From the NCBI RefSeq assembly GCF_002252525.1, contig NZ_NNRM01000012.1, positions 99,501 through 163,500 of the forward strand: a stretch of 64,000 nucleotides of DNA, read 5' to 3'. Under the pieces are notes generated by a model. That model made no database searches. It was not told where the DNA came from and saw only the letters and a list, made by a program, of their open reading frames with translations. Made by a program: the position numbers and the translations under genes. Source of the stretch: Brucella pseudogrignonensis (GTDB lineage Bacteria > Pseudomonadota > Alphaproteobacteria > Rhizobiales > Rhizobiaceae). Shown here piece by piece: positions 1-64,000 of this stretch (position 1 is the stretch's first letter; each line of letters opens with the position of its first letter).

Positions 1-902
1 CCAAAATGCTGCCGCAACCGGCATCAACCAGAACGCTTCCGGCGATCGATCCAAGCCGGTTTGGCGACAAGCCTGCGGATGAGGCTTTCGGTGCGTATCA
101 GCGTGGGCTTTACCTGACTGCATTCAACCTCGCAAAACCGCAGGCTGAAAAAGGCGACCCGGCATCACAAACGCTGATCGCAGAGATTTATGCGCGTGGT
201 CTCGGTGTACCTGCCGATCAGAAGCAAGCCGCTGAATGGTATGCGAAAGCAGCTGCGCAAGGCGTTAATGAAGCGCAGTTCCGTTATGCGGCCTTGCTTC
301 TTCAGGGCAAATACATTGCGAAGAATACAGCCAAGGCCACAGAGCTGATGCAGAAGGCTGCCGAAGGCGGCAATGCCATGGCGCAGTTCAATTATGGGCA
401 AATGCTGCTCATGAAAACACCGGGTAAAGCTGGTCTTGATCAGGCATTCCCGTGGTTTGAAAAAGCGGCTGATGCCAAGCTTGCCGATGGCGAATATGCG
501 ATCAGCCAGATTTACGCCAACGGCACCGACAAGATTGCACGCGACGAACCAAAAGCGCGTGAATATCTGCTGCGCGCCGCGCGCAAAGGCTATGATACAG
601 CGCAATTCGATCTTGGCCGCTGGCTGATCGAAGGGCGTGGTGGCGACCGCAATTACGAGCAGGGCTTTGGCTGGATGCAGATTGCTGCGCAACGCGGAAT
701 GGTGATGGCGCAGGCATGGCTTGCCCGCCTTTATCGCGATGGCATTGGCACGGATGGCGATCTTGTTAAGTCAGCGGCCTGGTACATCATTGCCCAGAGA
801 GCCGGTTTCCGCTCGCCGGACTTGAATGACATGATGGATGGTCTTGCAGACGACCAGCTCAAACAAGCAATCCAGACAGCAAACGACCTGCGGGTTCGAT
901 AA
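1..902 (+). CDS. SEL1-like (TPR) repeat protein, 5' end outside window
   Basis: The frame is open to the left edge, so the ATG at 6 may be internal and the N-terminus is probably missing. The visible ~298 residues form successive SEL1-type helical pairs of about 36 residues, with typical cores such as AQFRYAALLLQGKYI, AMAQFNYGQMLL, AQFDLGRWLIEGRGG and AQAWLARLYRDGIG. SEL1 repeats are protein-interaction scaffolds, and in alphaproteobacteria several act in exopolysaccharide regulation or envelope processes. Nothing here identifies a partner, so the exact role is unknown. The gene ends in two stops in a row (TAATAA) and is followed by palindromic repeats. Confidence 0.85.
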   Translation, partial: KMLPQPASTRTLPAIDPSRFGDKPADEAFGAYQRGLYLTAFNLAKPQAEKGDPASQTLIAEIYARGLGVPADQKQAAEWYAKAAAQGVNEAQFRYAALLLQGKYIAKNTAKATELMQKAAEGGNAMAQFNYGQMLLMKTPGKAGLDQAFPWFEKAADAKLADGEYAISQIYANGTDKIARDEPKAREYLLRAARKGYDTAQFDLGRWLIEGRGGDRNYEQGFGWMQIAAQRGMVMAQAWLARLYRDGIGTDGDLVKSAAWYIIAQRAGFRSPDLNDMMDGLADDQLKQAIQTANDLRVR

Positions 903-943
903 TAATAGCCTTCATCAAAGCCTATTAATGCAAGAGCACGCAC

Positions 944-1001
944 CTATAGCATAAAGTGTTAGAGCGGCCTTTGTGCGCCTTCTTGGACGCACAGCGCTCT
1001 A
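944..1001. repeat. palindromic intergenic repeat, family C (short, reverse copy)
   Basis: An AGAGCG...CGCTCT palindrome with inner arms TGCGCC/GGACGCA. It is the reverse orientation of the first half of the longer family C copies at 2123-2228 and 29342-29447, and shares the flank ATAAAGTGTTAGAGCG. Confidence 0.75.
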
Positions 1002-1040
1002 AATGTGCTGCTGTTTATTTGCGGCTTTGGCTGGTGCCTT

Positions 1041-1146
1041 ATACCAAAACTCCTTGAGTATGATTCATGGAGTTTTGGTTAAGCCCGAGTGGCGATTGAA
1101 CTTTTTTCAAGGCGTGATGCGTTAGTATCTTGAGCCGCCTTGGTAT
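1041..1146. repeat. 103-106 bp palindromic repeat, family B (Bru-RS-like)
   Basis: It begins ATACCAAAACTCC and ends CTTGGTAT, so the tips are inverted repeats, and it holds an internal hairpin around TCATGGAGTTTTGG. Near-identical copies lie at 9281-9383 and, inverted, at 58125-58245. The element ends on the first base of the stop codon of the gene at 1146-2003. Size and design match what is known of the Bru-RS repeats of Brucella; I could not align them. Confidence 0.8.
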
Positions 1147-2003
1147 TACTGGCTTTCGTAAGCCTTTTTGCTCGCATCATAAACATAGGTCGTCACATCA
1201 TCAGCGCCGAGCTCACGCGTCTCGCCCGGAGCAGAGATCGTCGTACCCGTAAAATTTACCACCAGCTTGGGCATATCCGACTTTTCATCCGGAGCAAAAG
1301 CCACCTCGCCCTGGCTCGACACACAGGGCATCACTTCGCCGTCAGAGCAGGCAGCGCCATTATCTTCACCCGCCAACAGATAGCCGACATGGGTCCATGA
1401 TTTGTTGAAGGCGAATATGTCAAAGCCACTGTAGGACGAACCGTTATCGAGACCGGCAATAGGAACGGCCAACACAATTTTCCCTGACGGCGTGCGATAT
1501 TCTGCAACCTTGCGGTTCGTATCGACTTCGTCGGGTTTCTCGTAAGAGCCCATCGAACCGATATCACGCGCAGCATGGGCAAGCGTCCATGATCCATCCA
1601 CCAGCACAAAGGTTGCTTCCGAGAGACTGACCTGAGCCTCCGGGCCGGCCTCTCCGCCCTCAGCCCCCTCTTTTTGCACGGGCGTTTCCCATGCAAAGCC
1701 GGTGAAATATTGCTTTCCTTCCAGCTCAAACTGATGACCCAGCCAATAGGTCGCCGTTACTCCTTTTCCAACATCGTAGGAATCAGAGCCGTTACCATCT
1801 ACCTTGTAGATTGCTTGCAGAACTGCCCCCGCATCAGGTGCGGCGGCGGCGGCATCATGCTGGTGAGCATTAACAGCTGGAGATGCGGCTGAAGCGATGG
1901 TTGGAACACAAACAGCTGCGATAGTCGAGAGCAGCAGGCCTGCTGCGGCTGAGTGGAAAAACTTTTGACGGATGCCGGGGATTGCCTTCGCTGCGGTTTT
2001 CAT
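1146..2003 (-). CDS. secreted protein of unknown function
   Basis: 285 residues from the ATG at 2003, which has a GGAGAGAG ribosome site seven bases upstream. An in-frame extension upstream to 2168 crosses a repeat and has no good start. Residues 1-39 look like a Sec signal peptide: KAIPGIRQK, a hydrophobic stretch, then ASA. After it comes an Ala/His-rich linker (HQHDAAAAAPDAG) and a soluble domain rich in aromatic residues and beta-prone segments. One Cys pair (ACSDGEVMPC) could form a disulfide in the periplasm. I do not recognise the family. The stop codon abuts repeat B. Confidence 0.8.
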   Translation of the reverse strand: MKTAAKAIPGIRQKFFHSAAAGLLLSTIAAVCVPTIASAASPAVNAHQHDAAAAAPDAGAVLQAIYKVDGNGSDSYDVGKGVTATYWLGHQFELEGKQYFTGFAWETPVQKEGAEGGEAGPEAQVSLSEATFVLVDGSWTLAHAARDIGSMGSYEKPDEVDTNRKVAEYRTPSGKIVLAVPIAGLDNGSSYSGFDIFAFNKSWTHVGYLLAGEDNGAACSDGEVMPCVSSQGEVAFAPDEKSDMPKLVVNFTGTTISAPGETRELGADDVTTYVYDASKKAYESQ

Positions 2004-2122
2004 AACTCTCTCCAGAAATTCTTGAGCATTATCGAACCGGAAGAAAACACGGAGCGATAAGATTGCGCCTCGGGTATAAAGTGGTGAACATACTCGAATG
2101 AGAGGTCTCACACAGAAAATCC

Positions 2123-2228
2123 TAGAGCGTCCTGCGCCCTTTTCGGCGCACAAAGATCGCTCTAACACTCTATACGTTCAGCATAATTCTACCTTAAACG
2201 AATTCAAGCTTGAGGAATTGTGCTGTAG
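2123..2228. repeat. palindromic intergenic repeat, family C (full copy)
   Basis: 106 bp in two hairpins: TAGAGCG...CGCTCTA with inner GCGCC/GGCGC, then CAGCATAATT...AATTGTGCTG with inner CTTAAACGAATTC/CAAGCTTGAG. The copy at 29342-29447 has the same length and order. Confidence 0.8.
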
Positions 2229-2556
2229 TCGGACATAGGGCAGATTTTTGTGTCAGACCACAAGAAATTGCGATTAAGCTGAGCTGGCTCTGCAAAGCTG
2301 TTTCCGATGTTCCGCATCTTCAGACAGAAAAATTTATGCCTGAGATGATGCCTTACACGCCAAATTTCGCATTCAATGATACCGAGAATGAGCTCTCAGG
2401 CTTGCACAAAGCGCCATTTTATGGTCTTGGAAACCCGATTATCGTGGTTCGAGTTAAAAGATGGACGCAATCCCCCAATTTAACGTGGGCGATTGCCTTT
2501 CTGTCGTGATGCGCCGGGCCGCAACAGTTTTCACTTTTTATTCCCGGATTAAGCTC
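2229..2556. other. gene-free stretch upstream of efp
   Basis: This 328 bp between repeat C and efp presumably carries the efp promoter. I see no convincing open frame, RNA or strong promoter match in it. The frames that cross it lack a ribosome site and have non-native codon use. Confidence 0.5.
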
Positions 2557-3117
2557 ATGAAGATCAATGGTAACGAAATCCGCCCAGGCAATGTCATCGA
2601 GCATGATGGCGGTCTGTGGGCTGCGGTTAAGACCAATGCGGTCAAGCCAGGTAAAGGCGGCGCCTACAATCAGGTCGAACTGAAGAACCTCATCACCGGC
2701 ACCAAGCTCAACGAACGTTTCCGCGCTGCAGAAACCGTTGAACGCGTTCGTCTGGAGCAGAAGGACTTCTCGTTCCTCTACGAACAGGGTGAAGCTCTGG
2801 TATTCATGGATACAGAATCCTACGAACAGCTCGAACTGCTCAAGGATTTCGTTGGCGACCGCGCAGCCTTCCTTCAGGATGGCATGATGGTAACGGTCGA
2901 ACTTTACGAAGAAAAGCCAATCGGCATCCGTCTTCCAGAACAGGTTACGCTTGCAATCGTTGAAGCTGACCCGGTCGTCAAGGGCCAGACCGCTGCTTCT
3001 TCCTACAAGCCAGCGATCCTCGAAAACGGCATCCGCATCCTCGTTCCACCATTCATTGAATCGGGTGAACGCGTGATCGTTGACACCAGCGAACTGACTT
3101 ACATCAGCCGCGCATAA
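2557..3117 (+). CDS. efp: translation elongation factor P
   Basis: 186 residues, the normal EF-P length, starting at [12 protein letters not shown]. An upstream in-frame ATG at 2461 adds a 32-residue tail with no family support. EF-P binds between the P and E sites and rescues ribosomes stalled on polyproline. The N-terminal KOW-like domain carries the loop PGKGGA with Lys33, the position modified in E. coli (Lys34); the two OB-fold domains follow. The modification enzymes epmA and epmB are not in the window. It appears monocistronic, with the phosphatase gene 211 bp downstream. Confidence 0.97.
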
Positions 3118-3224
3118 TCCACTTATCCAAAATTCAGCGGCGCCTGCTTGTCTGGCGCCGCAGTCCGGCCTCTCCATGAGACCGTGACAGTTCTTTCTCA
3201 GATTGCTCAGTTTTGAGTGCCATT

Positions 3225-3245
3225 CGATCTGATCCGATCAGATCG
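3225..3245. repeat. 21-bp near-perfect palindrome between efp and the phosphatase gene
   Basis: CGATCTGATC and GATCAGATCG are perfect 10-base arms around one C. It could be an operator or a stem-loop. The half CTGATCCGAT also occurs in the 30-bp palindrome at 24917-24946. Confidence 0.6.
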
Positions 3246-3264
3246 GCGCTCTCAGGTTTATAAA

Positions 3265-3312
3265 CGCGCATCTTTTTTCGAAAACCGGCTCACAGGTTTC
3301 GGGATGCGCTTC
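3265..3312. repeat. RIME-like palindromic repeat, family D
   Basis: Arms GCGCATC/GATGCGC and CGAAAACC/GGTTTCGG enclose a short loop. It is related to the element at 62813-62862 and to the short palindromes widespread in rhizobia. It ends 16 bases before the start codon at 3329, so it would be part of the mRNA leader. Confidence 0.6.
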
Positions 3313-3328
3313 TAAAAAGGATGATCAG

Positions 3329-4120
3329 ATGGCGCGTTCAGCCCTTCTCAATGTAATGGTTCAGGCTGCTATGAAGGCCGGACGTGGCCTTGCGCGCGAT
3401 TTCGGCGAAGTGCAGAACCTTCAGGTCTCTCTCAAAGGTCCAGGCGATTACGTCAGCCAGGCCGACCGCAAAGCGGAAAAAGTCATCTACACCGAACTGA
3501 GCCGCGCCCGCCCGGATTTTGGCTTCCTGATGGAAGAATCGGGTGAGGTTGAATCCAAGGATGGACAGCATCGCTGGCTGGTCGATCCACTGGATGGCAC
3601 CACCAACTTCCTCCACGGTATTCCAATTTTTGCAGTCTCCATCGCTCTTGAGCGTCAGGGGCAGATCGTTGCTGGCGTTATCTACAATCCGGCAATGGAC
3701 GAACTTTATACCGCTGAACGTGGCGGTGGCGCATTCCTCAACGATCGCCGTCTGCGCGTCGCAGCCCGTAACAAACTCGTCGATTGCGTTATCGGCACCG
3801 GCATCCCGCATCTGGGTCGCCCCGGCCACGGCCATTACCTCGTCGAACTGCGCAACGTCATGGGTGAAACCGCTGGTATTCGCCGTATGGGTGCGGTTGC
3901 TCTCGATCTCGCGTATGTTGCTGCTGGTCGTCTCGACGGCTTCTGGGAAGACGGTATGCACCCTTGGGATCTCGGCGCAGGCATGTTGATGATCCGCGAA
4001 GCCGGTGGCTTTGTATCCGACAAAAAGGGCGGCCAGGACATTTTCGGCACCAAGACCATCGTTGCTGGCAATGAAATCATTCAGAAGGCATTGCTCAAGA
4101 CGGTCAACAAGCCGATTTAA
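3329..4120 (+). CDS. suhB: inositol monophosphatase family protein (SuhB-like)
   Basis: 263 residues, typical for the family of Mg-dependent, lithium-sensitive phosphatases. Metal-site motifs are visible: EESGE near residue 70, DPLDGTTNF near 86-94 and WDLGAGMLMIREAGG near 213-227. The family includes inositol-1-phosphatases, FBPase-like enzymes and SuhB, which in E. coli also acts in rRNA antitermination; the true substrate cannot be read here. AAAAAGGA precedes the ATG at 3329. A bidirectional hairpin follows at 4184. Confidence 0.9.
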   Translation: MARSALLNVMVQAAMKAGRGLARDFGEVQNLQVSLKGPGDYVSQADRKAEKVIYTELSRARPDFGFLMEESGEVESKDGQHRWLVDPLDGTTNFLHGIPIFAVSIALERQGQIVAGVIYNPAMDELYTAERGGGAFLNDRRLRVAARNKLVDCVIGTGIPHLGRPGHGHYLVELRNVMGETAGIRRMGAVALDLAYVAAGRLDGFWEDGMHPWDLGAGMLMIREAGGFVSDKKGGQDIFGTKTIVAGNEIIQKALLKTVNKPI

Positions 4121-4183
4121 GAAGCTTCGTAACGCTGTTGATCCGGTTTTATTTGCATCTGGGTCAACTTTTGAAGAATCGAC

Positions 4184-4217
4184 GAGAAGGCCGATCCAAT
4201 GATGGACCGGCCTTCTC
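4184..4217. terminator. bidirectional hairpin terminator
   Basis: Arms GAGAAGGCC / GGCCTTCTC around GATCCAATGATGGACC, followed by an AT-rich run. It lies between the convergent phosphatase gene and the small reverse-strand peptide gene and could serve both. Confidence 0.7.
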
Positions 4218-4251
4218 TATTTAATTTAAAGCTTTAGTATCAATAAAGCGA

Positions 4252-4317
4252 TTACCATTGACCGAGAAATTTACCGACAGCCTCAAGTATATTTCCAAGA
4301 ATATTCCACCAATGCAT
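4252..4317 (-). CDS. small amphipathic peptide, 21 residues (novel candidate)
   Basis: A 21-codon frame on the minus strand, ATG at 4317 and TAA at 4252. A strong ribosome site (GAGGGGA) sits six to seven bases before the ATG. The peptide reads MHWWNILGNIL then EAVGKFLGQW. Trp, Ile, Leu, Val and Phe recur every three to four positions, so a helix would have one hydrophobic face and a polar face carrying Glu12 and Lys16. Size and pattern recall phenol-soluble-modulin-like or short type I toxin peptides, but I recognise no homolog. It is followed by the 4184 hairpin and preceded by a long AT-rich promoter-like region. Function unknown. Confidence 0.55.
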   Translation of the reverse strand: MHWWNILGNILEAVGKFLGQW

Positions 4318-4614
4318 GGCAGTCCCCTCAAATAAAGTTGAATTTACAATTTAAAATTATCAAATTTCTGAAATATAAAAATAACAATATTTAAAATAAT
4401 TCATATTAACAATTATAAACAATAAAATCAGCCGATCCTAAAATAGGATATGGCAGCGCGAACAAATAATACCGCTCATTTACGAGTTTATGCTCTGTCG
4501 CAGTTCAGGCAATAATCTTCATAAAGCTGTGCAATTTTCTCGTTTCAGGTGATTCCGCTTCGCTAACGAATGAAGTAGGATTCTGTCCGAACACCCGACC
4601 ATGGAGCAGGACGC
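4318..4614. other. AT-rich intergenic region with a small inverted repeat
   Basis: This gap is strikingly AT-rich (roughly 4325-4435) compared with its GC-rich surroundings. ATCCTA-AAA-TAGGAT at 4435-4449 is an inverted repeat that could bind a regulator. The stretch must hold the promoters of both the small peptide gene (minus) and the membrane pair (plus). Confidence 0.5.
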
Positions 4615-5658
4615 ATGAGCGATTTGAGACTTTCACGGGAACGCCTTGACGATGCACGGGACTATGATCCTTACCGCCTGAGCAGCCCGAGAATTGTCAT
4701 TCTCTCCATGGTAATCTTTCTCATCATCGTCGCATTCCTAGCGGCAGTCCTGATGCGGCAGATCCATACATTCTTCGTCACCAATCCGGGTCTTAACGGC
4801 CTGATCTTCGGTGTGCTGCTCGTCGGCATCCTGCTTGCCTTCGGGCAGGTGCTGCGGCTGCTCCCGGAAATCCGCTGGGTCAATTCGTTCCGCGATGGCG
4901 AACGCGACGGTACCACCCGCCCGCCCGTGCTCCTTGCACCCATGCGAGCCTTGATCGGTCGCAGACAGTCGATGGCACTAACAACCACATCGACCCGATC
5001 CATTCTCGATTCGATTGCCACGCGCCTTGATGAAAGCCGCGATATTTCGCGCTATCTCATCGGCCTTCTGGTCTTTCTCGGCCTGCTTGGCACCTTCTGG
5101 GGCTTGCTTGAAACGGTTGGCTCCATCGGACAGACCATCCAGTCGCTCGATCCAAGCTCGGGCAGCACAACAGATGTGCTCGATTCGCTCAAAGCAGGGC
5201 TTCAGGCACCGCTTTCGGGCATGGGCACGGCCTTCTCCTCCTCGCTGTTTGGTCTTTCGGGATCGCTGATTCTCGGCTTCCTCGATCTTCAGGCTGGCCG
5301 CGCGCAAAACCGCTTCTATACCGAGCTTGAAAACTGGCTTTCCTCGGTCACAGACCTCGGCTCCGATCTTAGCACCGACGAAAGTCTCAATGGCGTTCGC
5401 AACCTCGCTGAGCGCGTACAGAACCTGCAAGGCGGTGACGCATCGAGCCAGCGCACATCAGCTGCTCTCGCCAACCTCGCCGAAGGCATTCAGGGGCTGG
5501 TTAAGAGTATGCGCAGCGAACAGCAGATGATGCGCGACTGGGTCGAGAAACAGGCAGATGAGCAAAAAGCCATCCGCGAAACGCTCGACCGTCTGAACAA
5601 GGCGATTGGCGCAAAATCCTCTGGCGAACGTCCGAACGACCGCACACGGTCGGAGTAA
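4615..5658 (+). CDS. MotA/TolQ/ExbB-like inner-membrane protein
   Basis: 347 residues with hydrophobic segments near 27-47, 60-80, 142-162 and 200-225, the arrangement of proton-channel subunits of the MotA/TolQ/ExbB superfamily. The C-terminal ~80 residues form a charged, probably coiled-coil tail in the cytoplasm. Its stop is followed after five bases by an OmpA/MotB-domain gene, so the two should form a stator-like pair linking proton flow to a peptidoglycan-bound partner. No flagellar or ton genes are nearby, so I infer an envelope function rather than motility. Confidence 0.8.
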   Translation: MSDLRLSRERLDDARDYDPYRLSSPRIVILSMVIFLIIVAFLAAVLMRQIHTFFVTNPGLNGLIFGVLLVGILLAFGQVLRLLPEIRWVNSFRDGERDGTTRPPVLLAPMRALIGRRQSMALTTTSTRSILDSIATRLDESRDISRYLIGLLVFLGLLGTFWGLLETVGSIGQTIQSLDPSSGSTTDVLDSLKAGLQAPLSGMGTAFSSSLFGLSGSLILGFLDLQAGRAQNRFYTELENWLSSVTDLGSDLSTDESLNGVRNLAERVQNLQGGDASSQRTSAALANLAEGIQGLVKSMRSEQQMMRDWVEKQADEQKAIRETLDRLNKAIGAKSSGERPNDRTRSE

Positions 5659-5663
5659 GCACA

Positions 5664-6695
5664 ATGGTTCTAGCCCGCAACCGCCGCCCGCAGCGTCATG
5701 TCGATTACTGGCCCGGCTTCGTCGATGCACTGACGACACTGCTGCTCGCCATCATGTTTCTGCTCACAGTCTTCGTGCTGGGGCAGTTTCTGCTGAGCCG
5801 CGATGTCGACACCAAAGACAGCGCTCTGGCACGTCTCAACAGCCAGATACAGGAACTCACACAGCTTCTATCGCTTGAGAAAAGCAATTCGCAGGACATG
5901 CAGGACACGATTGCCAATCTGCAAGCCTCGTTGTCAGGAGCGGAGAGCGAACGCTCGCGCTTGCAAGCCCTTCTCAATGAAGGCAGCGGCGCGGGTGCTG
6001 CCGCCGAAAAACGCGCAGGTGAACTGAGCCAGAGCCTTGATGCCGAAAAGCAGGTCAGTGCGCAGGCGCTCTCGCAGGTCGAATTGCTGAACCAGCAGAT
6101 TTCAGCGCTGCGCCGCCAGATTGCAGCCCTTGAAGATGCGCTCAATGCCTCCGAATCGCGTGATCGCGAATCGAATGCCAAGATCGCTGACCTCGGTCGT
6201 CGTCTTAATGTGGCGCTCGCACAGCGGGTGCAGGAACTCAACCGCTACCGTTCCGACTTCTTTGGCCGCCTGCGTGCAATCCTGTCCGACAAGGAAAATA
6301 TCCGCATTGTCGGCGACCGTTTCGTGTTCCAGTCGGAAGTGCTTTTCCCAACGGGCTCTTCCGATCTCAATCCTGCCGGTCAGGAAGAGATGAAGAAGCT
6401 CGCTGATGCGGTCATCACGCTCAACCAGGAAATTCCGGATGACATCAACTGGGTTCTGCGGGTGGATGGACATACCGACAATGTGCCGCTGGCAGGCACG
6501 GGTCGCTTCCGCGACAACTGGGAGCTTTCGTCAGCACGCGCAACGGCAGTGGTCAAATATCTAATCGCCAATGGCGTACCAGCCAACCGTTTGGTTGCAG
6601 CAGGTTTTGGCGAGTATCAGCCGCTCGATAGTTCCGATGCACCCGATGCCCGCGCAAGAAATCGCCGCATCGAGCTGAAGCTGACAGAGAGATAA
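5664..6695 (+). CDS. OmpA/MotB-domain peptidoglycan-binding membrane protein
   Basis: 343 residues. One N-terminal membrane helix (about 18-45, LTTLLLAIMFLLTVFVLGQF) is followed by a long coiled coil (about 50-190) and a C-terminal OmpA-like domain with HTDNVPL, NWELSSARATAV and GFGEYQPL, which bind peptidoglycan. This single-helix, coiled-coil, OmpA layout is MotB-like. It starts five bases after the MotA/ExbB-like gene, so co-translation is likely. A family A repeat lies just downstream. Confidence 0.85.
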   Translation: MVLARNRRPQRHVDYWPGFVDALTTLLLAIMFLLTVFVLGQFLLSRDVDTKDSALARLNSQIQELTQLLSLEKSNSQDMQDTIANLQASLSGAESERSRLQALLNEGSGAGAAAEKRAGELSQSLDAEKQVSAQALSQVELLNQQISALRRQIAALEDALNASESRDRESNAKIADLGRRLNVALAQRVQELNRYRSDFFGRLRAILSDKENIRIVGDRFVFQSEVLFPTGSSDLNPAGQEEMKKLADAVITLNQEIPDDINWVLRVDGHTDNVPLAGTGRFRDNWELSSARATAVVKYLIANGVPANRLVAAGFGEYQPLDSSDAPDARARNRRIELKLTER

Positions 6696-6705
6696 ACTAA
6701 AATTA

Positions 6706-6812
6706 TAGCATTTCCGAGCCAAAAGTGCGAAGCGATTTTGCGTCAGATAATGCGTAAAAACAAGCAGTTACAGCGGTTCCAACGATTCTTTCTTAACTGG
6801 AACCGCTGTAAG
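6706..6812. repeat. palindromic intergenic repeat, family A
   Basis: AGCATTTCC...AAAAGTGCGAAGCG...AATGCGTAAAAAC, then a hairpin with perfect arms TACAGCGGTTCCA / TGGAACCGCTGTA. Further copies lie at 9172, 11786, 24807, 31521 and 61609, with shorter ones at 33247 and 53822. It sits between two convergent genes, so the hairpin could also stop transcription. Confidence 0.8.
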
Positions 6813-6832
6813 GGGCCCATGAGCCCCCATTT

Positions 6833-8680
6833 TTATTTACCGAAAACGCCTGCGCCTGCTTCAAATTGCAGCTTGGCGAGGCGGGCATAAATGCCGCCCT
6901 TCTCAACCAGCGTCTGATGCGTACCCTCTTCAACAATCTGGCCTTTGTCCAGAACCAGAATGCGGTCGGCTTTCAGAACCGTTGCCAAGCGATGCGCCAC
7001 AACGAGCGTTGTGCGATTATCCATGAGGCTATCAAGCGCTTTCTGCACCAGCATTTCACTTTCTGCATCAAGCGCCGAGGTGGCTTCATCCAGCAGCAGA
7101 ACGGGTGCCGCACGCAGGATCGCACGCGCAATGGCAATGCGCTGGCGCTGACCGCCTGAAAGCGTAACGCCGCGTTCGCCGACTTCCGTGTTATAGCCCT
7201 TGTCCAGCGCCATAATGAAGTCATGTGCGAGGGCTGCCCTTGCTGCGGCCTCTATTTCAGCATCGCTTGCACCGGGTTTACCGAAGCCGATATTCTCGCG
7301 AATGCTGGTGGCAAAGATCGCAACATCCTGCGGCACTACGGCAATGCGTTCACGCACCTTGGCAGGGTCGGCTTCAGGCAAGGCCACACCATCCATCAGC
7401 ACACGACCGGATTGCGGATCGTAATAGCGCATCACCAGCGAGAAAATCGTGGTTTTGCCGGCACCGGACGGGCCGACAATCGCAACCGTCTCACCGGGCT
7501 TTACAGTGAAGCTGACACCATTCAGCGACGGCGCGTCCGGACGCGTTGGATAAGAGAAATGCACCCCATCGAAGCTGATCTCGCCACGCGGCGGTTGTGG
7601 CAAAGCAACAGGGTTTGCAGGGGCGGAAATGCCAGGATTTTCATCGAGAATTTCTGCAAGCCGTTCGGTGGCACCCGCGGCCTGCGCAAGTTCACCGCCC
7701 ACTTCCGAAAGCGCGCCAAAAGCGCTGGCTGCAAAGACTGCATAAAGAACGAACTGGCCCAGCGTTCCTGCTGTCATTGTGCCGGAAAGCACATCACGAG
7801 AGCCGAACCAGAGCACGGCAACCACGCTGGAGAAGATCAGGAAAATCGCAAAGCCTGTCAGAATGGCGCGTGCTTTGATGGAGGAACGTGCCGCCTGATA
7901 GGCCTTCTCGACGGCATTGGCAAAACGCCCCACCACCATATTTTCGTTGGTGAAGGCCTGCAGCGTGCGCATCGCCCCGATCTGCTCACTGGCATAGGCA
8001 TTGGCATGTGCCAGCATATCCTGCGTCATGCGTGAGCGACGACGCACAGAACGACCAAAAGCGATCAACGGAATCACGATCAGCGGAATAGCCGCAATCA
8101 CAAGTGCGGAAAGCTTGGGGCTAGTGACAACCATCATGATGAGCGCGCCGATACCCAGAATCACATTGCGCAGCGCTACAGAGGCCGTAGCCCCTACAAC
8201 CGACTTGATCTGCGTGGTATCGACCGAAAGACGCGAGACGATCTCGCCCGACTGCGACCGATCAAAGAATTCCGGCGACAGGCTGGTCACATGGGAAAAG
8301 ACAGCATTGCGCAGATCTGCCACCACGCGCTCGCCCAGCGATATGACGAAGAAATAGCGCAGTCCCGATGCGAGCGCCAGAACCAGCGCCAGCGCCACCA
8401 GCATACCGAAATAGTTATTGACGAAGACCGCATTGGCGCCGGTGAAGCCATGATCGATCATACGGCGTACGGCAACCGGGACAGCAAGAGTCGTCACAGC
8501 AGCAAGAACCAGCGAGAACAGCGCTCCAATAACCAGAGGCTTGTAGCGCGAGAGGAAAGGAAGCATCCGCCTCAGTGGCTTCAATGAACGGCGCTTACGC
8601 CCTTCCTTAGCACCCTCCCCAGCCCCCTCTTGGGCATTCAATTCTGGATTCATGCGAATTTGACTGTCTCTGCTGGCCAT
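6833..8680 (-). CDS. ABC-type exporter, fused membrane and ATPase domains (MsbA-like)
   Basis: 615 residues from the ATG at 8680; a later ATG at 8653 is an alternative, and neither has a perfect ribosome site. After a charged N-terminal tail come about six membrane helices, then an ATPase with Walker [10 protein letters not shown], signature LSGGQRQR, Walker [13 protein letters not shown] and the H-loop VVAHRLAT. This half-transporter would dimerise and export lipids, drugs or peptides; the substrate cannot be told. It is divergent from rpmE with 169 bp between start codons. Confidence 0.9.
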
Positions 8681-8849
8681 TCTTGAGATTGCGCCCTTGT
8701 TATTAGCGTGCGCCTGATGTATAGGCTCGCCAACCCTTTTGGAAGCCGTTGCCGTCGGTAACGGGTCTTCATATCTGCCATTGGGCGAAAGTGCCGCAGT
8801 TTTAAACAAGAAACTGGGATTTTCACCCCAGACTTTCAGGATTGAGAAG

Positions 8850-9071
8850 ATGAAAGCCAGCATCCATCCCGACTACCACACCATCAAGGTCGTGATGACC
8901 GATGGCACTGAATACATGACCCGCTCGACCTGGGGCAAGGAAGGCGATACGATGAACCTCGATATCGATCCTACCACGCACCCAGCTTGGACCGGTGGTT
9001 CGCAGACCCTGCTCGATCGCGGCGGTCGCGTAACGAAGTTCAAGAACCGTTTCGGCAATCTCGGTATCTAA
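8850..9071 (+). CDS. rpmE: 50S ribosomal protein L31
   Basis: 73 residues starting [19 protein letters not shown]; the longer frame from 8739 has no family support. L31 sits at the central protuberance and the intersubunit bridge. There is no cysteine, so this is the zinc-independent form. A strong rho-independent terminator follows within 25 bases. Confidence 0.96.
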
Positions 9072-9093
9072 TACTGACATTGATGAACTTACG

Positions 9094-9122
9094 AAAAACC
9101 TCGCTTCGGCGGGGTTTTTTGT
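9094..9122 (+). terminator. rho-independent terminator of rpmE
   Basis: AACCTCGC-TTCG-GCGGGGTT followed by TTTT: a GC-rich stem with a UUCG tetraloop. Confidence 0.92.
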
Positions 9123-9171
9123 TGCCTGCCTCTCTGCGCAAAAGGGCGCTATAATCGCGCTCTGCAGCCTG

Positions 9172-9280
9172 CTTCCCAAAAATGGAAACCAATTTTGGGC
9201 AACGACATGCGTAAAAAACAGATAGAGCGGCTCCAACGATTCGGTCTTAACTGGAACCGCTCTAAATGCGAAATGCTCTA
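9172..9280. repeat. palindromic intergenic repeat, family A
   Basis: Ends with the hairpin AGAGCGGCTCCAACG / CTGGAACCGCTCT. Family B begins at the very next base, so two repeat families are joined head to tail here. Confidence 0.75.
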
Positions 9281-9383
9281 ATACCAAAACTCCATGAGTA
9301 TGACTCATGGAGTTTTGGTTAAGCCCGAGTGGCGATTGAACTTTTTCAAGGCGTGATGCGTCAGCATCTTCACGCCTTGGTAT
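9281..9383. repeat. 103 bp palindromic repeat, family B (Bru-RS-like)
   Basis: Exactly 103 bp from ATACCAAAAC to TTGGTAT, with the internal palindrome CTCCATGAGT-ATG-ACTCATGGAG. Nearly identical to 1041-1146. Confidence 0.85.
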
Positions 9384-9403
9384 AACGGCTGGAGGTCGGC
9401 ACA

Positions 9404-10003
9404 ATGGAGCGAGCAATGTCTGGCATATTGATCGCCGGGAGTTCGCATGTCGGGAAATCCACATTCGCCGCGCGACTGACAAAAGCCCTCGGGTGGAGCC
9501 TGATTTCAACGGATAGTCTTGCCCGGCACCCCGGGCGCCCCTGGCCTACCGTCCGCCCCGCCGTCGCCGAGTTTTATTCAAGCCTTTCACCTGAAACCAT
9601 TCATTGGTTTCTAAAGGTGCATCATGAAAACATATGGCCTCTCATTCGAGAGAAAATCGAGGGGCACATCCATGATGGGCGACAATTCATCTGCGAAGGA
9701 TCAGCCTTGCGTCCAGAATATCTGACGACATTGAACACCGCTTCAACCGAATGCGTCTGCCTTTATGCCGACGATGATTTTTTGCTCAGCAGAATGCGCA
9801 ACGAGGCAGGTTACGATCACGTTGATAGCAGCCTTCGGTACATCATCGATAAGTTTATCGAGCGCTCTCTCCGGGACAATTCAGAACTGAAGGCATCTGC
9901 GCTAAGCAATCACATAAGGCTGGTGAATGCGGCAGATATGGTTGAAGTGAACCAGTCCTACGAGCAGTTATTGCAACAGGCATCCAATAACTCCGAGAAA
10001 TAA
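9404..10003 (+). CDS. P-loop NTPase, kinase-like, function unknown
   Basis: 199 residues (195 if the ATG at 9416 is used; both have GGAG sites). Walker A is GSSHVGKST at residues 13-21, followed by ISTDSLAR, an arrangement seen in small-molecule kinases related to shikimate, gluconate and 2-phosphoglycerate kinases. ICEGSALRPEY and RLVNAADMVEVN fit the later part of such a fold. The substrate is not evident. It has its own terminator, and repeats A and B fill its upstream region, so its promoter must lie inside or just after repeat DNA. Possibly an accessory gene. Confidence 0.75.
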   Translation: MERAMSGILIAGSSHVGKSTFAARLTKALGWSLISTDSLARHPGRPWPTVRPAVAEFYSSLSPETIHWFLKVHHENIWPLIREKIEGHIHDGRQFICEGSALRPEYLTTLNTASTECVCLYADDDFLLSRMRNEAGYDHVDSSLRYIIDKFIERSLRDNSELKASALSNHIRLVNAADMVEVNQSYEQLLQQASNNSEK

Positions 10004-10030
10004 AAAACTCCCGGACAAGCCGGGAGTTTT
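10004..10030. terminator. bidirectional terminator
   Basis: AAAACTCCCGG-ACAAG-CCGGGAGTTTT between the convergent P-loop gene and yebC. Confidence 0.9.
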
Positions 10031-10054
10031 CGTATTCGGAACTGAAGCCTAAAC

Positions 10055-10801
10055 TTAGGCGCTCAGCTTTTCCATCACTTCGTCGCTGACTTCGAAGTTC
10101 GAATAGACGTTCTGAACGTCATCATCGTCTTCAAGAACATTGAGAAGCTTGAGCACGGAGCGTGCCTTTTCTTCATCGAGTTCCGTGTTGGTCTGTGGCT
10201 TCCAGATCGTCTTGATCGATTCGGCTTCACCGAGCGCCGTTTCCAACGCCTTCGATACTTCACCAATGTCTTCAAAGGCGCAGAGGATCACATGCTCTTC
10301 TTCGCCCGACTGAACGTCATCGGCACCGGCTTCAATAGCCGCTTCCATGACCTTGTCGGCATCGCCAACAGAAATCTTGTAAACGATTTCGCCAACGCGA
10401 TCGAACATGAAGGCTGCAGAACCGGTTTCACCCAGAGCGCCACCCGACTTGGTGAAAGCTGCACGCACATTGGATGCGGTACGGTTACGGTTGTCGGTCA
10501 GCGCTTCAACGATGACCATCACGCCGCCCGGGCCGCGGCCCTCGTAGCGCACTTCATCATAGTTTTCACCGTCGTTGCCTGCCGCCTTCTTGATGGCGCG
10601 CTCGATGTTATCTTTCGGCATCGACTGCGCCTTGGCGTTCTGGATGGCCAGACGCAGGCGCGGGTTCATCAACGGGTCAGGCAGACCCTGCTTTGCAGCC
10701 ACGGTGATTTCTCGACCAAGCTTGGAAAACATTTTCGACCGCACGGCATCCTGACGGCCTTTGCGGTGCATGATATTCTTAAACTGTGAATGGCCAGCCA
10801 T
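10055..10801 (-). CDS. yebC: YebC/PmpR family regulatory protein
   Basis: 248 residues starting [18 protein letters not shown], the family hallmark; an in-frame extension to 11002 is not part of the gene. The three-domain YebC fold is evident ([24 protein letters not shown] in the middle). The family was described as transcriptional regulators, and some members act on ribosomes stalled at proline runs, which pairs functionally with efp in this window. In many proteobacteria it sits beside ruvC; here it does not. Confidence 0.95.
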
Positions 10802-11004
10802 GGCACCCCTGTTCTGTTCATATGATGCGCACGGAGAAAGCGTCACATAAGAATGGGTCTGGCCGCAGACAGGTCGGCCACCGCGCTTTCCGTGCTGAAT
10901 GGCCGCGTTATAAGGAATTGAGCCGCATTCGTCCAGCAAAAGCGCGATCACGCAATCACTTGTCGATAAAGTTGACAGGCCTCGACGCGGACCACCAAAC
11001 AATA

Positions 11005-11014
11005 TTATCTATAA
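11005..11014. promoter_or_regulatory. BioR operator at bioR
   Basis: TTATCTATAA, the BioR palindrome known from alphaproteobacteria, ending four bases before the bioR ATG. It sits where a ribosome site would be, so BioR should repress its own gene. Confidence 0.85.
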
Positions 11015-11018
11015 AACC

Positions 11019-11699
11019 ATGAATCAGCGCTCAAATGACACTCCCGGCGAAACCATTGCCGCCCGCATCAGCCGAATTCTCGCCGACCGTATTATTGCGG
11101 GCGAGATCGAGCCGGGCATCAAACTCCGTCAGGATCATATCGCCGAAGAGTTCGAAACAAGCCATGTGCCCGTGCGCGAAGCCTTTCGCCGCTTGGAAGC
11201 GCAAGGGCTTGTGGTTTCCGAACCCCGTCGCGGTGTGCGCGTTGCGTCCTTCGATATCAGCGAAATCCGCGAAGTGGCGGAAATGCGCGCAGCACTTGAA
11301 GTGCTGGCCCTGCGTCATGCAGCGCCCCATATCAGCCGCGCCACGCTGGACGCTGCCGAACAGGCAACCCTCGAAGGCGACAAGTCACGCGATGTGCGAA
11401 GCTGGGAAGACGCCAATCGTCGCTTTCATCGATTGATTCTGGAGCCATGCAACATGCCGCGCCTGCTGGCGGCCATTGATGATCTTCATGCAGCAAGCGC
11501 GCGCTTTCTGTTTGCCACCTGGCGTTCGGAATGGGAAACCCGCACTGATCACGATCACCGCGCGATTCTGACCGCACTCCGTCAGGACGACATTGAGACG
11601 GCGACCACCATCCTTGCGCGCCATGTGCAGTGGATCGGCCATCGCCCCGTCAAAACCGCATCAGGCAAGACCCGCGATTCTTTCGCCATCGTCGGCTAA
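11019..11699 (+). CDS. bioR: biotin regulator BioR, GntR family
   Basis: 226 residues: an N-terminal GntR winged helix (about 10-75, with SHVPVREAFRRLEAQGLVV) and a C-terminal FCD-type all-helical ligand domain. Known BioR proteins repress biotin synthesis or uptake genes through TTATCTATAA. That box stands both here and before bioY, which supports the name strongly. No Shine-Dalgarno sequence precedes the only plausible start, and no other start lies near in frame, so the mRNA may be leaderless. It is divergent from yebC and 344 bp upstream of bioY. Confidence 0.88.
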   Translation: MNQRSNDTPGETIAARISRILADRIIAGEIEPGIKLRQDHIAEEFETSHVPVREAFRRLEAQGLVVSEPRRGVRVASFDISEIREVAEMRAALEVLALRHAAPHISRATLDAAEQATLEGDKSRDVRSWEDANRRFHRLILEPCNMPRLLAAIDDLHAASARFLFATWRSEWETRTDHDHRAILTALRQDDIETATTILARHVQWIGHRPVKTASGKTRDSFAIVG

Positions 11700-11785
11700 G
11701 CAGCCACCCAGACCTTCCAGCGCTTAAGATGACCATGCGAGCTGCCGCACATGCAGCTCACGCGCTTGCGGCTGCTTTGATTTTA

Positions 11786-11934
11786 AAGCATTTCCAGCAA
11801 AAGTGGGAACCGCCTCCGCAGGGAAATCAGTTCGCCGGACTGATTTCTTTTCCTGCTGCGATGCGTCGGATAATGCGTACAAACAAATAGTTACAGCGGT
11901 TCCAACGATTCAGCCTTAACTGGAACCGCTGTAA
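11786..11934. repeat. palindromic intergenic repeat, family A (with internal insertion)
   Basis: Starts AGCATTTCCAGCAAAAGTGGGAACCG and ends with CAGCGGTTCC...GGAACCGCTG. It is about 40 bp longer than other copies because of extra sequence around 11815-11865. It fills much of the bioR-bioY gap. Confidence 0.75.
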
Positions 11935-11957
11935 GCCTCTCCCAATTTTTATATATT

Positions 11958-11967
11958 TTATCTATTT
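11958..11967. promoter_or_regulatory. degenerate BioR-like half box
   Basis: TTATCTATTT matches the BioR box at 8 of 10 bases and lies 64 bp upstream of the perfect box at bioY. It may be a weak second site. Confidence 0.35.
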
Positions 11968-12021
11968 CTCACTTGCCAAACACCATCAATCCGATGATTT
12001 TAAATAGATCGAATCGTAATT

Positions 12022-12031
12022 TTATCTATAA
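12022..12031. promoter_or_regulatory. BioR operator at bioY
   Basis: A perfect TTATCTATAA directly before GAGGAA and the bioY start. Binding here would block the bioY promoter. Confidence 0.88.
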
Positions 12032-12043
12032 TTTGAGGAAGCC

Positions 12044-12607
12044 ATGGCTTACATCACCCAGAAGCGTGTATCTTTCAGCCCACTTGATCTCGAATCCCGC
12101 TCACCAGCCCTACGCATTGTTGCGGTAGCCTTCGGTACACTGGTATTGGCAATCTCATCGCAGATTGCAGTCCCTATGATACCAGTTCCGATTACACTTC
12201 AGACACTCGTTGTGCCGCTGATCGGCGCACTCTATGGCTGGCGACTTGGCTTCATCACCGTGCTTGCCTGGTTGGGCGAAGCCATGATTGGCCTGCCGGT
12301 TCTCGCTGGCGGCGCTGGTGGTATCCAGCATTTTGCCGGTCCAACCGCTGGATATCTCGTCTCGTTTCCAATTATCGCAGCACTCACCGGCTATCTCGCG
12401 GAACGCGGCTGGAACGGCAAAAACCTGGTGCTTGCTTTTGTATCGTTCGGCGTAGCCAACCTGCTTTGCCTCGCCCTTGGTGCAATTTGGCTTTCAGCGC
12501 TGATCGGCGTTGAAAAAGCAGTAACCTTCGGTGTGACGCCATTCCTCATCGGCGCTCTGATCAAGTCAGCACTCGGCGCTGCAATTCTCAAAGCAGCAGC
12601 GCGATAA
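12044..12607 (+). CDS. bioY: biotin transporter BioY (ECF S-component)
   Basis: 187 residues, about six hydrophobic helices, with family motifs such as SSQIAVPMIPVPITLQTLVVPLIG and FAGPTAGYLVSF. BioY binds biotin in the inner membrane. The energising partners BioM and BioN are not adjacent, so it must work alone or with a shared ECF module. A BioR box overlaps its promoter. The next gene starts seven bases after its stop. Confidence 0.95.
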   Translation: MAYITQKRVSFSPLDLESRSPALRIVAVAFGTLVLAISSQIAVPMIPVPITLQTLVVPLIGALYGWRLGFITVLAWLGEAMIGLPVLAGGAGGIQHFAGPTAGYLVSFPIIAALTGYLAERGWNGKNLVLAFVSFGVANLLCLALGAIWLSALIGVEKAVTFGVTPFLIGALIKSALGAAILKAAAR

Positions 12608-12614
12608 ACGATTG

Positions 12615-13040
12615 ATGACAGTTCGCCTGCGCGGTCATCATCTTCTTTGTATGCTGACCTATATCGGCAAGGGCTACAGCCCGGCTTTCGTGGAAAATTA
12701 CGACGCGATTGCCGGGAATTTGTCGAATGGAGAAGACATCGAGATCGTCGATGGTCCAGACGACATCTGCCAGCCGCTGCTCTGTGAAAGTGATTGCCAC
12801 TGTTTTAATGCAAGCGTAGCTGTTCGGGACAGATTGGCTATGGAAGCCATATCGAGGCTGTTTGACCTGGTGATCTCGGCTGGATCACGATTGTCGCTCG
12901 ATGCCATGCAGCTTGGCCGGATGCGGGCCGCTTTTGCCGATGGCAGCATCCGCAAAGCGTGCAAATCTTGCGAATGGTCAGAGCTTTGTACCCGCATCGC
13001 CGTCAAAGACGATTATGCGGGCGTTCAGATAAATTTATAA
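12615..13040 (+). CDS. DUF1284 protein, co-transcribed with bioY
   Basis: 141 residues from the ATG at 12615, one codon inside a TTG-started frame. It opens with VRLRGHHLLCMLTYIGKGYS, the DUF1284 signature, and carries several Cys (HHLLC, ESDCHC, KACKSCEWSELC) that suggest a metal or iron-sulfur site; this is an inference. It begins seven bases after the bioY stop without its own strong ribosome site, so translation is probably coupled and the gene should be under BioR control. Function unknown. Confidence 0.85.
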   Translation: MTVRLRGHHLLCMLTYIGKGYSPAFVENYDAIAGNLSNGEDIEIVDGPDDICQPLLCESDCHCFNASVAVRDRLAMEAISRLFDLVISAGSRLSLDAMQLGRMRAAFADGSIRKACKSCEWSELCTRIAVKDDYAGVQINL

Positions 13041-13044
13041 AGGC

Positions 13045-13869
13045 CTATCGCCAGAATGCAGGGATAGTTTCTTCCAGTCGTGCGCCAATTCGCAAAGGCG
13101 CAGCCTTTTCAGCAAGGCCGGTACGATCAGAAATCTCGATCCCCACGCCACAAATGGTTGCCGGACCGCTGGCAGCCTCAAAGCGACCCTTTGGCACTTT
13201 CGACAGGAAGCGGTTCAAAGGCTCTTCCTTGTCCATTCCAAGCGAAGAATCATAGTCACCGCACATGCCGGCATCCGACATATAGGCTGTGCCATTGCGC
13301 AAAATCTGGCAATCGGCGGTCGGCACATGCGTATGCGTTCCCACGACAGCACTGGCGCGACCATCGACAAAATGGCCAAAGCACTGCTTTTCGCTGGTAG
13401 CTTCCGCATGGAAATCGAAGAACACGGCATCTGCCTGCTCGCCAAGCGGGCAAGCTTCGAGAATTTTCTCGGCCGCAATGAACGGGTCATCCAGATCCGG
13501 ATGCATGAACACGCGTCCCATCACATTGGATACCAGCACGCGGGCACCATTCTTGGCGATGTAAAGCCCCTCGCCCTTGCCCGCCGTGCCTTTCGGAAAA
13601 TTTGCAGGACGCAGGAAACGGTCTTCGCGCTTGGAGAAATCCAGCGCCTCGCGTTGATCCCATACGTGATTGCCGGTTGTCACCACATCCGCGCCCGCGC
13701 GGATTGTGTCGTGAAAAATCTCTTCGGTAATACCAAAGCCGCCAGCGGCGTTCTCGCCGTTGACGATCACGAAATCCAGCTTGAGATCGGAAATCAGCCC
13801 CGGCAGCTTTTCATAAACCGCCGTGCGCCCCGACCGGCCCACCATGTCACCAAGAAAAAGTAATCTCAT
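13045..13869 (-). CDS. YmdB-family metallophosphoesterase
   Basis: 274 residues, full length for the TIGR00282 family. Metal-binding motifs are in order: FLGDMVGRSGR (8-18), NGENAAGGFG, TTGNHVWDQ and VGTHTHVPTAD. Bacillus YmdB hydrolyses 2',3'- and 3',5'-cyclic nucleotides. It ends five bases from the convergent DUF1284 gene and starts 13 bases after the cyclo-ligase stop, so it is in an operon with that gene. Confidence 0.9.
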   Translation of the reverse strand: MRLLFLGDMVGRSGRTAVYEKLPGLISDLKLDFVIVNGENAAGGFGITEEIFHDTIRAGADVVTTGNHVWDQREALDFSKREDRFLRPANFPKGTAGKGEGLYIAKNGARVLVSNVMGRVFMHPDLDDPFIAAEKILEACPLGEQADAVFFDFHAEATSEKQCFGHFVDGRASAVVGTHTHVPTADCQILRNGTAYMSDAGMCGDYDSSLGMDKEEPLNRFLSKVPKGRFEAASGPATICGVGIEISDRTGLAEKAAPLRIGARLEETIPAFWR

Positions 13870-13882
13870 AAATGCGTCTTTA

Positions 13883-14479
13883 TCAGCCCTGATCGAATAA
13901 GTGCAAGCCGGTCTCGGTCAGTATCTGGTGAAGAGCAATGTCGTGCGGCTCATTGGGCACATGTGGCACTTCCTGACAATCAAATGCCATGCCGATCAAC
14001 AGCGGCTCCAGACCGCGCCCGGCAAAGCGTGCCAGCGCCCGATCATAATGACCAGCACCATAACCCAGACGATGACCGCGCTTGTCGAAACCGGCAAGCG
14101 GCATAAACAGGATGGCAGGATCAACCAGCGGTGCGGTCTTGTCCGGCCCCATCGTGCCGAACCCCGTCTGAACCAGCTCCGCATCCGGTAGAAATTCACG
14201 AAATGCGATTGTTTCCTTATCGAGAACCACCGGCAGACACAGACGCGCACCCTTGTCGCGCATGGCTGACAGAAGCGGACGTGGATCAATCTCCGAGCGG
14301 ATCGGCCAATAGCCTGCGACCATCGTTTCCTTGGGAATCAATATCGCGGTTTCAGCCTTTTTTGCTGCAGCCAGTGACGCCTCGAACCGAAAGCGCGGAT
14401 CAAGTGCATCGCGCCGCGAAAGCACCTCTCGCCTCAATGCCTGCTTGTCGTCGCCTCGCGGCTGTCCTTTGTCATTCAT
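13883..14479 (-). CDS. 5-formyltetrahydrofolate cyclo-ligase
   Basis: 198 residues from the ATG at 14479, with GGAGG eight bases upstream. The enzyme turns 5-formyl-THF into 5,10-methenyl-THF using ATP. Family motifs include KQALRREVLSRRDAL at the N-terminus and LGYGAGHYDRAL for ATP/folate binding near 140-151. The E. coli homolog ygfA lies beside 6S RNA and zapA; here 6S RNA and zapA are also on the same strand, about 1.2 kb upstream, with one gene inserted. Confidence 0.93.
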   Translation of the reverse strand: MNDKGQPRGDDKQALRREVLSRRDALDPRFRFEASLAAAKKAETAILIPKETMVAGYWPIRSEIDPRPLLSAMRDKGARLCLPVVLDKETIAFREFLPDAELVQTGFGTMGPDKTAPLVDPAILFMPLAGFDKRGHRLGYGAGHYDRALARFAGRGLEPLLIGMAFDCQEVPHVPNEPHDIALHQILTETGLHLFDQG

Positions 14480-14528
14480 CAAACGCCTCCACCAATTGCT
14501 GCTAGTGGACCCGGAATGGCGGCATCCG

Positions 14529-15512
14529 TCAAGAAGCAGCTGCAATCCGTTGCGAACGATCACGAATGACTTTCAGCACAACGCCATGGAAATCATTCAG
14601 GAAAACCTTGCCCCACAGATCGCAGTAGAAATTGATCGGCGTTGCAATCCGGTAGCGTGTGGTGAGCGTGAGACGTGTATGACCATTTGGCAGCGCTTCG
14701 AGGTGATAATCACCATTCGTGAGCTTCAGGTAAGAGCTATCCACATTGATATGGGCTTCGACGGCCGCGGGGATGGAATCGGTGCCAAACCGAAAATCCC
14801 AGGCCAGCAGCCGGTTTTCTTCCCAGCGTGTCACAATCTCCTGAAATTTGACGCCGCGTGTCCATTCAAGCTGGCGTACAGCGCCGACACCCTCGCCCTC
14901 AAGGCGTGCATCGACGGGCTGTGGCACACCGACAATCCCGTGACTGAATGTCCATGACAGTTCATCCGGACGAACATGGCGGATTTCTGCGGTCTGCTGC
15001 CAGACGACTTCAGGCGAGGCTGCAATATCAATAACGGTCGTAACCGCTCCTTCATGCGGCTCATATTGCAGCAGCGGTTCAAACGGATAGAACATCAATG
15101 GCAGTGCGATCACCAGCATTGTGGAGCGTGGCGTGCGGAAACGGCGGATCAGCGAAAGCGTCAGCCAGGAGCCCACTGCGGAGAAAACGCCGAAAAACGG
15201 CGCAGCCATGATCACGCAGATGCCGCCCTCCCGGAACAAAGCCATGCTCACAACAATGAGACCGCCGATAATCATCCAGCTCATTCTCACATGGCGCCAG
15301 AGACCCTTTTCGGCGCGCGGGTCGCTTAGGCTCGAAGCAAGGCTCGATATCGCCATAGGCAAAAGCATAAGCCCCGCGATAAACGGCATCCATTCCCGTG
15401 CCGAGTTCACCCAGATAAGGACATAGAGCGTAAGCCCGTAAGCCACAGCCACTGGAACTGCGACACGTAAACGTTCGGAAAAGCCAGGAGAATTCGGGGG
15501 AGAGGATGTCAT
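14529..15512 (-). CDS. membrane protein with C-terminal SRPBCC (polyketide cyclase-like) domain
   Basis: 327 residues: four hydrophobic helices in the first ~150, then a START/SRPBCC-type domain (from about VTTVIDIAASPEVVWQQTAEI to the end) that usually binds a hydrophobic ligand. I know of no assigned function. It lies between the 6S RNA gene and the cyclo-ligase, interrupting an otherwise conserved neighbourhood. The stop is 49 bp from the cyclo-ligase start, so they may be co-transcribed. Confidence 0.8.
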   Translation of the reverse strand: MTSSPPNSPGFSERLRVAVPVAVAYGLTLYVLIWVNSAREWMPFIAGLMLLPMAISSLASSLSDPRAEKGLWRHVRMSWMIIGGLIVVSMALFREGGICVIMAAPFFGVFSAVGSWLTLSLIRRFRTPRSTMLVIALPLMFYPFEPLLQYEPHEGAVTTVIDIAASPEVVWQQTAEIRHVRPDELSWTFSHGIVGVPQPVDARLEGEGVGAVRQLEWTRGVKFQEIVTRWEENRLLAWDFRFGTDSIPAAVEAHINVDSSYLKLTNGDYHLEALPNGHTRLTLTTRYRIATPINFYCDLWGKVFLNDFHGVVLKVIRDRSQRIAAAS

Positions 15513-15610
15513 TTAAAACGCACATATCTTTGAAGGATAAGGCGTTTTAGAACATTTTTGTCTTAAATAACAAATAGCTTTGCTTAGTTTATAGCAAGAG
15601 CTTGAAAAGT

Positions 15611-15817
15611 GGCGACCACGACGACCGATGGTAGTGTTTGATCCCGGGAACCTACAACGTAGGTGGGCGCCATATGCGAAAGCCCACAGGCCTTCACAGG
15701 GACAGCTCCCTTAGAGATCAATAAGGCCCCGGGGATGCTGTTACACCTGTCGGGAAGCGCAGTACGCCGAGAACCTATATAGGCGCAGTCAGACCTTAGC
15801 GCCAGAGGCGTCAGCCC
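15611..15817 (-). ncRNA. ssrS: 6S RNA (ssrS), ends approximate
   Basis: Directly downstream of zapA and on its strand, the sequence folds as an extended stem. The apical part has GGCCUU...AAGGCC with an inner AGGGA-GCUG-UCCCU, and the 3' side holds a hairpin ACCUACGUUGUAGGU beside CCCGGGAUCAA, as in alphaproteobacterial 6S RNAs. 6S RNA mimics an open promoter and binds the sigma-70 holoenzyme. The zapA / ssrS / cyclo-ligase neighbourhood supports the call. The mature RNA is probably about 160 nt inside this span. Confidence 0.75.
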
Positions 15818-15841
15818 GAGATACAGAAATCTTTTCGTAGA

Positions 15842-16213
15842 TCAGACAGCGCCCGGACGGGGAGCAATACGCTTTGCAATCTGCTCAATGCGTTCGGCCA
15901 AATCAGAAAGCACACCAGTAAGGGCAGCGTCATTCTGATCGGCACTGGTCAGCGCTTCGTCGCGAGAGCGGCGCAGGGTCTCGATCTCGTTTTCATGGCC
16001 CTTGATGCGCTTTTGCGTTTCCGCAAGCTCATCCATCACCATGATACCGGCCATCACTGTGAGGCGCAGATCGCCTATTTCGCCGAAAGATGATTTGAGA
16101 TGGGTGACATATTGGTCAAAGCGATCGGCAAGCCCGGAAAGATGTTCTTCCTGCCCTTCGTCGCAAGCCATGCGATATGCTTTGCCATCAATGGTAACGG
16201 TTACAGTCGCCAT
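15842..16213 (-). CDS. zapA: cell division protein ZapA
   Basis: 123 residues. The N-terminal ZapA domain (VTVTIDGKAYRMACDEGQEEHLSGLADRF) is followed by a coiled coil with a long charged stretch (LRRSRDEAL...) and a C-terminal helix. ZapA bundles FtsZ filaments at midcell. It starts 12 bases after the stop of the DUF4164 gene, so the pair is an operon, followed by 6S RNA. Confidence 0.92.
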   Translation of the reverse strand: MATVTVTIDGKAYRMACDEGQEEHLSGLADRFDQYVTHLKSSFGEIGDLRLTVMAGIMVMDELAETQKRIKGHENEIETLRRSRDEALTSADQNDAALTGVLSDLAERIEQIAKRIAPRPGAV

Positions 16214-16225
16214 AGATCCCTTCTC

Positions 16226-16498
16226 CTATCGATCCAGCACGGCGCGAATGGTTTCCATCGCCGTCACCAGACGTCGCGAAACTTCGCGGTTTGCGGCTTC
16301 AAGCCGCTCGGCACGGGCTTCTGACTGGTCGAGTTCCTGGGCTAGACGGCTGCGGTCAGCATTCATGCGCTGTACCTCTTCCTCGGCTTCGGCGAAATCG
16401 CCTTCCTTGTCCAGCCGCAGGTCCACCGCTTGTTCAAGCGTACTGAGTGCCTTTTCCAGCCGTTCGAGGACCTGCCTGAGGGTCGTTTCGGGTGCCAT
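16226..16498 (-). CDS. DUF4164 small coiled-coil protein
   Basis: 90 residues from the ATG at 16498 (GGAAAGGA upstream), almost entirely one charged helix with heptads (LERLEKALSTLEQAVDLRL, SRLAQELDQSEARAERLE). Members are usually found just upstream of zapA in this order of bacteria. By context I infer a helper in cell division, but no role is proven. The frame upstream to 16597 is not supported. Confidence 0.85.
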   Translation of the reverse strand: MAPETTLRQVLERLEKALSTLEQAVDLRLDKEGDFAEAEEEVQRMNADRSRLAQELDQSEARAERLEAANREVSRRLVTAMETIRAVLDR

Positions 16499-16792
16499 CC
16501 ATATCCTTTCCAATGCCAGATCACAGACATCGAATCGCGCCTGCCGGACGGGCATCTTTGAAAAGACTGTAATAATCGACCGCCCGATAAGCAACAAATG
16601 ACGAGCCAGACTGGCCGTTCATGCACCGTTATCAGCGCAAAAAAGGCTTTTCAGTGATTGTCAGCCCACAAATTGCCCGCATTACCCAATCAATCGCAGA
16701 CTGTTTATTGCCGATAAGCCATCGTTTTGTTGACTCCTCGGTAGCAGGTGCTATGTGTCCCAAAGCCTTCTGTCGCGCGAGCATCTACAGAA

Positions 16793-16824
16793 TTTAATCG
16801 GTTTAAATTGATTAAATCGTTTAG
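16793..16824. promoter_or_regulatory. candidate operator upstream of tkt
   Basis: TTTAATC and GATTAAA form an inverted repeat around TTTAAA, and three TTAA words repeat at exact nine-base steps. It ends with TAAATCGTTT, a ten-base word that also stands in the aldolase leader at 23194. The rest of the 400-bp gap (16499-16900) shows no gene. Confidence 0.45.
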
Positions 16825-16900
16825 TATAAGGAGCTCGTGCTTCAGTCCCGAGGCATCGCCGCAACCCCGTTAAAACCACTCTGGAAAGACGGCTGAGACA

Positions 16901-18895
16901 ATGACGAATTCCGACAAGCAAAACCAGCTGGCCAACGCCATCCGCTTTCTCTCGATCGATGCGGTCGAGAAGGCTAATTCAGGCCACCCAGGCCTGCCTA
17001 TGGGCGCAGCCGACATAGCAACGACTCTTTACACCCGTTTCCTGTCGCACGACCCGCAGAATCCGCATTGGCCGGATCGCGACCGTTTCGTGCTTTCTGC
17101 AGGTCACGGCTCGATGCTTCTTTATTCGCTGCTCTTCCTCTCGGGCTACGAAGACATCACCCTTGATGAAATCAAGAATTTCCGCCAGCTCGGCGCACGC
17201 ACCGCAGGTCATCCTGAATACGGTCATGCCGCTGGCATCGAAACCACAACTGGTCCGCTTGGACAGGGCATTGCCAATGCTGTTGGCATGGCGCTTTCCG
17301 AACGCGTTCTGAATGCACAGTTCGGCGACAGTCTCGTTGACCACTACACCTATGCGATCGTTGGTGACGGCTGCCTCATGGAAGGCATCAGCCAGGAAGC
17401 CCTGTCGCTGGCAGGTCACCTGAAGCTCAATAAGCTGATCGTTCTTTGGGATGACAACAACATCTCGATCGACGGCCCGATCTCGCTGTCCGACAACACC
17501 GATCAGCCTGCACGTTTCGCCGCTTCCGGCTGGAACACGCTTGCTGTTGACGGTCATGATCAGGACGCGATTGCCAAGGCAATTGAACTTGCCAAGGTTT
17601 CGGACAAGCCAACCTTCATCGCCTGCAAGACCACCATTGGTTTTGGTTCGCCAAACCGCGCTGGCACCAACAAAGTCCACGGCTCGCCACTGGGTGCAGA
17701 AGAAATCGCTGCAACGCGCAAGGCACTCGGCTGGACTTCTGAACCTTTCGTCGTTCCTGCTGAAGTTCTCGACGCATGGCGCGTTGCTGGCCTCAATGCT
17801 GCGAAGAAGCGTCTGGAATGGGAAAAGCGTCTTGCTGCGGCTAACGCAGAAACCCGCGCTGAATTCGAACGTCGTATGCGTGGCGACCTGCCTGCAAACT
17901 TCGATGACGCGATCAACGAATACAAGAAGAAGCTTTCCGCAGAAAAGCCAAAGGTTGCGACCCGTAAGTCGTCCGAAATGGCTCTGGAAGTGATCAACGG
18001 CGTTGTGCCTGAAACCCTGGGCGGCTCCGCCGACCTCACCGGTTCCAACAACACCAAGACCAGCCAGACCAAGGCTGTTACGCCGGAAAACTACGGTGGT
18101 CGTTACATCCACTACGGTATCCGCGAACACGGCATGGCTGCTGCCATGAACGGCATCACGCTGCATGGCGGTCTGATCCCTTACTCGGGCACTTTCATGT
18201 GCTTCTCGGATTATTGCCGTCCGGCCATGCGTCTGTCGTCGCTGATGGGCATCCGCGTTGTTTACGTCATGACCCATGATTCGATTGGCCTTGGCGAAGA
18301 CGGCCCAACCCACCAGCCGGTTGAGCATCTTGCAGCTCTGCGCGCCATTCCAAACCACAATGTCTTCCGTCCGGCAGACGCTGTGGAAGTTGCAGAATGC
18401 TGGCAGATTGCACTGCATTCGAAGGGCACTCCTTCGACGCTCGCTCTGACCCGTCAGAACCTGCCAGTTGTGCGTACCGAACATCGCGAAGAAAACCTCT
18501 CCGCATTCGGCGCATACGAACTGGCCGCAGCAAATGGCGATGCAAAGGTTTCGATCTTCGCAACTGGTTCGGAAGTTGAAATCGCGCTCAAGGCTCGCGA
18601 CCTTCTCGAAGCCAAGGGCATTGCAACCCGCGTTGTTTCGGTTCCATGCTTTGAACTCTTCGAAGAGCAGAGCGATGCTTACAAGCAGGCAACGCTCGGC
18701 GATGCTTCCGTTAAGGTCGCAATCGAAGCTGGTCTTTCGATGGGCTGGGAACGCTTCATCGGCGAAAACGGCGTGTTTATCGGCATGAAGGGCTTCGGCG
18801 CTTCGGGCGAGATCAACGATCTCTACAAGCATTTCGGCATCACTGCTGAACATGCTGCTGAAGCTGCGGAAAAGAAACTCAACGCCGCCGCATAA
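16901..18895 (+). CDS. tkt: transketolase
   Basis: 664 residues, full length. It moves two-carbon units between sugar phosphates with thiamine diphosphate. N-terminal signature [21 protein letters not shown], the ThDP-Mg motif [33 protein letters not shown], and HGSPLG and DLTGSNNTK in the middle. The ribosome site is weak (GGCTGAGAC). A hairpin and 120 bp separate it from gap, so gap has its own promoter or receives read-through. ThDP supply is encoded in the same window (thiBPQ, TPK). Confidence 0.97.
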
Positions 18896-18900
18896 TAATC

Positions 18901-18929
18901 AAACGCCGGCGTTAAACACGCCGGCGTTT
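18901..18929 (+). terminator. hairpin between tkt and gap
   Basis: AAACGCCGGCG-TTAAACA-CGCCGGCGTTT with perfect 11-base arms and only a short T run, so it may attenuate rather than stop transcription. Confidence 0.75.
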
Positions 18930-19018
18930 ACCTTTCCAGTTGTGGGCGTTCCCAAACGCGTTCAACTGTTTTATCAAGCCACTGCATATGCAGAACCCTT
19001 TCGGGAGATTTAGAGAAA

Positions 19019-20026
19019 ATGGCAGTTCGCGTCGCAATTAACGGTTTTGGCCGCATCGGCCGTAATGTCCTCCGCGCTATCGTCGAGTCGGGCCGCACCG
19101 ACATTCAGGTCGTTGCGATCAATGATCTCGGCCCAGTGGAAACAAACGCGCATCTTCTGCGCTATGACAGCGTTCATGGTCGTTTTCCAAAGGAAGTGAA
19201 AGTCGCTGGCGACACCATCGACGTCGGCTACGGACCGATCAAGGTTCACGCTGTTCGCAACCCGGCTGAACTGCCGTGGAAGGAAGAAGGCGTCGATATC
19301 GCTCTGGAATGCACCGGCATCTTCACCGCACGCGACAAGGCAGCTCTTCATCTTGAAGCTGGCGCAAAGCGCGTTATCGTTTCGGCCCCTGCCGATGGCG
19401 CTGACCTTACCGTTGTCTATGGCGTCAACCACGACAAGCTGACGAAGGACCATCAGGTCATTTCCAACGCTTCTTGCACCACCAACTGCCTTGCGCCAGT
19501 GGCTCAGGTTCTCAACGATGCAATCGGCATCGAAAAGGGCTTCATGACCACGATCCACTCCTACACGGGCGACCAGCCGACGCTGGACACCATGCACAAG
19601 GATCTCTACCGCGCACGCGCAGCAGCTCTTTCCATGATCCCGACTTCGACGGGTGCTGCAAAGGCTGTTGGTCTGGTTCTGCCAGAACTCAAGGGCAAGC
19701 TCGACGGCGTCGCAATCCGCGTTCCAACCCCGAACGTATCGGTTGTTGACCTGACCTTCGTTGCCAAGCGCTCGACCACTGTTGAAGAAATCAACAATGC
19801 GATCCGCGAAGCTGCCAATGGCCGCCTCAAGGGCATCCTCGGCTACACCGATGAGCCGCTCGTTTCGCACGACTTCAACCACGATTCGCATTCGTCGATC
19901 TTCCACACCGACCAGACCAAGGTCATGGACGGCACCATGGTGCGCATCCTGTCGTGGTACGACAATGAATGGGGCTTCTCGAGCCGCATGAGCGACACTG
20001 CAGTCGCTTTCGGCAAGCTGATCTAA
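19019..20026 (+). CDS. gap: glyceraldehyde-3-phosphate dehydrogenase, type I
   Basis: 335 residues. NAD-binding N-terminus [18 protein letters not shown] and the active-site motif [12 protein letters not shown] with the catalytic Cys near 153. Catalyses the oxidative phosphorylation step of glycolysis. It is followed after nine bases by a glycolipid-binding-family gene and then pgk, so the three form an operon. Confidence 0.97.
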
Positions 20027-20035
20027 GCAGCTTCA

Positions 20036-20605
20036 ATGTTTCGCTCCCTTCTCCCCACCGTTGCGCGCTGGCGTTCGCTGGAAGGAGAAGGGCTCGAACA
20101 TCTCAATATCACGCCCGCCGGTAACACTTTCAACGCCACTGGCGTTATCATCGGCGAGCGTGGCGATGTTCCCTACGGTGTACGTTATAGCATCGATTGC
20201 GCGAGCGACTGGCGCGTATTCCATTTCCTCATCGAAACGACATCCGGCTTAATGCTCGAACTCAAATCCGATGGAAATGGGCACTGGACGACCATGGCCG
20301 GAGACGCATTACCTGAGTTTGATGGTTGCATGGACATTGATCTGGCAGGGACACCCTTCACCAATAGCCTGCCGATCCGCCGTCTGGGTCTGACGCCCGA
20401 AAGCGGCACGGTACAGCTCGACATGCTTTATGTACCGTTCAATAGTTTCCGCCCGCTGCGAGACAGCCAACGATATACTTGTCTTAAGGAAGGCAAGCTT
20501 TACCGTTACACTGCCGCTGATCGCACGTTCACCGCTGAATTGCCTGTCGATGAAGACGGGCTTGTCACTGATTACCCAACCCTGTTCCAGCGCCTGCCTG
20601 TCTGA
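20036..20605 (+). CDS. putative glycolipid-binding family protein
   Basis: 189 residues resembling the PF06475 (putative glycolipid-binding) family: [16 protein letters not shown] at the start, [16 protein letters not shown] and [22 protein letters not shown] in the middle, then a beta-rich end. No signal peptide or membrane segment. It lies nine bases after gap and 47 bp before pgk, an unexpected passenger in a glycolytic operon. The biochemical role is unknown. Confidence 0.82.
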
Positions 20606-20652
20606 AAGACGAAAACCTGCAGGCCGCCGGAAAAAGCCCCGGGAGAAATATC

Positions 20653-21843
20653 ATGAGTTTCCGTACCCTCGATGATGCCGACGTCAAATCCAAGCGCGTT
20701 CTGGTTCGTGTTGATCTCAACGTGCCGATGGCAAACGGCGAAGTAACCGACCTCACCCGTATCGAACGTATTGTTCCAACCATTGCGGAACTGTCGAAAA
20801 AGGGTGCCAAGGTCATCCTGCTCGCTCATTTCGGTCGTCCAAAAGGCGTTGCGTCCGATGAAAACTCGTTGAAGCATGTCGTAAAGCCGCTTTCGAAAGT
20901 GCTCGGCCATGGCGTACATTTCGCTGAAGACAGCATTGGCGACAAGGCGAAGGCGGCAGTTGATGCGCTGAAAGACGGCGACGTTCTGCTTCTCGAAAAC
21001 ACGCGCTTCCACAAGGGCGAAGAAAAGAACGATCCGGAATTCGTGGCAGCACTCGCAGCCAATGGCGACATCTATGTCAATGACGCCTTCTCGGCGGCAC
21101 ACCGCGCGCACGCTTCGACTGAAGGTCTGGCGCATGTGCTGCCAGCCTATGCAGGCCGCGCCATGCAGGCAGAACTTGAAGCGCTTGAAAAGGGCCTCGG
21201 ACAGCCAGCCCGTCCCGTTGTGGCAATCGTTGGCGGCGCCAAGGTTTCGACCAAGCTCGACCTCCTGTCGAACCTGATCGAAAAGGTCGATGCACTGGTG
21301 ATCGGCGGCGGCATGGCCAACACTTTCCTCGCAGCCCAGGGCCACGATGTCGGCAAGTCGCTTTGCGAGCATGATCTTGCCCATACCGCACGCGAAATAA
21401 TGGCCAAGGCTGAAAAGACCAAATGCGCCATCATCCTGCCGGTTGATGCGGTCGTGGGCTGGCACTTTGCTGCCGATACACCAAACCAGACCTATGGCGT
21501 GGAATCGGTGCCAAGCGACGGCATGATTCTCGACGCAGGCGCGCTTTCGACTGACCTGATTGCATCGGCCATCGATGATGCCGCAACACTCGTCTGGAAC
21601 GGCCCGCTCGGCGCATTTGAGCTGCGTCCGTTCGATACAGCAACCGTCAAGACCGCCAAGCATGTTGCCGCCCGCACCAAGGCTGGCAAGTTGGTATCGG
21701 TCGGCGGCGGCGGCGACACCGTTGCAGCGCTTAACCATGCAGGTGTTGCAGACGACTTCACCTATATCTCGACCGCTGGCGGCGCTTTCCTTGAATGGAT
21801 GGAAGGCAAACCACTTCCCGGCGTTGACGTGCTGAAGAAGTAA
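20653..21843 (+). CDS. pgk: phosphoglycerate kinase
   Basis: 396 residues. [17 protein letters not shown] at the N-terminus, the substrate-site HFGRPKG, the nucleotide-site [16 protein letters not shown] and the C-terminal [14 protein letters not shown]. Makes ATP from 1,3-bisphosphoglycerate. Last gene of the gap cluster; a strong terminator follows at once. Confidence 0.97.
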
Positions 21844-21849
21844 GAAAAC

Positions 21850-21884
21850 AAAAAAGCCCGGGGGTTTCCTCCGGGCTTTTGCTT
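21850..21884. terminator. terminator between pgk and the sugar dehydrogenase gene
   Basis: AAAGCCCGGGGG-TTTC-CTCCGGGCTTTT, symmetrical, with A and T tails serving both convergent genes. Confidence 0.9.
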
Positions 21885-23032
21885 TATGATTTCGGTGTCA
21901 GCTTCAGAAGACGCCCGGGATTGTCATCCTCGATCACCCAGATTGCACCATCTGGCCCGACTGCTACGTCACGGATACGATTTTCCATCGCAAAACGTTC
22001 GGCTTCATTCGGCTGACCATCGCTGTTGATCGTCACACGGATCAGCGCCATCGACGAAAGGCCGGCGATCAGCGCAGAACCATTCCAGTCGGCAAACATC
22101 TTGCCCTTGTAGAATGCCAGGCCGCCCGGCGAGATCACCGGCGTCCAGAACAGCATAGGCGCTTCAAACTCAGGGCGTGTGCTGTGGCGCGGGATCGGAC
22201 GGCCACTATAATTGTCGCCATTGGAAACAACCGGCCAGCCGTAATTGAGACCCGGCTTGATGAGATTGAACTCATCACCGCCGCGCGGTCCCATTTCATG
22301 CTCCCACAGCTTGCCGTCCTGCGCGAATGCCAGACCATAGGGATTGCGATGCCCCGTCGTCCAGGTCAGCGCTTTGATGCCACCTTCCTCAGCCTTGGGA
22401 TTGTCCTTTGGGGTCGAACCATCGAGGTTCATACGCAGGATCTTGCCCATCGGCGCATTGTCATCCTGTGCGGTTGCGGGCGACATGCGATCGCCAACCG
22501 ACAGGAACAAATGCTTCTTATCAGGCGCAAACGCGATCTTGCCACCGGGTTGCCCGCCCTTGGCAGGTGTCGCCTGCTGCCAGATTGCCTTGAGATTCTT
22601 AAGCTCAGCCTTGCCCTTGCTTTCAGACAGCGTTGCACGCGCCAATATGAGCGCGCCGCCACCATTTTCCGGCATGACATAGGTGAAATAGATCGCCTTG
22701 CTCTTGGTAAAATCAGGCGCAGGAACAACATCCAGCAGACCGTTCTGGCCGCTGAACAAAACCTCCGGCACGCCTGCAACTTCCGTCTTCTCACCCTTTT
22801 CGGTTACGACGAAAATCTTGCCGCCCTTCTCGGTGAGGATCAGTTTGCCGCCCGGCAGAAATGCAATCGCCCATGGTGTGTCAAATTCCGCCACCGCTGC
22901 CACATTGAAAGGCAATTCAGTGGTGGCTTCCCTGCTTCCTGCATTGATGCTCTCCGCAAAGGCGGTCTGAGCCGGAAGGGCGATCATCGATGCAGCCAGA
23001 ATGAACGGCAGGCTTAGTAGGGCACTTCGCAT
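21884..23032 (-). CDS. secreted PQQ-dependent sugar (aldose) dehydrogenase family protein
   Basis: 382 residues with a clear signal peptide (MRSALLSLPFILAASMIALPAQTAFA). The rest is a six-bladed beta-propeller of the soluble glucose/sorbosone dehydrogenase type, like E. coli YliI, with PWAIAFLPGGKLILTEK, HEMGPRGGDEFN and LNYGWP. Such enzymes oxidise sugars in the periplasm with PQQ; no PQQ synthesis genes are in the window, so cofactor use is an inference. Convergent with pgk. Confidence 0.88.
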   Translation of the reverse strand: MRSALLSLPFILAASMIALPAQTAFAESINAGSREATTELPFNVAAVAEFDTPWAIAFLPGGKLILTEKGGKIFVVTEKGEKTEVAGVPEVLFSGQNGLLDVVPAPDFTKSKAIYFTYVMPENGGGALILARATLSESKGKAELKNLKAIWQQATPAKGGQPGGKIAFAPDKKHLFLSVGDRMSPATAQDDNAPMGKILRMNLDGSTPKDNPKAEEGGIKALTWTTGHRNPYGLAFAQDGKLWEHEMGPRGGDEFNLIKPGLNYGWPVVSNGDNYSGRPIPRHSTRPEFEAPMLFWTPVISPGGLAFYKGKMFADWNGSALIAGLSSMALIRVTINSDGQPNEAERFAMENRIRDVAVGPDGAIWVIEDDNPGRLLKLTPKS

Positions 23033-23193
23033 CTCTCCTCCTTATAATTGATATCCTTTAGATGGGATTCTCAGGCGTCATGTCAAAACCAAATGGGGTT
23101 GAAATCGCATATTCGTCTGTCGAATCTGGAATATTCATTCTGCACGCCAATTAGAGCAGAGTTCTGACAGCCGGTAAGAAAACTTGTCCCGGC

Positions 23194-23226
23194 TAAATCG
23201 TTTGAAAAAATTTCAATCGTTTCAAC
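23194..23226. promoter_or_regulatory. candidate operator in the aldolase leader
   Basis: Contains TAAATCGTTT as in the tkt leader, then TTTGAAA-AAA-TTTCAA, and a second AATCGTTTC. The pattern suggests a dimeric, possibly LacI-type regulator. The rest of the 323-bp gap shows no gene. Confidence 0.45.
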
Positions 23227-23355
23227 CACTTGTGCTGCCATTTTGTTGGCCTAACTCTTCTGCTATCGAAAATGAATATGTGTCTTGAGAGCGGCTGAGG
23301 CTCTTTGCCCAGCTTCCCAATATTGCACCCTCGCGGGGCCTTTAGGAGCTAACAC

Positions 23356-24381
23356 ATGACCGAACGTCTTGAAGATATTGCAATTGCACTCGTCGCAAGC
23401 GGCAAAGGAATTCTGGCTGCGGACGAAAGCTCCGGCACCATTGCAAAGCGTTTTGAAAGCATCGGCCTCGCCTCGACCGAGGATTCACGCCGCGATTATC
23501 GCGAAATGCTGTTCCGCTCTGACGAAGCGATGAAGAACTACATTTCCGGCGTCATTCTTTACGATGAAACCATCCGCCAGAAAGCCAAGGACGGCACGCC
23601 GCTTGTCGATCTCATTCGCAAGTCAGGTGCGGTGCCGGGCATCAAGGTAGATGCCGGTGCCAAGCCACTTGCAGGTTTTGAGGGTGAAACAATCACCGAA
23701 GGTCTCGACGGTCTGCGTGATCGCCTCAACGAGTATTATGGTTTCGGTGCCCGCTTTGCGAAATGGCGTGCCGTAATCTCGATTTCTGATGGGCTTCCAA
23801 CATGGGGAGCGGTCAAGCAAAACGCGCAGGCCCTCGCCCGTTACGCAGCACTCTGCCAGGAAGCAGGCATTGTGCCGATCGTTGAGCCGGAAGTGCTGAT
23901 GGATGGCAAGCCGGGCGATCATTCCATCGACCGTTGCTACGAAGTCACCGAATGGGTGCTCAAGACCGTCTTCACCGAGCTTTACGACGCGCGCGTCAGG
24001 CTTGAAGGCATGATCCTGAAGCCGAACATGGTTATCGACGGCAAGAAGGCGCGCAAAGCCTCTGTCGAAGAAGTGGCCGAAAAGACTGTTCGCTGCTTCC
24101 GCAACACTGTCCCTGCCGCGGTGCCGGGCATTGCCTTCCTTTCCGGAGGTCAGACCGGCGAAGAAGCAACCGCGCATTTGTCGGCAATGAATGCCAGCTT
24201 CGATATGCCGTGGAAGATGACCTTCTCCTATGGCCGCGCGCTGCAGGCAGCCTCTCTGGAAGCCTGGGGCGGTAAGGATGAGAATGTTGCCGCTGGCCAG
24301 CGTGCCTTTGCGCATCGCGCCAAGATGAACGGCCTTGCTGCAACTGGCGGCTGGAAGAAAGACCTCGAACAAGCAGCCTGA
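23356..24381 (+). CDS. fda: fructose-bisphosphate aldolase, class I
   Basis: 341 residues of the eukaryote-like class I type, which forms a Schiff base and needs no metal: KGILAADESSGTIAKRF near 17-33, LEGMILKPNMVI holding the Schiff-base Lys near 224, and FLSGGQTGEEAT. Splits fructose-1,6-bisphosphate into triose phosphates. GGAGC precedes the ATG. It is transcribed alone, with a terminator behind. Confidence 0.95.
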   Translation: MTERLEDIAIALVASGKGILAADESSGTIAKRFESIGLASTEDSRRDYREMLFRSDEAMKNYISGVILYDETIRQKAKDGTPLVDLIRKSGAVPGIKVDAGAKPLAGFEGETITEGLDGLRDRLNEYYGFGARFAKWRAVISISDGLPTWGAVKQNAQALARYAALCQEAGIVPIVEPEVLMDGKPGDHSIDRCYEVTEWVLKTVFTELYDARVRLEGMILKPNMVIDGKKARKASVEEVAEKTVRCFRNTVPAAVPGIAFLSGGQTGEEATAHLSAMNASFDMPWKMTFSYGRALQAASLEAWGGKDENVAAGQRAFAHRAKMNGLAATGGWKKDLEQAA

Positions 24382-24396
24382 ACGATGCCGCATGAT

Positions 24397-24436
24397 AAAA
24401 GGCCCGGTTTAGCGCATGATCCGACCGGGCTTTTTA
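24397..24436. terminator. terminator downstream of the aldolase gene
   Basis: AAAAGGCCCGGT...ACCGGGCTTTTT. It also faces the end of the small membrane-protein gene on the other strand. Confidence 0.8.
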
Positions 24437-24598
24437 GTTCTCAGTGAAATGAAAACCGACCGCCATCGCCATGGCAAAGATCGCAAACGCCGCGATCTTC
24501 CAAAAATCGCCACGCTTCTTCAAACCCGGCCAGCCAAGTGGCTTGATGATGTGCAAGCCCATCAGGGCCATAAGCAGCACAGGCAGGACTTTGAACAC
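24434..24598 (-). CDS. small membrane protein (54 residues), GTG start
   Basis: Starting at a GTG at 24598 with GAGAGGTG just upstream, this gives 54 residues. Two hydrophobic helices (VLPVLLMALMGLHII and IAAFAIFAMAMAVGF) are joined by a basic loop PLGWPGLKKRGDF. The frame continues upstream to 24646 but that part is not protein-like. No assigned function. Short, but the ribosome site, helices and convergence onto the aldolase terminator support a real gene. Confidence 0.7.
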   Translation of the reverse strand: MFKVLPVLLMALMGLHIIKPLGWPGLKKRGDFWKIAAFAIFAMAMAVGFHFTEN

Positions 24599-24806
24599 AA
24601 AACACCTCTCACGCACCCTTTTGGCCCAGCAATCAGCATCCTGCAAGCCTCATCAATTTATGCTGTGGTTGTGATACACTTATTCATCTTAAGTTTCATG
24701 GACGAAGCTTTGATCTTGGGCGTAGACTTACCCCCGGAGGAGATGAAAAGCGCGTGGAGGAGACCAGGCTAATCAGCCCTGTCTTGCGCTTTCATCCAGC
24801 GTGTTC

Positions 24807-24910
24807 GAGCATTTCCAGCAAAAGTGGGAACCGGTTTTGCGTCTGGAAATGCTTAAAAACAAATAGATAGAGCGGTTTCAGTGACTCAGCATTAGCTAAA
24901 ACCACTCTAT
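24807..24910. repeat. palindromic intergenic repeat, family A
   Basis: GAGCATTTCCAGCAAAAGTG...AATGCTTAAAAACAAATAG, then AGAGCGGTTTCAG...CTAAAACCACTCTA. Lies upstream of the propionyl-CoA synthetase gene. Confidence 0.75.
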
Positions 24911-24916
24911 CACGAT

Positions 24917-24946
24917 GCTTAATCGGATCATCTGATCCGATTAAGC
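24917..24946. promoter_or_regulatory. 30-bp perfect palindrome before prpE
   Basis: Perfect 14-base arms GCTTAATCGGATCA / TGATCCGATTAAGC around TC, ending 22 bases before the prpE start and just ahead of its ribosome site. It could be an operator or an RNA hairpin in the leader. Confidence 0.55.
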
Positions 24947-24968
24947 GCGTGCTTCTGGGAGGAACAGC

Positions 24969-26879
24969 ATGACATCAAAATATGCCGAAACCTATGCCGC
25001 ATGGCAGCAAGACCCTGAAGGCTTCTGGGCCGAAGCAGCCGGGGCCATAGACTGGTTCAAGCCATGGGATCAGGTTTTTGCGAGCGATGAAGGGGTTTAT
25101 GGTCGCTGGTTTAAAGGTGCTGAATGCAACACCTGTTACAATGCACTCGACCGCCATGTTGCCAATGGGCGCGGCGATCAGGTTGCGCTCATTTACGAAA
25201 GCCCTGTAACAGGCTCTGTACGCAAATTCACCTATCGTGAATTGCTTGAAGAGGTGGAAGCCCTCTCGGCAGTCATGCTCGACAATGGTGTAAGCAAAGG
25301 CGACCGCGTTCTTATCTATATGCCCATGGTGCCGGAAGCTGCTGTCGCCATGCTTGCCGCAGCGCGCATTGGCGCGGTGCATTCGGTGGTGTTTGGCGGT
25401 TTTGCCGCCAATGAACTTGCAACGCGTATAGATGATGCAAAACCCGTGATGATTATTGCCGGTTCATGCGGCATCGAACCAACCCGCGTTGTGCCCTATC
25501 AGGCAATGCTCGACAAGGCGATTGCCACTGCCCGCCACACGGTCAGGCACTGCATTATCCTGCAACGCGAGCAGCATCCGCATAAGCCGGTTGAAGGCCG
25601 CGATATCGACTATCGTACCGCTGTGGATGCGGCGCGCGGCCGTCATGTCCCTTGCACGCCCGTTGCTGCCACCGATCCGCTTTATGTGCTTTACACATCG
25701 GGTACTACCGGTGAACCCAAAGGTGTCGTGCGCGACAATGGCGGGCATATGGTGGCTCTTGCATGGTCGCTGAAGCATGTGTTCGGCATCGAGCCGGGAC
25801 AGGTGTTTTGGGCGGCATCCGATGTCGGCTGGGTGGTCGGCCATTCCTATATTGTCTATGCTCCGCTCATTGCCGGTGCCACCAGCATCCTCTTTGAGGG
25901 CAAACCCGTCGGTACGCCCGATGCAGGCAGCTATTGGCGCATCATCGCCGAGCACGGTGTGGAAGTGATGTTCACAGCCCCCACTGCCCTGCGTGCGATC
26001 AAGAAAGAAGATGCCGACGGCAATTTCGTGCGCCGATACGATCTTTCAAAATTCCGCGCGCTTTATCTGGCGGGCGAACGTGCCGATCCCGACACGATCC
26101 ACTGGGCGGAAAATCTGCTCGGTTGTCCTGTGATCGATCATTGGTGGCAAACCGAAAGCGGCTGGCCGATGGTCGCCAATCCGCTTGGCCTTGGACTGCT
26201 TGAAACCAAATACGGCTCGCCTGCCGTCTGTCTGCCCGGCTATGACATCCGCGTGCTCGACGATGCGGGCCATGAAGTCGAACGTGGCCAACTTGGAAAT
26301 ATCCTCATCAAGCTGCCATTGCCGCCCGGTTGTCTGCCGACCCTGTGGAACGCCGATGAGCGATTTCGCAAAGCCTATCTCAACGAATTTCCCGGCTATT
26401 ATAAAACCGCCGATGCGGGCTACATGGATGAAGATGGCTATCTCTACATCATGAGCCGCACCGACGACATCATCAATGTCGCAGGACATCGTTTGTCGAC
26501 GGGTGCCATGGAAGAGGTCCTTTCCAGCCATCCGGACGTTGCAGAATGTGCGGTGCTTGGCATTTCCGATTCCGTCAAGGGACAGGTGCCTTGCGGCTTT
26601 CTTGTGCTGAAGTCCAACATCGACCGTGATGCGTACGAGGTCGAAAAGGAATGCGTGAGCATGATTCGCGATGCCATCGGACCGGTCGCGGCTTTCCGGC
26701 TCGCCCTGACCGTCAAACGTCTGCCAAAAACCCGTTCCGGAAAGATACTGCGCTCAACAATCCAGAAAATCGCTGATGGTGAGGACTGGAAAATGCCCGC
26801 CACCATCGATGATCCGGTGATTCTCGATGAAATCAGCACAGTTCTGCGCGAGCGTCATATCGGCCTGGCCTTTGCCTGA
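24969..26879 (+). CDS. prpE: propionyl-CoA synthetase (acyl-CoA synthetase family)
   Basis: 636 residues of the AMP-forming acetyl/propionyl-CoA synthetase family. ATP motif YTSGTTGEPKG near 242-252, GWVVGHSYIVYAPL, WWQTESGWP, and the C-terminal KRLPKTRSGKILRS holding the catalytic Lys that is often acetylated. It resembles PrpE more than Acs in overall length and the opening SKYAETYAAWQQDPEGFWAEAA. No prp operon genes adjoin, so it probably salvages propionate or other short acids. GGGAGG precedes the ATG. Confidence 0.85.
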   Translation: MTSKYAETYAAWQQDPEGFWAEAAGAIDWFKPWDQVFASDEGVYGRWFKGAECNTCYNALDRHVANGRGDQVALIYESPVTGSVRKFTYRELLEEVEALSAVMLDNGVSKGDRVLIYMPMVPEAAVAMLAAARIGAVHSVVFGGFAANELATRIDDAKPVMIIAGSCGIEPTRVVPYQAMLDKAIATARHTVRHCIILQREQHPHKPVEGRDIDYRTAVDAARGRHVPCTPVAATDPLYVLYTSGTTGEPKGVVRDNGGHMVALAWSLKHVFGIEPGQVFWAASDVGWVVGHSYIVYAPLIAGATSILFEGKPVGTPDAGSYWRIIAEHGVEVMFTAPTALRAIKKEDADGNFVRRYDLSKFRALYLAGERADPDTIHWAENLLGCPVIDHWWQTESGWPMVANPLGLGLLETKYGSPAVCLPGYDIRVLDDAGHEVERGQLGNILIKLPLPPGCLPTLWNADERFRKAYLNEFPGYYKTADAGYMDEDGYLYIMSRTDDIINVAGHRLSTGAMEEVLSSHPDVAECAVLGISDSVKGQVPCGFLVLKSNIDRDAYEVEKECVSMIRDAIGPVAAFRLALTVKRLPKTRSGKILRSTIQKIADGEDWKMPATIDDPVILDEISTVLRERHIGLAFA

Positions 26880-26959
26880 CCTTTTATTATCGCACATCTA
26901 GAACGCTTGACCGGCGCAAGCCGCCGGTCCACTCTCCGGCAAAAATCGGAGAATGATCG

Positions 26960-27751
26960 ATGCAGTTAGAAGGCAAGGTGGCAATCGTCACGGGGGCTGC
27001 CCGCGGTATTGGCTATGCCATTGCCAAGCGCTTCCTGATGGATGGCGCAAGTGTCGTTTTGTCGGATGTCGATGGCGCAGGCGCCACAAAAGCAGTCAGG
27101 GATCTGGAGCAATATGGCCGGGTTCTCGCCATTGCCTGCGATGTAGGCGACAAACTCGATATTCATAATCTGCTGACCTATGCCACGACCAATCTTGGTG
27201 AGATTGACATCCTCGTCAACAATGCAGGCATCGTGCATCAGGCAGAGTTTCTCGACCTGAAAGAAGATGACTTCGACCGCGTGATGCGCGTCAACCTCAA
27301 GGGCGCTTTTCTTTGCGGTCAAGCCGTCGCAAAACGCATGGTTGCGCGCGTGGAAGCGGGTGGCGAGGCTGGCAGCATCATCAATATTTCGTCGATCAAC
27401 GCGATATTCGGTCTGCCCAATCAGCTTGCCTATTCCGTGTCAAAGGGCGGCATGAACCAACTGACACGCACGATGGCGGTAGCACTCGCCAAATGGGGCA
27501 TTCGCGTCAATGCAATCGGCCCTGGCTCAATCGACACTGACATGCTGTCTGCCGTGAACAACGATGCCGAGGCACGCAAAAAGATACTCGCGCGCACGCC
27601 ATTGGGTAGAATCGGACAAGCATCTGAAATTGCAGCAATAGCCTCATTTCTCGCATCGCGTGATTCAAGCTATGTGACAGGCCAGACGATCTATGCCGAT
27701 GGTGGACGCTTACCGCTGAGCTATACCGCAGAACCGCCTTTCAAGGCCTGA
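26960..27751 (+). CDS. short-chain dehydrogenase/reductase
   Basis: 263 residues, a classical SDR. Cofactor motif TGAARGIG (11-18), NNAG near 90, Ser in INISSIN and the catalytic pair YSVSK. The C-terminus ends YVTGQTIYADGGRLPLSYTAE. The Asp in LSDVDGAG favours NAD over NADP. The substrate is unknown. It lies 80 bp after prpE and could share its transcript. Confidence 0.88.
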   Translation: MQLEGKVAIVTGAARGIGYAIAKRFLMDGASVVLSDVDGAGATKAVRDLEQYGRVLAIACDVGDKLDIHNLLTYATTNLGEIDILVNNAGIVHQAEFLDLKEDDFDRVMRVNLKGAFLCGQAVAKRMVARVEAGGEAGSIINISSINAIFGLPNQLAYSVSKGGMNQLTRTMAVALAKWGIRVNAIGPGSIDTDMLSAVNNDAEARKKILARTPLGRIGQASEIAAIASFLASRDSSYVTGQTIYADGGRLPLSYTAEPPFKA

Positions 27752-27799
27752 TGAAATAGTTGCCGTTTGGGTATATCAGGAAGATAATAATTAACATTG

Positions 27800-27823
27800 C
27801 TCCTGACAGACAGCTGTCAGGAG
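27800..27823. terminator. perfect hairpin after the SDR gene
   Basis: CTCCTGACAG-ACAG-CTGTCAGGAG, ten-base arms, without a T tract. It may be a weak terminator or an operator for the next gene. Confidence 0.45.
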
Positions 27824-27863
27824 GCCTGTGTCATAGTGCATTCTTACAGATGAGGGATTCACC

Positions 27864-28049
27864 ATGGCACTCGCAATCGCACCACTGCTCGCAATTCTGA
27901 AAGAATATAAGCGCAGACAGGACGAACGTCGGCGCTTCGTGCGCACGCAGCGCGCATTCGACAACCTCCCAAGCGACCTGCGCAAGGATATGGGCTGGCC
28001 GGACCGTTATCTCGAACAGCGCCGTAACGCTGCCGATGAGAGGAAATAA
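27864..28049 (+). CDS. small DUF1127-like protein
   Basis: 61 residues: a hydrophobic start, then a basic, Arg-rich segment (KEYKRRQDERRRFVRTQRAF) and the end LPSDLRKDMGWPDRY, like the short DUF1127 helices common in Hyphomicrobiales. Some DUF1127 proteins bind RNA and act in phosphate or carbon metabolism; whether this one does is unknown. GATGAGGGATTCACC precedes the ATG, and the next gene starts five bases after its stop. Confidence 0.75.
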   Translation: MALAIAPLLAILKEYKRRQDERRRFVRTQRAFDNLPSDLRKDMGWPDRYLEQRRNAADERK

Positions 28050-28053
28050 CACC

Positions 28054-28635
28054 ATGGCGGAAACCAAAATGGTCGGCTTCGTCTTCGTTGAGGGCTTTGC
28101 TGATTGGGAATATGGGTTTTTATCGGCATCGGCACGCGAATGGTTCGGCGTAAACACCGTCTCACTTGCTCCTGCAGGTGCGGAAGTCCGTTCGCTCAGC
28201 GGCTTTCGGCTGACACCGGATCGCAGCACGGCACCGGAAGAAAACACTGATCTCGATGCTATTGCCGTCATCGGCTCCGATCTCTGGGCGACGCCGCAGG
28301 CTCCCGATCTGACTGCGCTCTTGCGCGCTATCGCACAAAGATGCGGTGTGGTTGGTGGCATTTGCGGCGCAACACTTGCACTGGCTCGCGCAGGCCTCTT
28401 CAATGGGGTCAATCACACCAGCAATGGCCGAGAATGGATCGCAGAACGCGCACCGCAATATGCGGGTGCCAGCCGCTATCAGGACGTGCCCGATGCTGTT
28501 GCGGATAAGCGCATCGTTTCGGCACCGGGCACAGCGCCCGGCACCTTCGCTGCCGCTTTTCTGGAAACACTGTTTCCAACCGAGCGGGAGCGTATTGGCG
28601 AAATGCGTGCGCTTTTCGCACGCGAATATACTTGA
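28054..28635 (+). CDS. DJ-1/PfpI family (class I glutamine amidotransferase-like) protein
   Basis: 193 residues from the ATG at 28054, whose AGAGGAA site lies inside the end of the previous gene. DJ-1/PfpI fold: KMVGFVFVEGFADWEYG at the N-terminus and the nucleophile elbow VGGICGATLALARAGLF with Cys near 106, followed by NHTSNGREW. Family members are glyoxalases, chaperones or proteases; which applies is not shown. The YafY-type regulator follows seven bases after its stop. Confidence 0.85.
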   Translation: MAETKMVGFVFVEGFADWEYGFLSASAREWFGVNTVSLAPAGAEVRSLSGFRLTPDRSTAPEENTDLDAIAVIGSDLWATPQAPDLTALLRAIAQRCGVVGGICGATLALARAGLFNGVNHTSNGREWIAERAPQYAGASRYQDVPDAVADKRIVSAPGTAPGTFAAAFLETLFPTERERIGEMRALFAREYT

Positions 28636-28642
28636 GATCACC

Positions 28643-29344
28643 ATGCGTCGAGCAGACCGCCTTTTTCAAATCGTTCAGCATCTTCGCGGCGGCAGGCTTG
28701 TCACCGCACGGCAGCTTGCCGAGCGGCTGGAAGTTTCAGAACGCACGATCTATCGCGACATTGCAGATCTGCAATCGACAGGCGTTCCTATCGATGGTGA
28801 AGCCGGCGTCGGCTATATTCTGCGGCAGGGGTTTGAACTACCGCCACTGATGTTTACGCGTGATGAAATCGTGGCACTTGTTGCGGGCGCCCGCCTCATC
28901 CGTGCATGGGGCGGCGTTTCAATGGCGCGCGGTGCAGAAGAAGCCCTGGTCAAGATCGAAGCCGTTCTGCCCAAAGAAGAGCGCGCGCGCATCACCGGCA
29001 CGCAAATCCATGCACCGTCTGCATCAATCAGCGTAAGCGAACGCCGTATCATCGATGCTGTCGAGCGCGCAGTTGATGAAGGCACGGTTCTCAACATCCG
29101 GTATCGCGATCTGGAAGCCCGTGAGAGCGAGCGGGATATCCGTCCGCTTGGTCTGTGGTTCTGGGGCAAGGTCTGGACTGTGATTGGCTGGTGCGAATTG
29201 CGTAATGCTTTCCGCACGTTTCGAACCGACCGCATCATCGCTGCTGACAAATCGGGCCGCACGTTCCGCTCCGAGCGCGGCAAAACACTGGCGGACTTTT
29301 ACCGACTGATGGAAATGAGTGAGTACAACGCATTCAAGGACTAG
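28643..29344 (+). CDS. YafY-type transcriptional regulator (HTH + WYL domain)
   Basis: 233 residues from the ATG at 28643. N-terminal helix-turn-helix (LVTARQLAERLEVSERTIYRDIADLQSTGVPI) and a C-terminal WYL-like ligand domain (LNIRYRDLEARESERDIRPLGLWFWGKVWTVIGWCELRNAFRTFRTDRI). WYL regulators sense nucleotides or other small ligands. Being the last gene after the DUF1127-like and DJ-1 genes, it may regulate them. Confidence 0.88.
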   Translation: MRRADRLFQIVQHLRGGRLVTARQLAERLEVSERTIYRDIADLQSTGVPIDGEAGVGYILRQGFELPPLMFTRDEIVALVAGARLIRAWGGVSMARGAEEALVKIEAVLPKEERARITGTQIHAPSASISVSERRIIDAVERAVDEGTVLNIRYRDLEARESERDIRPLGLWFWGKVWTVIGWCELRNAFRTFRTDRIIAADKSGRTFRSERGKTLADFYRLMEMSEYNAFKD

Positions 29345-29447
29345 AGCGCCGTGCGCCCTTTTGGGCGCACAAAGGTCGCTCTAACACTTTATGTTTACAG
29401 CATAATTTTACCTTAAACTGATTCAAGTTTAAGGAATTATGCTGTAG
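29342..29447. repeat. palindromic intergenic repeat, family C (full copy)
   Basis: 106 bp overlapping the last bases of the YafY-type gene. TAGAGCGCC...CGCTCTAAC then CAGCATAATTTTACCTTAAACT-GATTC with the mirrored arm AGTTTAAGGAATTATGCTG. A further palindromic piece runs on to about 29485. Confidence 0.8.
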
Positions 29448-29503
29448 AGCGCCAGGCGTCGTGCCAGACGCTGAAAGGTCGCTCTTACCTTCCCAAGCAA
29501 CAT

Positions 29504-29534
29504 AAAAAAACCCGCCAGAACGGCGGGTTTTTTG
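29504..29534. terminator. terminator downstream of the DUF1013 gene
   Basis: AAAAAACCCGCC-AGAAC-GGCGGGTTTTTT, bidirectional. Confidence 0.92.
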
Positions 29535-29550
29535 TTCAGTCGAAGAAATC

Positions 29551-30234
29551 TTATTCTTCGTCTTCGTCGGTGTTCGAGCCCTTCAGCGAGGAGAGCTTTG
29601 CGAAAACCTTGTCCGCATCCAGCTCTTCTTCTTCAGGCTTCTCATCACGGTAATCGAAGTTTTCAGTCGCCGATGCTGGCAGCAATGTGCTGTCAGATTC
29701 AACAACTGGACGGTTGCGCGCTGCGCGCTCGACTTCAAGGTCGAGATCGATCTGCGAGCAAAGGCCGAGCGTGACAGGGTCCATTGCAGTCAGGCTTGCC
29801 GAGTTCCAGTGAGTGCGATTGCGAATCTGCTCAATGGTCGACTTGGTCGTACCGATCAGACGCGAAACCTGCGCATCCTTGAGTTCAGGATGATTGCGAA
29901 CCAGCCAGAGAATCGCATTCGGGCGATCCTGACGCTTGGACAGCGGCGTATAACGCGGGCCCTTGCGCTTGGCTTCTGGAACGCGAACCTTTGGCTCGGA
30001 AAGCTTCAGGCGATGATACTGGTCCTTTTCGCCCTTCGCGATTTCTTCGCGCGAAAGCTGGCCGGTGATAACCGGGTCAAGTCCCTTGATACCCTGCGAG
30101 GCCTCACCGTCCGCAATAGCCTTTACTTCGAGCGGATGCAGCTTGCAGAGAGCCGCGATCTGGTCAAAGGACAGCGCCGTATTATCAACGAGCCAGACTG
30201 CCGTTGCCTTCGGCATAAGAAGCTGGGTGGCCAT
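29551..30234 (-). CDS. trcR: DUF1013 cell-cycle regulator (TrcR-like)
   Basis: 227 residues: TAVWLVDNTALSFDQIAALCKLHPLEVKAIADGEA near the start is a helix-turn-helix, and VRNHPELKDAQVSRLIGTTKSTIEQIRNRTHWN near 115-145 a second. The C-terminus is very acidic (EEEELDADKVF, NTDEDEE). The family is found only in alphaproteobacteria and is named TrcR for a cell-cycle transcription role. Terminator at once downstream. Confidence 0.88.
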   Translation of the reverse strand: MATQLLMPKATAVWLVDNTALSFDQIAALCKLHPLEVKAIADGEASQGIKGLDPVITGQLSREEIAKGEKDQYHRLKLSEPKVRVPEAKRKGPRYTPLSKRQDRPNAILWLVRNHPELKDAQVSRLIGTTKSTIEQIRNRTHWNSASLTAMDPVTLGLCSQIDLDLEVERAARNRPVVESDSTLLPASATENFDYRDEKPEEEELDADKVFAKLSSLKGSNTDEDEE

Positions 30235-30386
30235 TAGATATAATCCTCTTGTTCGTCCGCTCCGGTAGGGCGGGCCGTGGGAAAAACCACAAATTCCGGG
30301 AAATCACGGTCTATATATATTTTTTTTGTGCGCAGAGCAAGAAACTGCTGCCATGACATCCCAGGTTCTCTCGCAAATCTCTTAGG

Positions 30387-31391
30387 TCAGGCGACATCAA
30401 GCACGATTTTGCCAATGTGCTGGCTGCCTTCCATACGATCATGCGCCCGCCAAGCATCTTTAAGCGGGAAGATCATATCCATCACAGGGGCAACCTGACG
30501 CTGTGCCAGAAGCGGCCAGACTTTCGCTTCCAATTCGCGCGCGATGCCTGCCTTGAACTCAACCGAACGTGATCGCAATGTCGAGCCGGTATGGGTCAGG
30601 CGCTTGGTCATCAGGATTGCGAAATTAGCCGTTGCCTTTGCCCCGTTCAGGAAGGCGATCTGCACGATGCGACCATCTTCGGCTGCCGCCTTGTAATTAC
30701 GGTCAACGTAATCGCCACCAACCATATCGAGGATCACATCGGCTCCCTTGCCGCCGGTCATCTCTTTGACGACTGCGACAAAATCTTCGTCGCTATAATT
30801 AATGGCGCGATCAGCGCCAAGCTTTAAACAGGCATCGCACTTTGCTTGGGAGCCAGCCGTTACAATAACGCTTGCTCCAAAGGCTTTGCCAAGCTGAATA
30901 GCCGTCGTGCCAATCCCTGACGAGCCGCCATGGATCAGCAGGGTTTCACCTTCTTTAAGGCCACCGCGTTCAAATACATTATGCCAGACCGTGAAGAAGG
31001 TCTCAGGGATGGCTGCGGCCTCGATATATCCATAGCCCGACGGCAGAGGCAGAGCAGTAGTTTCGTGCACAGTGGCATATTCTGCATAGCCGCCACCGGC
31101 AAGCAGCGCCACGACCTGATCGCCGATGTGATAGCGTTTCACACCCTCGCCGATCGCAACGATGTCACCGGCAATTTCAAGCCCTGGTATGTCCGACGCG
31201 CCGGGTGGCGGCGCATAACTGCCCTGACGCTGCAACACATCTGGCCGGTTCACACCTGCCGCCCGAACCCGCACCAGCACCTCGCCTGCCTTCGGCTCGG
31301 GCACCGAGCGCTGTACGGAGCGCAATACATTGGCGTCGCCCGGCTCGGAAATTTCGATTGCGGTCATCTGGGAAGGCAATTCAGCCATCAT
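30387..31391 (-). CDS. NAD(P)H:quinone oxidoreductase, PIG3 type
   Basis: 334 residues from the ATG at 31391, with AGGAG eight bases before. Zinc-free medium-chain dehydrogenase: the GroES-like half includes GEVLVRVRAAGVNRPDVLQRQG, the nucleotide site is IHGGSSGIGTTAIQLGKAFG, and ILDMVGGDYVDRNYKAAAEDGRIV follows. It reduces quinones with NADPH. Single gene; a family A repeat stands upstream. Confidence 0.9.
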   Translation of the reverse strand: MMAELPSQMTAIEISEPGDANVLRSVQRSVPEPKAGEVLVRVRAAGVNRPDVLQRQGSYAPPPGASDIPGLEIAGDIVAIGEGVKRYHIGDQVVALLAGGGYAEYATVHETTALPLPSGYGYIEAAAIPETFFTVWHNVFERGGLKEGETLLIHGGSSGIGTTAIQLGKAFGASVIVTAGSQAKCDACLKLGADRAINYSDEDFVAVVKEMTGGKGADVILDMVGGDYVDRNYKAAAEDGRIVQIAFLNGAKATANFAILMTKRLTHTGSTLRSRSVEFKAGIARELEAKVWPLLAQRQVAPVMDMIFPLKDAWRAHDRMEGSQHIGKIVLDVA

Positions 31392-31520
31392 GATCAAAGC
31401 TCCTGTTAAAATCTCTCGTCGCAGAAATACCGCACACACAACTGCACAAATACATCCTGCTCATTTTCAGAGAATTCATCATCGATTTCTGGAAATATAT
31501 ATGCGAAGATTCAAGGTGTT

Positions 31521-31625
31521 ATAGCATTTCCCGCAAAAGTGCGAAGCGGTTTTGCGTCGGATAATGCGTAAAAACAAACAGTTACAGCGGTTCCAACGAT
31601 TCTTTCTTAACTGAAACCGCTGTAA
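31521..31625. repeat. palindromic intergenic repeat, family A
   Basis: ATAGCATTTCCCGCAAAAGTGCG...AATGCGTAAAAACAAAC and the hairpin TTACAGCGGTTCC...GAAACCGCTGTAA. Very close to the copy at 6706. Confidence 0.8.
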
Positions 31626-31671
31626 ATCTTTTCTGTCTTTATAAGCACGCCATAGACTCCGGAGGAAGGCC

Positions 31672-31863
31672 ATGAGCGGTTTTGATGAAGAGGTCAAAAA
31701 GCCACGCGAAAGCGTCGTTCTCAGCGAGGATGAGCTGTCTCTGCTGTCGGTGATCGAAATCGACCAGCGTATCGCTTTGCTACAATCCGAAATCGAACGT
31801 CTGAAAGCAGAAAGGCTCCGAAAGGGCGACAGCCGCGCGGCTGCAGAAGCTCTTTTCCGCTGA
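31672..31863 (+). CDS. DUF1192 small protein
   Basis: 63 residues, acidic N-terminus then IEIDQRIALLQSEIERLKAERLRK, a short coiled coil typical of DUF1192. GGAGG stands before the ATG. It occurs across alphaproteobacteria near DUF465-type genes. No known function. Confidence 0.85.
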   Translation: MSGFDEEVKKPRESVVLSEDELSLLSVIEIDQRIALLQSEIERLKAERLRKGDSRAAAEALFR

Positions 31864-31943
31864 GGCGGCACGTTTTCGCCTCAGTATCAGCGATAAATCA
31901 AAGCCACTTCAATACGGCTTCATGAAATTCCGGGAACGTAATA

Positions 31944-33182
31944 TTGCGTATTTACATTCAGGTTCTGGCGCTGCTTTGCGGCACAGCCTTTCTCTTGATG
32001 GCCTCTGGCCTGCATGGCCTGCTGCTGCCCCTGCGCGGCGGACTTGAAGGCTTCTCCGTTGCTTCACTTGGTATGCTGGGCACGACATGGGCGGGCGGTT
32101 TTGTCGCTGGCTGCATTTTCGCCCCGCGCCTGGTGCGACGTGTCGGCCATGTCCGCGCTTTTGGCTGTTTTGCAGCTTCCGCCGCCATCATCGCTCTTTT
32201 GTCAGGCATCTATATCGATGCAATCTCATGGATCATTCTGCGAACCTTCACCGGCTTCTCGATGGCAGGCGCTTTCATGGTGATCGAAAGCTGGCTGAAC
32301 GAGCGCGCCACCAATGAGTCCCGTGGCAAGATTTTCGGCCTCTATATGATGGTCAACTATGGTGCCACCATGAGCGGTCAGATGATGGTGGCAAATGGCG
32401 ATATCAGGAGCGATCATCTGTTCATGATCACCGGCATTCTTTTCTGCCTGGCACTGATACCCACCGCCATGTCGACAGCGGTAAGCCCAAAACCGCTGAC
32501 CGAAGTACAGCTTGATCTCAAGGCGCTTTACCGCAATTCACCTGCCGCCTTCGTCGGCTGCATCCTGATTGGCATAGCGAATGGTGCCTGGGGTACACTT
32601 GGCGCTGTTTTCGGCGCAAAATCGGGCATTTCAACCACCGAAATCGCGCTTATGGTCAGCGTAACCATCGCAGCTGGTGCCTTGATGCAAATCCCGGTCG
32701 GGCGAATTTCCGACCTGATAGACCGGCGTTATGTTCTGGCCGGTGTAGCTTCTCTCGCAGCCTTTGTCGGTCTTATGGCCTTCATCATCGGCCCGTCCAA
32801 TGGCAAGGTCATCATCATTATGACCGGCTGCTATGGCGCGCTGGCCTATGCGCTTTACCCGGTTGCCGTCGCCCACGCAAACGACCATGCCTCGGCGGAA
32901 AGCTTTGTGAAAGTATCGAGCGGATTGCTGTTGCTTTATGGCTTCGGAACGATGCTGGGGCCACTGCTTGCAGCCGCTGCCATGGATATCTTCTGGCCAT
33001 CTGGGCTGTTTGCCATCACAGCGCTCTCGCATATTTCCATCACAGCCTATGCGCTGTTCCGCTCACGCAAGCGGGCATCCGTGCCAAAGGCTGAAAAGGA
33101 ACAGTTCAAGAGTATGCCGTCTGTGAAAAGTGCAACACCTGAAGCCATGAACCTTGATCCAAGGGCTGAAGCGGAAGGCTGA
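31944..33182 (+). CDS. MFS transporter (YcaD-like)
   Basis: 412 residues with about 12 membrane helices and the MFS features FAPRLVRRVGHVRAFG and RISDLIDRRYVLAG. The start is a TTG at 31944 with GGGAA upstream; a nearby ATG at 31922 is out of frame and the first in-frame ATG would remove the first helix. The C-terminus is a polar tail. Substrate unknown. Own terminator follows. Confidence 0.85.
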   Translation: MRIYIQVLALLCGTAFLLMASGLHGLLLPLRGGLEGFSVASLGMLGTTWAGGFVAGCIFAPRLVRRVGHVRAFGCFAASAAIIALLSGIYIDAISWIILRTFTGFSMAGAFMVIESWLNERATNESRGKIFGLYMMVNYGATMSGQMMVANGDIRSDHLFMITGILFCLALIPTAMSTAVSPKPLTEVQLDLKALYRNSPAAFVGCILIGIANGAWGTLGAVFGAKSGISTTEIALMVSVTIAAGALMQIPVGRISDLIDRRYVLAGVASLAAFVGLMAFIIGPSNGKVIIIMTGCYGALAYALYPVAVAHANDHASAESFVKVSSGLLLLYGFGTMLGPLLAAAAMDIFWPSGLFAITALSHISITAYALFRSRKRASVPKAEKEQFKSMPSVKSATPEAMNLDPRAEAEG

Positions 33183-33205
33183 GTACAACCTTCAGACAGA
33201 CAACA

Positions 33206-33232
33206 AAAAAGCAGCGAATATTCGCTGCTTTC
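33206..33232 (+). terminator. terminator after the MFS gene
   Basis: GCAGCGAA-TA-TTCGCTGC followed by TTTCTT, preceded by A's. Confidence 0.85.
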
Positions 33233-33246
33233 TTCGGTGTCTTTTA

Positions 33247-33315
33247 AAGCATTTTCGGCAAAATTGCGAAGCGGTTTTGTGTGGGATAATGCGATAAAAA
33301 CAGGAAATGCTCTAT
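33247..33315. repeat. family A repeat, short form
   Basis: AGCATTTTCGGCAAAATTGCGAAGCG...AATGCGATAAAAACAGGAAATGCTCT: the first half of the family closed by its own inverted tip, without the second hairpin. Confidence 0.65.
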
Positions 33316-33360
33316 GGTGAGCACCTTTGCAAAATCATTTGATTTTAAAAGCTGATGTGC

Positions 33361-33381
33361 GGCGGCTGTTGCACAGCCGCC
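33361..33381. terminator. hairpin downstream of the first DUF465 gene
   Basis: GGCGGCTGT-TG-CACAGCCGCC-type stem; no T tract on either side, so a weak terminator at best. Confidence 0.4.
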
Positions 33382-33452
33382 AATATCAGTAACAGTACCA
33401 TCCTGTTGATCATCACCAACGGCGATTGAAATACCGTTTAAAACTCCTGTGT

Positions 33453-33635
33453 TTAATGTCGTGTCACCTGAGTTTTAAGTTTCTCGATCTGCTCCTTGAG
33501 AACGAGTTTCTTGCGCTTGAGAGAAGTAACATGCAGGTCATCAATTGCCGGTGACGCTAAAGCCTCGGAGATTTCCTCTTCCAAAGCGCCGTGCTTCTGT
33601 TCAAGCGTGGCAAGATGGGACTCGATAGCCATCAT
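33453..33635 (-). CDS. DUF465 (YdcH-like) small protein
   Basis: 60 residues from the ATG at 33635 (a neighbouring TTG and a second ATG are alternatives). IESHLATLEQKHGALEEEISEAL and DLHVTSLKRKKLVLKEQIEKL are the two helices of the DUF465 hairpin. Function unknown. Divergent from a second DUF465 gene; the 344 bp between the two genes shows no other gene or clear motif. Confidence 0.85.
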   Translation of the reverse strand: MMAIESHLATLEQKHGALEEEISEALASPAIDDLHVTSLKRKKLVLKEQIEKLKTQVTRH

Positions 33636-33979
33636 CAATTCTCCTTTGAATGATTACCCAAAGGACAGAGCCATGTAGCAGTTTTGCCAACAGAATGGCT
33701 CCATCCGCTCTCACCTGCGCAAACGCCCGGTACACCTCCTGTTATCCGGGCCAATTACGCAGTCCCGGCTGCCATTCAACAGTTTGTCAGTCGAAACTTC
33801 CGGCAACCGTTGTTCATGACAGAACAATGACACTGTGGCATGAGTTTGGTGGAAAGTCGAATTTGTTTTGGTAGCATTTTCCAATCACGAAAAATGTGAT
33901 AAAGGCTTCGCTCGAAACGGGTCTGCCCCAATCTGGTGCGGCCCGTAATATCATTCTGGAACAATACGGGGCAAACCGC

Positions 33980-34183
33980 ATGTCCGATCAGGAACAGGCC
34001 GAAATCAGATTGGCCGTAGCACGTCTGAAACAGGAACACGCGGATTTCGATGCAGCCATAAATGCCATGATGCAGGTGGGCTGCGATCAGCTGCGCATTC
34101 AGCGCATGAAAAAGAAAAAACTCGCCATCAAGGATAAGCTGCAGGAAATGGAAGATCAGGTCATCCCTGACATTATCGCCTGA
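33980..34183 (+). CDS. DUF465 (YdcH-like) small protein, second copy
   Basis: 67 residues from MSDQEQAEIRLAVARLKQEHADFDAAINAM, ending RMKKKKLAIKDKLQEMEDQVIPD. The frame runs open upstream to 33896 without support. Paralogous to the divergent gene at 33453. It is 95 bp ahead of purE with a hairpin-like GCCGGGGTTCGCCCGGC stretch between. Confidence 0.85.
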   Translation: MSDQEQAEIRLAVARLKQEHADFDAAINAMMQVGCDQLRIQRMKKKKLAIKDKLQEMEDQVIPDIIA

Positions 34184-34278
34184 GCATCTGACAAAAGACG
34201 TTTTACAGCCGGGGTTCGCCCGGCTTTGTTTTTCAATATACCAACCACCGAACGATTGAAGCGGAGCAGGAAGGATCA

Positions 34279-34773
34279 ATGAGCGTGAGTGCAGACGTCG
34301 CCATCATCATGGGCAGCCAGTCCGATTGGGAAACCATGCGTCATGCAGCAGACACACTGGAGGCTCTCGGCATTTCCTTTGACGCCCGCATCGTCTCTGC
34401 GCATCGCACGCCAGACCGCCTCGTCGCTTTCGCCAAAGGTGCAAAGGCTGAGGGTTTCAAGGTCGTGATCGCCGGCGCCGGTGGCGCAGCTCACCTTCCC
34501 GGCATGGCAGCAGCCATGACCCCTCTTCCAGTCTTTGGTGTGCCCGTGCAGTCAAAAGCACTTTCTGGACAGGACTCGCTCCTTTCGATTGTGCAGATGC
34601 CAGCAGGCATTCCGGTCGGCACACTCGCTATCGGCCGCGCCGGGGCCGTCAATGCTGCTCTGCTCGCAGCAGCCGTTCTCGCACTTTACGACGATGCACT
34701 TGCTGCCCGTCTTGACGAATGGCGCACAGCGCAAACCGAAAGCGTCGCTGAACGCCCATCCGACGAGGTCTGA
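34279..34773 (+). CDS. purE: N5-carboxyaminoimidazole ribonucleotide mutase
   Basis: 164 residues. [14 protein letters not shown] with the substrate loop, [14 protein letters not shown], and [12 protein letters not shown]. It converts N5-CAIR to CAIR in purine synthesis, using the product of PurK, whose gene starts one base after its stop. Good match for class I PurE. Confidence 0.96.
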
Positions 34774-34774
34774 T

Positions 34775-35863
34775 ATGGCAAATTCCGCACTGAAGGCTGG
34801 ATCAACGATCGGCATTATCGGCGGCGGCCAGTTGGGTCGTATGCTGGCCATGGCAGCCGCACGCCTTGGCTATGAGACGATCATTCTGGAGCCACAGGCA
34901 GATTGCCCGGCGGCTCAGGTGTCAAATCGCCAGATCATCGCAGCCTATGATGATCCCACTGCTCTTGCTGAGCTTGCGGCGGCCTCCGACGTTATCACCT
35001 ATGAATTCGAGAACGTGCCGGTATCGGCAGCAGACAAGCTTGCAGAATCGGCGCTCGTTTTCCCACCACCGGCAGCGCTTGAAATCTCGCAGGATCGCTT
35101 CACCGAGAAGCAGTTCCTCAATGAAAGCGGTATTGAGACTGCGCCCTGGCGCCTTGTCGATGATGAGGAAACGCTCATTGCAGCGCTCGGTGCTTTGGGA
35201 GAACGCGGCATTCTGAAAACCCGCCGTCTCGGCTATGATGGCAAAGGGCAGGTTCGCCTGACGTCGCTTGATGAGAATGAAGCGCATGCAGCACTTGAGA
35301 CAATCAAGCACGCACCGGCAATTCTCGAAGGCTTTGTCGCATTCGAGCGCGAAGTCTCGGTCATTGCAGCCCGTGATCGCGACGGCAATGTAGCAATCTT
35401 CGATATTGCGGAAAACGTTCATAAGGACGGCATTCTCGCAACCTCAACGGTTCCAGCCGCCATCTCGGCTCAGACAGCAGAAGCTGCGAGCAAGGCCGCT
35501 GAGAAGCTCCTGCATGCGCTTGATTATGTCGGTGTGCTTGGTCTCGAATTCTTCGTCCTCGCAGATGGCACACTGCTTGCCAATGAATTTGCACCACGCG
35601 TTCACAATTCCGGCCACTGGACGGAAGCCGCTTGCGCGATCTCGCAGTTCGAGCAGCACATTCGCGCCGTTGCAAGCCTCCCGCTGGGCGACACCGTGCG
35701 CCATTCGGATTGTGTGATGGAGAATCTGATCGGCGATGACGTCGAAAAGGTGCCAGCGATTCTCGCAGAATCGAATGCTGTGCTGCATCTCTACGGTAAG
35801 AAAGAAGCGCGCCCAGGCCGCAAGATGGGTCACGTAACCCGTATAAAGCCCCGTGCAAACTAA
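34775..35863 (+). CDS. purK: N5-carboxyaminoimidazole ribonucleotide synthase
   Basis: 362 residues, ATP-grasp. The ATG at 34775 follows the purE TGA by one base; the same frame is open through purE but that part is a shadow. GIIGGGQLGRMLAMAA at the N-terminus, ITYEFENVP, KTRRLGYDGKGQ and NEFAPRVHNSGHWT for substrate and metal binding. Makes N5-CAIR from AIR, ATP and bicarbonate. Confidence 0.96.
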   Translation: MANSALKAGSTIGIIGGGQLGRMLAMAAARLGYETIILEPQADCPAAQVSNRQIIAAYDDPTALAELAAASDVITYEFENVPVSAADKLAESALVFPPPAALEISQDRFTEKQFLNESGIETAPWRLVDDEETLIAALGALGERGILKTRRLGYDGKGQVRLTSLDENEAHAALETIKHAPAILEGFVAFEREVSVIAARDRDGNVAIFDIAENVHKDGILATSTVPAAISAQTAEAASKAAEKLLHALDYVGVLGLEFFVLADGTLLANEFAPRVHNSGHWTEAACAISQFEQHIRAVASLPLGDTVRHSDCVMENLIGDDVEKVPAILAESNAVLHLYGKKEARPGRKMGHVTRIKPRAN

Positions 35864-35865
35864 AC

Positions 35866-35898
35866 TTCACGGAGGAATCTGTCAGATTCTTCCGTGAA
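35866..35898 (+). terminator. hairpin after purK
   Basis: TTCACGGAGGAATCT-GTC-AGATTCTTCCGTGAA, long near-perfect arms but no T tract. Confidence 0.65.
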
Positions 35899-36098
35899 CA
35901 GCCCCTGAGGCCAAGATTTTCCGAACCTGACTTCGTGAATCTGCGGCGCAGGAGTTGACATTTGGCTGGAATATTGTGTATTTCGGCCAACCCTTCGGGC
36001 AGGAATACTGCCTGTAACCAATTGGCGCCTTGGGCGCCTGTTTTTATGAAGCCCCGAGACATGTCATGTCGATGGGCCAACCAAGACCGGTGATTGAC

Positions 36099-36224
36099 AT
36101 GAAGATCAAGAATTCGCTCAAGGCGCTCAAGGCCCGTCATCGTGACTGCCAGCTCGTTCGCCGCAAGGGCCGCGTTTACATCATCAATAAGACTGCTCCG
36201 CGCTTCAAGGCACGTCAGGGCTAA
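36099..36224 (+). CDS. rpmJ: 50S ribosomal protein L36
   Basis: 41 residues, [16 protein letters not shown] then [15 protein letters not shown]; the longer frame from 36030 is not real. Only one of the four zinc-ligand Cys is left, so this is the zinc-independent type. It sits alone, away from the spc operon. Confidence 0.94.
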
Positions 36225-36264
36225 TCTTATTTCTGATTTTGCATTTGACGTTCCGCTGCGTATA

Positions 36265-36954
36265 ATGAAAATTATGCGCATGCGGAACGTTTTTGCTTAT
36301 CTGAACAATTCTTCGCTTCTGATTACGCTTGGCCTTTCGGCCCTGATCAGTGCGTCTTCGGCCTATGCCGAAACAAAGCCTTCCCTGACAGCACCGATTA
36401 CGCCGGTGCAGGTTGGCACTGACAGCGACCAGAAGCCCGCTCCCAAAGAACAAAATCAAGCCGAACAAACACCGGAAGAGCGCCTCGACAAGCTTTTTGC
36501 CGATCTCAAGCGCACCTCTGACGAAACCAAGGCACGTCGACTCACTGTCCAGATTAATCAGATCTGGTCGCAGTCGGGCAGCGCGACAATTGATCTTCTC
36601 ATTCAGTGGGCAAGTGCTGCCATGCTGGAAAAGCGTTACACATCGGCGCTCGATTTCCTGAATGAAGCCATTGCGCTCAATCCGGACTATGCAGAAGCAT
36701 GGAACCGTCGCGCCACCGTCTATTTCCTGCGTAACGACTATGCGCACGCCATGTACGACATCAATCGTACGCTGGAGCTTGAGCCACGCCACTACGGTGC
36801 CCTGACAGGCATGGCGGAGATCCTGCGCGCGCGTGGGCTGAAGGAACAGGCTTTGAAAGCCTATGAGCAGGCGCTGCAGATCAATCCGATGATGCGAGAT
36901 GCTCAGAAGAGCTTGCTCGATCTCACGGAAGAGCTGAGCGACACCCGCACCTGA
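36265..36954 (+). CDS. periplasmic TPR-repeat protein
   Basis: 229 residues from the ATG at 36265; ATGs at 36274 and 36280 also give a complete signal peptide (NNSSLLITLGLSALISASSAYA). After a Pro/Gln-rich linker come about three TPR units: YTSALDFLNEAIALNPDYAEAW, YAHAMYDINRTLELEPRHYGAL and KEQALKAYEQALQINPMMRDAQ. A TATAAT box overlaps the first ATG, so the mRNA may be nearly leaderless and the later ATGs become more likely. Role unknown. Confidence 0.82.
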   Translation: MKIMRMRNVFAYLNNSSLLITLGLSALISASSAYAETKPSLTAPITPVQVGTDSDQKPAPKEQNQAEQTPEERLDKLFADLKRTSDETKARRLTVQINQIWSQSGSATIDLLIQWASAAMLEKRYTSALDFLNEAIALNPDYAEAWNRRATVYFLRNDYAHAMYDINRTLELEPRHYGALTGMAEILRARGLKEQALKAYEQALQINPMMRDAQKSLLDLTEELSDTRT

Positions 36955-36975
36955 TTCTCTCACAGAGATACAAAC

Positions 36976-37007
36976 AAAAACGCGCCCCGAAAGGAGCGCG
37001 TTTTTTC
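36976..37007 (+). terminator. terminator after the TPR gene
   Basis: AAAAACGCGC-CCCGAAAGGA-GCGCGTTTTTT. Confidence 0.9.
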
Positions 37008-37062
37008 TTTTATACGAAGCCCACACAAAACTGGATGGAATTCGGAATTATGGTGAGCCGAA

Positions 37063-37137
37063 AATGGTGGGATTTGAGAACCGGCGCGCAGCGTACTTAA
37101 CGTACGTGCGCACCGGAAGCGAAAAATCACGCCATTT
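37063..37137. repeat. large palindromic element between the TPR gene and pyk
   Basis: The core CCGGCGCGCAGCGTAC / GTACGTGCGCACCGG (37081-37116) is flanked by AAATGGTGGGATTT and AAATCACGCCATTT, which pair at 12 of 14 bases. The whole could form a 75-bp cruciform or RNA hairpin. I see no second copy in the window. Confidence 0.65.
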
Positions 37138-37212
37138 GCAGGCCGCTCCAGCATCGGCCCAAAAATCGGAAATGATTTTTGGAAAGCACGATGCGTTGTT
37201 TGAATAATTTAG

Positions 37213-37254
37213 AGCGTCCTTTGTGCGTCCAATAGGACGCACGGCGCTCTAAAA
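37213..37254. repeat. family C repeat, first hairpin only
   Basis: AGAGCGTCCTTTGTGCGTCC...GGACGCACGGCGCTCT, lying just after the pyk stop. Confidence 0.7.
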
Positions 37255-37270
37255 ACCGAATACCGACAGT

Positions 37271-38710
37271 TTAGTCAGTGGAAGACTGACCGTCGGCGCC
37301 GATATAGGCGATGCGTAGGAGGTTGGTGGCACCTGGCGTTCCGAATGGTACGCCTGCGGTGACGATCAGACGATCACCAGCCTTGCCGAACTCTTCCTTG
37401 AAGGCGACCTGACAAGCATGGTCGACCATGTCTTCCAGATCGTGTGCATCTTCAGTCACAACACAATGCAGACCCCAGACAACCGAAAGACGGCGTGCGG
37501 TTTCAACAATCGGCGACAGTGCGATGATTGACGTGCGTGGGCGTTCACGCGCAGCGCGCAGACCCGTTGCACCCGAAGCCGTATAGGTGACGATAGCCGA
37601 CAGGTTAAGCGTTTCAGCGATCTGACGAGCAGCAAGGGCAATCGCGTCAGAACCGGTTGGTTCTGGGATTGCGCGCTGTGCATCGAGAATGCCCGGATAA
37701 GTCGGCTCACGTTCGACCTTTTCCGCGATGCGGTTCATGGTTGCGACAGCTTCAACCGGATACTGACCGGAAGCAGATTCTGCCGAAAGCATGACAGCGT
37801 CAGCACCTTCAAACACTGCGGTCGCAACGTCCGATACTTCAGCGCGGGTCGGAACCGGTGCGGTGATCATCGATTCAAGCATCTGCGTGGCAACCACAAC
37901 TGGCTTACCAGCGCGGCGTGCCTTGCGGATCATCTGCTTCTGAATGCCGGGAACGCTTTCCAGCGGCATTTCAACGCCGAGATCGCCACGCGCAACCATG
38001 ATCGCGTCAGAGAGCTCAATGATCTCATCAAGACGGGTCACAGCCTGCGGCTTTTCGATCTTCGACATCAGGCCGACCTTGCCGCCCGAAATCTTGCGTG
38101 CTTCGATCAGATCTTCAGGGCGCTGAATGAACGACAGGGCAACCCAGTCAATTTCTTCCTGCAAAACAGCATGAAAATCTTTGAAGTCTTTTTCTGTCAG
38201 TGCGCCGACACCCAGCGTAGTATCCGGCAGGCTGACGCCCTTACGATCCGAAATGCTGGTGCCTGCAACAACCTTGCAGCGGATCGACTTGCCATCGCTT
38301 GCTTCGGCAATCAGTTCCAGCTTGCCATCGTCGATGAGAAGACGGTGGCCCGGCTCAACAGCTTCCAGAATTTCCGGATGCGGAAGATAGACGCGGGTTT
38401 CGTCGCCAAGCTCTTCATTGTTGTCGAGCGTGAAGGTCTGGCCTGCAACGAGTGTGACCTTTGTATTCTTGAACTTGCCAACGCGCAGCTTTGGACCCTG
38501 AAGGTCGGCCAGAATACCGATCGGGCGACCCAGTTCCTTTTCCACATTACGGATACGCTTGACGAGCGTGCGCATCAGATCATGATCCGCGTGGCTCATA
38601 TTGATACGGAAGACGTCTGCGCCAGCTTCAAAAAGCTTGCGGATAACGGACTCCTCGCCTGACGCCGGGCCGAGTGTGGCGAGAATCTTGACCTTGCGGT
38701 TGCGTTTCAT
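37271..38710 (-). CDS. pyk: pyruvate kinase
   Basis: 479 residues. RKVKILATLGPASGEE at the N-terminus, MSKIEKPQAVTRLDEII with the catalytic Lys near 220, MVARGDLGVEMPLE and ATQMLESMITAPVPTRAEVSD, then the C-terminal allosteric domain. Makes ATP and pyruvate from PEP. Its ATG overlaps the stop of the DUF1036 gene (ATGA), so the two are translationally coupled. Confidence 0.96.
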   Translation of the reverse strand: MKRNRKVKILATLGPASGEESVIRKLFEAGADVFRINMSHADHDLMRTLVKRIRNVEKELGRPIGILADLQGPKLRVGKFKNTKVTLVAGQTFTLDNNEELGDETRVYLPHPEILEAVEPGHRLLIDDGKLELIAEASDGKSIRCKVVAGTSISDRKGVSLPDTTLGVGALTEKDFKDFHAVLQEEIDWVALSFIQRPEDLIEARKISGGKVGLMSKIEKPQAVTRLDEIIELSDAIMVARGDLGVEMPLESVPGIQKQMIRKARRAGKPVVVATQMLESMITAPVPTRAEVSDVATAVFEGADAVMLSAESASGQYPVEAVATMNRIAEKVEREPTYPGILDAQRAIPEPTGSDAIALAARQIAETLNLSAIVTYTASGATGLRAARERPRTSIIALSPIVETARRLSVVWGLHCVVTEDAHDLEDMVDHACQVAFKEEFGKAGDRLIVTAGVPFGTPGATNLLRIAYIGADGQSSTD

Positions 38711-39168
38711 TGGTTATTCGTTCCTGTAACTGTGGAGTTTTCTAACGGCGTTTCATCGGTGAGCTGTACCATCCAGCTCGATTGTTCCCCGGTATCGTAT
38801 TCCTGGAAGCCATTGCGTTGAAACCCGCGTGCAAAACAGTCCTGAACACCAGTGATGCGGAATTCCTTTTCCGCCACACACATGTTCACTTTGCCTTCCC
38901 AGCGACCACCACTCTGAGAATCCTCAGCGTAAAGATAATAATAGCGCGAGGTCAGAGGCCCTTCGATCAGGGTTTTGCAGGTGGAACCATCAATGTGCCA
39001 CCAGCCCTCCGTCACCCAACCAGCTTTGGCTCTGTAGCCAATGGCAACGCCAACGAGATTCTGGGTTGAGTTGCATACTCGAAAATCGGCCCGCGCTTCC
39101 ATGGATGTCATCCCCAGAGCACCAATCAGCACACTGGAAAACAAACCCAAAAACACTGGAAGTCGCAT
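38707..39168 (-). CDS. DUF1036 periplasmic protein
   Basis: 153 residues from the ATG at 39168, with AAGGAG eight bases upstream. Signal peptide MRLPVFLGLFSSVLIGALG...ARA, then the DUF1036 pattern FRVCNSTQNLVGVAIGYRA, GWWHIDGSTCKTLIEGPLTSRYYYLYAED and FARGFQRNGFQEYDTGE; conserved Cys may form disulfides. Secreted, function unknown. It precedes pyk with an ATGA overlap. Confidence 0.85.
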   Translation of the reverse strand: MRLPVFLGLFSSVLIGALGMTSMEARADFRVCNSTQNLVGVAIGYRAKAGWVTEGWWHIDGSTCKTLIEGPLTSRYYYLYAEDSQSGGRWEGKVNMCVAEKEFRITGVQDCFARGFQRNGFQEYDTGEQSSWMVQLTDETPLENSTVTGTNNQ

Positions 39169-39478
39169 TCGCCGAACTCCTTCAGCCCGCAATCGCTTTT
39201 GTCTCACGCAAGGAAATCCTCTTTCGGTCGCTCTCTTTTCGGCAGTTTCGCCTTTGATGTCAACGCAATCCCGGAGAGAACAAATCAGTTACAGCATTTC
39301 CATTCGAACTGCATAGCGATTTCAGCGCGATTTAAACGATTAGATTCGTTCCTTTGCCGCATTCCGGAAACTCCTTCCCCATTCTTTTGAGAATGATCGT
39401 TGCAATCCCGGCTTTCTCATGACAGAGCTGAAACTACTTGTGATTTATGACAGAAATCCTACCTAAGAAGCAGCTCTC
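39169..39478. other. gene-free stretch between divergent genes
   Basis: 310 bp holding the promoters of the DUF1036-pyk pair and the amidohydrolase gene. A degraded family A-like piece (AGCATTTCCATTCGAACTGC) starts near 39292. Nothing else is recognisable. Confidence 0.5.
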
Positions 39479-40291
39479 ATGTCATGTGATCCGTCCTTTT
39501 CCCCCGTCTATCAGGTCGACGGCAATCTCAGCCTCGGCCTGCTGTTGACCGCCGACCATGCCCGCCGTGATTTGCCGGCTGAATATGGCAGCCTTGGCCT
39601 GGCGCAAAGCGAGTTCGAGCGGCATATCGCCTATGATATCGGCGTTGAGGAACTGACACGCCAACTGGCTGCGAAGCTTGATGCACCAGCCGTCATGGGT
39701 GGCTTTTCACGCCTGCTGATCGATCCCAATCGCGGCGAAGACGATCCGACGCTTATCATGCAATTGTCTGATGGTGCGGTGATCTCCGGCAACTATCCAA
39801 TGTCGCCCGAACAGCGCGAAATCCGCCTCGACCACTTCTATCGTCCCTATCATGATGCAGTTGCATCCTTGAGCACGCGGGTTGCAGCCGAAAGCGGGAA
39901 AGCCCCATTCATCGTCTCGATCCATTCGTTCACGCCAAACTGGCGCGGCAAGGATCGTCCGTGGCAAATCGGATTGCTTTGGGATTCTGATCCGCGCGCC
40001 GTTACACCACTGCTTTCCATGCTACGCGAAGAGCCGGGCCTCATTGTCGGTGATAATGAGCCTTATGATGGCGCACTTAAAAACGATGCCATGTATCGTC
40101 ATGCAACGGCGCGTGGTTATGCGCATGTTCTGATTGAGGTGCGTCAGGATCTGATTGCTGACAAGGCGGGTGCGCGTGAATGGGCTGATCGGCTTGCCCC
40201 CATGCTTAATGCCATCAACGCCATGCCGGAAATCCACGAAATCCGCCATTATGGTTCGCGTTCAGGCCCGGTTCCACATCTGACAGACTGA
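39479..40291 (+). CDS. N-formylglutamate amidohydrolase family protein
   Basis: 270 residues: LLLTADHARRDLP, GGFSRLLIDPNRGEDDPTLI and PFIVSIHSFTP, the metal- and substrate-site motifs of the FGase family, which releases glutamate from N-formylglutamate at the end of histidine degradation. No hut genes are adjacent, so it may act on another N-acyl amino acid. Start at the ATG at 39479, in the context CAGCTCTC. Confidence 0.88.
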   Translation: MSCDPSFSPVYQVDGNLSLGLLLTADHARRDLPAEYGSLGLAQSEFERHIAYDIGVEELTRQLAAKLDAPAVMGGFSRLLIDPNRGEDDPTLIMQLSDGAVISGNYPMSPEQREIRLDHFYRPYHDAVASLSTRVAAESGKAPFIVSIHSFTPNWRGKDRPWQIGLLWDSDPRAVTPLLSMLREEPGLIVGDNEPYDGALKNDAMYRHATARGYAHVLIEVRQDLIADKAGAREWADRLAPMLNAINAMPEIHEIRHYGSRSGPVPHLTD

Positions 40292-40467
40292 CGCTTTGCC
40301 CGCTATCCACAGCCATAACGCGATAAAACGCGTTTTTCGTACCCCAGCGGCTCTTAATTTTGCCTGCGACTCGCAGGAAAACCATGTCCGACTTTCGGCA
40401 ACGGTCCTGTTCCTGTAACGAGTGACCTTTGACCTTTATTGATAATCGAGCTGAATTGGAGAAACCC

Positions 40468-40728
40468 GTGAGCGACGACATTACCAGCGAAGCCCAGACC
40501 ATCGCCGTAGGCCAGTTGCGTGCTTTCATCGAGCGCATCGAGCGTCTTGAAGAAGAAAAAAAGACCATCGGCGACGATATCAAGGAAGTTTACGCGGAAT
40601 TGAAGGGTTCGGGGTTTGACAGCAAGGTCGTAAGGACCATTATTCGTCTGCGTAAAAAAGAAGACCATGAACGTCAGGAAGAAGAAGCCATGCTCCAGCT
40701 TTATATGGATGCACTTGGTATGGGCTGA
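40468..40728 (+). CDS. UPF0335 (DUF2312) protein, GTG start
   Basis: 86 residues from a GTG at 40468 with GGAG at the proper distance; the longer frame opens only with a TTG at 40429. [33 protein letters not shown] is the signature, followed by a basic region [18 protein letters not shown]. One charged helical hairpin, widespread in alphaproteobacteria; structural relatives bind DNA or chromosome segregation factors, but no role is proven. Confidence 0.92.
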
Positions 40729-40825
40729 CATTTAGGGCGCGGTGCGTCCGGCCTGTTGCTTCTTCCTGAAATCGAAGCCCTGCGAATTCGCCGGAATTCG
40801 TACACACAGGAAGGGGATAGGGTCC

Positions 40826-41773
40826 ATGGAGTTTAGAAAACTCGGACGTACTGAACTCGAGGTTTCGCCGCTTTGTTTTGGCGGCAATGTGTTTGGCTGG
40901 ACGGTCGATGAAGCAACATCATTTTCGCTTCTCGACCGTTTTGTCGATGCCGGTCTCAATTTCATCGATACCGCGGACGTGTATTCCGCATGGGCACCAG
41001 GCAATATCGGCGGTGAATCCGAAACTATTATTGGCAACTGGCTGAAATCCCGCGGCCTGCGCCACAAAGTTGTGATTGCCACCAAGGTCGGTTCTGAAAT
41101 GGGCCCCGACGAAAAAGGCCTTTCACCAAGCTATATCCGCAAAGCCGTCGATGCCTCCCTCAAACGGCTGCAAACCGACTATATCGATCTTTACCAGTCG
41201 CACTGGGATGATCCCGAAACGCCGTTTGAAGATGTTCTCGGCACCTATCAGGAGCTGATCAAGGCCGGTAAAGTCCGTGCAATCGGCGCATCCAATCTGA
41301 CACCGGAACGTCTGACAGAATCGCTTGATGTTGCGAAGAAGCATGACCTGCCGCGCTACGAGAGCTTGCAGCCGCTTTACAATCTCTATGACAGATCGGC
41401 TTTTGAGGATGGACTTGAAGCGATCTGCCGCAACAATGAGTTGGGCGTTATAAATTATTATTCGCTGGCTTCCGGCTTCCTGACGGGAAAATACCGCTCA
41501 AAAGACGATCTCGGCCAGAGTGCGCGCGGTCAAACGGTAGAGAAATACCTGACAGATCGCGGGTCGCGGATTATTGCGGCACTTGATCAGGTTGCTCGTG
41601 CCAATGACGCTAAACCAGCGCAAATCGCAATTGCCTGGCTAATTGCGAGACCATCCATTACGGCACCAATCGCCAGCGCCACGCGTCTCACCCAGCTCAA
41701 TGAGCTGCTCGATGCCGCACAGATCAAGCTGGATGCTGAAGCGATTGCCCTGCTCGACAAGGCAAGCGCTTAA
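40826..41773 (+). CDS. aldo/keto reductase
   Basis: 315 residues from the ATG at 40826 (AAGGGG upstream). A TIM-barrel AKR with the catalytic tetrad visible: Asp and Tyr in FIDTADVYS, Lys in VVIATKVG, and His in LYQSHWDDP. Close to the YajO-like type. NADPH-dependent reduction of aldehydes or ketones; substrate unknown. Convergent with the ABC-F gene, which it nearly touches. Confidence 0.9.
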   Translation: MEFRKLGRTELEVSPLCFGGNVFGWTVDEATSFSLLDRFVDAGLNFIDTADVYSAWAPGNIGGESETIIGNWLKSRGLRHKVVIATKVGSEMGPDEKGLSPSYIRKAVDASLKRLQTDYIDLYQSHWDDPETPFEDVLGTYQELIKAGKVRAIGASNLTPERLTESLDVAKKHDLPRYESLQPLYNLYDRSAFEDGLEAICRNNELGVINYYSLASGFLTGKYRSKDDLGQSARGQTVEKYLTDRGSRIIAALDQVARANDAKPAQIAIAWLIARPSITAPIASATRLTQLNELLDAAQIKLDAEAIALLDKASA

Positions 41774-41786
41774 CCAGAAACGAAAC

Positions 41787-41807
41787 GGAAGGGTAAACTA
41801 CCCTTCC
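41787..41807. terminator. bidirectional hairpin overlapping the end of uup
   Basis: GGAAGGGTA-AAC-TACCCTTCC covers the uup stop codon; downstream on the minus strand is CGTTTCGTTTC. Confidence 0.7.
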
Positions 41808-43612
41808 AGTTCTTCGCGCAACATCTCCAGCTCCAGCCATTCTTCTTCCATGGCAGAGTGTTCAGAGCGCTTCTTTTCAAGAAGATCGGCAGTCTTTGCA
41901 AAAAGCGTCGGGTCTTTAGCATAAAGCTGCGGGTCGGCGAGCTTGCCTTCCAGCACAGTCATTTCCTTTGCCAAAGCATCCATTTTGCCGGGTAAGGTTT
42001 CGAGCGCGAATTTCTGCTTATAGGAAAGCTTGCGCTTTTCATCGCGTTTGGGCTGCGGTGCATCCCCACCCTTTTCGTCAGTGCGAGCTGTCGTCGTCTT
42101 GACGTTGCGTTTTGCCAACGCCTGCTCTTTACGCTGTGCCATCATATCGGCATAGCCACCGGCATATTCGAGCCAGTTACCATCACCTTCCGGCGCGATT
42201 ACAGACGTTACCGTACGATCAAGGAAATCGCGGTCGTGGCTTACAAGAATGACCGTTCCCGGAAAGCCGGAAACCAGTTCCTGCAACAGATCGAGCGTTT
42301 CCATGTCGAGATCGTTGGTCGGCTCGTCAAGGATCAGCAGATTGGCAGGCCGCGCCAGAACACGCGCCAACATCAGACGTGCCCGCTCACCACCGGAAAG
42401 TTCGCGGATTGGTGTCCGCGCTTGTTCCGGCTGGAACAGGAAGTCTTTCATGTAGGAAACAACATGGCGCTGCTCGCCATTGACCACGAGGCTTTCGCCA
42501 CGCCCGTCTGTGAGATAATGCGCGAGCGTGTCATCAAGGTTCAGGCTTTCACGCTTCTGATCGAGCTCGGCCATTTCCAGATTGACGCCAAGACGCAATG
42601 TACCGGAATCAGGCTCAAGCTTGCCGGTCAGCATCGACAAAAGCGTCGTCTTGCCTGCGCCGTTTGGACCAACAAGACCGATACGGTCGCCACGTTGAAC
42701 ACGCGTCGAAAAATCCTGAACGAGAACGCGCTCGCCATAAGCCTTGTTCAGCTTCTTCGCTTCAATCACCAGCTTGCCGGATTCCTTGGAATCACTGGCC
42801 GCCAGAACAGCTGTACCCTGTGCCTTGCGGTGATTGCGGAAATCAGCGCGCATGGAATGCAACTCACCGAGACGGCGCATATTGCGCTTGCGGCGAGCGG
42901 TTACGCCATAGCGCAACCAATGTTCCTCGCGCGCAATCTGACGCCCAAGCTTGTGATGGTCGCGTTCTTCTTCTTCGAGAACCTTGTCACGCCATTCCTC
43001 GAAATGACCAAAGCCCTGATCGATGCGGCGGGTAAGGCCGCGATCAAGCCAGACTGTCGAACGGCTGACATTCTCCAGAAAGCGGCGGTCGTGCGAGATT
43101 AGAACGATGGCTGAACGGATCTGTCGCAGCTCACCTTCAAGCCATTCAATCGTTGTCAGATCGAGATGGTTGGTCGGCTCATCGAGCAACAATACATCAG
43201 GCTGTGGAGCAATCACGCGGGCAAGCGCTGCACGACGTGCTTCACCGCCTGACAGATGATCGGGCTTTTCCTCGCCGGTAAGCCCCAGATGTTCCAGCAG
43301 ATAGGTCACGCGATGCGGATCGTCTGTTGGTCCAAGACCGGCTTCCACATAAGCGCGGACATTGGCAAAGCCATCAAGATCAGGCACCTGCGGCAGATAA
43401 CGGATAGTGGCACCCGGATGCTTGTAGATTTCGCCAGAGGTCGCTTCGACCATACCGGCGGCAATTTTAAGCAGAGTGGATTTGCCGGAACCATTGCGTC
43501 CGACCAGCGCGATGCGGTCGCCCTCGCTAACCGAGAGGGCTGCGTCCTCAAGCAGCGGCGTGCCGCCAAAGGTTAGCGTGATCTGATCGAGGCGAAGAAG
43601 CGGAGGTGCCAT
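41798..43612 (-). CDS. uup: ABC-F ATPase, Uup-like
   Basis: 604 residues with two ATPase domains and no membrane part: Walker A GRNGSGKST near 39 and GPNGAGKTT near 312, signatures LSGGEARR and LSGGERAR, and a linker rich in Arg (TARRKRNMRRLGELHSMRADF). The C-terminal coiled coil (LETLPGKMDALAKEMTVLEGKL) is the Uup type that binds DNA or rRNA. ABC-F proteins act on the ribosome E site. Confidence 0.93.
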   Translation of the reverse strand: MAPPLLRLDQITLTFGGTPLLEDAALSVSEGDRIALVGRNGSGKSTLLKIAAGMVEATSGEIYKHPGATIRYLPQVPDLDGFANVRAYVEAGLGPTDDPHRVTYLLEHLGLTGEEKPDHLSGGEARRAALARVIAPQPDVLLLDEPTNHLDLTTIEWLEGELRQIRSAIVLISHDRRFLENVSRSTVWLDRGLTRRIDQGFGHFEEWRDKVLEEEERDHHKLGRQIAREEHWLRYGVTARRKRNMRRLGELHSMRADFRNHRKAQGTAVLAASDSKESGKLVIEAKKLNKAYGERVLVQDFSTRVQRGDRIGLVGPNGAGKTTLLSMLTGKLEPDSGTLRLGVNLEMAELDQKRESLNLDDTLAHYLTDGRGESLVVNGEQRHVVSYMKDFLFQPEQARTPIRELSGGERARLMLARVLARPANLLILDEPTNDLDMETLDLLQELVSGFPGTVILVSHDRDFLDRTVTSVIAPEGDGNWLEYAGGYADMMAQRKEQALAKRNVKTTTARTDEKGGDAPQPKRDEKRKLSYKQKFALETLPGKMDALAKEMTVLEGKLADPQLYAKDPTLFAKTADLLEKKRSEHSAMEEEWLELEMLREELEG

Positions 43613-43698
43613 GGTTCTCTTTGAAAAATGCCGTTGAAATTTCTGCCCTGCTTGTCGAGGACAAAACGCATTCTGTCAAATGGGTATGGCCAAAAAAG

Positions 43699-43728
43699 AA
43701 ACAGGCCGGGTTTCCCCGGCCTGTTTGT
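43699..43728 (-). terminator. terminator of the lipoprotein gene
   Basis: On the minus strand AAACAGGCCGGG-GAAA-CCCGGCCTGTTT is followed by CTTTTTTGG. Confidence 0.9.
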
Positions 43729-43760
43729 TGAATTCAAAACAGCTCAGCGGCTTGGGCACC

Positions 43761-44045
43761 TTAGTTACAAGGTGCTTCGTATGTGCGACCGTAATTGTCG
43801 CGGTAACGGCAGTACTGAACGCCATTACGGGTCTGTGCTGCACCGAGAAGCGTACCAGCGACGCCACCGATAGCTGCACCAGCCAGAGCACCGCGACCGC
43901 TGCCGCCAATTGCACCGCCAGCGAGCGCACCAAGAGCTGCACCACCAACGCCATAGCCGGCAGTACGCTGTTCAGCCGTCGTGCATGCTGCTGTTGAGAA
44001 CGCAAGCGCGCCGACGATTGCAATCATGGAAAGACGTGATTTCAT
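43761..44045 (-). CDS. glycine-zipper outer-membrane lipoprotein
   Basis: 94 residues. Lipoprotein signal MKSRLSMIAIVGALAFSTAAC with Cys21, then a glycine zipper (GYGVGGAALGALAGGAIGG, GALAGAAIGGVAGTLLG) and a short C-terminus with two more Cys. Such proteins, like SlyB or Omp19-type antigens, insert in the envelope. Its own terminator follows. Confidence 0.88.
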   Translation of the reverse strand: MKSRLSMIAIVGALAFSTAACTTAEQRTAGYGVGGAALGALAGGAIGGSGRGALAGAAIGGVAGTLLGAAQTRNGVQYCRYRDNYGRTYEAPCN

Positions 44046-44192
44046 GAAACAATCTCCTACTTAAAGTTACACCAACACCGACTTTGCGTCCCCAATTTCG
44101 GCGTAAAGCAGATCTTACCCGCTTGGGAACATTTACAATACGTTTCGACCGTCAGCGTCAAGCAGTTTCAATTGATAAGGTTAGCAGCCATC

Positions 44193-44837
44193 CTAAAGCG
44201 GGGTCTCTTCACCAAAGTTAGCTACGAGTATCGCAAGACCAGAACGCACGGAAACACAAAGAGTTCCACGCACAATGTTGGATACGGTCCAGGAAGAGCC
44301 GAAAGGCAGTGTCACATTATCTAACGGCCACTCGGCATTTTTGATCGACAAACCTTCAACTGTGCAGAAATTTATGACGCTGAACGATGTGCCATCTGCA
44401 AAATCATAGAGATAATCACCCGGCACCAGCGGCCATGCTTCTTCCTCTCCACTTGAGAGAAGAATGTTGCGACCGTCCGCTGCCTGAGCTGTCGCCATGG
44501 TGAGGTGCAACAGCGTATGATCGGTGCGGGCGCCGCCAAAAGCACCGCACAAAATGACCTTTTCGGCGCCACGCTCATAGGCTTCCGACAGCGCAAGCTC
44601 ACCATCGGTCATGTCTTTGGCGCGCGGAAAACTCTTCTGCGGCACATGGGCATACTGCTTTTGCAAAGCATCGGAAGCGGAATCGAAATCCCCCAGCCAC
44701 AGTTCCGGCTCCACGTCCAGCGCGGCCGCATGACGTATGCCACTGTCTGCCGCAAGAACACGCGCTCCTGCAATCTGGCTTTTCAGGCGATCCGTGACGA
44801 CGAGATCGCCGCCGAGTAGAATGACAAATGTGCTCAT
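44193..44837 (-). CDS. thiamine pyrophosphokinase
   Basis: 214 residues from the ATG at 44837. ILLGGDLVVTDRL, LAADSGIRHAAAL, LGDFDSAS, KDMTDGELAL and CGAFGGARTDHTLLH are the full series of TPK motifs for ATP and thiamine. It makes TPP from imported thiamine. Divergent from the riboswitch and thiBPQ, it completes an uptake-and-activation unit. No riboswitch is visible in its own leader. Confidence 0.92.
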   Translation of the reverse strand: MSTFVILLGGDLVVTDRLKSQIAGARVLAADSGIRHAAALDVEPELWLGDFDSASDALQKQYAHVPQKSFPRAKDMTDGELALSEAYERGAEKVILCGAFGGARTDHTLLHLTMATAQAADGRNILLSSGEEEAWPLVPGDYLYDFADGTSFSVINFCTVEGLSIKNAEWPLDNVTLPFGSSWTVSNIVRGTLCVSVRSGLAILVANFGEETPL

Positions 44838-44927
44838 AAACCGCTCATAACATGCAGAAATTATAGCTGAAAGCCCGCATTGCGATCCCTTGCCCTTCCT
44901 GATGCAAACATCTATTGTCAGCCCTGC

Positions 44928-45023
44928 TCTAACGGGGTGCCATTCAATCTCTGAATGGCTGAGAAGCCGCACTCCGGCTAACCCGCTGAACCTGATCCGG
45001 TTTGTACCGGCGGAGGGATTAGA
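44928..45023 (+). ncRNA. TPP riboswitch (THI element)
   Basis: Classic THI-box order: CGGGGTGC, GGCTGAGA, ACCCGCTGAACCTGATCCGG, TACCGGCGGAGGGATT. The closing stem pairs TCTAA (44928) with TTAGA (45019). It lies 60 bp ahead of thiB; TPP binding should shut off the transporter. Confidence 0.97.
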
Positions 45024-45082
45024 TGCTGACCGATTTCCTAAGCGGCGCTCAATCTTTTCGAATAAAAGAAAGGAATGCCGTT

Positions 45083-46087
45083 ATGCGGCTTTTATCTCTG
45101 CTTACCCTGTCGCTGACCGCAGCTTTTGCCTTTGCGCCTGTTGCACAGGCCAAAGACAAGCTGACCATCTACACCTATGACAGCTTCGTTTCCGAGTGGG
45201 GCCCAGGTCCAAAGGTCAAGGAAAACTTCGAGAAAGAATGCGATTGCGAGCTGGAATGGGTTGCATCGGCTGATGGCGTAGCACTGCTCAATCGCCTGAA
45301 GCTTGAAGGCGGCAATACCAAAGCGGACATCGTCCTTGGCCTCGACACGAACCTGACCACGGAAGCACGCGCCACGGGCTACTTTGCGCCAAGCGGCATT
45401 GATCTTTCCAATGTCAAAGTGCCGGGCGACTTCAAGGACGATATTTTCGTACCTTATGATTACGGCTATTTCGCCATCGTCTATGATTCCGAGAAGCTGC
45501 CAAATCCGCCCAAAAGCCTGAAAGAGCTGGTCGAAGGCGATCCTTCGCAAAAGATAGTCATTCAGGATCCGCGTACATCGACACCGGGCCTCGGCATTTT
45601 GCTCTGGATCAAATCGGTCTATGGCGATCAGGCAGGTGAAGCATGGGAAAAGTTGCAGAAGCGCATTCTCACGGTTACTCCGGGCTGGTCGGAAGCCTAT
45701 GGCCTGTTCACCAAGGGTGAAGCGCCAATGGTGCTGTCCTACACCACCTCCCCTGCCTATCATATGATTGCCGAGAATACGGAACGCTATAAGGCGCTGG
45801 CTTATCCTGAAGGCAATTACCTTCAGATCGAGCTTGCCGCCCAGACGACAACGGGTGCCAAGAACCCTCTGGCGCAGAAGTTCCTCGCTTTCATGACCGG
45901 CCCAGGCTTTCAGGATGTAATCCCTGAAACCAACTGGATGTTCCCGGCAGGCAAAACATCCGCACCACTTGCTGCCGCCTTCGACAAACTGCCGAAGCCG
46001 GAAAAGACACTTCTGATCCCGGCAGACGAGGTTGCAAAGAACCGCAAGTCCTGGGTCGATGAATGGCTGGCAGCTTCCAGCAAATGA
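45083..46087 (+). CDS. thiB: thiamine-binding periplasmic protein
   Basis: 334 residues from the ATG at 45083 (AAAGGA upstream), behind the riboswitch. Signal peptide [23 protein letters not shown], then [21 protein letters not shown] and the solute-binding fold with LGLDTNL and [12 protein letters not shown]. Binds thiamine and TPP for ThiPQ. Its stop overlaps thiP by ATGA. Confidence 0.96.
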
Positions 46088-47712
46088 GTGAAACGCTGAC
46101 CAGAACCCGGCCAGTCCAGACAACGCCCGCAATCAAATCACTTGCGGGCGTACTGGCGCTTGGCTTTCTGGCAAGTCTGGTCGGCGGCTCGCTTATTGCC
46201 CTGGGGCTTGAGGCCAGCGGCTTCAGCTTCAGCATATTTCTTGATCCCTATCTTCAGCGTATTGCACGTTTCACGATTTGGCAGGCGGTTCTGTCGAGCC
46301 TGCTTTCGGTGCTGTTTGCCATTCCTGTCGCGCGCGCTCTTTATTCGGAAGCCCGCTTTCCGGGGCGCGGATTGATCCTGCGCCTTTTCGCGCTGCCGCT
46401 CGCCCTGCCCGCCCTTGTCACTGTGCTCGGCATTACCAGCATTTACGGGCGCAACGGCTTTGTCGCGCAGCTATCGCAGACGCTGGGATATCCAGTGCAA
46501 CCCGATATTTACGGCTTGACCGGCATTCTGATCGCGCATGTGTTTTTCAATATGCCATTGGCGGTGCGGCTCATTCTGGCAGCCTATGAATCGATTCCCG
46601 CTGACTACTGGAAACTCGCAGCACAACTCGGCATGAAGGGCACAGCTCGCTTTCGCCTGATTGAATGGCCGACCATAAGGCGCAATCTGCCCGGCATGAT
46701 CGGCCTTATCTTCATGCTCTGTGTAACGAGCTTCACAACGGTTCTCACACTCGGCGGCGGACCACGCGCCACGACACTGGAAGTTGCAATCTATCAAAGC
46801 CTGCACTTCGACTTTGATCCAGCACGCGCCGTGGCAATCACGCTGGCGCAGCTGACACTCACCGTGCTGATTCTCGCAGCCTTACGCCTTACGGGTCGAC
46901 CTTCGGAGGAGGGTTTCACTCTCACCACTGCCCCACGCCGCTATGGCAGGCCAGACGGCCTTGAACGCCTCTTCAACATTGTGGCGATTGGCATCGGCTT
47001 TCTCTATGTGGCCTTGCCCGTTGCGGGCATTGTGGTGTCAGGTCTTGCTGCTGATCTCATGCGCCTGATGAGCGAAAGAGCCGTATTAACTGCTATTGGC
47101 ACCAGCGTTGTTCTGGGATTTGGCGCAGCGCTTCTTGCCGTCATCCTATCGCTTTCCCTTGTGATAGCGCGCGAAGCAACCAAAAGCAGGCGCTTGGCTA
47201 ATTTCTTCGATACGGGTGCAAGCCTCATCCTTGTGATGCCGCCTATCGTCATTGGTGCCGGCTGGTTTATTTTGCTGCGTCACTTCACCGACCCATTCAC
47301 GATGGCCCCTTTCATGGTCGTGACAGTCAATGCGGCAATGGCAATGCCTTTTGCCGTGCGCCTGCTGCGTCCGGCATGGGATACATCAGCTGTTCGTCAT
47401 AATCGACTTTGCTCGCAGCTCGGCATATCCGGCTTCAACCGGTTGCGGCTTATCGACTGGCCAGCCATTCGCAGGCCTTTTGGCATGGCATTCGCATTTG
47501 CGATGGCGCTTTCGCTTGGTGATCTCGGAACCATTGCGCTTTTTGGCAGCGACGCGCTGCAAACCCTACCCTATCTGCTGTTGCAGCGTATGGGCAGCTA
47601 TCGCACATTCGATGCAGCGGGCCTTGCCCTGATCCTCGGAATCTTATGTCTTTGTCTGATGATGATTGCCGACCGCGCAGCCGCGTCCCGAAAGGAAATA
47701 CCGCTCCCATGA
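46084..47712 (+). CDS. thiP: thiamine ABC transporter permease
   Basis: 542 residues, about 12 helices in two duplicated permease halves, each with an EAA-type loop ([23 protein letters not shown] and [23 protein letters not shown]) that contacts ThiQ. Overlaps thiB and thiQ by ATGA on either side, so translation of the three is coupled. Confidence 0.95.
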
Positions 47713-48455
47713 ATGCGCTCAGCAAGAGTAGCCTCAGCGAAATCAAGCTCCATGATGTGCGTTTCAGCTATGGCGAAACAGTGATGGAATTCAGAGCGAC
47801 CATTCCGGGCGGTGCGATTGCAGCCATTGTCGGACCAAGCGGCTCTGGCAAATCCACTCTGCTGAACCTGATCGCCGGTTTTGAAACCCCGCAGTCAGGG
47901 CAAATCAAAATCGGCAATGAAGATGTAACAAGCCTGCCGCCAGCATCTCGGCCCGTATCGATGGTGTTTCAGGAAAACAATCTGTTTGCTCATCTGAGCG
48001 TTGAACAGAATGTCGGGCTTGGCCGCTCTCCGAACCTGAAGCTCAACCAGCAGGACCGCGCCTCGATCGCGACAGCGCTGGAGCGTGTGGGGCTGAAAGG
48101 CAAAGAGAACCGCAAACCCGAAGCGCTTTCGGGCGGCGAACGCCAGCGCGTCGCAATTGCACGCGCGCTGGTACGGGCAAGACCCGTTTTATTGCTGGAC
48201 GAAGCCTTCGCATCGCTTGGCCCTGCTCTGCGGCACCAGATGCTCGATCTTGTGAGGGAGCTGCACAAGGAAAACGGCATGACCGTTCTGATGGTCACGC
48301 ATACGCCGGAAGACGCGCTCTATCTCGACGCACTGTTGCTATTTCTCGACAATGGCCGAATTTCCGCACAAGGCCCTGCCCATGAGTTGCTGTCGCCATC
48401 TGGACCGGAAGCTTTGAAACACTATATCGGTGGTGAAACCTCAAAGCTCAAATAG
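47709..48455 (+). CDS. thiQ: thiamine ABC transporter ATPase
   Basis: 248 residues from the ATG at 47709, overlapping the thiP stop. Walker [11 protein letters not shown]-loop [12 protein letters not shown], signature [16 protein letters not shown], Walker [14 protein letters not shown] and the His switch MVTHTPEDA. Last gene of the riboswitch-controlled operon. Confidence 0.95.
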
Positions 48456-48698
48456 AGTTAACGCTGTGGACATATTTTGTTCGCATTCGCCTTGAAGAAC
48501 GGCTTTGAGGACTGATCTACTTCTTGTAGGTACTTCAGTCTATGGCTAGATTTGCGCCAATGCTATCGGTGCTGATTCAATTGCGAGGGTAAAATACTGT
48601 TCCGTCACACGACCCGTCTCCGGGCCTCCCTGTGTCTCCCCCTTTCTCTGCCAGAACGGGCACAGCGCAATTGGCGGAAACCAGCCATTGGTTTTGGC

Positions 48699-50129
48699 TT
48701 GCTTGCTGTCAGCCTGATTTCAGGCTGTCAGTCGATCAATTCAAGCAAAGATCTTGGGCTGCAGCCTTCTTCAAATCCTGTCACCGTTGAAAACGTCACT
48801 CGTAACGACCGGCTGGCACAGATCGGCGCGCAACAGCATCCGCGCATCCTCGCCACCTATGGCGGCGAATATAAAGATCCGAAGCTTGAGCGCATGGTCG
48901 CCAAGATCGTCGGCAACCTAACAACGGTTTCCGACAAGCCGGATCAGACCTATCGCATCACAATCCTCGACAGCCCCAACATCAATGCCTTCGCTTTGCC
49001 GGGCGGTTTTCTCTACGTAACGCGCGGCCTGCTGGCGCTGGCTAACGACTCGTCCGAAGTCGCAGCCGTCATCGCGCATGAAATGGGTCACGTCGTTGCC
49101 AATCACGGCATTCTTCGTCAGGAGAAGGAAGCCGAAACGGCTATTGCGGGTCGTGTCGCAACCGAAGTGCTGCATAATGAGAGCGCAAGCCGCGAAGCAA
49201 CCATCCGCGGCAAGCTTCGTCTTGCACAGTTCTCGCGCAATCAGGAACTGCAGGCCGATGCTATCGGCATCAAGATGATTGGCGAAGCAGGCTACGATCC
49301 TTTTGCCTCCGCCCGCTTCCTGCAGTCGATGGAAGCCTATACCGATTTCCGCTCCGTATCGGGTGCAACCGATGCAAGCCTCGACTTCCTTGCAAGCCAC
49401 CCGGCAACGCCACAACGCATTCAGCTTGCGCTCGGCCACGCGCGCCGCATCGGTGCGCCGGGAGTCGGCACCACGGATCGCGATTCCTTCCTCAATGGTA
49501 TCGACGGGCTGCTTTACGGCGACTCGCCAAATGAAGGTTATGTGCGTGAGCAGACCTTCATCCATCCAAAGCTCGGCGTAACCTTTACGGCTCCTGCAGG
49601 CTTCACCATCGACAATTCTGCCAATGCCGTCATGGCGAGCGGTCCGGGCGAAGTGGCAATCCGCTTTGACGGTGCATCGCTGCCTTCCGGCTCAAACCTC
49701 ACCGATTATATCAAGTCGGGCTGGGTGACAGGGCTTGATGAAAGCTCGATCCGTCCGATCACGATCAACGGCATGCCTGCCGCAACTGCGAGCGCAAGCG
49801 CTGATCGCTGGCAGTTCGACATTGTGGTGATCGGCACCAACAATAAGGTCTATCGCTTCCTGACGGCTGCACCGAAAGGCAGCACTGCTCTGCAGCCTGC
49901 ATCGCAGACTGTAACACAGTCCTTCCGTCTGCTGACGCCGACCGAACAGGAAGCGCTCAAGCCATTGCGTATCCGTGTCGTGACAGTGAAGCCCGGCGAT
50001 ACAATGGGCAGCCTGTCCGCACGTATGCAGGGCACAACGCGTAAACTTGAACTCTTCCGCCTGCTCAATGCCATGTCGGCGGGCGCGACAGTTTCCGTAG
50101 GTGATCGCGTCAAGATCATCAGTGAATAA
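48699..50129 (+). CDS. M48 metallopeptidase lipoprotein; start codon uncertain
   Basis: Zinc-protease motif HEMGHVVANH near residues 127-136 with the third ligand Glu in QELQADAIG; the C-terminus (VVTVKPGDTMGSLSARM...VGDRVKI) is LysM-like. From the TTG at 48699 there are 476 residues, but this start cuts the signal: only LAVSLISGC remains before the lipid Cys. The same frame is open upstream through RNWRKPAIGFGL and RHTTRLRASL with no ATG, GTG or TTG back to a stop at 48573, and GAGGG lies at 48585. A CTG (48597) or ATA (48594) start would restore a full signal. Probably a BepA-like envelope quality-control peptidase. Confidence 0.85.
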   Translation: MLAVSLISGCQSINSSKDLGLQPSSNPVTVENVTRNDRLAQIGAQQHPRILATYGGEYKDPKLERMVAKIVGNLTTVSDKPDQTYRITILDSPNINAFALPGGFLYVTRGLLALANDSSEVAAVIAHEMGHVVANHGILRQEKEAETAIAGRVATEVLHNESASREATIRGKLRLAQFSRNQELQADAIGIKMIGEAGYDPFASARFLQSMEAYTDFRSVSGATDASLDFLASHPATPQRIQLALGHARRIGAPGVGTTDRDSFLNGIDGLLYGDSPNEGYVREQTFIHPKLGVTFTAPAGFTIDNSANAVMASGPGEVAIRFDGASLPSGSNLTDYIKSGWVTGLDESSIRPITINGMPAATASASADRWQFDIVVIGTNNKVYRFLTAAPKGSTALQPASQTVTQSFRLLTPTEQEALKPLRIRVVTVKPGDTMGSLSARMQGTTRKLELFRLLNAMSAGATVSVGDRVKIISE

Positions 50130-50173
50130 CGCATGTCGCATGAATAGTTTAAATCACGAGACGTTTTAAGCCC

Positions 50174-50863
50174 ATGGAAGTCATCGTCGAGTCATTGCTT
50201 GCAGGCCAGATCGCTCCACTGGGACCGCGTGGCGCACCGAGCGGCATCGATAAGAAGCCGGTATCTGGCCCCGTTCGTTTGCTGCGTGAGGGGCTCGAAT
50301 GCGACGCACAGGGCGACAGGAAAGTGCATGGCGGCCCCGAAAAGGCCGTCCATCATTACCCGCACGATCATTATGCAACCTGGGTTGACGATGTTGGTAA
50401 AAATCCGCGTCTCGAAATGCCCGGTGCCTTTGGCGAAAACATTTCCACCACCGGACTGACCGAGCATAATGTGGCGGTTGGCGATCGTTTCCGCCTTGGC
50501 AGTGCGCTCGTTGAAGTCTCGCAGGGCCGCCAGCCTTGCTGGAAGCTCAATGCCCGCTTCGACATTACGGATATGGCAATCCGCGTACAGAAGAGCGGCC
50601 GCAGTGGCTGGTACTACCGGGTTGTTGAAGAGGGTATAGTCAGCGAAGGCGACACGATGCGCCTCGTCGAGCGCCTGTCACCGGAATGGACGCTGCATCG
50701 CGTATGGCATCTGCTCTATGTGGACATGCTCAATTATGAGGAGCTGGCGCTGATGGCCCAGATTCCACACCTTGCGGACGGCTGGAAGCGCTATGCTGTC
50801 CGCCGTCTTGAAAATCGCAAAGTCGAAGACTGGTCAGCCCGACTTCAGGGAAATCAGGCCTGA
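50174..50863 (+). CDS. MOSC-domain protein (YiiM-like)
   Basis: 229 residues: KVHGGPEKAVHHYPHDHY, GAFGENISTTGL and QGRQPCWKLNARF with the conserved Cys, the MOSC core. These proteins bind molybdenum cofactor and reduce N-hydroxylated bases in some bacteria. The last ten bases overlap the end of rpoH2 on the other strand. Confidence 0.9.
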   Translation: MEVIVESLLAGQIAPLGPRGAPSGIDKKPVSGPVRLLREGLECDAQGDRKVHGGPEKAVHHYPHDHYATWVDDVGKNPRLEMPGAFGENISTTGLTEHNVAVGDRFRLGSALVEVSQGRQPCWKLNARFDITDMAIRVQKSGRSGWYYRVVEEGIVSEGDTMRLVERLSPEWTLHRVWHLLYVDMLNYEELALMAQIPHLADGWKRYAVRRLENRKVEDWSARLQGNQA

Positions 50864-51789
50864 TAAGCCGCCATCTCATGCTGGTCGAGCAGGGCCAGTT
50901 TAAGCTTTTCCATTGCCCGGCTTTCAATCTGGCGAACACGTTCCTTGGAAATACCGAGCTTTTCGCCCAGCGCTTCCAGTGTCACGCCATCATCGTCGAG
51001 CCGACGCTCGCGAATGATGTGCAGCTCACGTTCGTTCAGCGCATGAAGCGCCGTATGAAGCCAGCTGACGCGACGCTCCATATCGATCGTGCTTTCCACG
51101 ACTTCGTCCTGCAAAGGATGATCATCGACGAGAAAATCCATCCGTGTGGAAGTGCCTGATTCATCATTATTCATTGATGCCGACAATGAACTATCGGAAC
51201 CAGACAGCCTGCTATCCATGAACTCGACATCTGTTGCCGAAACCCCGAGCTGGGTCGAAATTTCGCGATAGATATCGGCTTTGCTCATCGTCTCGTCTTC
51301 CTGCGCAAGCTTGGAGCGCAGACGACGAAGATTGAAGAAAAGAGACTTTTGCGCCGAGCTGGTACCACCCCGCACAATCGACCAGTTGCGCAGGATATAG
51401 TCCTGCATCGATGCGCGGATCCACCAGGATGCATAGGTGGAAAACCGCACTTCGCGATCAGGATCGAAACGGGCAGCTGCTTCCAGAAGACCAACATAGC
51501 CTTCCTGAACGAGATCGCTCATCGGAAGCTTGAATTTTCTGAAACGACCGGCCATCGAAATTACCAGTCGCATGTGCGAGGCGGTAATCCGATGCAACGC
51601 ATCCTGATCCTTGTTTTCTTTCCAGCGAATGGCGAGGTCGCGTTCTTCTTCGCGTTCAAGGTAGGGCGCAGACATCGCATTGCGGATCATCGATTGGGAG
51701 GATGCAGCTGGCGCTTGAATGCTGCGCGCAGATATCGGCAAGCGTGTCGGCGGAACGGTGGAGGAACTGCTCATTGATGACTGCTTCAT
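50854..51789 (-). CDS. rpoH2: RNA polymerase sigma-32 factor RpoH2
   Basis: 311 residues from the ATG at 51789 (AGGAGA upstream). Region 2 includes HMRLVISMAGRFRKFKLPMSDLVQEGYVGLLEAAARFDP and FSTYASWWIRASMQDYILRNWSIVR; region 4 ends LGISKERVRQIESRAMEKLKL. Of the two RpoH forms of this order it resembles RpoH2, which serves oxidative and photo-oxidative stress. An EcfG-type promoter stands about 190 bp upstream, linking it to the general stress response. Confidence 0.9.
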   Translation of the reverse strand: MKQSSMSSSSTVPPTRLPISARSIQAPAASSQSMIRNAMSAPYLEREEERDLAIRWKENKDQDALHRITASHMRLVISMAGRFRKFKLPMSDLVQEGYVGLLEAAARFDPDREVRFSTYASWWIRASMQDYILRNWSIVRGGTSSAQKSLFFNLRRLRSKLAQEDETMSKADIYREISTQLGVSATDVEFMDSRLSGSDSSLSASMNNDESGTSTRMDFLVDDHPLQDEVVESTIDMERRVSWLHTALHALNERELHIIRERRLDDDGVTLEALGEKLGISKERVRQIESRAMEKLKLALLDQHEMAAYQA

Positions 51790-51974
51790 CTGGCTCTCCT
51801 GTTCTGGCTGCGGTGCTCTCAGGGAAATCTGAGGCCCGAAACTGAAACTATTCCAGCTCTGCAAAGAACAATTGAATGAACATCTTGTATTCGTTCAAAC
51901 TGCCTTTCACAGACCTGTCCTGAGGCCAGACTGGTACGCCGCAAAACAAACCCGCTACGAACTGGTTTGAGAAG

Positions 51975-51999
51975 AACGCAGAAAGTACCCTCCGGTTCC
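51975..51999 (-). promoter_or_regulatory. EcfG-type promoter of rpoH2
   Basis: On the minus strand GGAAC at -35 (51999-51995), a 16-base spacer, and CGTT at -10 (51978-51975): an exact match to the EcfG (general stress sigma) consensus GGAAC-N16/17-CGTT. Transcription would start near 51968, giving a leader of about 180 nt. Confidence 0.8.
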
Positions 52000-52085
52000 A
52001 TCCGGAGTGCGATAAATCTTTGAGATACCAAGAAAATAGGACACCTAGCCCGTTGGGCAAGAGCGGCTACTCTTCGCCCCATAAA

Positions 52086-52116
52086 TAAAAAGCCCGCCAA
52101 TGGCGGGCTTTTTTAA
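52086..52116 (-). terminator. terminator of carD
   Basis: AAAAAGCCCGCC-AA-TGGCGGGCTTTTTT, 20 bases after the carD stop. Confidence 0.92.
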
Positions 52117-52136
52117 AGAAATGCGGGCGTAATTGA

Positions 52137-52721
52137 TTACGCTGCTTCGACTTCATCACCGTCGACATCGCCTTCAGCGTCGGCATCAGCCTTGGTACGC
52201 TTAGGGCTCTTGGCGAGATTGGTCTCGATAAGACGGACAGCTTCAGTATCTGAAAGCTTGTTCACAGCTGCGATTTCGCGCGCCATGCGATCCAGCGCTG
52301 CTTCATACAGCTGGCGTTCCGAGTAGGACTGCTCTGGCTGATTTTCAGCACGATGCAGATCGCGGACAACTTCAGAAATCATAATCAGATCGCCGGAATT
52401 GATCTTTGCATCATATTCCTGAGCGCGGCGCGACCACATGGTGCGCTTCACGCGTGCACGGCCCTGAACGACCTTGAGAGCACGCTCAACATAGTCGGTT
52501 TCCGACAGCTTGCGCATACCGATGCTGACAGCCTTGGCGACTGGCACCTTGAGGCGCATCTTGTCTTTTTCAAAGTCGATAACAAAAAGCTCAAGCTTAT
52601 GGCCGGCTACTTCCTGCTCTTCGATGGCTACGATCTGGCCAACGCCGTGAGCTGGATACACAATGGACTCACCGGTCTTGAAACCCTGACGAGCCGGTGT
52701 CTTCTTCTGCTGGGATGTCAT
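52137..52721 (-). CDS. carD: CarD/CdnL-family transcription regulator
   Basis: 194 residues from the ATG at 52721. N-terminal RNAP-interacting domain (FKTGESIVYPAHGVGQIVAIEEQEV) and a helical DNA-binding part (RRAQEYDAKINSGDLIMISEVVRDLHR, SERQLYEAALDRMAREIA). CarD-like proteins stabilise open promoter complexes at rRNA and other promoters. The acidic C-terminus (ADAEGDVDGDEVEA) is unusual but family-like. Confidence 0.93.
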   Translation of the reverse strand: MTSQQKKTPARQGFKTGESIVYPAHGVGQIVAIEEQEVAGHKLELFVIDFEKDKMRLKVPVAKAVSIGMRKLSETDYVERALKVVQGRARVKRTMWSRRAQEYDAKINSGDLIMISEVVRDLHRAENQPEQSYSERQLYEAALDRMAREIAAVNKLSDTEAVRLIETNLAKSPKRTKADADAEGDVDGDEVEAA

Positions 52722-53121
52722 ACGCTCTAATACTCCCTGTTGTGCCCGGCGCAACTCGCCGGTTTACACATGATATCGACCGCGCCACTTGGGAGAGGCA
52801 CGGAAGTCGTTGCGGTTTGAACTGGAAGCGCGTCTCGGACACAGATTTATCTACCGGGAAGGTTGGTTAGGGACGGACGCGAAATCGCAAAAATCCGTTC
52901 CGGTGCCATACAGCCCAGTAAAAAAAGCTAGCCCTTTCAGAGATTAATGCGTTTGCGCCACGAGTTGACGTCCAGTCACCGAAATTATCTGTGCAACTTA
53001 ACACAATTTTGCGCAAGAATCAACAAATTGCCAAATATCTTACTTTCGGCAACTTTAGACGCCCTTAAAATAGGCTGTATTCGCGCATTCGTGCAGACAA
53101 AACGCGCCCGCAATGCGATTT
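52722..53121. other. gene-free stretch between carD and fdxA
   Basis: 400 bp carrying the carD promoter and the 3' end of fdxA. A weak EcfG-like match (GGAAC-N17-CGTC, minus strand, near 52900) is present. No open frame looks coding. Confidence 0.5.
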
Positions 53122-53460
53122 TTAGTCGCCCGAACCCGGTTCTGCCGAGAAGAACTGCTCAAGCTTGCCAGTTACGCCGTCCATTTCCTTGGCTTCAGGA
53201 AGTTCATCCTTCTTAGCCGTCAGATTAGGCCACTTGGCAGCATATTCAGCATTCAGCTCAAGCCACTTGTCGAGACCCGGCTCGGTATCCGGGCTGATGG
53301 CTTCCGCTGGGCATTCCGGTTCACAAACGCCGCAGTCGATGCATTCATCGGGATTGATGACGAGCATGTTCTCGCCTTCATAGAAACAGTCGACAGGACA
53401 AACCTCGACGCAGTCCGTATATTTGCAACGAATGCAATTATCGGTCACGACATAAGTCAT
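53122..53460 (-). CDS. fdxA: seven-iron ferredoxin
   Basis: 112 residues. [17 protein letters not shown] and [12 protein letters not shown] supply the ligands of a [3Fe-4S] and a [4Fe-4S] cluster. FdxA-type ferredoxins carry low-potential electrons. Transcribed alone, downstream of the S4 gene by about 450 bp. Confidence 0.94.
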
Positions 53461-53914
53461 TGTCCAACTCCTGTTGCCAACCTTCTATTTGAAGGAACGG
53501 CTTATCTATCCTGAACTGGCTGTTCGAACACTCAGATCGGACATCTGAATGATTTCGCTCCGGTCACGACATATGTGTCACGCATATGGTGGCTACGGCG
53601 TGTGGCTTGCTTGCCAGCTCATGCCCTTGCAATCGCCAACGGTGAGGTAACGACTTTATCTGCCCATGACAAGAGCCCAATCGCCGCAATATCACTATGT
53701 CACGAACATCTGAAACGACATTTCGTTTATGAACCTAAACGCGGAAAAGACTTTTATTGTAAGGCTTTGATACGCAATTTCTATCGCACAGAGGCGCTAT
53801 CCTGCGTCATCGCGTCCGCCATAGAGCGTTTCCTGCTTCAATTGAAATGCTCTATCCGGCCAATTTTACGCGCATCTACGCCCGAAAACCGATGCCCACT
53901 TATTGGGATTCACT
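53461..53914. other. gene-free stretch between fdxA and the S4 gene
   Basis: 454 bp with the fdxA promoter and a minimal family A repeat (53822-53854). I see no gene, and the long plus-strand frame crossing it lacks a start site and runs into the antisense of the S4 gene. Confidence 0.5.
53822..53854. repeat. family A repeat, minimal form
   Basis: TAGAGCGTTTC-CTGCTTCAATT-GAAATGCTCTA: the tips of the family closed into a single hairpin. Confidence 0.55.
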
Positions 53915-54301
53915 CTAATTGCCGCGCAAACGATCAGTTTCGCGACGTTCTTTCTTGGTTGGACGGCCTGCACCGCTTTCGCGTCGTGGCTGTATTGGCT
54001 CAGCGACCTGATCTCCCGGTACAGGTTTGGGCGTCATATCTTCATAAAGAAGCTGCGCTTCGGGCGCTGGACCGCGTCGCTCGCCAGGGGCAAGTATCTT
54101 GTAAACCAGAATGCGCCGATCAAGCGTGATCGTCAGAACATCGCCGACTTTAACCTGATAGGCTGCCTGCTCAATCTTATCGCGATTGACGCGGACTTTG
54201 CCGCCGACGGCGAGTTTCGCCGCCAGCGATCTTGATTTGACCACGCGCGCAAAGAACAGCCACTTGTCGATCCGCTGTCTTGCGCCGTGTTCGCCGGTCA
54301 T
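53915..54301 (-). CDS. hslR: S4-domain RNA-binding protein, Hsp15-like
   Basis: 128 residues. S4 domain QRIDKWLFFARVVKSRSLAAKLAVGGKVRVN then a basic C-terminus rich in Arg and Lys. Hsp15 returns stalled 50S subunits carrying tRNA to use after heat stress. The ATG follows the helicase stop by one base, so the two are translationally coupled. Confidence 0.88.
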   Translation of the reverse strand: MTGEHGARQRIDKWLFFARVVKSRSLAAKLAVGGKVRVNRDKIEQAAYQVKVGDVLTITLDRRILVYKILAPGERRGPAPEAQLLYEDMTPKPVPGDQVAEPIQPRRESGAGRPTKKERRETDRLRGN

Positions 54302-54302
54302 C

Positions 54303-57300
54303 TTACTTCTTCAACTGCTCCTTGAGCGCCAGAAGCTTGGCAAAAGGCGAATCGGGATCAATCCGTACCGGACGTTCCTGCTCGACGCGCTTGTTGCCCT
54401 GATGATTATTGCCATGGTCACGCTTAGGCTGACGATCGCGATTACCATCGCGTGGCTTGCCTTTGAAGCCTTCGCGCTTGTTCTGGCCTTCGCCATCATG
54501 GTTGCGGCGATTCTTGTCGAAACGCTTGCCACCACGATTGTCACGCGCGTTCTGGCCTTCGCCGCCTTCCGAACCGCCTTCAGACTTGCGAGCCTCATTG
54601 CCCTGGCCACCCTGTGGGCGGTTATGGCGCTGACGGTTCTGGTCCTGATTACGGTTATTACGGCCTTCAAAACGGCCCTGACGCCACAGAAGAACAGGCT
54701 TTGGTTCTTCAACAGGCGCTTCAGTAAGCTGAACGGCAGGCTTTTCTTCACCCGACACTTCCGCTGCAGCAGCAGCTTCAACCGGTGCAGGTACAGGTTC
54801 AGCCGCAGGAACAGCAGGCTTTGCTTCGCTCGCAGGTGCGGCAGCAGGAACAGCTGGTTTGAAGACGGTATCTTCAACAACAGCCTCCGCTTGCGCGGCG
54901 GCAGCCGCAAATGCATCGAGTTCAGCGAGCTTTGCTGTGACAGCGGCGGCTTCTGCAGCTTCATGGCGATAGCCAAGGCTCTTCAGGATTTCTTCCATAT
55001 CTTCGGTGGTTGCACCGAGAATGGACATCATCGCCGGCGTGACGATGAAGCGCCCACCATCATAAGCGCCTTCCGGACGAGTGCCCGAACCCGGACGCCA
55101 GGCAAGAGCCGGACGGATCAGATCAGCAAGACGTTCCAGAATATCGATACGAACAGCACGACGACCCAGCACGCGATAGCCTGCAAGGCGGTAGAACTGG
55201 TGATCGAAAGCCGGATCGACGACAACCGATGTACGGCCAGCGGCCAGAACATTGACCACGTCACCATAACCGGCACGTTCGCGACCATCGTTCTTCAATG
55301 CCCAGAGCAGCGTGATGAGACCAGCAGGTGCAGGCTTCAGCAGCATTGGCATGAAAACATGATAGGCACCGAAGCGCACGCCAAGACGGCGAAGAGCGGC
55401 ACGGGAATCCTGATCAAGGCCACGGACTTCTTCGGTCACATCGCGACGCTGAAGAATGCCAAGGCTCTCGACGATCTGGAAAGCCAGACCGCGCGTCATG
55501 CCGGTCAGCGCATCGGCGGCGCTGAGATCGGTCAGAGGCTTCAAAATGGTTTCGATATGATGCGCCACAAAACGTTCGATGCGGGCTGCAACCTTGTCGC
55601 GTGCCGGACCGGTCAGCTGCTCATCAGCTAAAATGACCGCGCGTGGCTTCAGAACATCGTCGCCTGCAACCAGCGTTGCGACAGTTGCCCCAACCCAGCG
55701 CAGAACGCCATCCGAACCGAGTGCGAAGTCGCCGTTTGGAGCAGCAGCGAAACGCTCCGCACGACGATCAAACTCGGCGGCCAGCGCCTTTTGTGCAGCC
55801 GTCTTTACTGCCTTCGCATCCGGTCCATCGGACTGAACGTCGGCTGTAAAACGGAATCCTTCCAGTTGCCCGACATTATGGCCTTCGACAATTACGTCTC
55901 CGGTCGAGCTGATATCTGCTTCTAGCATGGCATTCTCTCTCAGGCGCCTCATAAGCACGCTTGTCCTGCGGTCTACAAAGCGTTTCGTCAACCTTTCATG
56001 CAGCGCATCGGACAATCTGTCCTCAATTTCGCGCGTCTTTTCCTGCCAGTGTGTCGGATCGGCAAGCCATCCCGGCCTGTGCGACACAAAAGTCCAGGTA
56101 CGGATTTGCGCCACGCGGTGAGACAGAGTGTCGATTTCCCCCTCTGTACTGTCGGCGCGGCGCACCTGTTCGCTCATATAATCTTCATCAACGCTCCCTC
56201 GGCGGACCAGATCCTGATAGATGGTTGCTATGATATCGGCATGTTGTGCCGGCGCAATCTTACGATAGTCGGGGAGCGCACAGGTATCCCACAAAAGTTC
56301 GATCCGCGCAGGCGAATTTGCAAGCCGCACAATGTCTTCGTCTTTTGACAAATTTTCAAGCGCCTGTTGATCAACAGCAGGCAGCGCCTTGGTCAGTCCT
56401 TCGATCGGCGTCGGCGTTTCAAGAGAATAACGCAACGCACTCAACGATGAAAAATCGAACCGCCCTGTACGCCATTGCATAACTTTCACAGGGTCAAAGT
56501 CATGGGCTTCGACTCGCTCGACCATTTCATCGTCCAGCGGGCGCACCTGTCCAGTCACACCAAATGTACCATCGCGCAGATGACGCCCGGCACGGCCCGC
56601 AATCTGTCCAAGCTCAGCCGGTGTGAGGTCACGATACTGATAGCCATCAAATTTGCGATTCTGTGCAAAGGCGACGTGATCAACATCGAGATTGAGCCCC
56701 ATGCCAATCGCGTCGGTCGCAACCAGAAAATCGACATCGCCAGACTGGTAAAGCTCAACCTGTGCATTGCGCGTGCGTGGGCTAAGAGCACCCATAACCA
56801 CCGCTGCACCGCCGCGTTGACGACGGATCAGCTCGGCAATGGCGTAAACTTCTTCCGCAGAGAAGGCCACAATCGCCGAGCGATTTGGCAGGCGGATGAT
56901 CTTCTTTGAACCCGCATAAGTGAGATGCGACAGGCGAGGACGCGTCACCACCGTAATCCCGCGCAACAGCTTTTCAAGAATGCCGCGCATGGTGCCTGCA
57001 CCCAAAAGCAGCGTTTCCTGACGGCCGCGCAGATGCAGAATGCGATCGGTGAAAATATGGCCGCGTTCAAGATCGCCTGCCAGCTGCACTTCGTCGATAG
57101 CCACGAAAGGCATATCCGTGCGGCGTGGCATGGCCTCGACTGTGCAGACGGAATAACGCGAGGTCGGCGGCGTGATCTTTTCTTCGCCAGTAATCAGCGA
57201 AACATTGGCAGCCCCTACCCGCTCAACCACACGATTATAGACCTCGCGCGCCAAAAGGCGCAGCGGAAGACCTATCATGCCACTGCCGTGCGACAGCATC

Positions 57301-57407
57301 CGCTCGATAGCGAGATGCGTCTTGCCGGTATTGGTTGGCCCCAGAACCGCAGTAACACCGCGGCCGCTCAAGGTCAGCGGCAGATCATGGGCAGGGAGTT
57401 GGTTCAT
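54303..57407 (-). CDS. large SUV3-like ATP-dependent helicase with disordered RNA-binding tail
   Basis: 1034 residues from the ATG at 57407 (the frame continues to 57500). Walker A GPTNTGKT near residue 24-31, DEVQ for motif II, and GAGTMRGILEKLL; motifs V and VI are ATDAIGMGLNLDVDHV and QIAGRAGRHLRDG. This set resembles the mitochondrial RNA helicase SUV3. The last ~220 residues are an Ala/Pro/Glu linker followed by a Gly/Asn/Gln/Arg/Lys-rich tail (GRNNRNQDQNRQRHNRPQGG), likely disordered and RNA-binding. With Hsp15-like coupled downstream it suggests an RNA or ribosome recovery role. Its Hsp15 coupling is known in related bacteria only by order. Confidence 0.9.
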   Translation of the reverse strand: MNQLPAHDLPLTLSGRGVTAVLGPTNTGKTHLAIERMLSHGSGMIGLPLRLLAREVYNRVVERVGAANVSLITGEEKITPPTSRYSVCTVEAMPRRTDMPFVAIDEVQLAGDLERGHIFTDRILHLRGRQETLLLGAGTMRGILEKLLRGITVVTRPRLSHLTYAGSKKIIRLPNRSAIVAFSAEEVYAIAELIRRQRGGAAVVMGALSPRTRNAQVELYQSGDVDFLVATDAIGMGLNLDVDHVAFAQNRKFDGYQYRDLTPAELGQIAGRAGRHLRDGTFGVTGQVRPLDDEMVERVEAHDFDPVKVMQWRTGRFDFSSLSALRYSLETPTPIEGLTKALPAVDQQALENLSKDEDIVRLANSPARIELLWDTCALPDYRKIAPAQHADIIATIYQDLVRRGSVDEDYMSEQVRRADSTEGEIDTLSHRVAQIRTWTFVSHRPGWLADPTHWQEKTREIEDRLSDALHERLTKRFVDRRTSVLMRRLRENAMLEADISSTGDVIVEGHNVGQLEGFRFTADVQSDGPDAKAVKTAAQKALAAEFDRRAERFAAAPNGDFALGSDGVLRWVGATVATLVAGDDVLKPRAVILADEQLTGPARDKVAARIERFVAHHIETILKPLTDLSAADALTGMTRGLAFQIVESLGILQRRDVTEEVRGLDQDSRAALRRLGVRFGAYHVFMPMLLKPAPAGLITLLWALKNDGRERAGYGDVVNVLAAGRTSVVVDPAFDHQFYRLAGYRVLGRRAVRIDILERLADLIRPALAWRPGSGTRPEGAYDGGRFIVTPAMMSILGATTEDMEEILKSLGYRHEAAEAAAVTAKLAELDAFAAAAAQAEAVVEDTVFKPAVPAAAPASEAKPAVPAAEPVPAPVEAAAAAEVSGEEKPAVQLTEAPVEEPKPVLLWRQGRFEGRNNRNQDQNRQRHNRPQGGQGNEARKSEGGSEGGEGQNARDNRGGKRFDKNRRNHDGEGQNKREGFKGKPRDGNRDRQPKRDHGNNHQGNKRVEQERPVRIDPDSPFAKLLALKEQLKK

Positions 57408-57688
57408 GCCAATAATAGAATTCCCGGAACAAATGCCATACGTAAAGCCATGCGTTAGCACTATATGACTTGAGCCGAAAGCGCTCCTGTTAAGTTTCAA
57501 TCCATGTTTCGGGACGTTTCCGGCACGATCCAGTCTTTACTGTTCTATCCGGAACTTATCTCGCGTGCACCCTGAAAAGAACAAAACGGCTTTCAAATGA
57601 CCATCCGTTTTAAAACACAGGATTGAAGGTTGGTCTTCCATCAGCCAGCATCTTAACAAACGTGCCTTTTAATAAATAGAACGACTCT

Positions 57689-57760
57689 GGAACGAATCGG
57701 CGACGAATCGCTCACAGAACTTCCTTCGCCTTTTGTTCACGGCAACATATAGTGGCTGAA
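57689..57760. repeat. three-block conserved element, copy 1
   Basis: Block 1 is 24 bp (57689-57712, starting GGAACGAATCGGCGACGAATC), block 2 TTTGTTC at 57732, block 3 ATATAGTGGCTGA at 57747. Distances from block 1 are 43 and 58 bp. Two GAATC sites lie in block 1. Confidence 0.7.
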
Positions 57761-57963
57761 TGCCCAATTCCCACCATATAATGAATCACCTCAGTTAATA
57801 TTCAGCCCGAAACCAGAACAAACGTGTGGCCGCGTTAACTTTTATCTCGGAAGCCATTCTGCGAGCTGAGGCAACAGATGGTCTATTTATAAAATATCAA
57901 TATTTCCTGACAGTTAGTTAAAGCTTTCATCACATGAGAACCGATTTTTATTAACCTTCAGGC

Positions 57964-58040
57964 CAAAGCCGGAACGAATCGGCGACGAATCGCTGATCCG
58001 CATATTTTCCGGCTTTGTTCTCACCAGATATAGTGGCTGA
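57964..58040. repeat. three-block conserved element, copy 2
   Basis: Same blocks at 57971, 58014 and 58028 (distances 43 and 57 bp). Here block 1 begins inside an 11-base inverted repeat, CAAAGCCGGAA (57964-57974) and TTCCGGCTTTG (58008-58018), which would form a stem around the GAATC pair; copy 1 lacks this stem. Confidence 0.7.
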
Positions 58041-58058
58041 TCCTATCCAAATACCCTA

Positions 58059-58080
58059 GAGCGGCAAGAATTCGCCGCTC
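58059..58080. terminator. hairpin after the duplicated element
   Basis: GAGCGGC-AAGAATTC-GCCGCTC without a T tract. Confidence 0.35.
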
Positions 58081-58124
58081 CGTGACAGTGATGCTGACGC
58101 TCGCTGTTAACTTTTAAACCTCTT

Positions 58125-58244
58125 ATACCAAGGCAGCTCAAGATGCTGACGCGTCACGCCTTGAAAAAGTTCAATCGTCACGTGGGCTTAACCAGAACGC
58201 CATGAGCCATACCCATGGCGTTCTGGTCTCATGGCGTTTTGGTA

Positions 58245-58245
<1 letters not shown>
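58125..58245. repeat. Bru-RS-like repeat, family B (inverted, 121 bp)
   Basis: ATACCAAGGCAGCTCAAGATG...AGTTCAATCGTCACGTGGGCTTAACCAGAACGCC...TTTTGGTAT: the inverse of 1041-1146 with about 15 bp more near the hairpin. Its end again touches the stop codon of a gene (phbA). Confidence 0.8.
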
Positions 58246-59582
<1,337 letters not shown>

Positions 59583-59626
59583 TCAACAGTCGTTAGATTA
59601 GCTTCATGCAATCAAAGGAGATTTCT

Positions 59627-60058
59627 ATGCCAAGCCTGACATTAGATAATGCCAATGCGATCATTACCGGCGCCTTTGCCAAGGCAGCCGAGTTGCAGTT
59701 GAAGCCGATCGTCGTTTCTGTTTTCGACGCAGGCGGCCATCTGAAAGCCTTTCAGCGACAGGACGGAACTTCGATTCTCCGCTTTGAAATCGCATCCGGA
59801 AAAGCTTTCGGCGCACTGGCCGTCGGCACTGGCTCACGCTGGCTCCACAATCAGGCCAAAGACCGTCCGCATTTTCTTGAGGGGCTGTCAGGCGTCTCAG
59901 GCGGGAGAATCGTGCCCGTGTCCGGCGGCGTGCTGATTAAAGACAGCACAAACGAAATTATCGGCGCTGTCGGCATCTCCGGTGATACATCTGACAATGA
60001 TGAAGCAGCAGCCGTAGCCGGCATCGAAGGCACGGGCTTTACAGCCGACATCGGATAA
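59627..60058 (+). CDS. GlcG/HbpS (heme-degrading domain) family protein
   Basis: 143 residues from the ATG at 59627 (AAGGAG at the right distance; an ATG at 59606 is less likely). KPIVVSVFDAGGHLKAFQRQDG, then VPVSGGVLIKDSTNEIIGAVGISGDTSDNDEAAAVAGI, the PF03928 pattern. Members bind heme or small ligands; the role here is unknown. Divergent from phbA. Confidence 0.85.
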   Translation: MPSLTLDNANAIITGAFAKAAELQLKPIVVSVFDAGGHLKAFQRQDGTSILRFEIASGKAFGALAVGTGSRWLHNQAKDRPHFLEGLSGVSGGRIVPVSGGVLIKDSTNEIIGAVGISGDTSDNDEAAAVAGIEGTGFTADIG

Positions 60059-60063
60059 GATCA

Positions 60064-60100
60064 AAACGCCGCGTATGCCATCAATATACGCGGCGTTTCA
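60064..60100 (+). terminator. terminator after the GlcG-family gene
   Basis: AAACGCCGCGTAT-GCCATCA-ATATACGCGGCGTTT. Confidence 0.85.
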
Positions 60101-60128
60101 TAGAATTGTATTGAAGATACCCGAATTA

Positions 60129-60329
60129 TCATTTCAGATTTTTATTCGCAAAATGCGCTATTGCACCCGGCAAGGCATGTTCCACGCTGCCAACAAAAGA
60201 AGGTGTATCCGATATAACTTGAATATACCCTTCATTATATAATGTACAATTTACAACATTAAAAAATGAAACACCGGAATTTACAGATAAACCGCCGTTA
60301 CCGATAATAATTTTGATAACATCATCCAT
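60129..60329 (-). CDS. possible small hypothetical protein in AT-rich DNA
   Basis: 66 codons from an ATG at 60329. No good ribosome site, but a full frame with a plausible hydrophobic start (MDDVIKIIIGNGGLSVNSG) and two short beta-like stretches. Base use is far more AT-rich than neighbours, so it may be foreign or not a gene at all. No family recognised. The surrounding 60101-60466 shows nothing else. Confidence 0.35.
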   Translation of the reverse strand: MDDVIKIIIGNGGLSVNSGVSFFNVVNCTLYNEGYIQVISDTPSFVGSVEHALPGAIAHFANKNLK

Positions 60330-60466
60330 TTTTATAACCCATAGAAAGTTGAATAACTAACAAGGGTGATGGTTCTTAATTTATAAGGCAAAATTGTGAT
60401 TTTTTACCTTTTGATAAAAACTTGAATAAACATAGAATGCATAGTTGCTATTGCATTAGAACAAAG

Positions 60467-60502
60467 AAAACGCCGCTTCCGGAGACCGGAAACGGCGTTT
60501 TT
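60467..60502 (-). terminator. terminator of rpmF
   Basis: AAAACGCCGCTTCCGG-AGA-CCGGAAACGGCGTTTTT; on the minus strand it ends in T's after rpmF. Confidence 0.88.
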
Positions 60503-60536
60503 GAAATTCATCTTTCAGCTGCGATGCAGCCTAAGA

Positions 60537-60716
60537 CTATTCCTTAGCTTCGAGGACCTGACGGCCGCGATACATACCGCTCTTAAGATCGATATGATGC
60601 GGACGACGAAGTTCGCCCGAGTTCTTGTCCTCGACGTAAGTCGGGGCCTTGAGAGCGTCTGCCGAACGGCGCATGCCGCGCTTCGACGGAGACGTTTTGC
60701 GTTTTGGTACTGCCAT
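60537..60716 (-). CDS. rpmF: 50S ribosomal protein L32
   Basis: 59 residues from the ATG at 60716 (GGAG upstream): [21 protein letters not shown], then a second part with [16 protein letters not shown]. The Cys pairs seen in zinc-type L32 are absent. The longer frame to 60812 is not supported. Confidence 0.95.
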
Positions 60717-60865
60717 GGATCCAGCTCCACTGATCGATAAACAAACGTCCGGCACGGCCCCGAGGAGCCTGTCACATCGGACATAATTCCGGAAAGTCAC
60801 GTGCCTATACACGCTCTCACTGCATTTGACCAGTCAGAGTCTTATCTTTTTTCCTGTCCAGCCGT

Positions 60866-61600
60866 TTATCGAACGCATGTCACATAGGGCCCGGCCCTGG
60901 AAGCGCGCCCGGCAACGATGCGCGAGATACGCTGCATGTTGCGCGTTGGCTTTGCCGGATTGCGCAAAGCGGGATTGGGAAGCGTTACGGCAAGCAAAGC
61001 AGCTTGCTGGGCAGTCAGACGTGATGCAGGCCGATTGAAGTAATGTTGGGCGGCCGCCTCGATTCCATAGATGCCCGGTCCCCATTCAGCAATATTGAGA
61101 TAGATCTCCATAATCCGCTGTTTTGACAGCACGGCATCGGCGACCAGCGCCAAAGGAAATTCAAGCCCCTTGCGGACATAAGACCGGCCGTTCCACAGGA
61201 ACAGGTTCTTCACAGTCTGCATGGTGATGGTCGATGCGCCGCGGCTTGGACCGCCCTCACCCGCATCATCAAGCACGAGGCTGAGCTGGTGCCAGTCCAC
61301 GCCGCCATGGCTGCAGAACTGTCCATCCTCAGCCATCATCACCGAATTCACAAGAACAGGTGCAACATCCTCAATGCTGACCCACTGCCGATCTACATCG
61401 CGCAGAAGAACATAGTCCTTCACCATCAATGTCGAAATCGGGCGAACAAAGGGAACCGAATAGACCAGGATCAGAAAAAGCGGCAGAACCGCAAGCACCA
61501 CCAAAATCTTGAGCATGAGGGCAATTCTGCCACCCCAAACGGGATCAGCCAAGTAACCGCGACCATCTTTGCTCTTGAGAATGATTTTTGCCACGTCCAC
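60866..61600 (-). CDS. mtgA: monofunctional peptidoglycan glycosyltransferase
   Basis: 244 residues from a GTG (61600; another GTG at 61594). One N-terminal membrane helix (IALMLKILVVLAVLPLFLILVYSV), then glycosyltransferase family 51 motifs: EDGQFCSHGGVDW with the catalytic Glu, GASTITMQTVKNLFLW, and RIMEIYLNIAEWGPGIYGIE. Polymerises lipid II in the periplasm without a transpeptidase domain. Confidence 0.92.
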   Translation of the reverse strand: MDVAKIILKSKDGRGYLADPVWGGRIALMLKILVVLAVLPLFLILVYSVPFVRPISTLMVKDYVLLRDVDRQWVSIEDVAPVLVNSVMMAEDGQFCSHGGVDWHQLSLVLDDAGEGGPSRGASTITMQTVKNLFLWNGRSYVRKGLEFPLALVADAVLSKQRIMEIYLNIAEWGPGIYGIEAAAQHYFNRPASRLTAQQAALLAVTLPNPALRNPAKPTRNMQRISRIVAGRASRAGPYVTCVR

Positions 61601-61608
61601 CGCCTGTT

Positions 61609-61703
61609 AGAGCATTTCCAGCAAAAATGAGAATCGATTTTGCGTTCGAAAATGCGTAAGACAAATAGATAAAGCAGCTCGAGTGTTAGCTTGAACTGCT
61701 TTA
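61609..61703. repeat. palindromic intergenic repeat, family A
   Basis: AGAGCATTTCCAGCAAAAATGAG...AATGCGTAAGACAAATAG, closing with AAAGCAGCTCGAGTG...TTGAACTGCTTTA. Upstream of mtgA. Confidence 0.7.
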
Positions 61704-61795
61704 GCCCCATTCAAGCGACATAAACTATTCCTTAACAATAATGAACCTGATTCCATAATCAGCCGCAGGAATTCAGCGACCAAATTGAGCGCTTT

Positions 61796-61864
61796 ATGGC
61801 TCAAAATCCGCTGTTTGATGACCGCTTGATGAAAAAGCCTGTGCTGATCGATGTGGCCAGTTGA
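61796..61864 (+). CDS. possible 22-residue upstream ORF before ispA
   Basis: ATG at 61796, TGA at 61862. It reads MAQNPLFDDRLMKKPVLIDVAS, with codon use like real genes, but only a weak GAGC site. It ends 33 bases before ispA, whose own ribosome site is poor, so it might be a translated leader. Could equally be a gene remnant. Confidence 0.25.
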   Translation: MAQNPLFDDRLMKKPVLIDVAS

Positions 61865-61897
61865 CCAAATCAGCGCTTTCGTCCATCCCCTTTAGAC

Positions 61898-62812
61898 ATG
61901 GAAAACGTGTCTGTCGATTTTGCTCAATCCCTGAACCTACGCGCGCTCGAAGTCGAGACAATGCTGGTTGGGCTTCTGGATCTTCGTTTGCGCACCGGCG
62001 AAGTGGCTCGCCCCGAGCGACTGCTCGCTGCCATGCGTCATGGCGTGCTGAATGGCGGCAAAAGACTGCGTCCCTTCCTGGTCATAGAAAGTGCAGCCCT
62101 TTTTGGCCAGCATGGCGATGCGGTTCTGCGCGTGGCATCCGCGCTTGAGTGCATCCATTGTTATTCGCTCGTCCATGACGATCTGCCAGCGATGGACAAT
62201 GATGATATGCGGCGTGGTCAACCGACCGTACACAAGGCTTTTGATGAGGCCGCAGCGATTCTCGCGGGCGACAGCCTGTTGACCTATGCTTTTGACATCG
62301 TGGCCTCAGACGAAACCGATCTTCCTGCCAGCATTCGCATCGAGCTGGTCTCGGCTTTGGCGCGGGCTTCCGGCATTGGCGGCATGGCCGGTGGTCAGGC
62401 GCTTGATCTGATGGCGGAAGATAACAAACCCGATGAAGCAGGCATTATCACGCTGCAAGCCATGAAAACTGGTGCGCTGATTCGTTTTGCCTGTGAAGCC
62501 GGTGCGATCATTGCAGGCGCATCGCGCGAAGACCGCGAACGCATGGCGGAATTCGGTTCGGCCATCGGTCTCGCCTTCCAACTTGCCGACGATCTTCTTG
62601 ATGTAACTGCCGATGCGGCGATCATGGGCAAGGCAACAGGCAAGGATGCGGCGGCAGGCAAGGCCACGCTCGTTGCGTTGCATGGCATCGACTGGACGCG
62701 CAAGCAGCTCTCCGGTCTTGTGGCTCAGGCGGAAAGCCTGCTGGAACCATTTGGCGACGATGCAGTGATTCTCAAACAGGCCGCTCGCTTCATTGCAGAG
62801 CGACAGAGCTAA
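61898..62812 (+). CDS. ispA: polyprenyl (farnesyl) diphosphate synthase
   Basis: 304 residues of the short-chain trans-prenyl synthase family. First Asp-rich motif DDLPAMDNDDMRRG near 95-108, GGKRLRPFL at the substrate site, and second motif FQLADDLLDV. Makes farnesyl diphosphate for undecaprenyl and quinone synthesis. No obvious ribosome site before the ATG at 61898. Confidence 0.92.
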   Translation: MENVSVDFAQSLNLRALEVETMLVGLLDLRLRTGEVARPERLLAAMRHGVLNGGKRLRPFLVIESAALFGQHGDAVLRVASALECIHCYSLVHDDLPAMDNDDMRRGQPTVHKAFDEAAAILAGDSLLTYAFDIVASDETDLPASIRIELVSALARASGIGGMAGGQALDLMAEDNKPDEAGIITLQAMKTGALIRFACEAGAIIAGASREDRERMAEFGSAIGLAFQLADDLLDVTADAAIMGKATGKDAAAGKATLVALHGIDWTRKQLSGLVAQAESLLEPFGDDAVILKQAARFIAERQS

Positions 62813-62862
62813 AGCGCATCCCGAAAAATGTGAAACGGTTTTCGGACCAGATGCACGTCAAA
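62813..62862. repeat. RIME-like palindromic repeat, family D
   Basis: AAAGCGCATCCCGAAAAATGTGAAACGG then TTTTCGGACCAGATGCAC, resembling the rhizobial GATC-CGAAAA type repeats; lies between ispA and the HxlR gene. Confidence 0.6.
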
Positions 62863-62870
62863 ACCAACTC

Positions 62871-63329
62871 TTAGAGATCGTCTTCACGCACTTTGATGAT
62901 GGCAACGTCATCGACCGAGAGCTGACGGCCATCAAGTGCGCGCACCTCAAGCTTCGCCACGCCTTCACCATTGATGGTATCAACCAGTTTTGAATGCGGC
63001 TCATCAGGTGCAAACAGATAGTTCTCGCCCCATTGTCGCAGGGCAACGACAACCGGCAACAGATCACGACCCTTGGCGGTCAGTCGATACTCCTGATGTG
63101 CGCCGCCTTTGGGATCGGACACCATCTCCATAATGCCCTCGCCCGTCAGCTTGCGCAGCCGTTCAGCCAGAATGTTACGCGCGATGCCCAGATTCTTCTG
63201 GAAGGCGCTGAACCGCGTTACCCCATCAAAAGCTTCACGCACGATCAATAGCGACCACCAGTCGCCGATCACATCCAGCGCACGCGCGCTTGGGCAATAG
63301 TCACCTTTCAGGCTCTTCTTGCGAACCAT
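62871..63329 (-). CDS. HxlR-family transcriptional regulator
   Basis: 152 residues from the ATG at 63329 (GGAG upstream). YCPSARALDVIGDWWSLLIVREAFDGVTRFSAFQKNLGIARNILAERLRKL is the HxlR winged helix, with the redox- or aldehyde-sensing Cys at the N-terminus. The C-terminal part is longer than the minimal family. Divergent from an MFS gene across two matching 21-bp palindromes, so it very likely controls itself and that transporter. Confidence 0.9.
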   Translation of the reverse strand: MVRKKSLKGDYCPSARALDVIGDWWSLLIVREAFDGVTRFSAFQKNLGIARNILAERLRKLTGEGIMEMVSDPKGGAHQEYRLTAKGRDLLPVVVALRQWGENYLFAPDEPHSKLVDTINGEGVAKLEVRALDGRQLSVDDVAIIKVREDDL

Positions 63330-63350
63330 GTTTACTCCATACATTTCAAC

Positions 63351-63371
63351 TTGGTTGCAATATAAAACCAA
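63351..63371. promoter_or_regulatory. HxlR operator candidate 1
   Basis: TTGGTT and AACCAA arms within the 21-bp pattern TGGTT-N-CA-N-T-N-TAAAACCA. Confidence 0.65.
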
Positions 63372-63387
63372 TCACGCTAAAAGCAAA

Positions 63388-63408
63388 ATGGTTTCATTTT
63401 AAAACCAT
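63388..63408. promoter_or_regulatory. HxlR operator candidate 2
   Basis: The same 21-bp pattern, embedded in longer perfect arms GCAAAATGGTTT / AAACCATTTTGC. It starts 37 bp after operator 1 and 17 bp before the MFS ATG. Confidence 0.65.
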
Positions 63409-63424
63409 TTTGCAGGAGCCAATC

Positions 63425-64000
63425 ATGCAGTCCTATCTCAGCGCGGCAGCACCGTCTGCCGCGAACGACCTTGTGCGCCCTTCGCTTTCCCGAGCGACAC
63501 TGCTGCTGTTTGCCATTGCCAGCGGCCTCGCTGTGGCCAATGTCTATTTCGCGCATCCGCTTCTTGATGTGATGTCAGATGATATGGGGCTTAAACGTTC
63601 AAGAGCTGGCCTTATCATTGCGTCAAGCCAGGTCGGCTATGCAATCGGCCTCATTTTTCTGGTGCCCCTTGGAGATCTTTTCGACCGGCGAAAACTGATT
63701 CTCGCGCATTTCCTGCTGTCGGTCTTATCGCTTCTAACCATTGGTTTTGCAGGAAGTGCTACCATGTTGTTGCTGGCAATGGCTGTGATGGGTCTTCTGG
63801 CAGTCGTCACACAAGCACTTGTTGCCTATGCGGCAAGTCTTGCCGATCCGATGCGGCGCGGTCATGTGGTTGGGATTGTCACAAGTGGCATCGTACTTGG
63901 AATATTGCTGGCACGCGCCATAGCTGGCGCGCTCACCGATATTGGCGGATGGCGCAGCGTTTACTTCAGTTCCGCAGCACTCACATTGTTGATTTCGCTT
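63425..64000 (+). CDS. MFS transporter, 3' end outside window
   Basis: 192 residues are visible, with the frame open to the right edge. After a polar N-terminal segment come about six helices, with VANVYFAHPLLDVMS and VPLGDLFDRRKLILAH, the MFS loop 2-3 motif. The group resembles drug or small-acid exporters. A GGAG site precedes the ATG at 63425. HxlR control from the divergent gene suggests it is induced by a specific compound. Confidence 0.85.
   Translation, partial: MQSYLSAAAPSAANDLVRPSLSRATLLLFAIASGLAVANVYFAHPLLDVMSDDMGLKRSRAGLIIASSQVGYAIGLIFLVPLGDLFDRRKLILAHFLLSVLSLLTIGFAGSATMLLLAMAVMGLLAVVTQALVAYAASLADPMRRGHVVGIVTSGIVLGILLARAIAGALTDIGGWRSVYFSSAALTLLISL

What the first reader, a model, noticed from the sequence alone, without database searches (positions are those of the whole stretch)
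4252..4317. Unannotated-looking 21-residue amphipathic peptide gene
A complete small frame on the minus strand has a strong GAGGGGA ribosome site at ideal spacing, a helix-forming amphipathic composition (three Trp, regular three-to-four spacing of Ile, Leu, Val and Phe), an AT-rich upstream region and a terminator behind. Such peptides can be cytolytic, toxin-like or membrane signals, and genes this short are usually missed.
Basis: partly seen in the sequence, partly recalled or inferred. Interest (0 to 1): 0.72.

Follow-up and report, generated by a model that had tools for sequence, protein, structure and literature searches.

The report
Real 21-residue amphipathic membrane-type peptide gene
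A tiny, easily missed gene in a bacterium of the Brucella/Ochrobactrum group encodes a 21-residue helix with a greasy side and a polar side; related species keep its protein sequence, so it looks like a real gene, probably acting on membranes, although what it does there is not known.

Summary
Window 4252-4317 (-) encodes MHWWNILGNILEAVGKFLGQW behind GAGGGG. Of 57 intergenic ATG frames of 18-35 aa in the window, it alone combines a 5-nt ribosome site with strong amphipathicity. Orthologues occur in 7 of 35 genus genomes, the window's own included, all between a suhB-like and a MotA/ExbB-like gene. Start, ribosome site, 21-23 residue length and hydrophobic pattern are kept; dN is below dS in 21 of 21 pairs. 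I conclude it is translated and selected; no expression data exist here. It sits in an AT-rich stretch: the gap is 494-535 bp in carriers, 137-229 bp in 25 non-carriers and 426 and 593 bp in two others that hold different, unconfirmed short frames. Presence takes five changes on the flank tree. An upstream tandem TTGNTATTTWTW repeat is clear in 6 of 7 carriers. No convincing relative was found in other genera, phages, plasmids or family libraries, only weak chance-level matches. Most likely it is an amphipathic helix acting at a membrane, perhaps like the type I toxin TisB. Toxicity, secretion and an antisense partner are untested. New family, known kind.

The parts
4252..4317 (-). 21-codon peptide gene, MHWWNILGNILEAVGKFLGQW, TAA stop
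   Evidence: orthologues in 7 of 35 genus genomes, own included; dN<dS in 21 of 21 pairs
4324..4329 (-). Shine-Dalgarno GAGGGG, 6 nt before the ATG; a G-rich site stands before the ATG in all 7 carriers
4352..4363 (-). downstream copy of the tandem repeat, TTGATAATTTTA, at -46; readable as an extended -10 (TGnTATAAT-like), inferred
4376..4387 (-). upstream copy of the tandem repeat, TTGTTATTTTTA, at -70; second promoter element or operator, inferred
4184..4217 (.). 15-bp hairpin between the peptide gene and suhB, likely shared 3' end
   Evidence: fold of the minus strand; similar GC-rich stems seen by eye in the other carriers
4121..4614 (.). intergenic stretch holding the AT-rich peptide module; about 340 bp longer than in most non-carriers
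3329..4120 (+). flanking suhB-like inositol monophosphatase gene, convergent
   Evidence: PF00459, E 7.3e-62; adjacency
4615..5658 (+). flanking MotA/TolQ/ExbB-like gene, divergent
   Evidence: PF01618, E 2.9e-4, 21 bits against a cut-off of 22.9; adjacency

Best explanation
Window 4252-4317 (-) is a genuine monocistronic gene for a leaderless 21-residue amphipathic helix. SHOWN by sequence: the coding frame is conserved as protein; it has a ribosome site and, in 6 of 7 carriers, a clear upstream repeat; a hairpin and the convergent suhB-like gene lie behind it; and it belongs to an AT-rich module that is present or absent between fixed neighbours. INFERRED: a short mRNA (about 160 nt) starts near the TGnTATAAT-like element and is translated. 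The peptide binds a membrane through its Trp/Ile/Leu/Val/Phe face. The narrow polar strip (N5, N9, E12, K16, Q20 in the window's peptide), with the invariant pair E12/K16 (i,i+4) and invariant G15, would support helix packing. At high level this would perturb or partly depolarise the cell's own membrane, in the manner described for TisB. The patchy, allele-like distribution fits a dispensable membrane-active peptide better than a housekeeping part.
For: 7 of 35 genus genomes match, own included. The profile gives the same seven at E 2e-14 to 2e-12, next best 0.19 (the seven built the profile, so only the gap below them is informative). ATG, ribosome site, stop (TAA in 6, TAG in G002) and 21-23 residues kept in the 7. 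M1, W3, E12, G15, K16 invariant. dN<dS in 21 of 21 pairs, which share branches; no indel in the first 20 codons; 4916 of 5000 column shuffles contain a stop and 0 of the other 84 reach the observed protein similarity. muH 0.49-0.66 with p <= 0.0022 for the six distinct peptides, net charge 0 to +1. Tandem upstream repeat 23-24 of 24 in 6 of 7 carriers between -71 and -45. The next gene behind it is the convergent suhB-like gene.
Against: No expression or toxicity data. No immunity gene, exporter or antitoxin was identified, and wider neighbourhoods of carriers and non-carriers were not compared. dN/dS rests on 20 codons with high dS, so each pair is weak alone. The peptides are near-neutral, whereas many lytic peptides are cationic (recalled). 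The repeat motif was read by eye from these same carriers, so its shuffle counts are not independent; G033 fits it poorly (21 of 24; 22 of 1000 shuffles reach it), G010 and G032 not at all (197 and 223 of 1000). Two or more matches to the half-site occur in 16 of 100 shuffles of the window. No conserved mRNA structure of type I style was seen (by eye; orthologous mRNAs were not folded).
Confidence: 0.6

Rival explanations
1. Type I toxin-antitoxin locus: the peptide is the toxin, silenced by a cis- or trans-encoded antisense RNA, and works on the cell's own inner membrane as described for TisB.
For: Size, amphipathic helix with a narrow polar strip carrying opposite charges, as described for TisB in PMC8309996 (passages); single-gene layout; patchy presence.
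Against: No antisense promoter is evident: 3 plus-strand promoter-like sites against 1.7 (sd 1.3) in shuffles. No NCBIfam match, and in Pfam only two weak matches (E 0.084 and 0.13), one member each.
Confidence: 0.3
2. Secreted surfactant or leaderless antimicrobial peptide (phenol-soluble-modulin-like or bacteriocin-like) used against competitors or for spreading.
For: Leaderless amphipathic helix of about 21 residues; patchy distribution; carriers that could be named are B. cytisi, B. rhizosphaerae and B. grignonensis, recalled as plant- or soil-associated species.
Against: No immunity or export gene in the 494-bp intergenic stretch. Near-neutral net charge. No NCBIfam match, only chance-level matches in Pfam and solved structures.
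Confidence: 0.25
3. Small regulatory membrane peptide that binds a neighbouring gene product (MotA/ExbB-like or OmpA-like envelope proteins).
For: Fixed position beside an envelope gene pair.
Against: suhB and the MotA-like gene lie together in 34 of 35 genus genomes while the peptide matches in 7.
Confidence: 0.2
4. Leader peptide or conserved non-coding RNA rather than a functional peptide.
For: A weak match to the Rfam small RNA ar35 covers 4181-4294 (24.1 bits, gathering 45, E 0.015). The minus strand folds better than its shuffles (z -4.4, 0 of 200), the longest helix being the 15-bp hairpin.
Against: The next gene behind it is convergent, so nothing to attenuate. Three ar35 copies over the cut-off lie elsewhere in the genome (121.9, 53.3, 49.5 bits) and this place ranks 13th of 23 matches. 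Of the six other carriers only the near-identical G024 repeats the weak match. Conservation follows codons.
Confidence: 0.05

Closest known systems
TisB (TisB/IstR-1 type I toxin, E. coli)
   Same: Short amphiphilic helix with a narrow polar strip of opposite charges (TisB features from passages of PMC8309996).
   Different: TisB is 29 aa with four charges on the strip; this peptide is 21 aa with one E/K pair, is Trp-rich, and has no known antisense RNA or SOS link. No direct sequence comparison with TisB was made.
Staphylococcal phenol-soluble modulins
   Same: Leaderless amphipathic helices of about 20 residues (recalled; papers seen only in the listings).
   Different: No family match; not shown to be secreted.
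Sinorhizobium meliloti SEP1 and other SEPs under 30 aa
   Same: Unannotated translated genes under 30 aa in a related alphaproteobacterium (passages of PMC10117765; SEP1 is given there as 23 aa, conserved in Rhizobiaceae).
   Different: The profile of this family gave no convincing relative among 394 family genomes; SEP1's sequence was not seen here, so the two were not compared directly.
Rfam ar35 small RNA
   Same: The part aligned with high confidence is the terminator-like hairpin.
   Different: Score far below the gathering cut-off; three copies over the cut-off lie elsewhere in the genome.

Membership tests
Type I toxin-antitoxin toxin | short hydrophobic or amphipathic membrane helix | tested here: met
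   by composition only: muH 0.49-0.66, p <= 0.0022 for six distinct peptides; membrane binding not tested
Type I toxin-antitoxin toxin | antisense RNA complementary to the toxin mRNA | tested here: inconclusive
   only chance-level plus-strand promoter-like sites; needs RNA data
Type I toxin-antitoxin toxin | growth inhibition when over-produced | not testable with these tools
   no bench data
Phenol-soluble modulin families | sequence membership in a curated model | tested here: not met
   NCBIfam: 0 families for 7 members at E<=10. Pfam: 2 weak unrelated families (E 0.084 and 0.13), one member each. That these libraries hold modulin models is recalled
Phenol-soluble modulin families | secretion by a dedicated exporter | not tested
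   an ABC transporter-like ORF (label by eye) lies at 6833-8863; carriers and non-carriers were not compared for it
Attenuator leader peptide | a regulated gene downstream on the same strand | tested here: not met
   next gene downstream is the convergent suhB-like gene
Rfam ar35 small RNA | score at or above the gathering cut-off | tested here: not met
   24.1 of 45 bits; copies over the cut-off elsewhere
Phage or plasmid cargo peptide | relatives in phages, viral contigs or plasmids | tested here: not met
   no match; 68 pattern matches but no confirmed relative; one member has a weak PHROGs match, E 0.057

The most novel reading that the evidence does not exclude
The suhB-MotA intergenic region of this genus is an exchange site at which related species keep, lose or swap a minimal (about 340 bp) module encoding short membrane peptides of unrelated sequence (a Trp-rich 21-mer in seven genomes, different hydrophobic short frames in two others). 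It would be one of the smallest competition or self-poisoning modules, moved by recombination through its conserved neighbours.
Probability: 0.2. Interest if true: 0.65.

Novelty: new member of a known kind. Interest (0 to 1): 0.45.

Why it matters
It adds a conserved 21-residue family, without a real match in the searched family libraries, to a size class that annotation usually drops (recalled), and gives natural carrier and non-carrier species with the same neighbouring genes in which its role can be compared. If it is membrane-active it would be a very small natural example of such a gene in Alphaproteobacteria.

Tried and rejected
Non-coding RNA, ar35: rejected. In one search the same stretch of other carriers drew weak matches to other unrelated RNA families (for example Qrr, frnS, MicC), all below gathering. 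Attenuator leader: rejected, next gene convergent. Start-codon hairpin control: the hairpin in the window (4322-4306) is not kept by eye in orthologues other than G024 (sequences); orthologues were not folded.

Relatives outside the genus. A scan of GTDB 220 contigs with two patterns of the family confirmed 3 loci, all Brucella. The profile in 394 family genomes gave 9 hits besides the window at E <= 0.1, best 0.009; all 9 were read. 4 of 9 lie in frames of 155 aa or more; G322 (short IFWQILESIGK frame, E 0.023) lies antisense to a 136-aa frame (phage-like by eye); G111 (stop inside), G393, G105 and G118 are short or broken frames with E 0.06-0.09 and were taken as chance. In 385 class genomes one further hit at E <= 0.02 (G812, E 0.009) is a 34-aa stop-to-stop frame whose only Met lies inside the match; taken as chance. 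suhB-MotA loci of other family genera: 20 of the 34 found were fetched, the best-scoring ones. Both genes were found in 18 of 20; gaps are 82-895 bp with GC 0.42-0.65 (the lowest GC is a 92-bp gap), against 0.33-0.42 in the seven carriers; the minus-strand frames with a ribosome-like site in the 7 gaps over 200 bp show no such peptide.

Horizontal transfer as the sole cause of patchiness: not required for most pairs. Between clades, without G033, intergenic identity (0.60-0.65) is near third-position identity of suhB (0.63-0.68). G033 stands apart (0.52-0.55 against 0.59-0.65), and for G002-G033 the contrast is large (0.55 against 0.82). G006 (filled) and G012 (empty) are sisters on the flank tree, with weak support (87/75), so loss or allele replacement is likely at least sometimes.

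The second short frame in G010 (36 aa) and G032 (29 aa): a G-H-x-x-x-D-x-L pattern by eye, but BLASTP finds no alignment and the codon signal is weak (33 of 84 nt identical; dN 1.16, dS 1.60). A search of the 36-mer in 394 family genomes gave 18 hits at E <= 1, best 0.017; of these only one locus (L096) was looked at, the rest were not read. Kept only as a lead. G009 was left out of the tree because its MotA-like frame is broken, and G022 has no MotA match (72% complete), so the tree has 33 of 35.

Full report
WHAT IS THERE. On the minus strand, window 4317-4252 reads ATG to TAA and encodes MHWWNILGNILEAVGKFLGQW. GAGGGG ends 6 nt before the ATG. The gene lies between a suhB-like inositol monophosphatase gene (3329-4120 +, PF00459) and a MotA/TolQ/ExbB-like gene (4615-5658 +, PF01618, 21 bits against a cut-off of 22.9), convergent with the first and divergent from the second. 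A 15-bp hairpin (4217-4184) lies between the peptide gene and suhB; the terminator scan did not list it. Among 57 ATG frames of 18-35 aa outside long ORFs in the 64-kb window, 2 have a 5-nt Shine-Dalgarno match and only this one also has a hydrophobic moment of 0.45 or more.

IS IT A GENE. A six-frame search of 35 genus genomes found 7 with a match, the window's own included; six at E <= 1e-4 and G033 at 0.48. A profile built from the seven returns them at E 2e-14 to 2e-12, the next best being 0.19 (members score high by construction). All seven lie at the same place, with ATG, ribosome site, 21-23 codons and a stop: MHWWNILGNILEAVGKFLGQW (G000, G024), MHWWNILGKVLEAIGKALSYF (G015), MHWWNVVWQVLEVIGKFLSSF (G006), MHWWQILGQILEAIGKALGQLG (G016), MNWWNILGNILEVLGKFPGQL (G002), MFWLRIVGQIFEAVGKALQYISG (G033). 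M1, W3, E12, G15 and K16 are invariant. dN is below dS in 21 of 21 pairs (0.00-0.56 against 0.20-1.57). In 5000 column shuffles 4916 create a stop and none of the remaining 84 reaches the observed protein similarity. The two differences between G000 and G024 in the frame are synonymous. There is no indel in the first 20 codons, while the intergenic alignments of carriers, apart from the near-identical G000/G024 pair, hold 4-141 gap columns. The six distinct peptides have a hydrophobic moment of 0.49-0.66, each beyond its own shuffles (p <= 0.0022), with net charge 0 to +1. I conclude that the frame is translated and selected as a protein; each pairwise ratio alone is weak because the gene is short and dS is high.

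CONTROL REGION. A search of the window for TTGNTATTTTTA with one mismatch gives two matches, both upstream of this gene, 24 nt apart (4387-4376 and 4363-4352; mean 0.61 in shuffles, two or more in 16 of 100). In 6 of 7 carriers a pair of such elements scores 23-24 of 24 between -71 and -45 with 23-24 nt spacing (0-1 of 1000 shuffles). G033 is weak (21 of 24, 22 of 1000), and the long gaps of G010 and G032 lack it (197 and 223 of 1000). The motif was read by eye from the same carriers, so these counts are descriptive. The downstream copy can be read as an extended -10 element; this is inference.

DISTRIBUTION. 34 of 35 genus genomes have the MotA-like gene and the 34 have suhB beside it. The gap is 494-535 bp in the seven carriers, 426 (G032) and 593 (G010) in two others, and 137-229 bp in the remaining 25 (for G009 estimated from a partial match). 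On a tree of the flanking genes (33 genomes) presence of the peptide takes five changes. G006 (filled) and G012 (empty) are sisters with weak support (87/75). G002 and G033, close in suhB, are far apart in the gap. Three carriers could be named: G002 is Brucella cytisi, G016 B. rhizosphaerae and G006 B. grignonensis (3060 of 3060 bases identical in each case). In 20 of 34 loci from other family genera, both genes were found in 18 and no such module was seen. The profile found no convincing relative in 394 family genomes or 385 class genomes or viral contigs, and the single peptide none in phages or plasmids. Library matches were at chance level: NCBIfam none, Pfam two (E 0.084, 0.13), PHROGs one (E 0.057), PDB sequences one (E 0.33).

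A LEAD. In G010 and G032 the long gap contains, on the same strand, other short hydrophobic frames of 36 and 29 codons. A profile of the two returns these two in the genus, by construction, and nothing else better than E 0.066. BLASTP does not align them and the codon evidence is weak. If real, the site carries different small peptides in different species.

HOW IT PROBABLY WORKS. A leaderless helix of about 21 residues with a wide hydrophobic, Trp-containing face and a narrow polar strip holding one E/K pair is suited to lie in or across a membrane. [quoted passage not shown] I favour an action on the producing cell's own membrane, because the intergenic stretch contains neither exporter nor immunity gene and the net charge is near zero. 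A secreted surfactant or antimicrobial role and a regulatory role remain open. None of these steps beyond conservation of the coding frame is shown.

NOVELTY. Text search for four strings of the family found 0 papers. Searches on Brucella/Ochrobactrum small proteins, type I toxins and modulins listed none on this gene by title and abstract start (listings, plus passages of PMC8309996 and PMC10117765). I place it as a new family of a known kind, short membrane-type peptides.

Noticed in passing
L052 (G010) and L036 (G032), suhB-MotA gap: Different short hydrophobic minus-strand frames (36 and 29 aa) in the gap where seven relatives carry the Trp-rich peptide.
   Followed up: partly
window 15610-15768 (-): 6S RNA (Rfam RF00013, 73.8 bits).
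   Followed up: no
window 44923-45035 (+): TPP riboswitch (Rfam RF00059, 74.8 bits).
   Followed up: no
L006 380-431 and L002 504-560: Partial matches to Rfam BASRCI408 (Brucella sRNA CI408; E 9e-7 and 4e-5, far below gathering) upstream of suhB; the L006 stretch has a second 88% copy in L050, so it may be a repeat element.
   Followed up: partly
L054 (G009): The MotA-like gene matches in two separate pieces, so it is broken or misassembled in that incomplete genome.
   Followed up: no
window 6833-8863 (-): ORF of 676 aa that looks like an ABC transporter by eye (no family search); not compared between carriers and non-carriers.
   Followed up: no
suhB-MotA gaps of the genus: By eye, 20 aligned non-carriers fall into terminator types gcccc/cggggc and agcgcg/cgcgct, while carriers of different clades share a ggccgagc/gctcggcc type, as if filled and empty gaps were distinct alleles.
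   Followed up: partly
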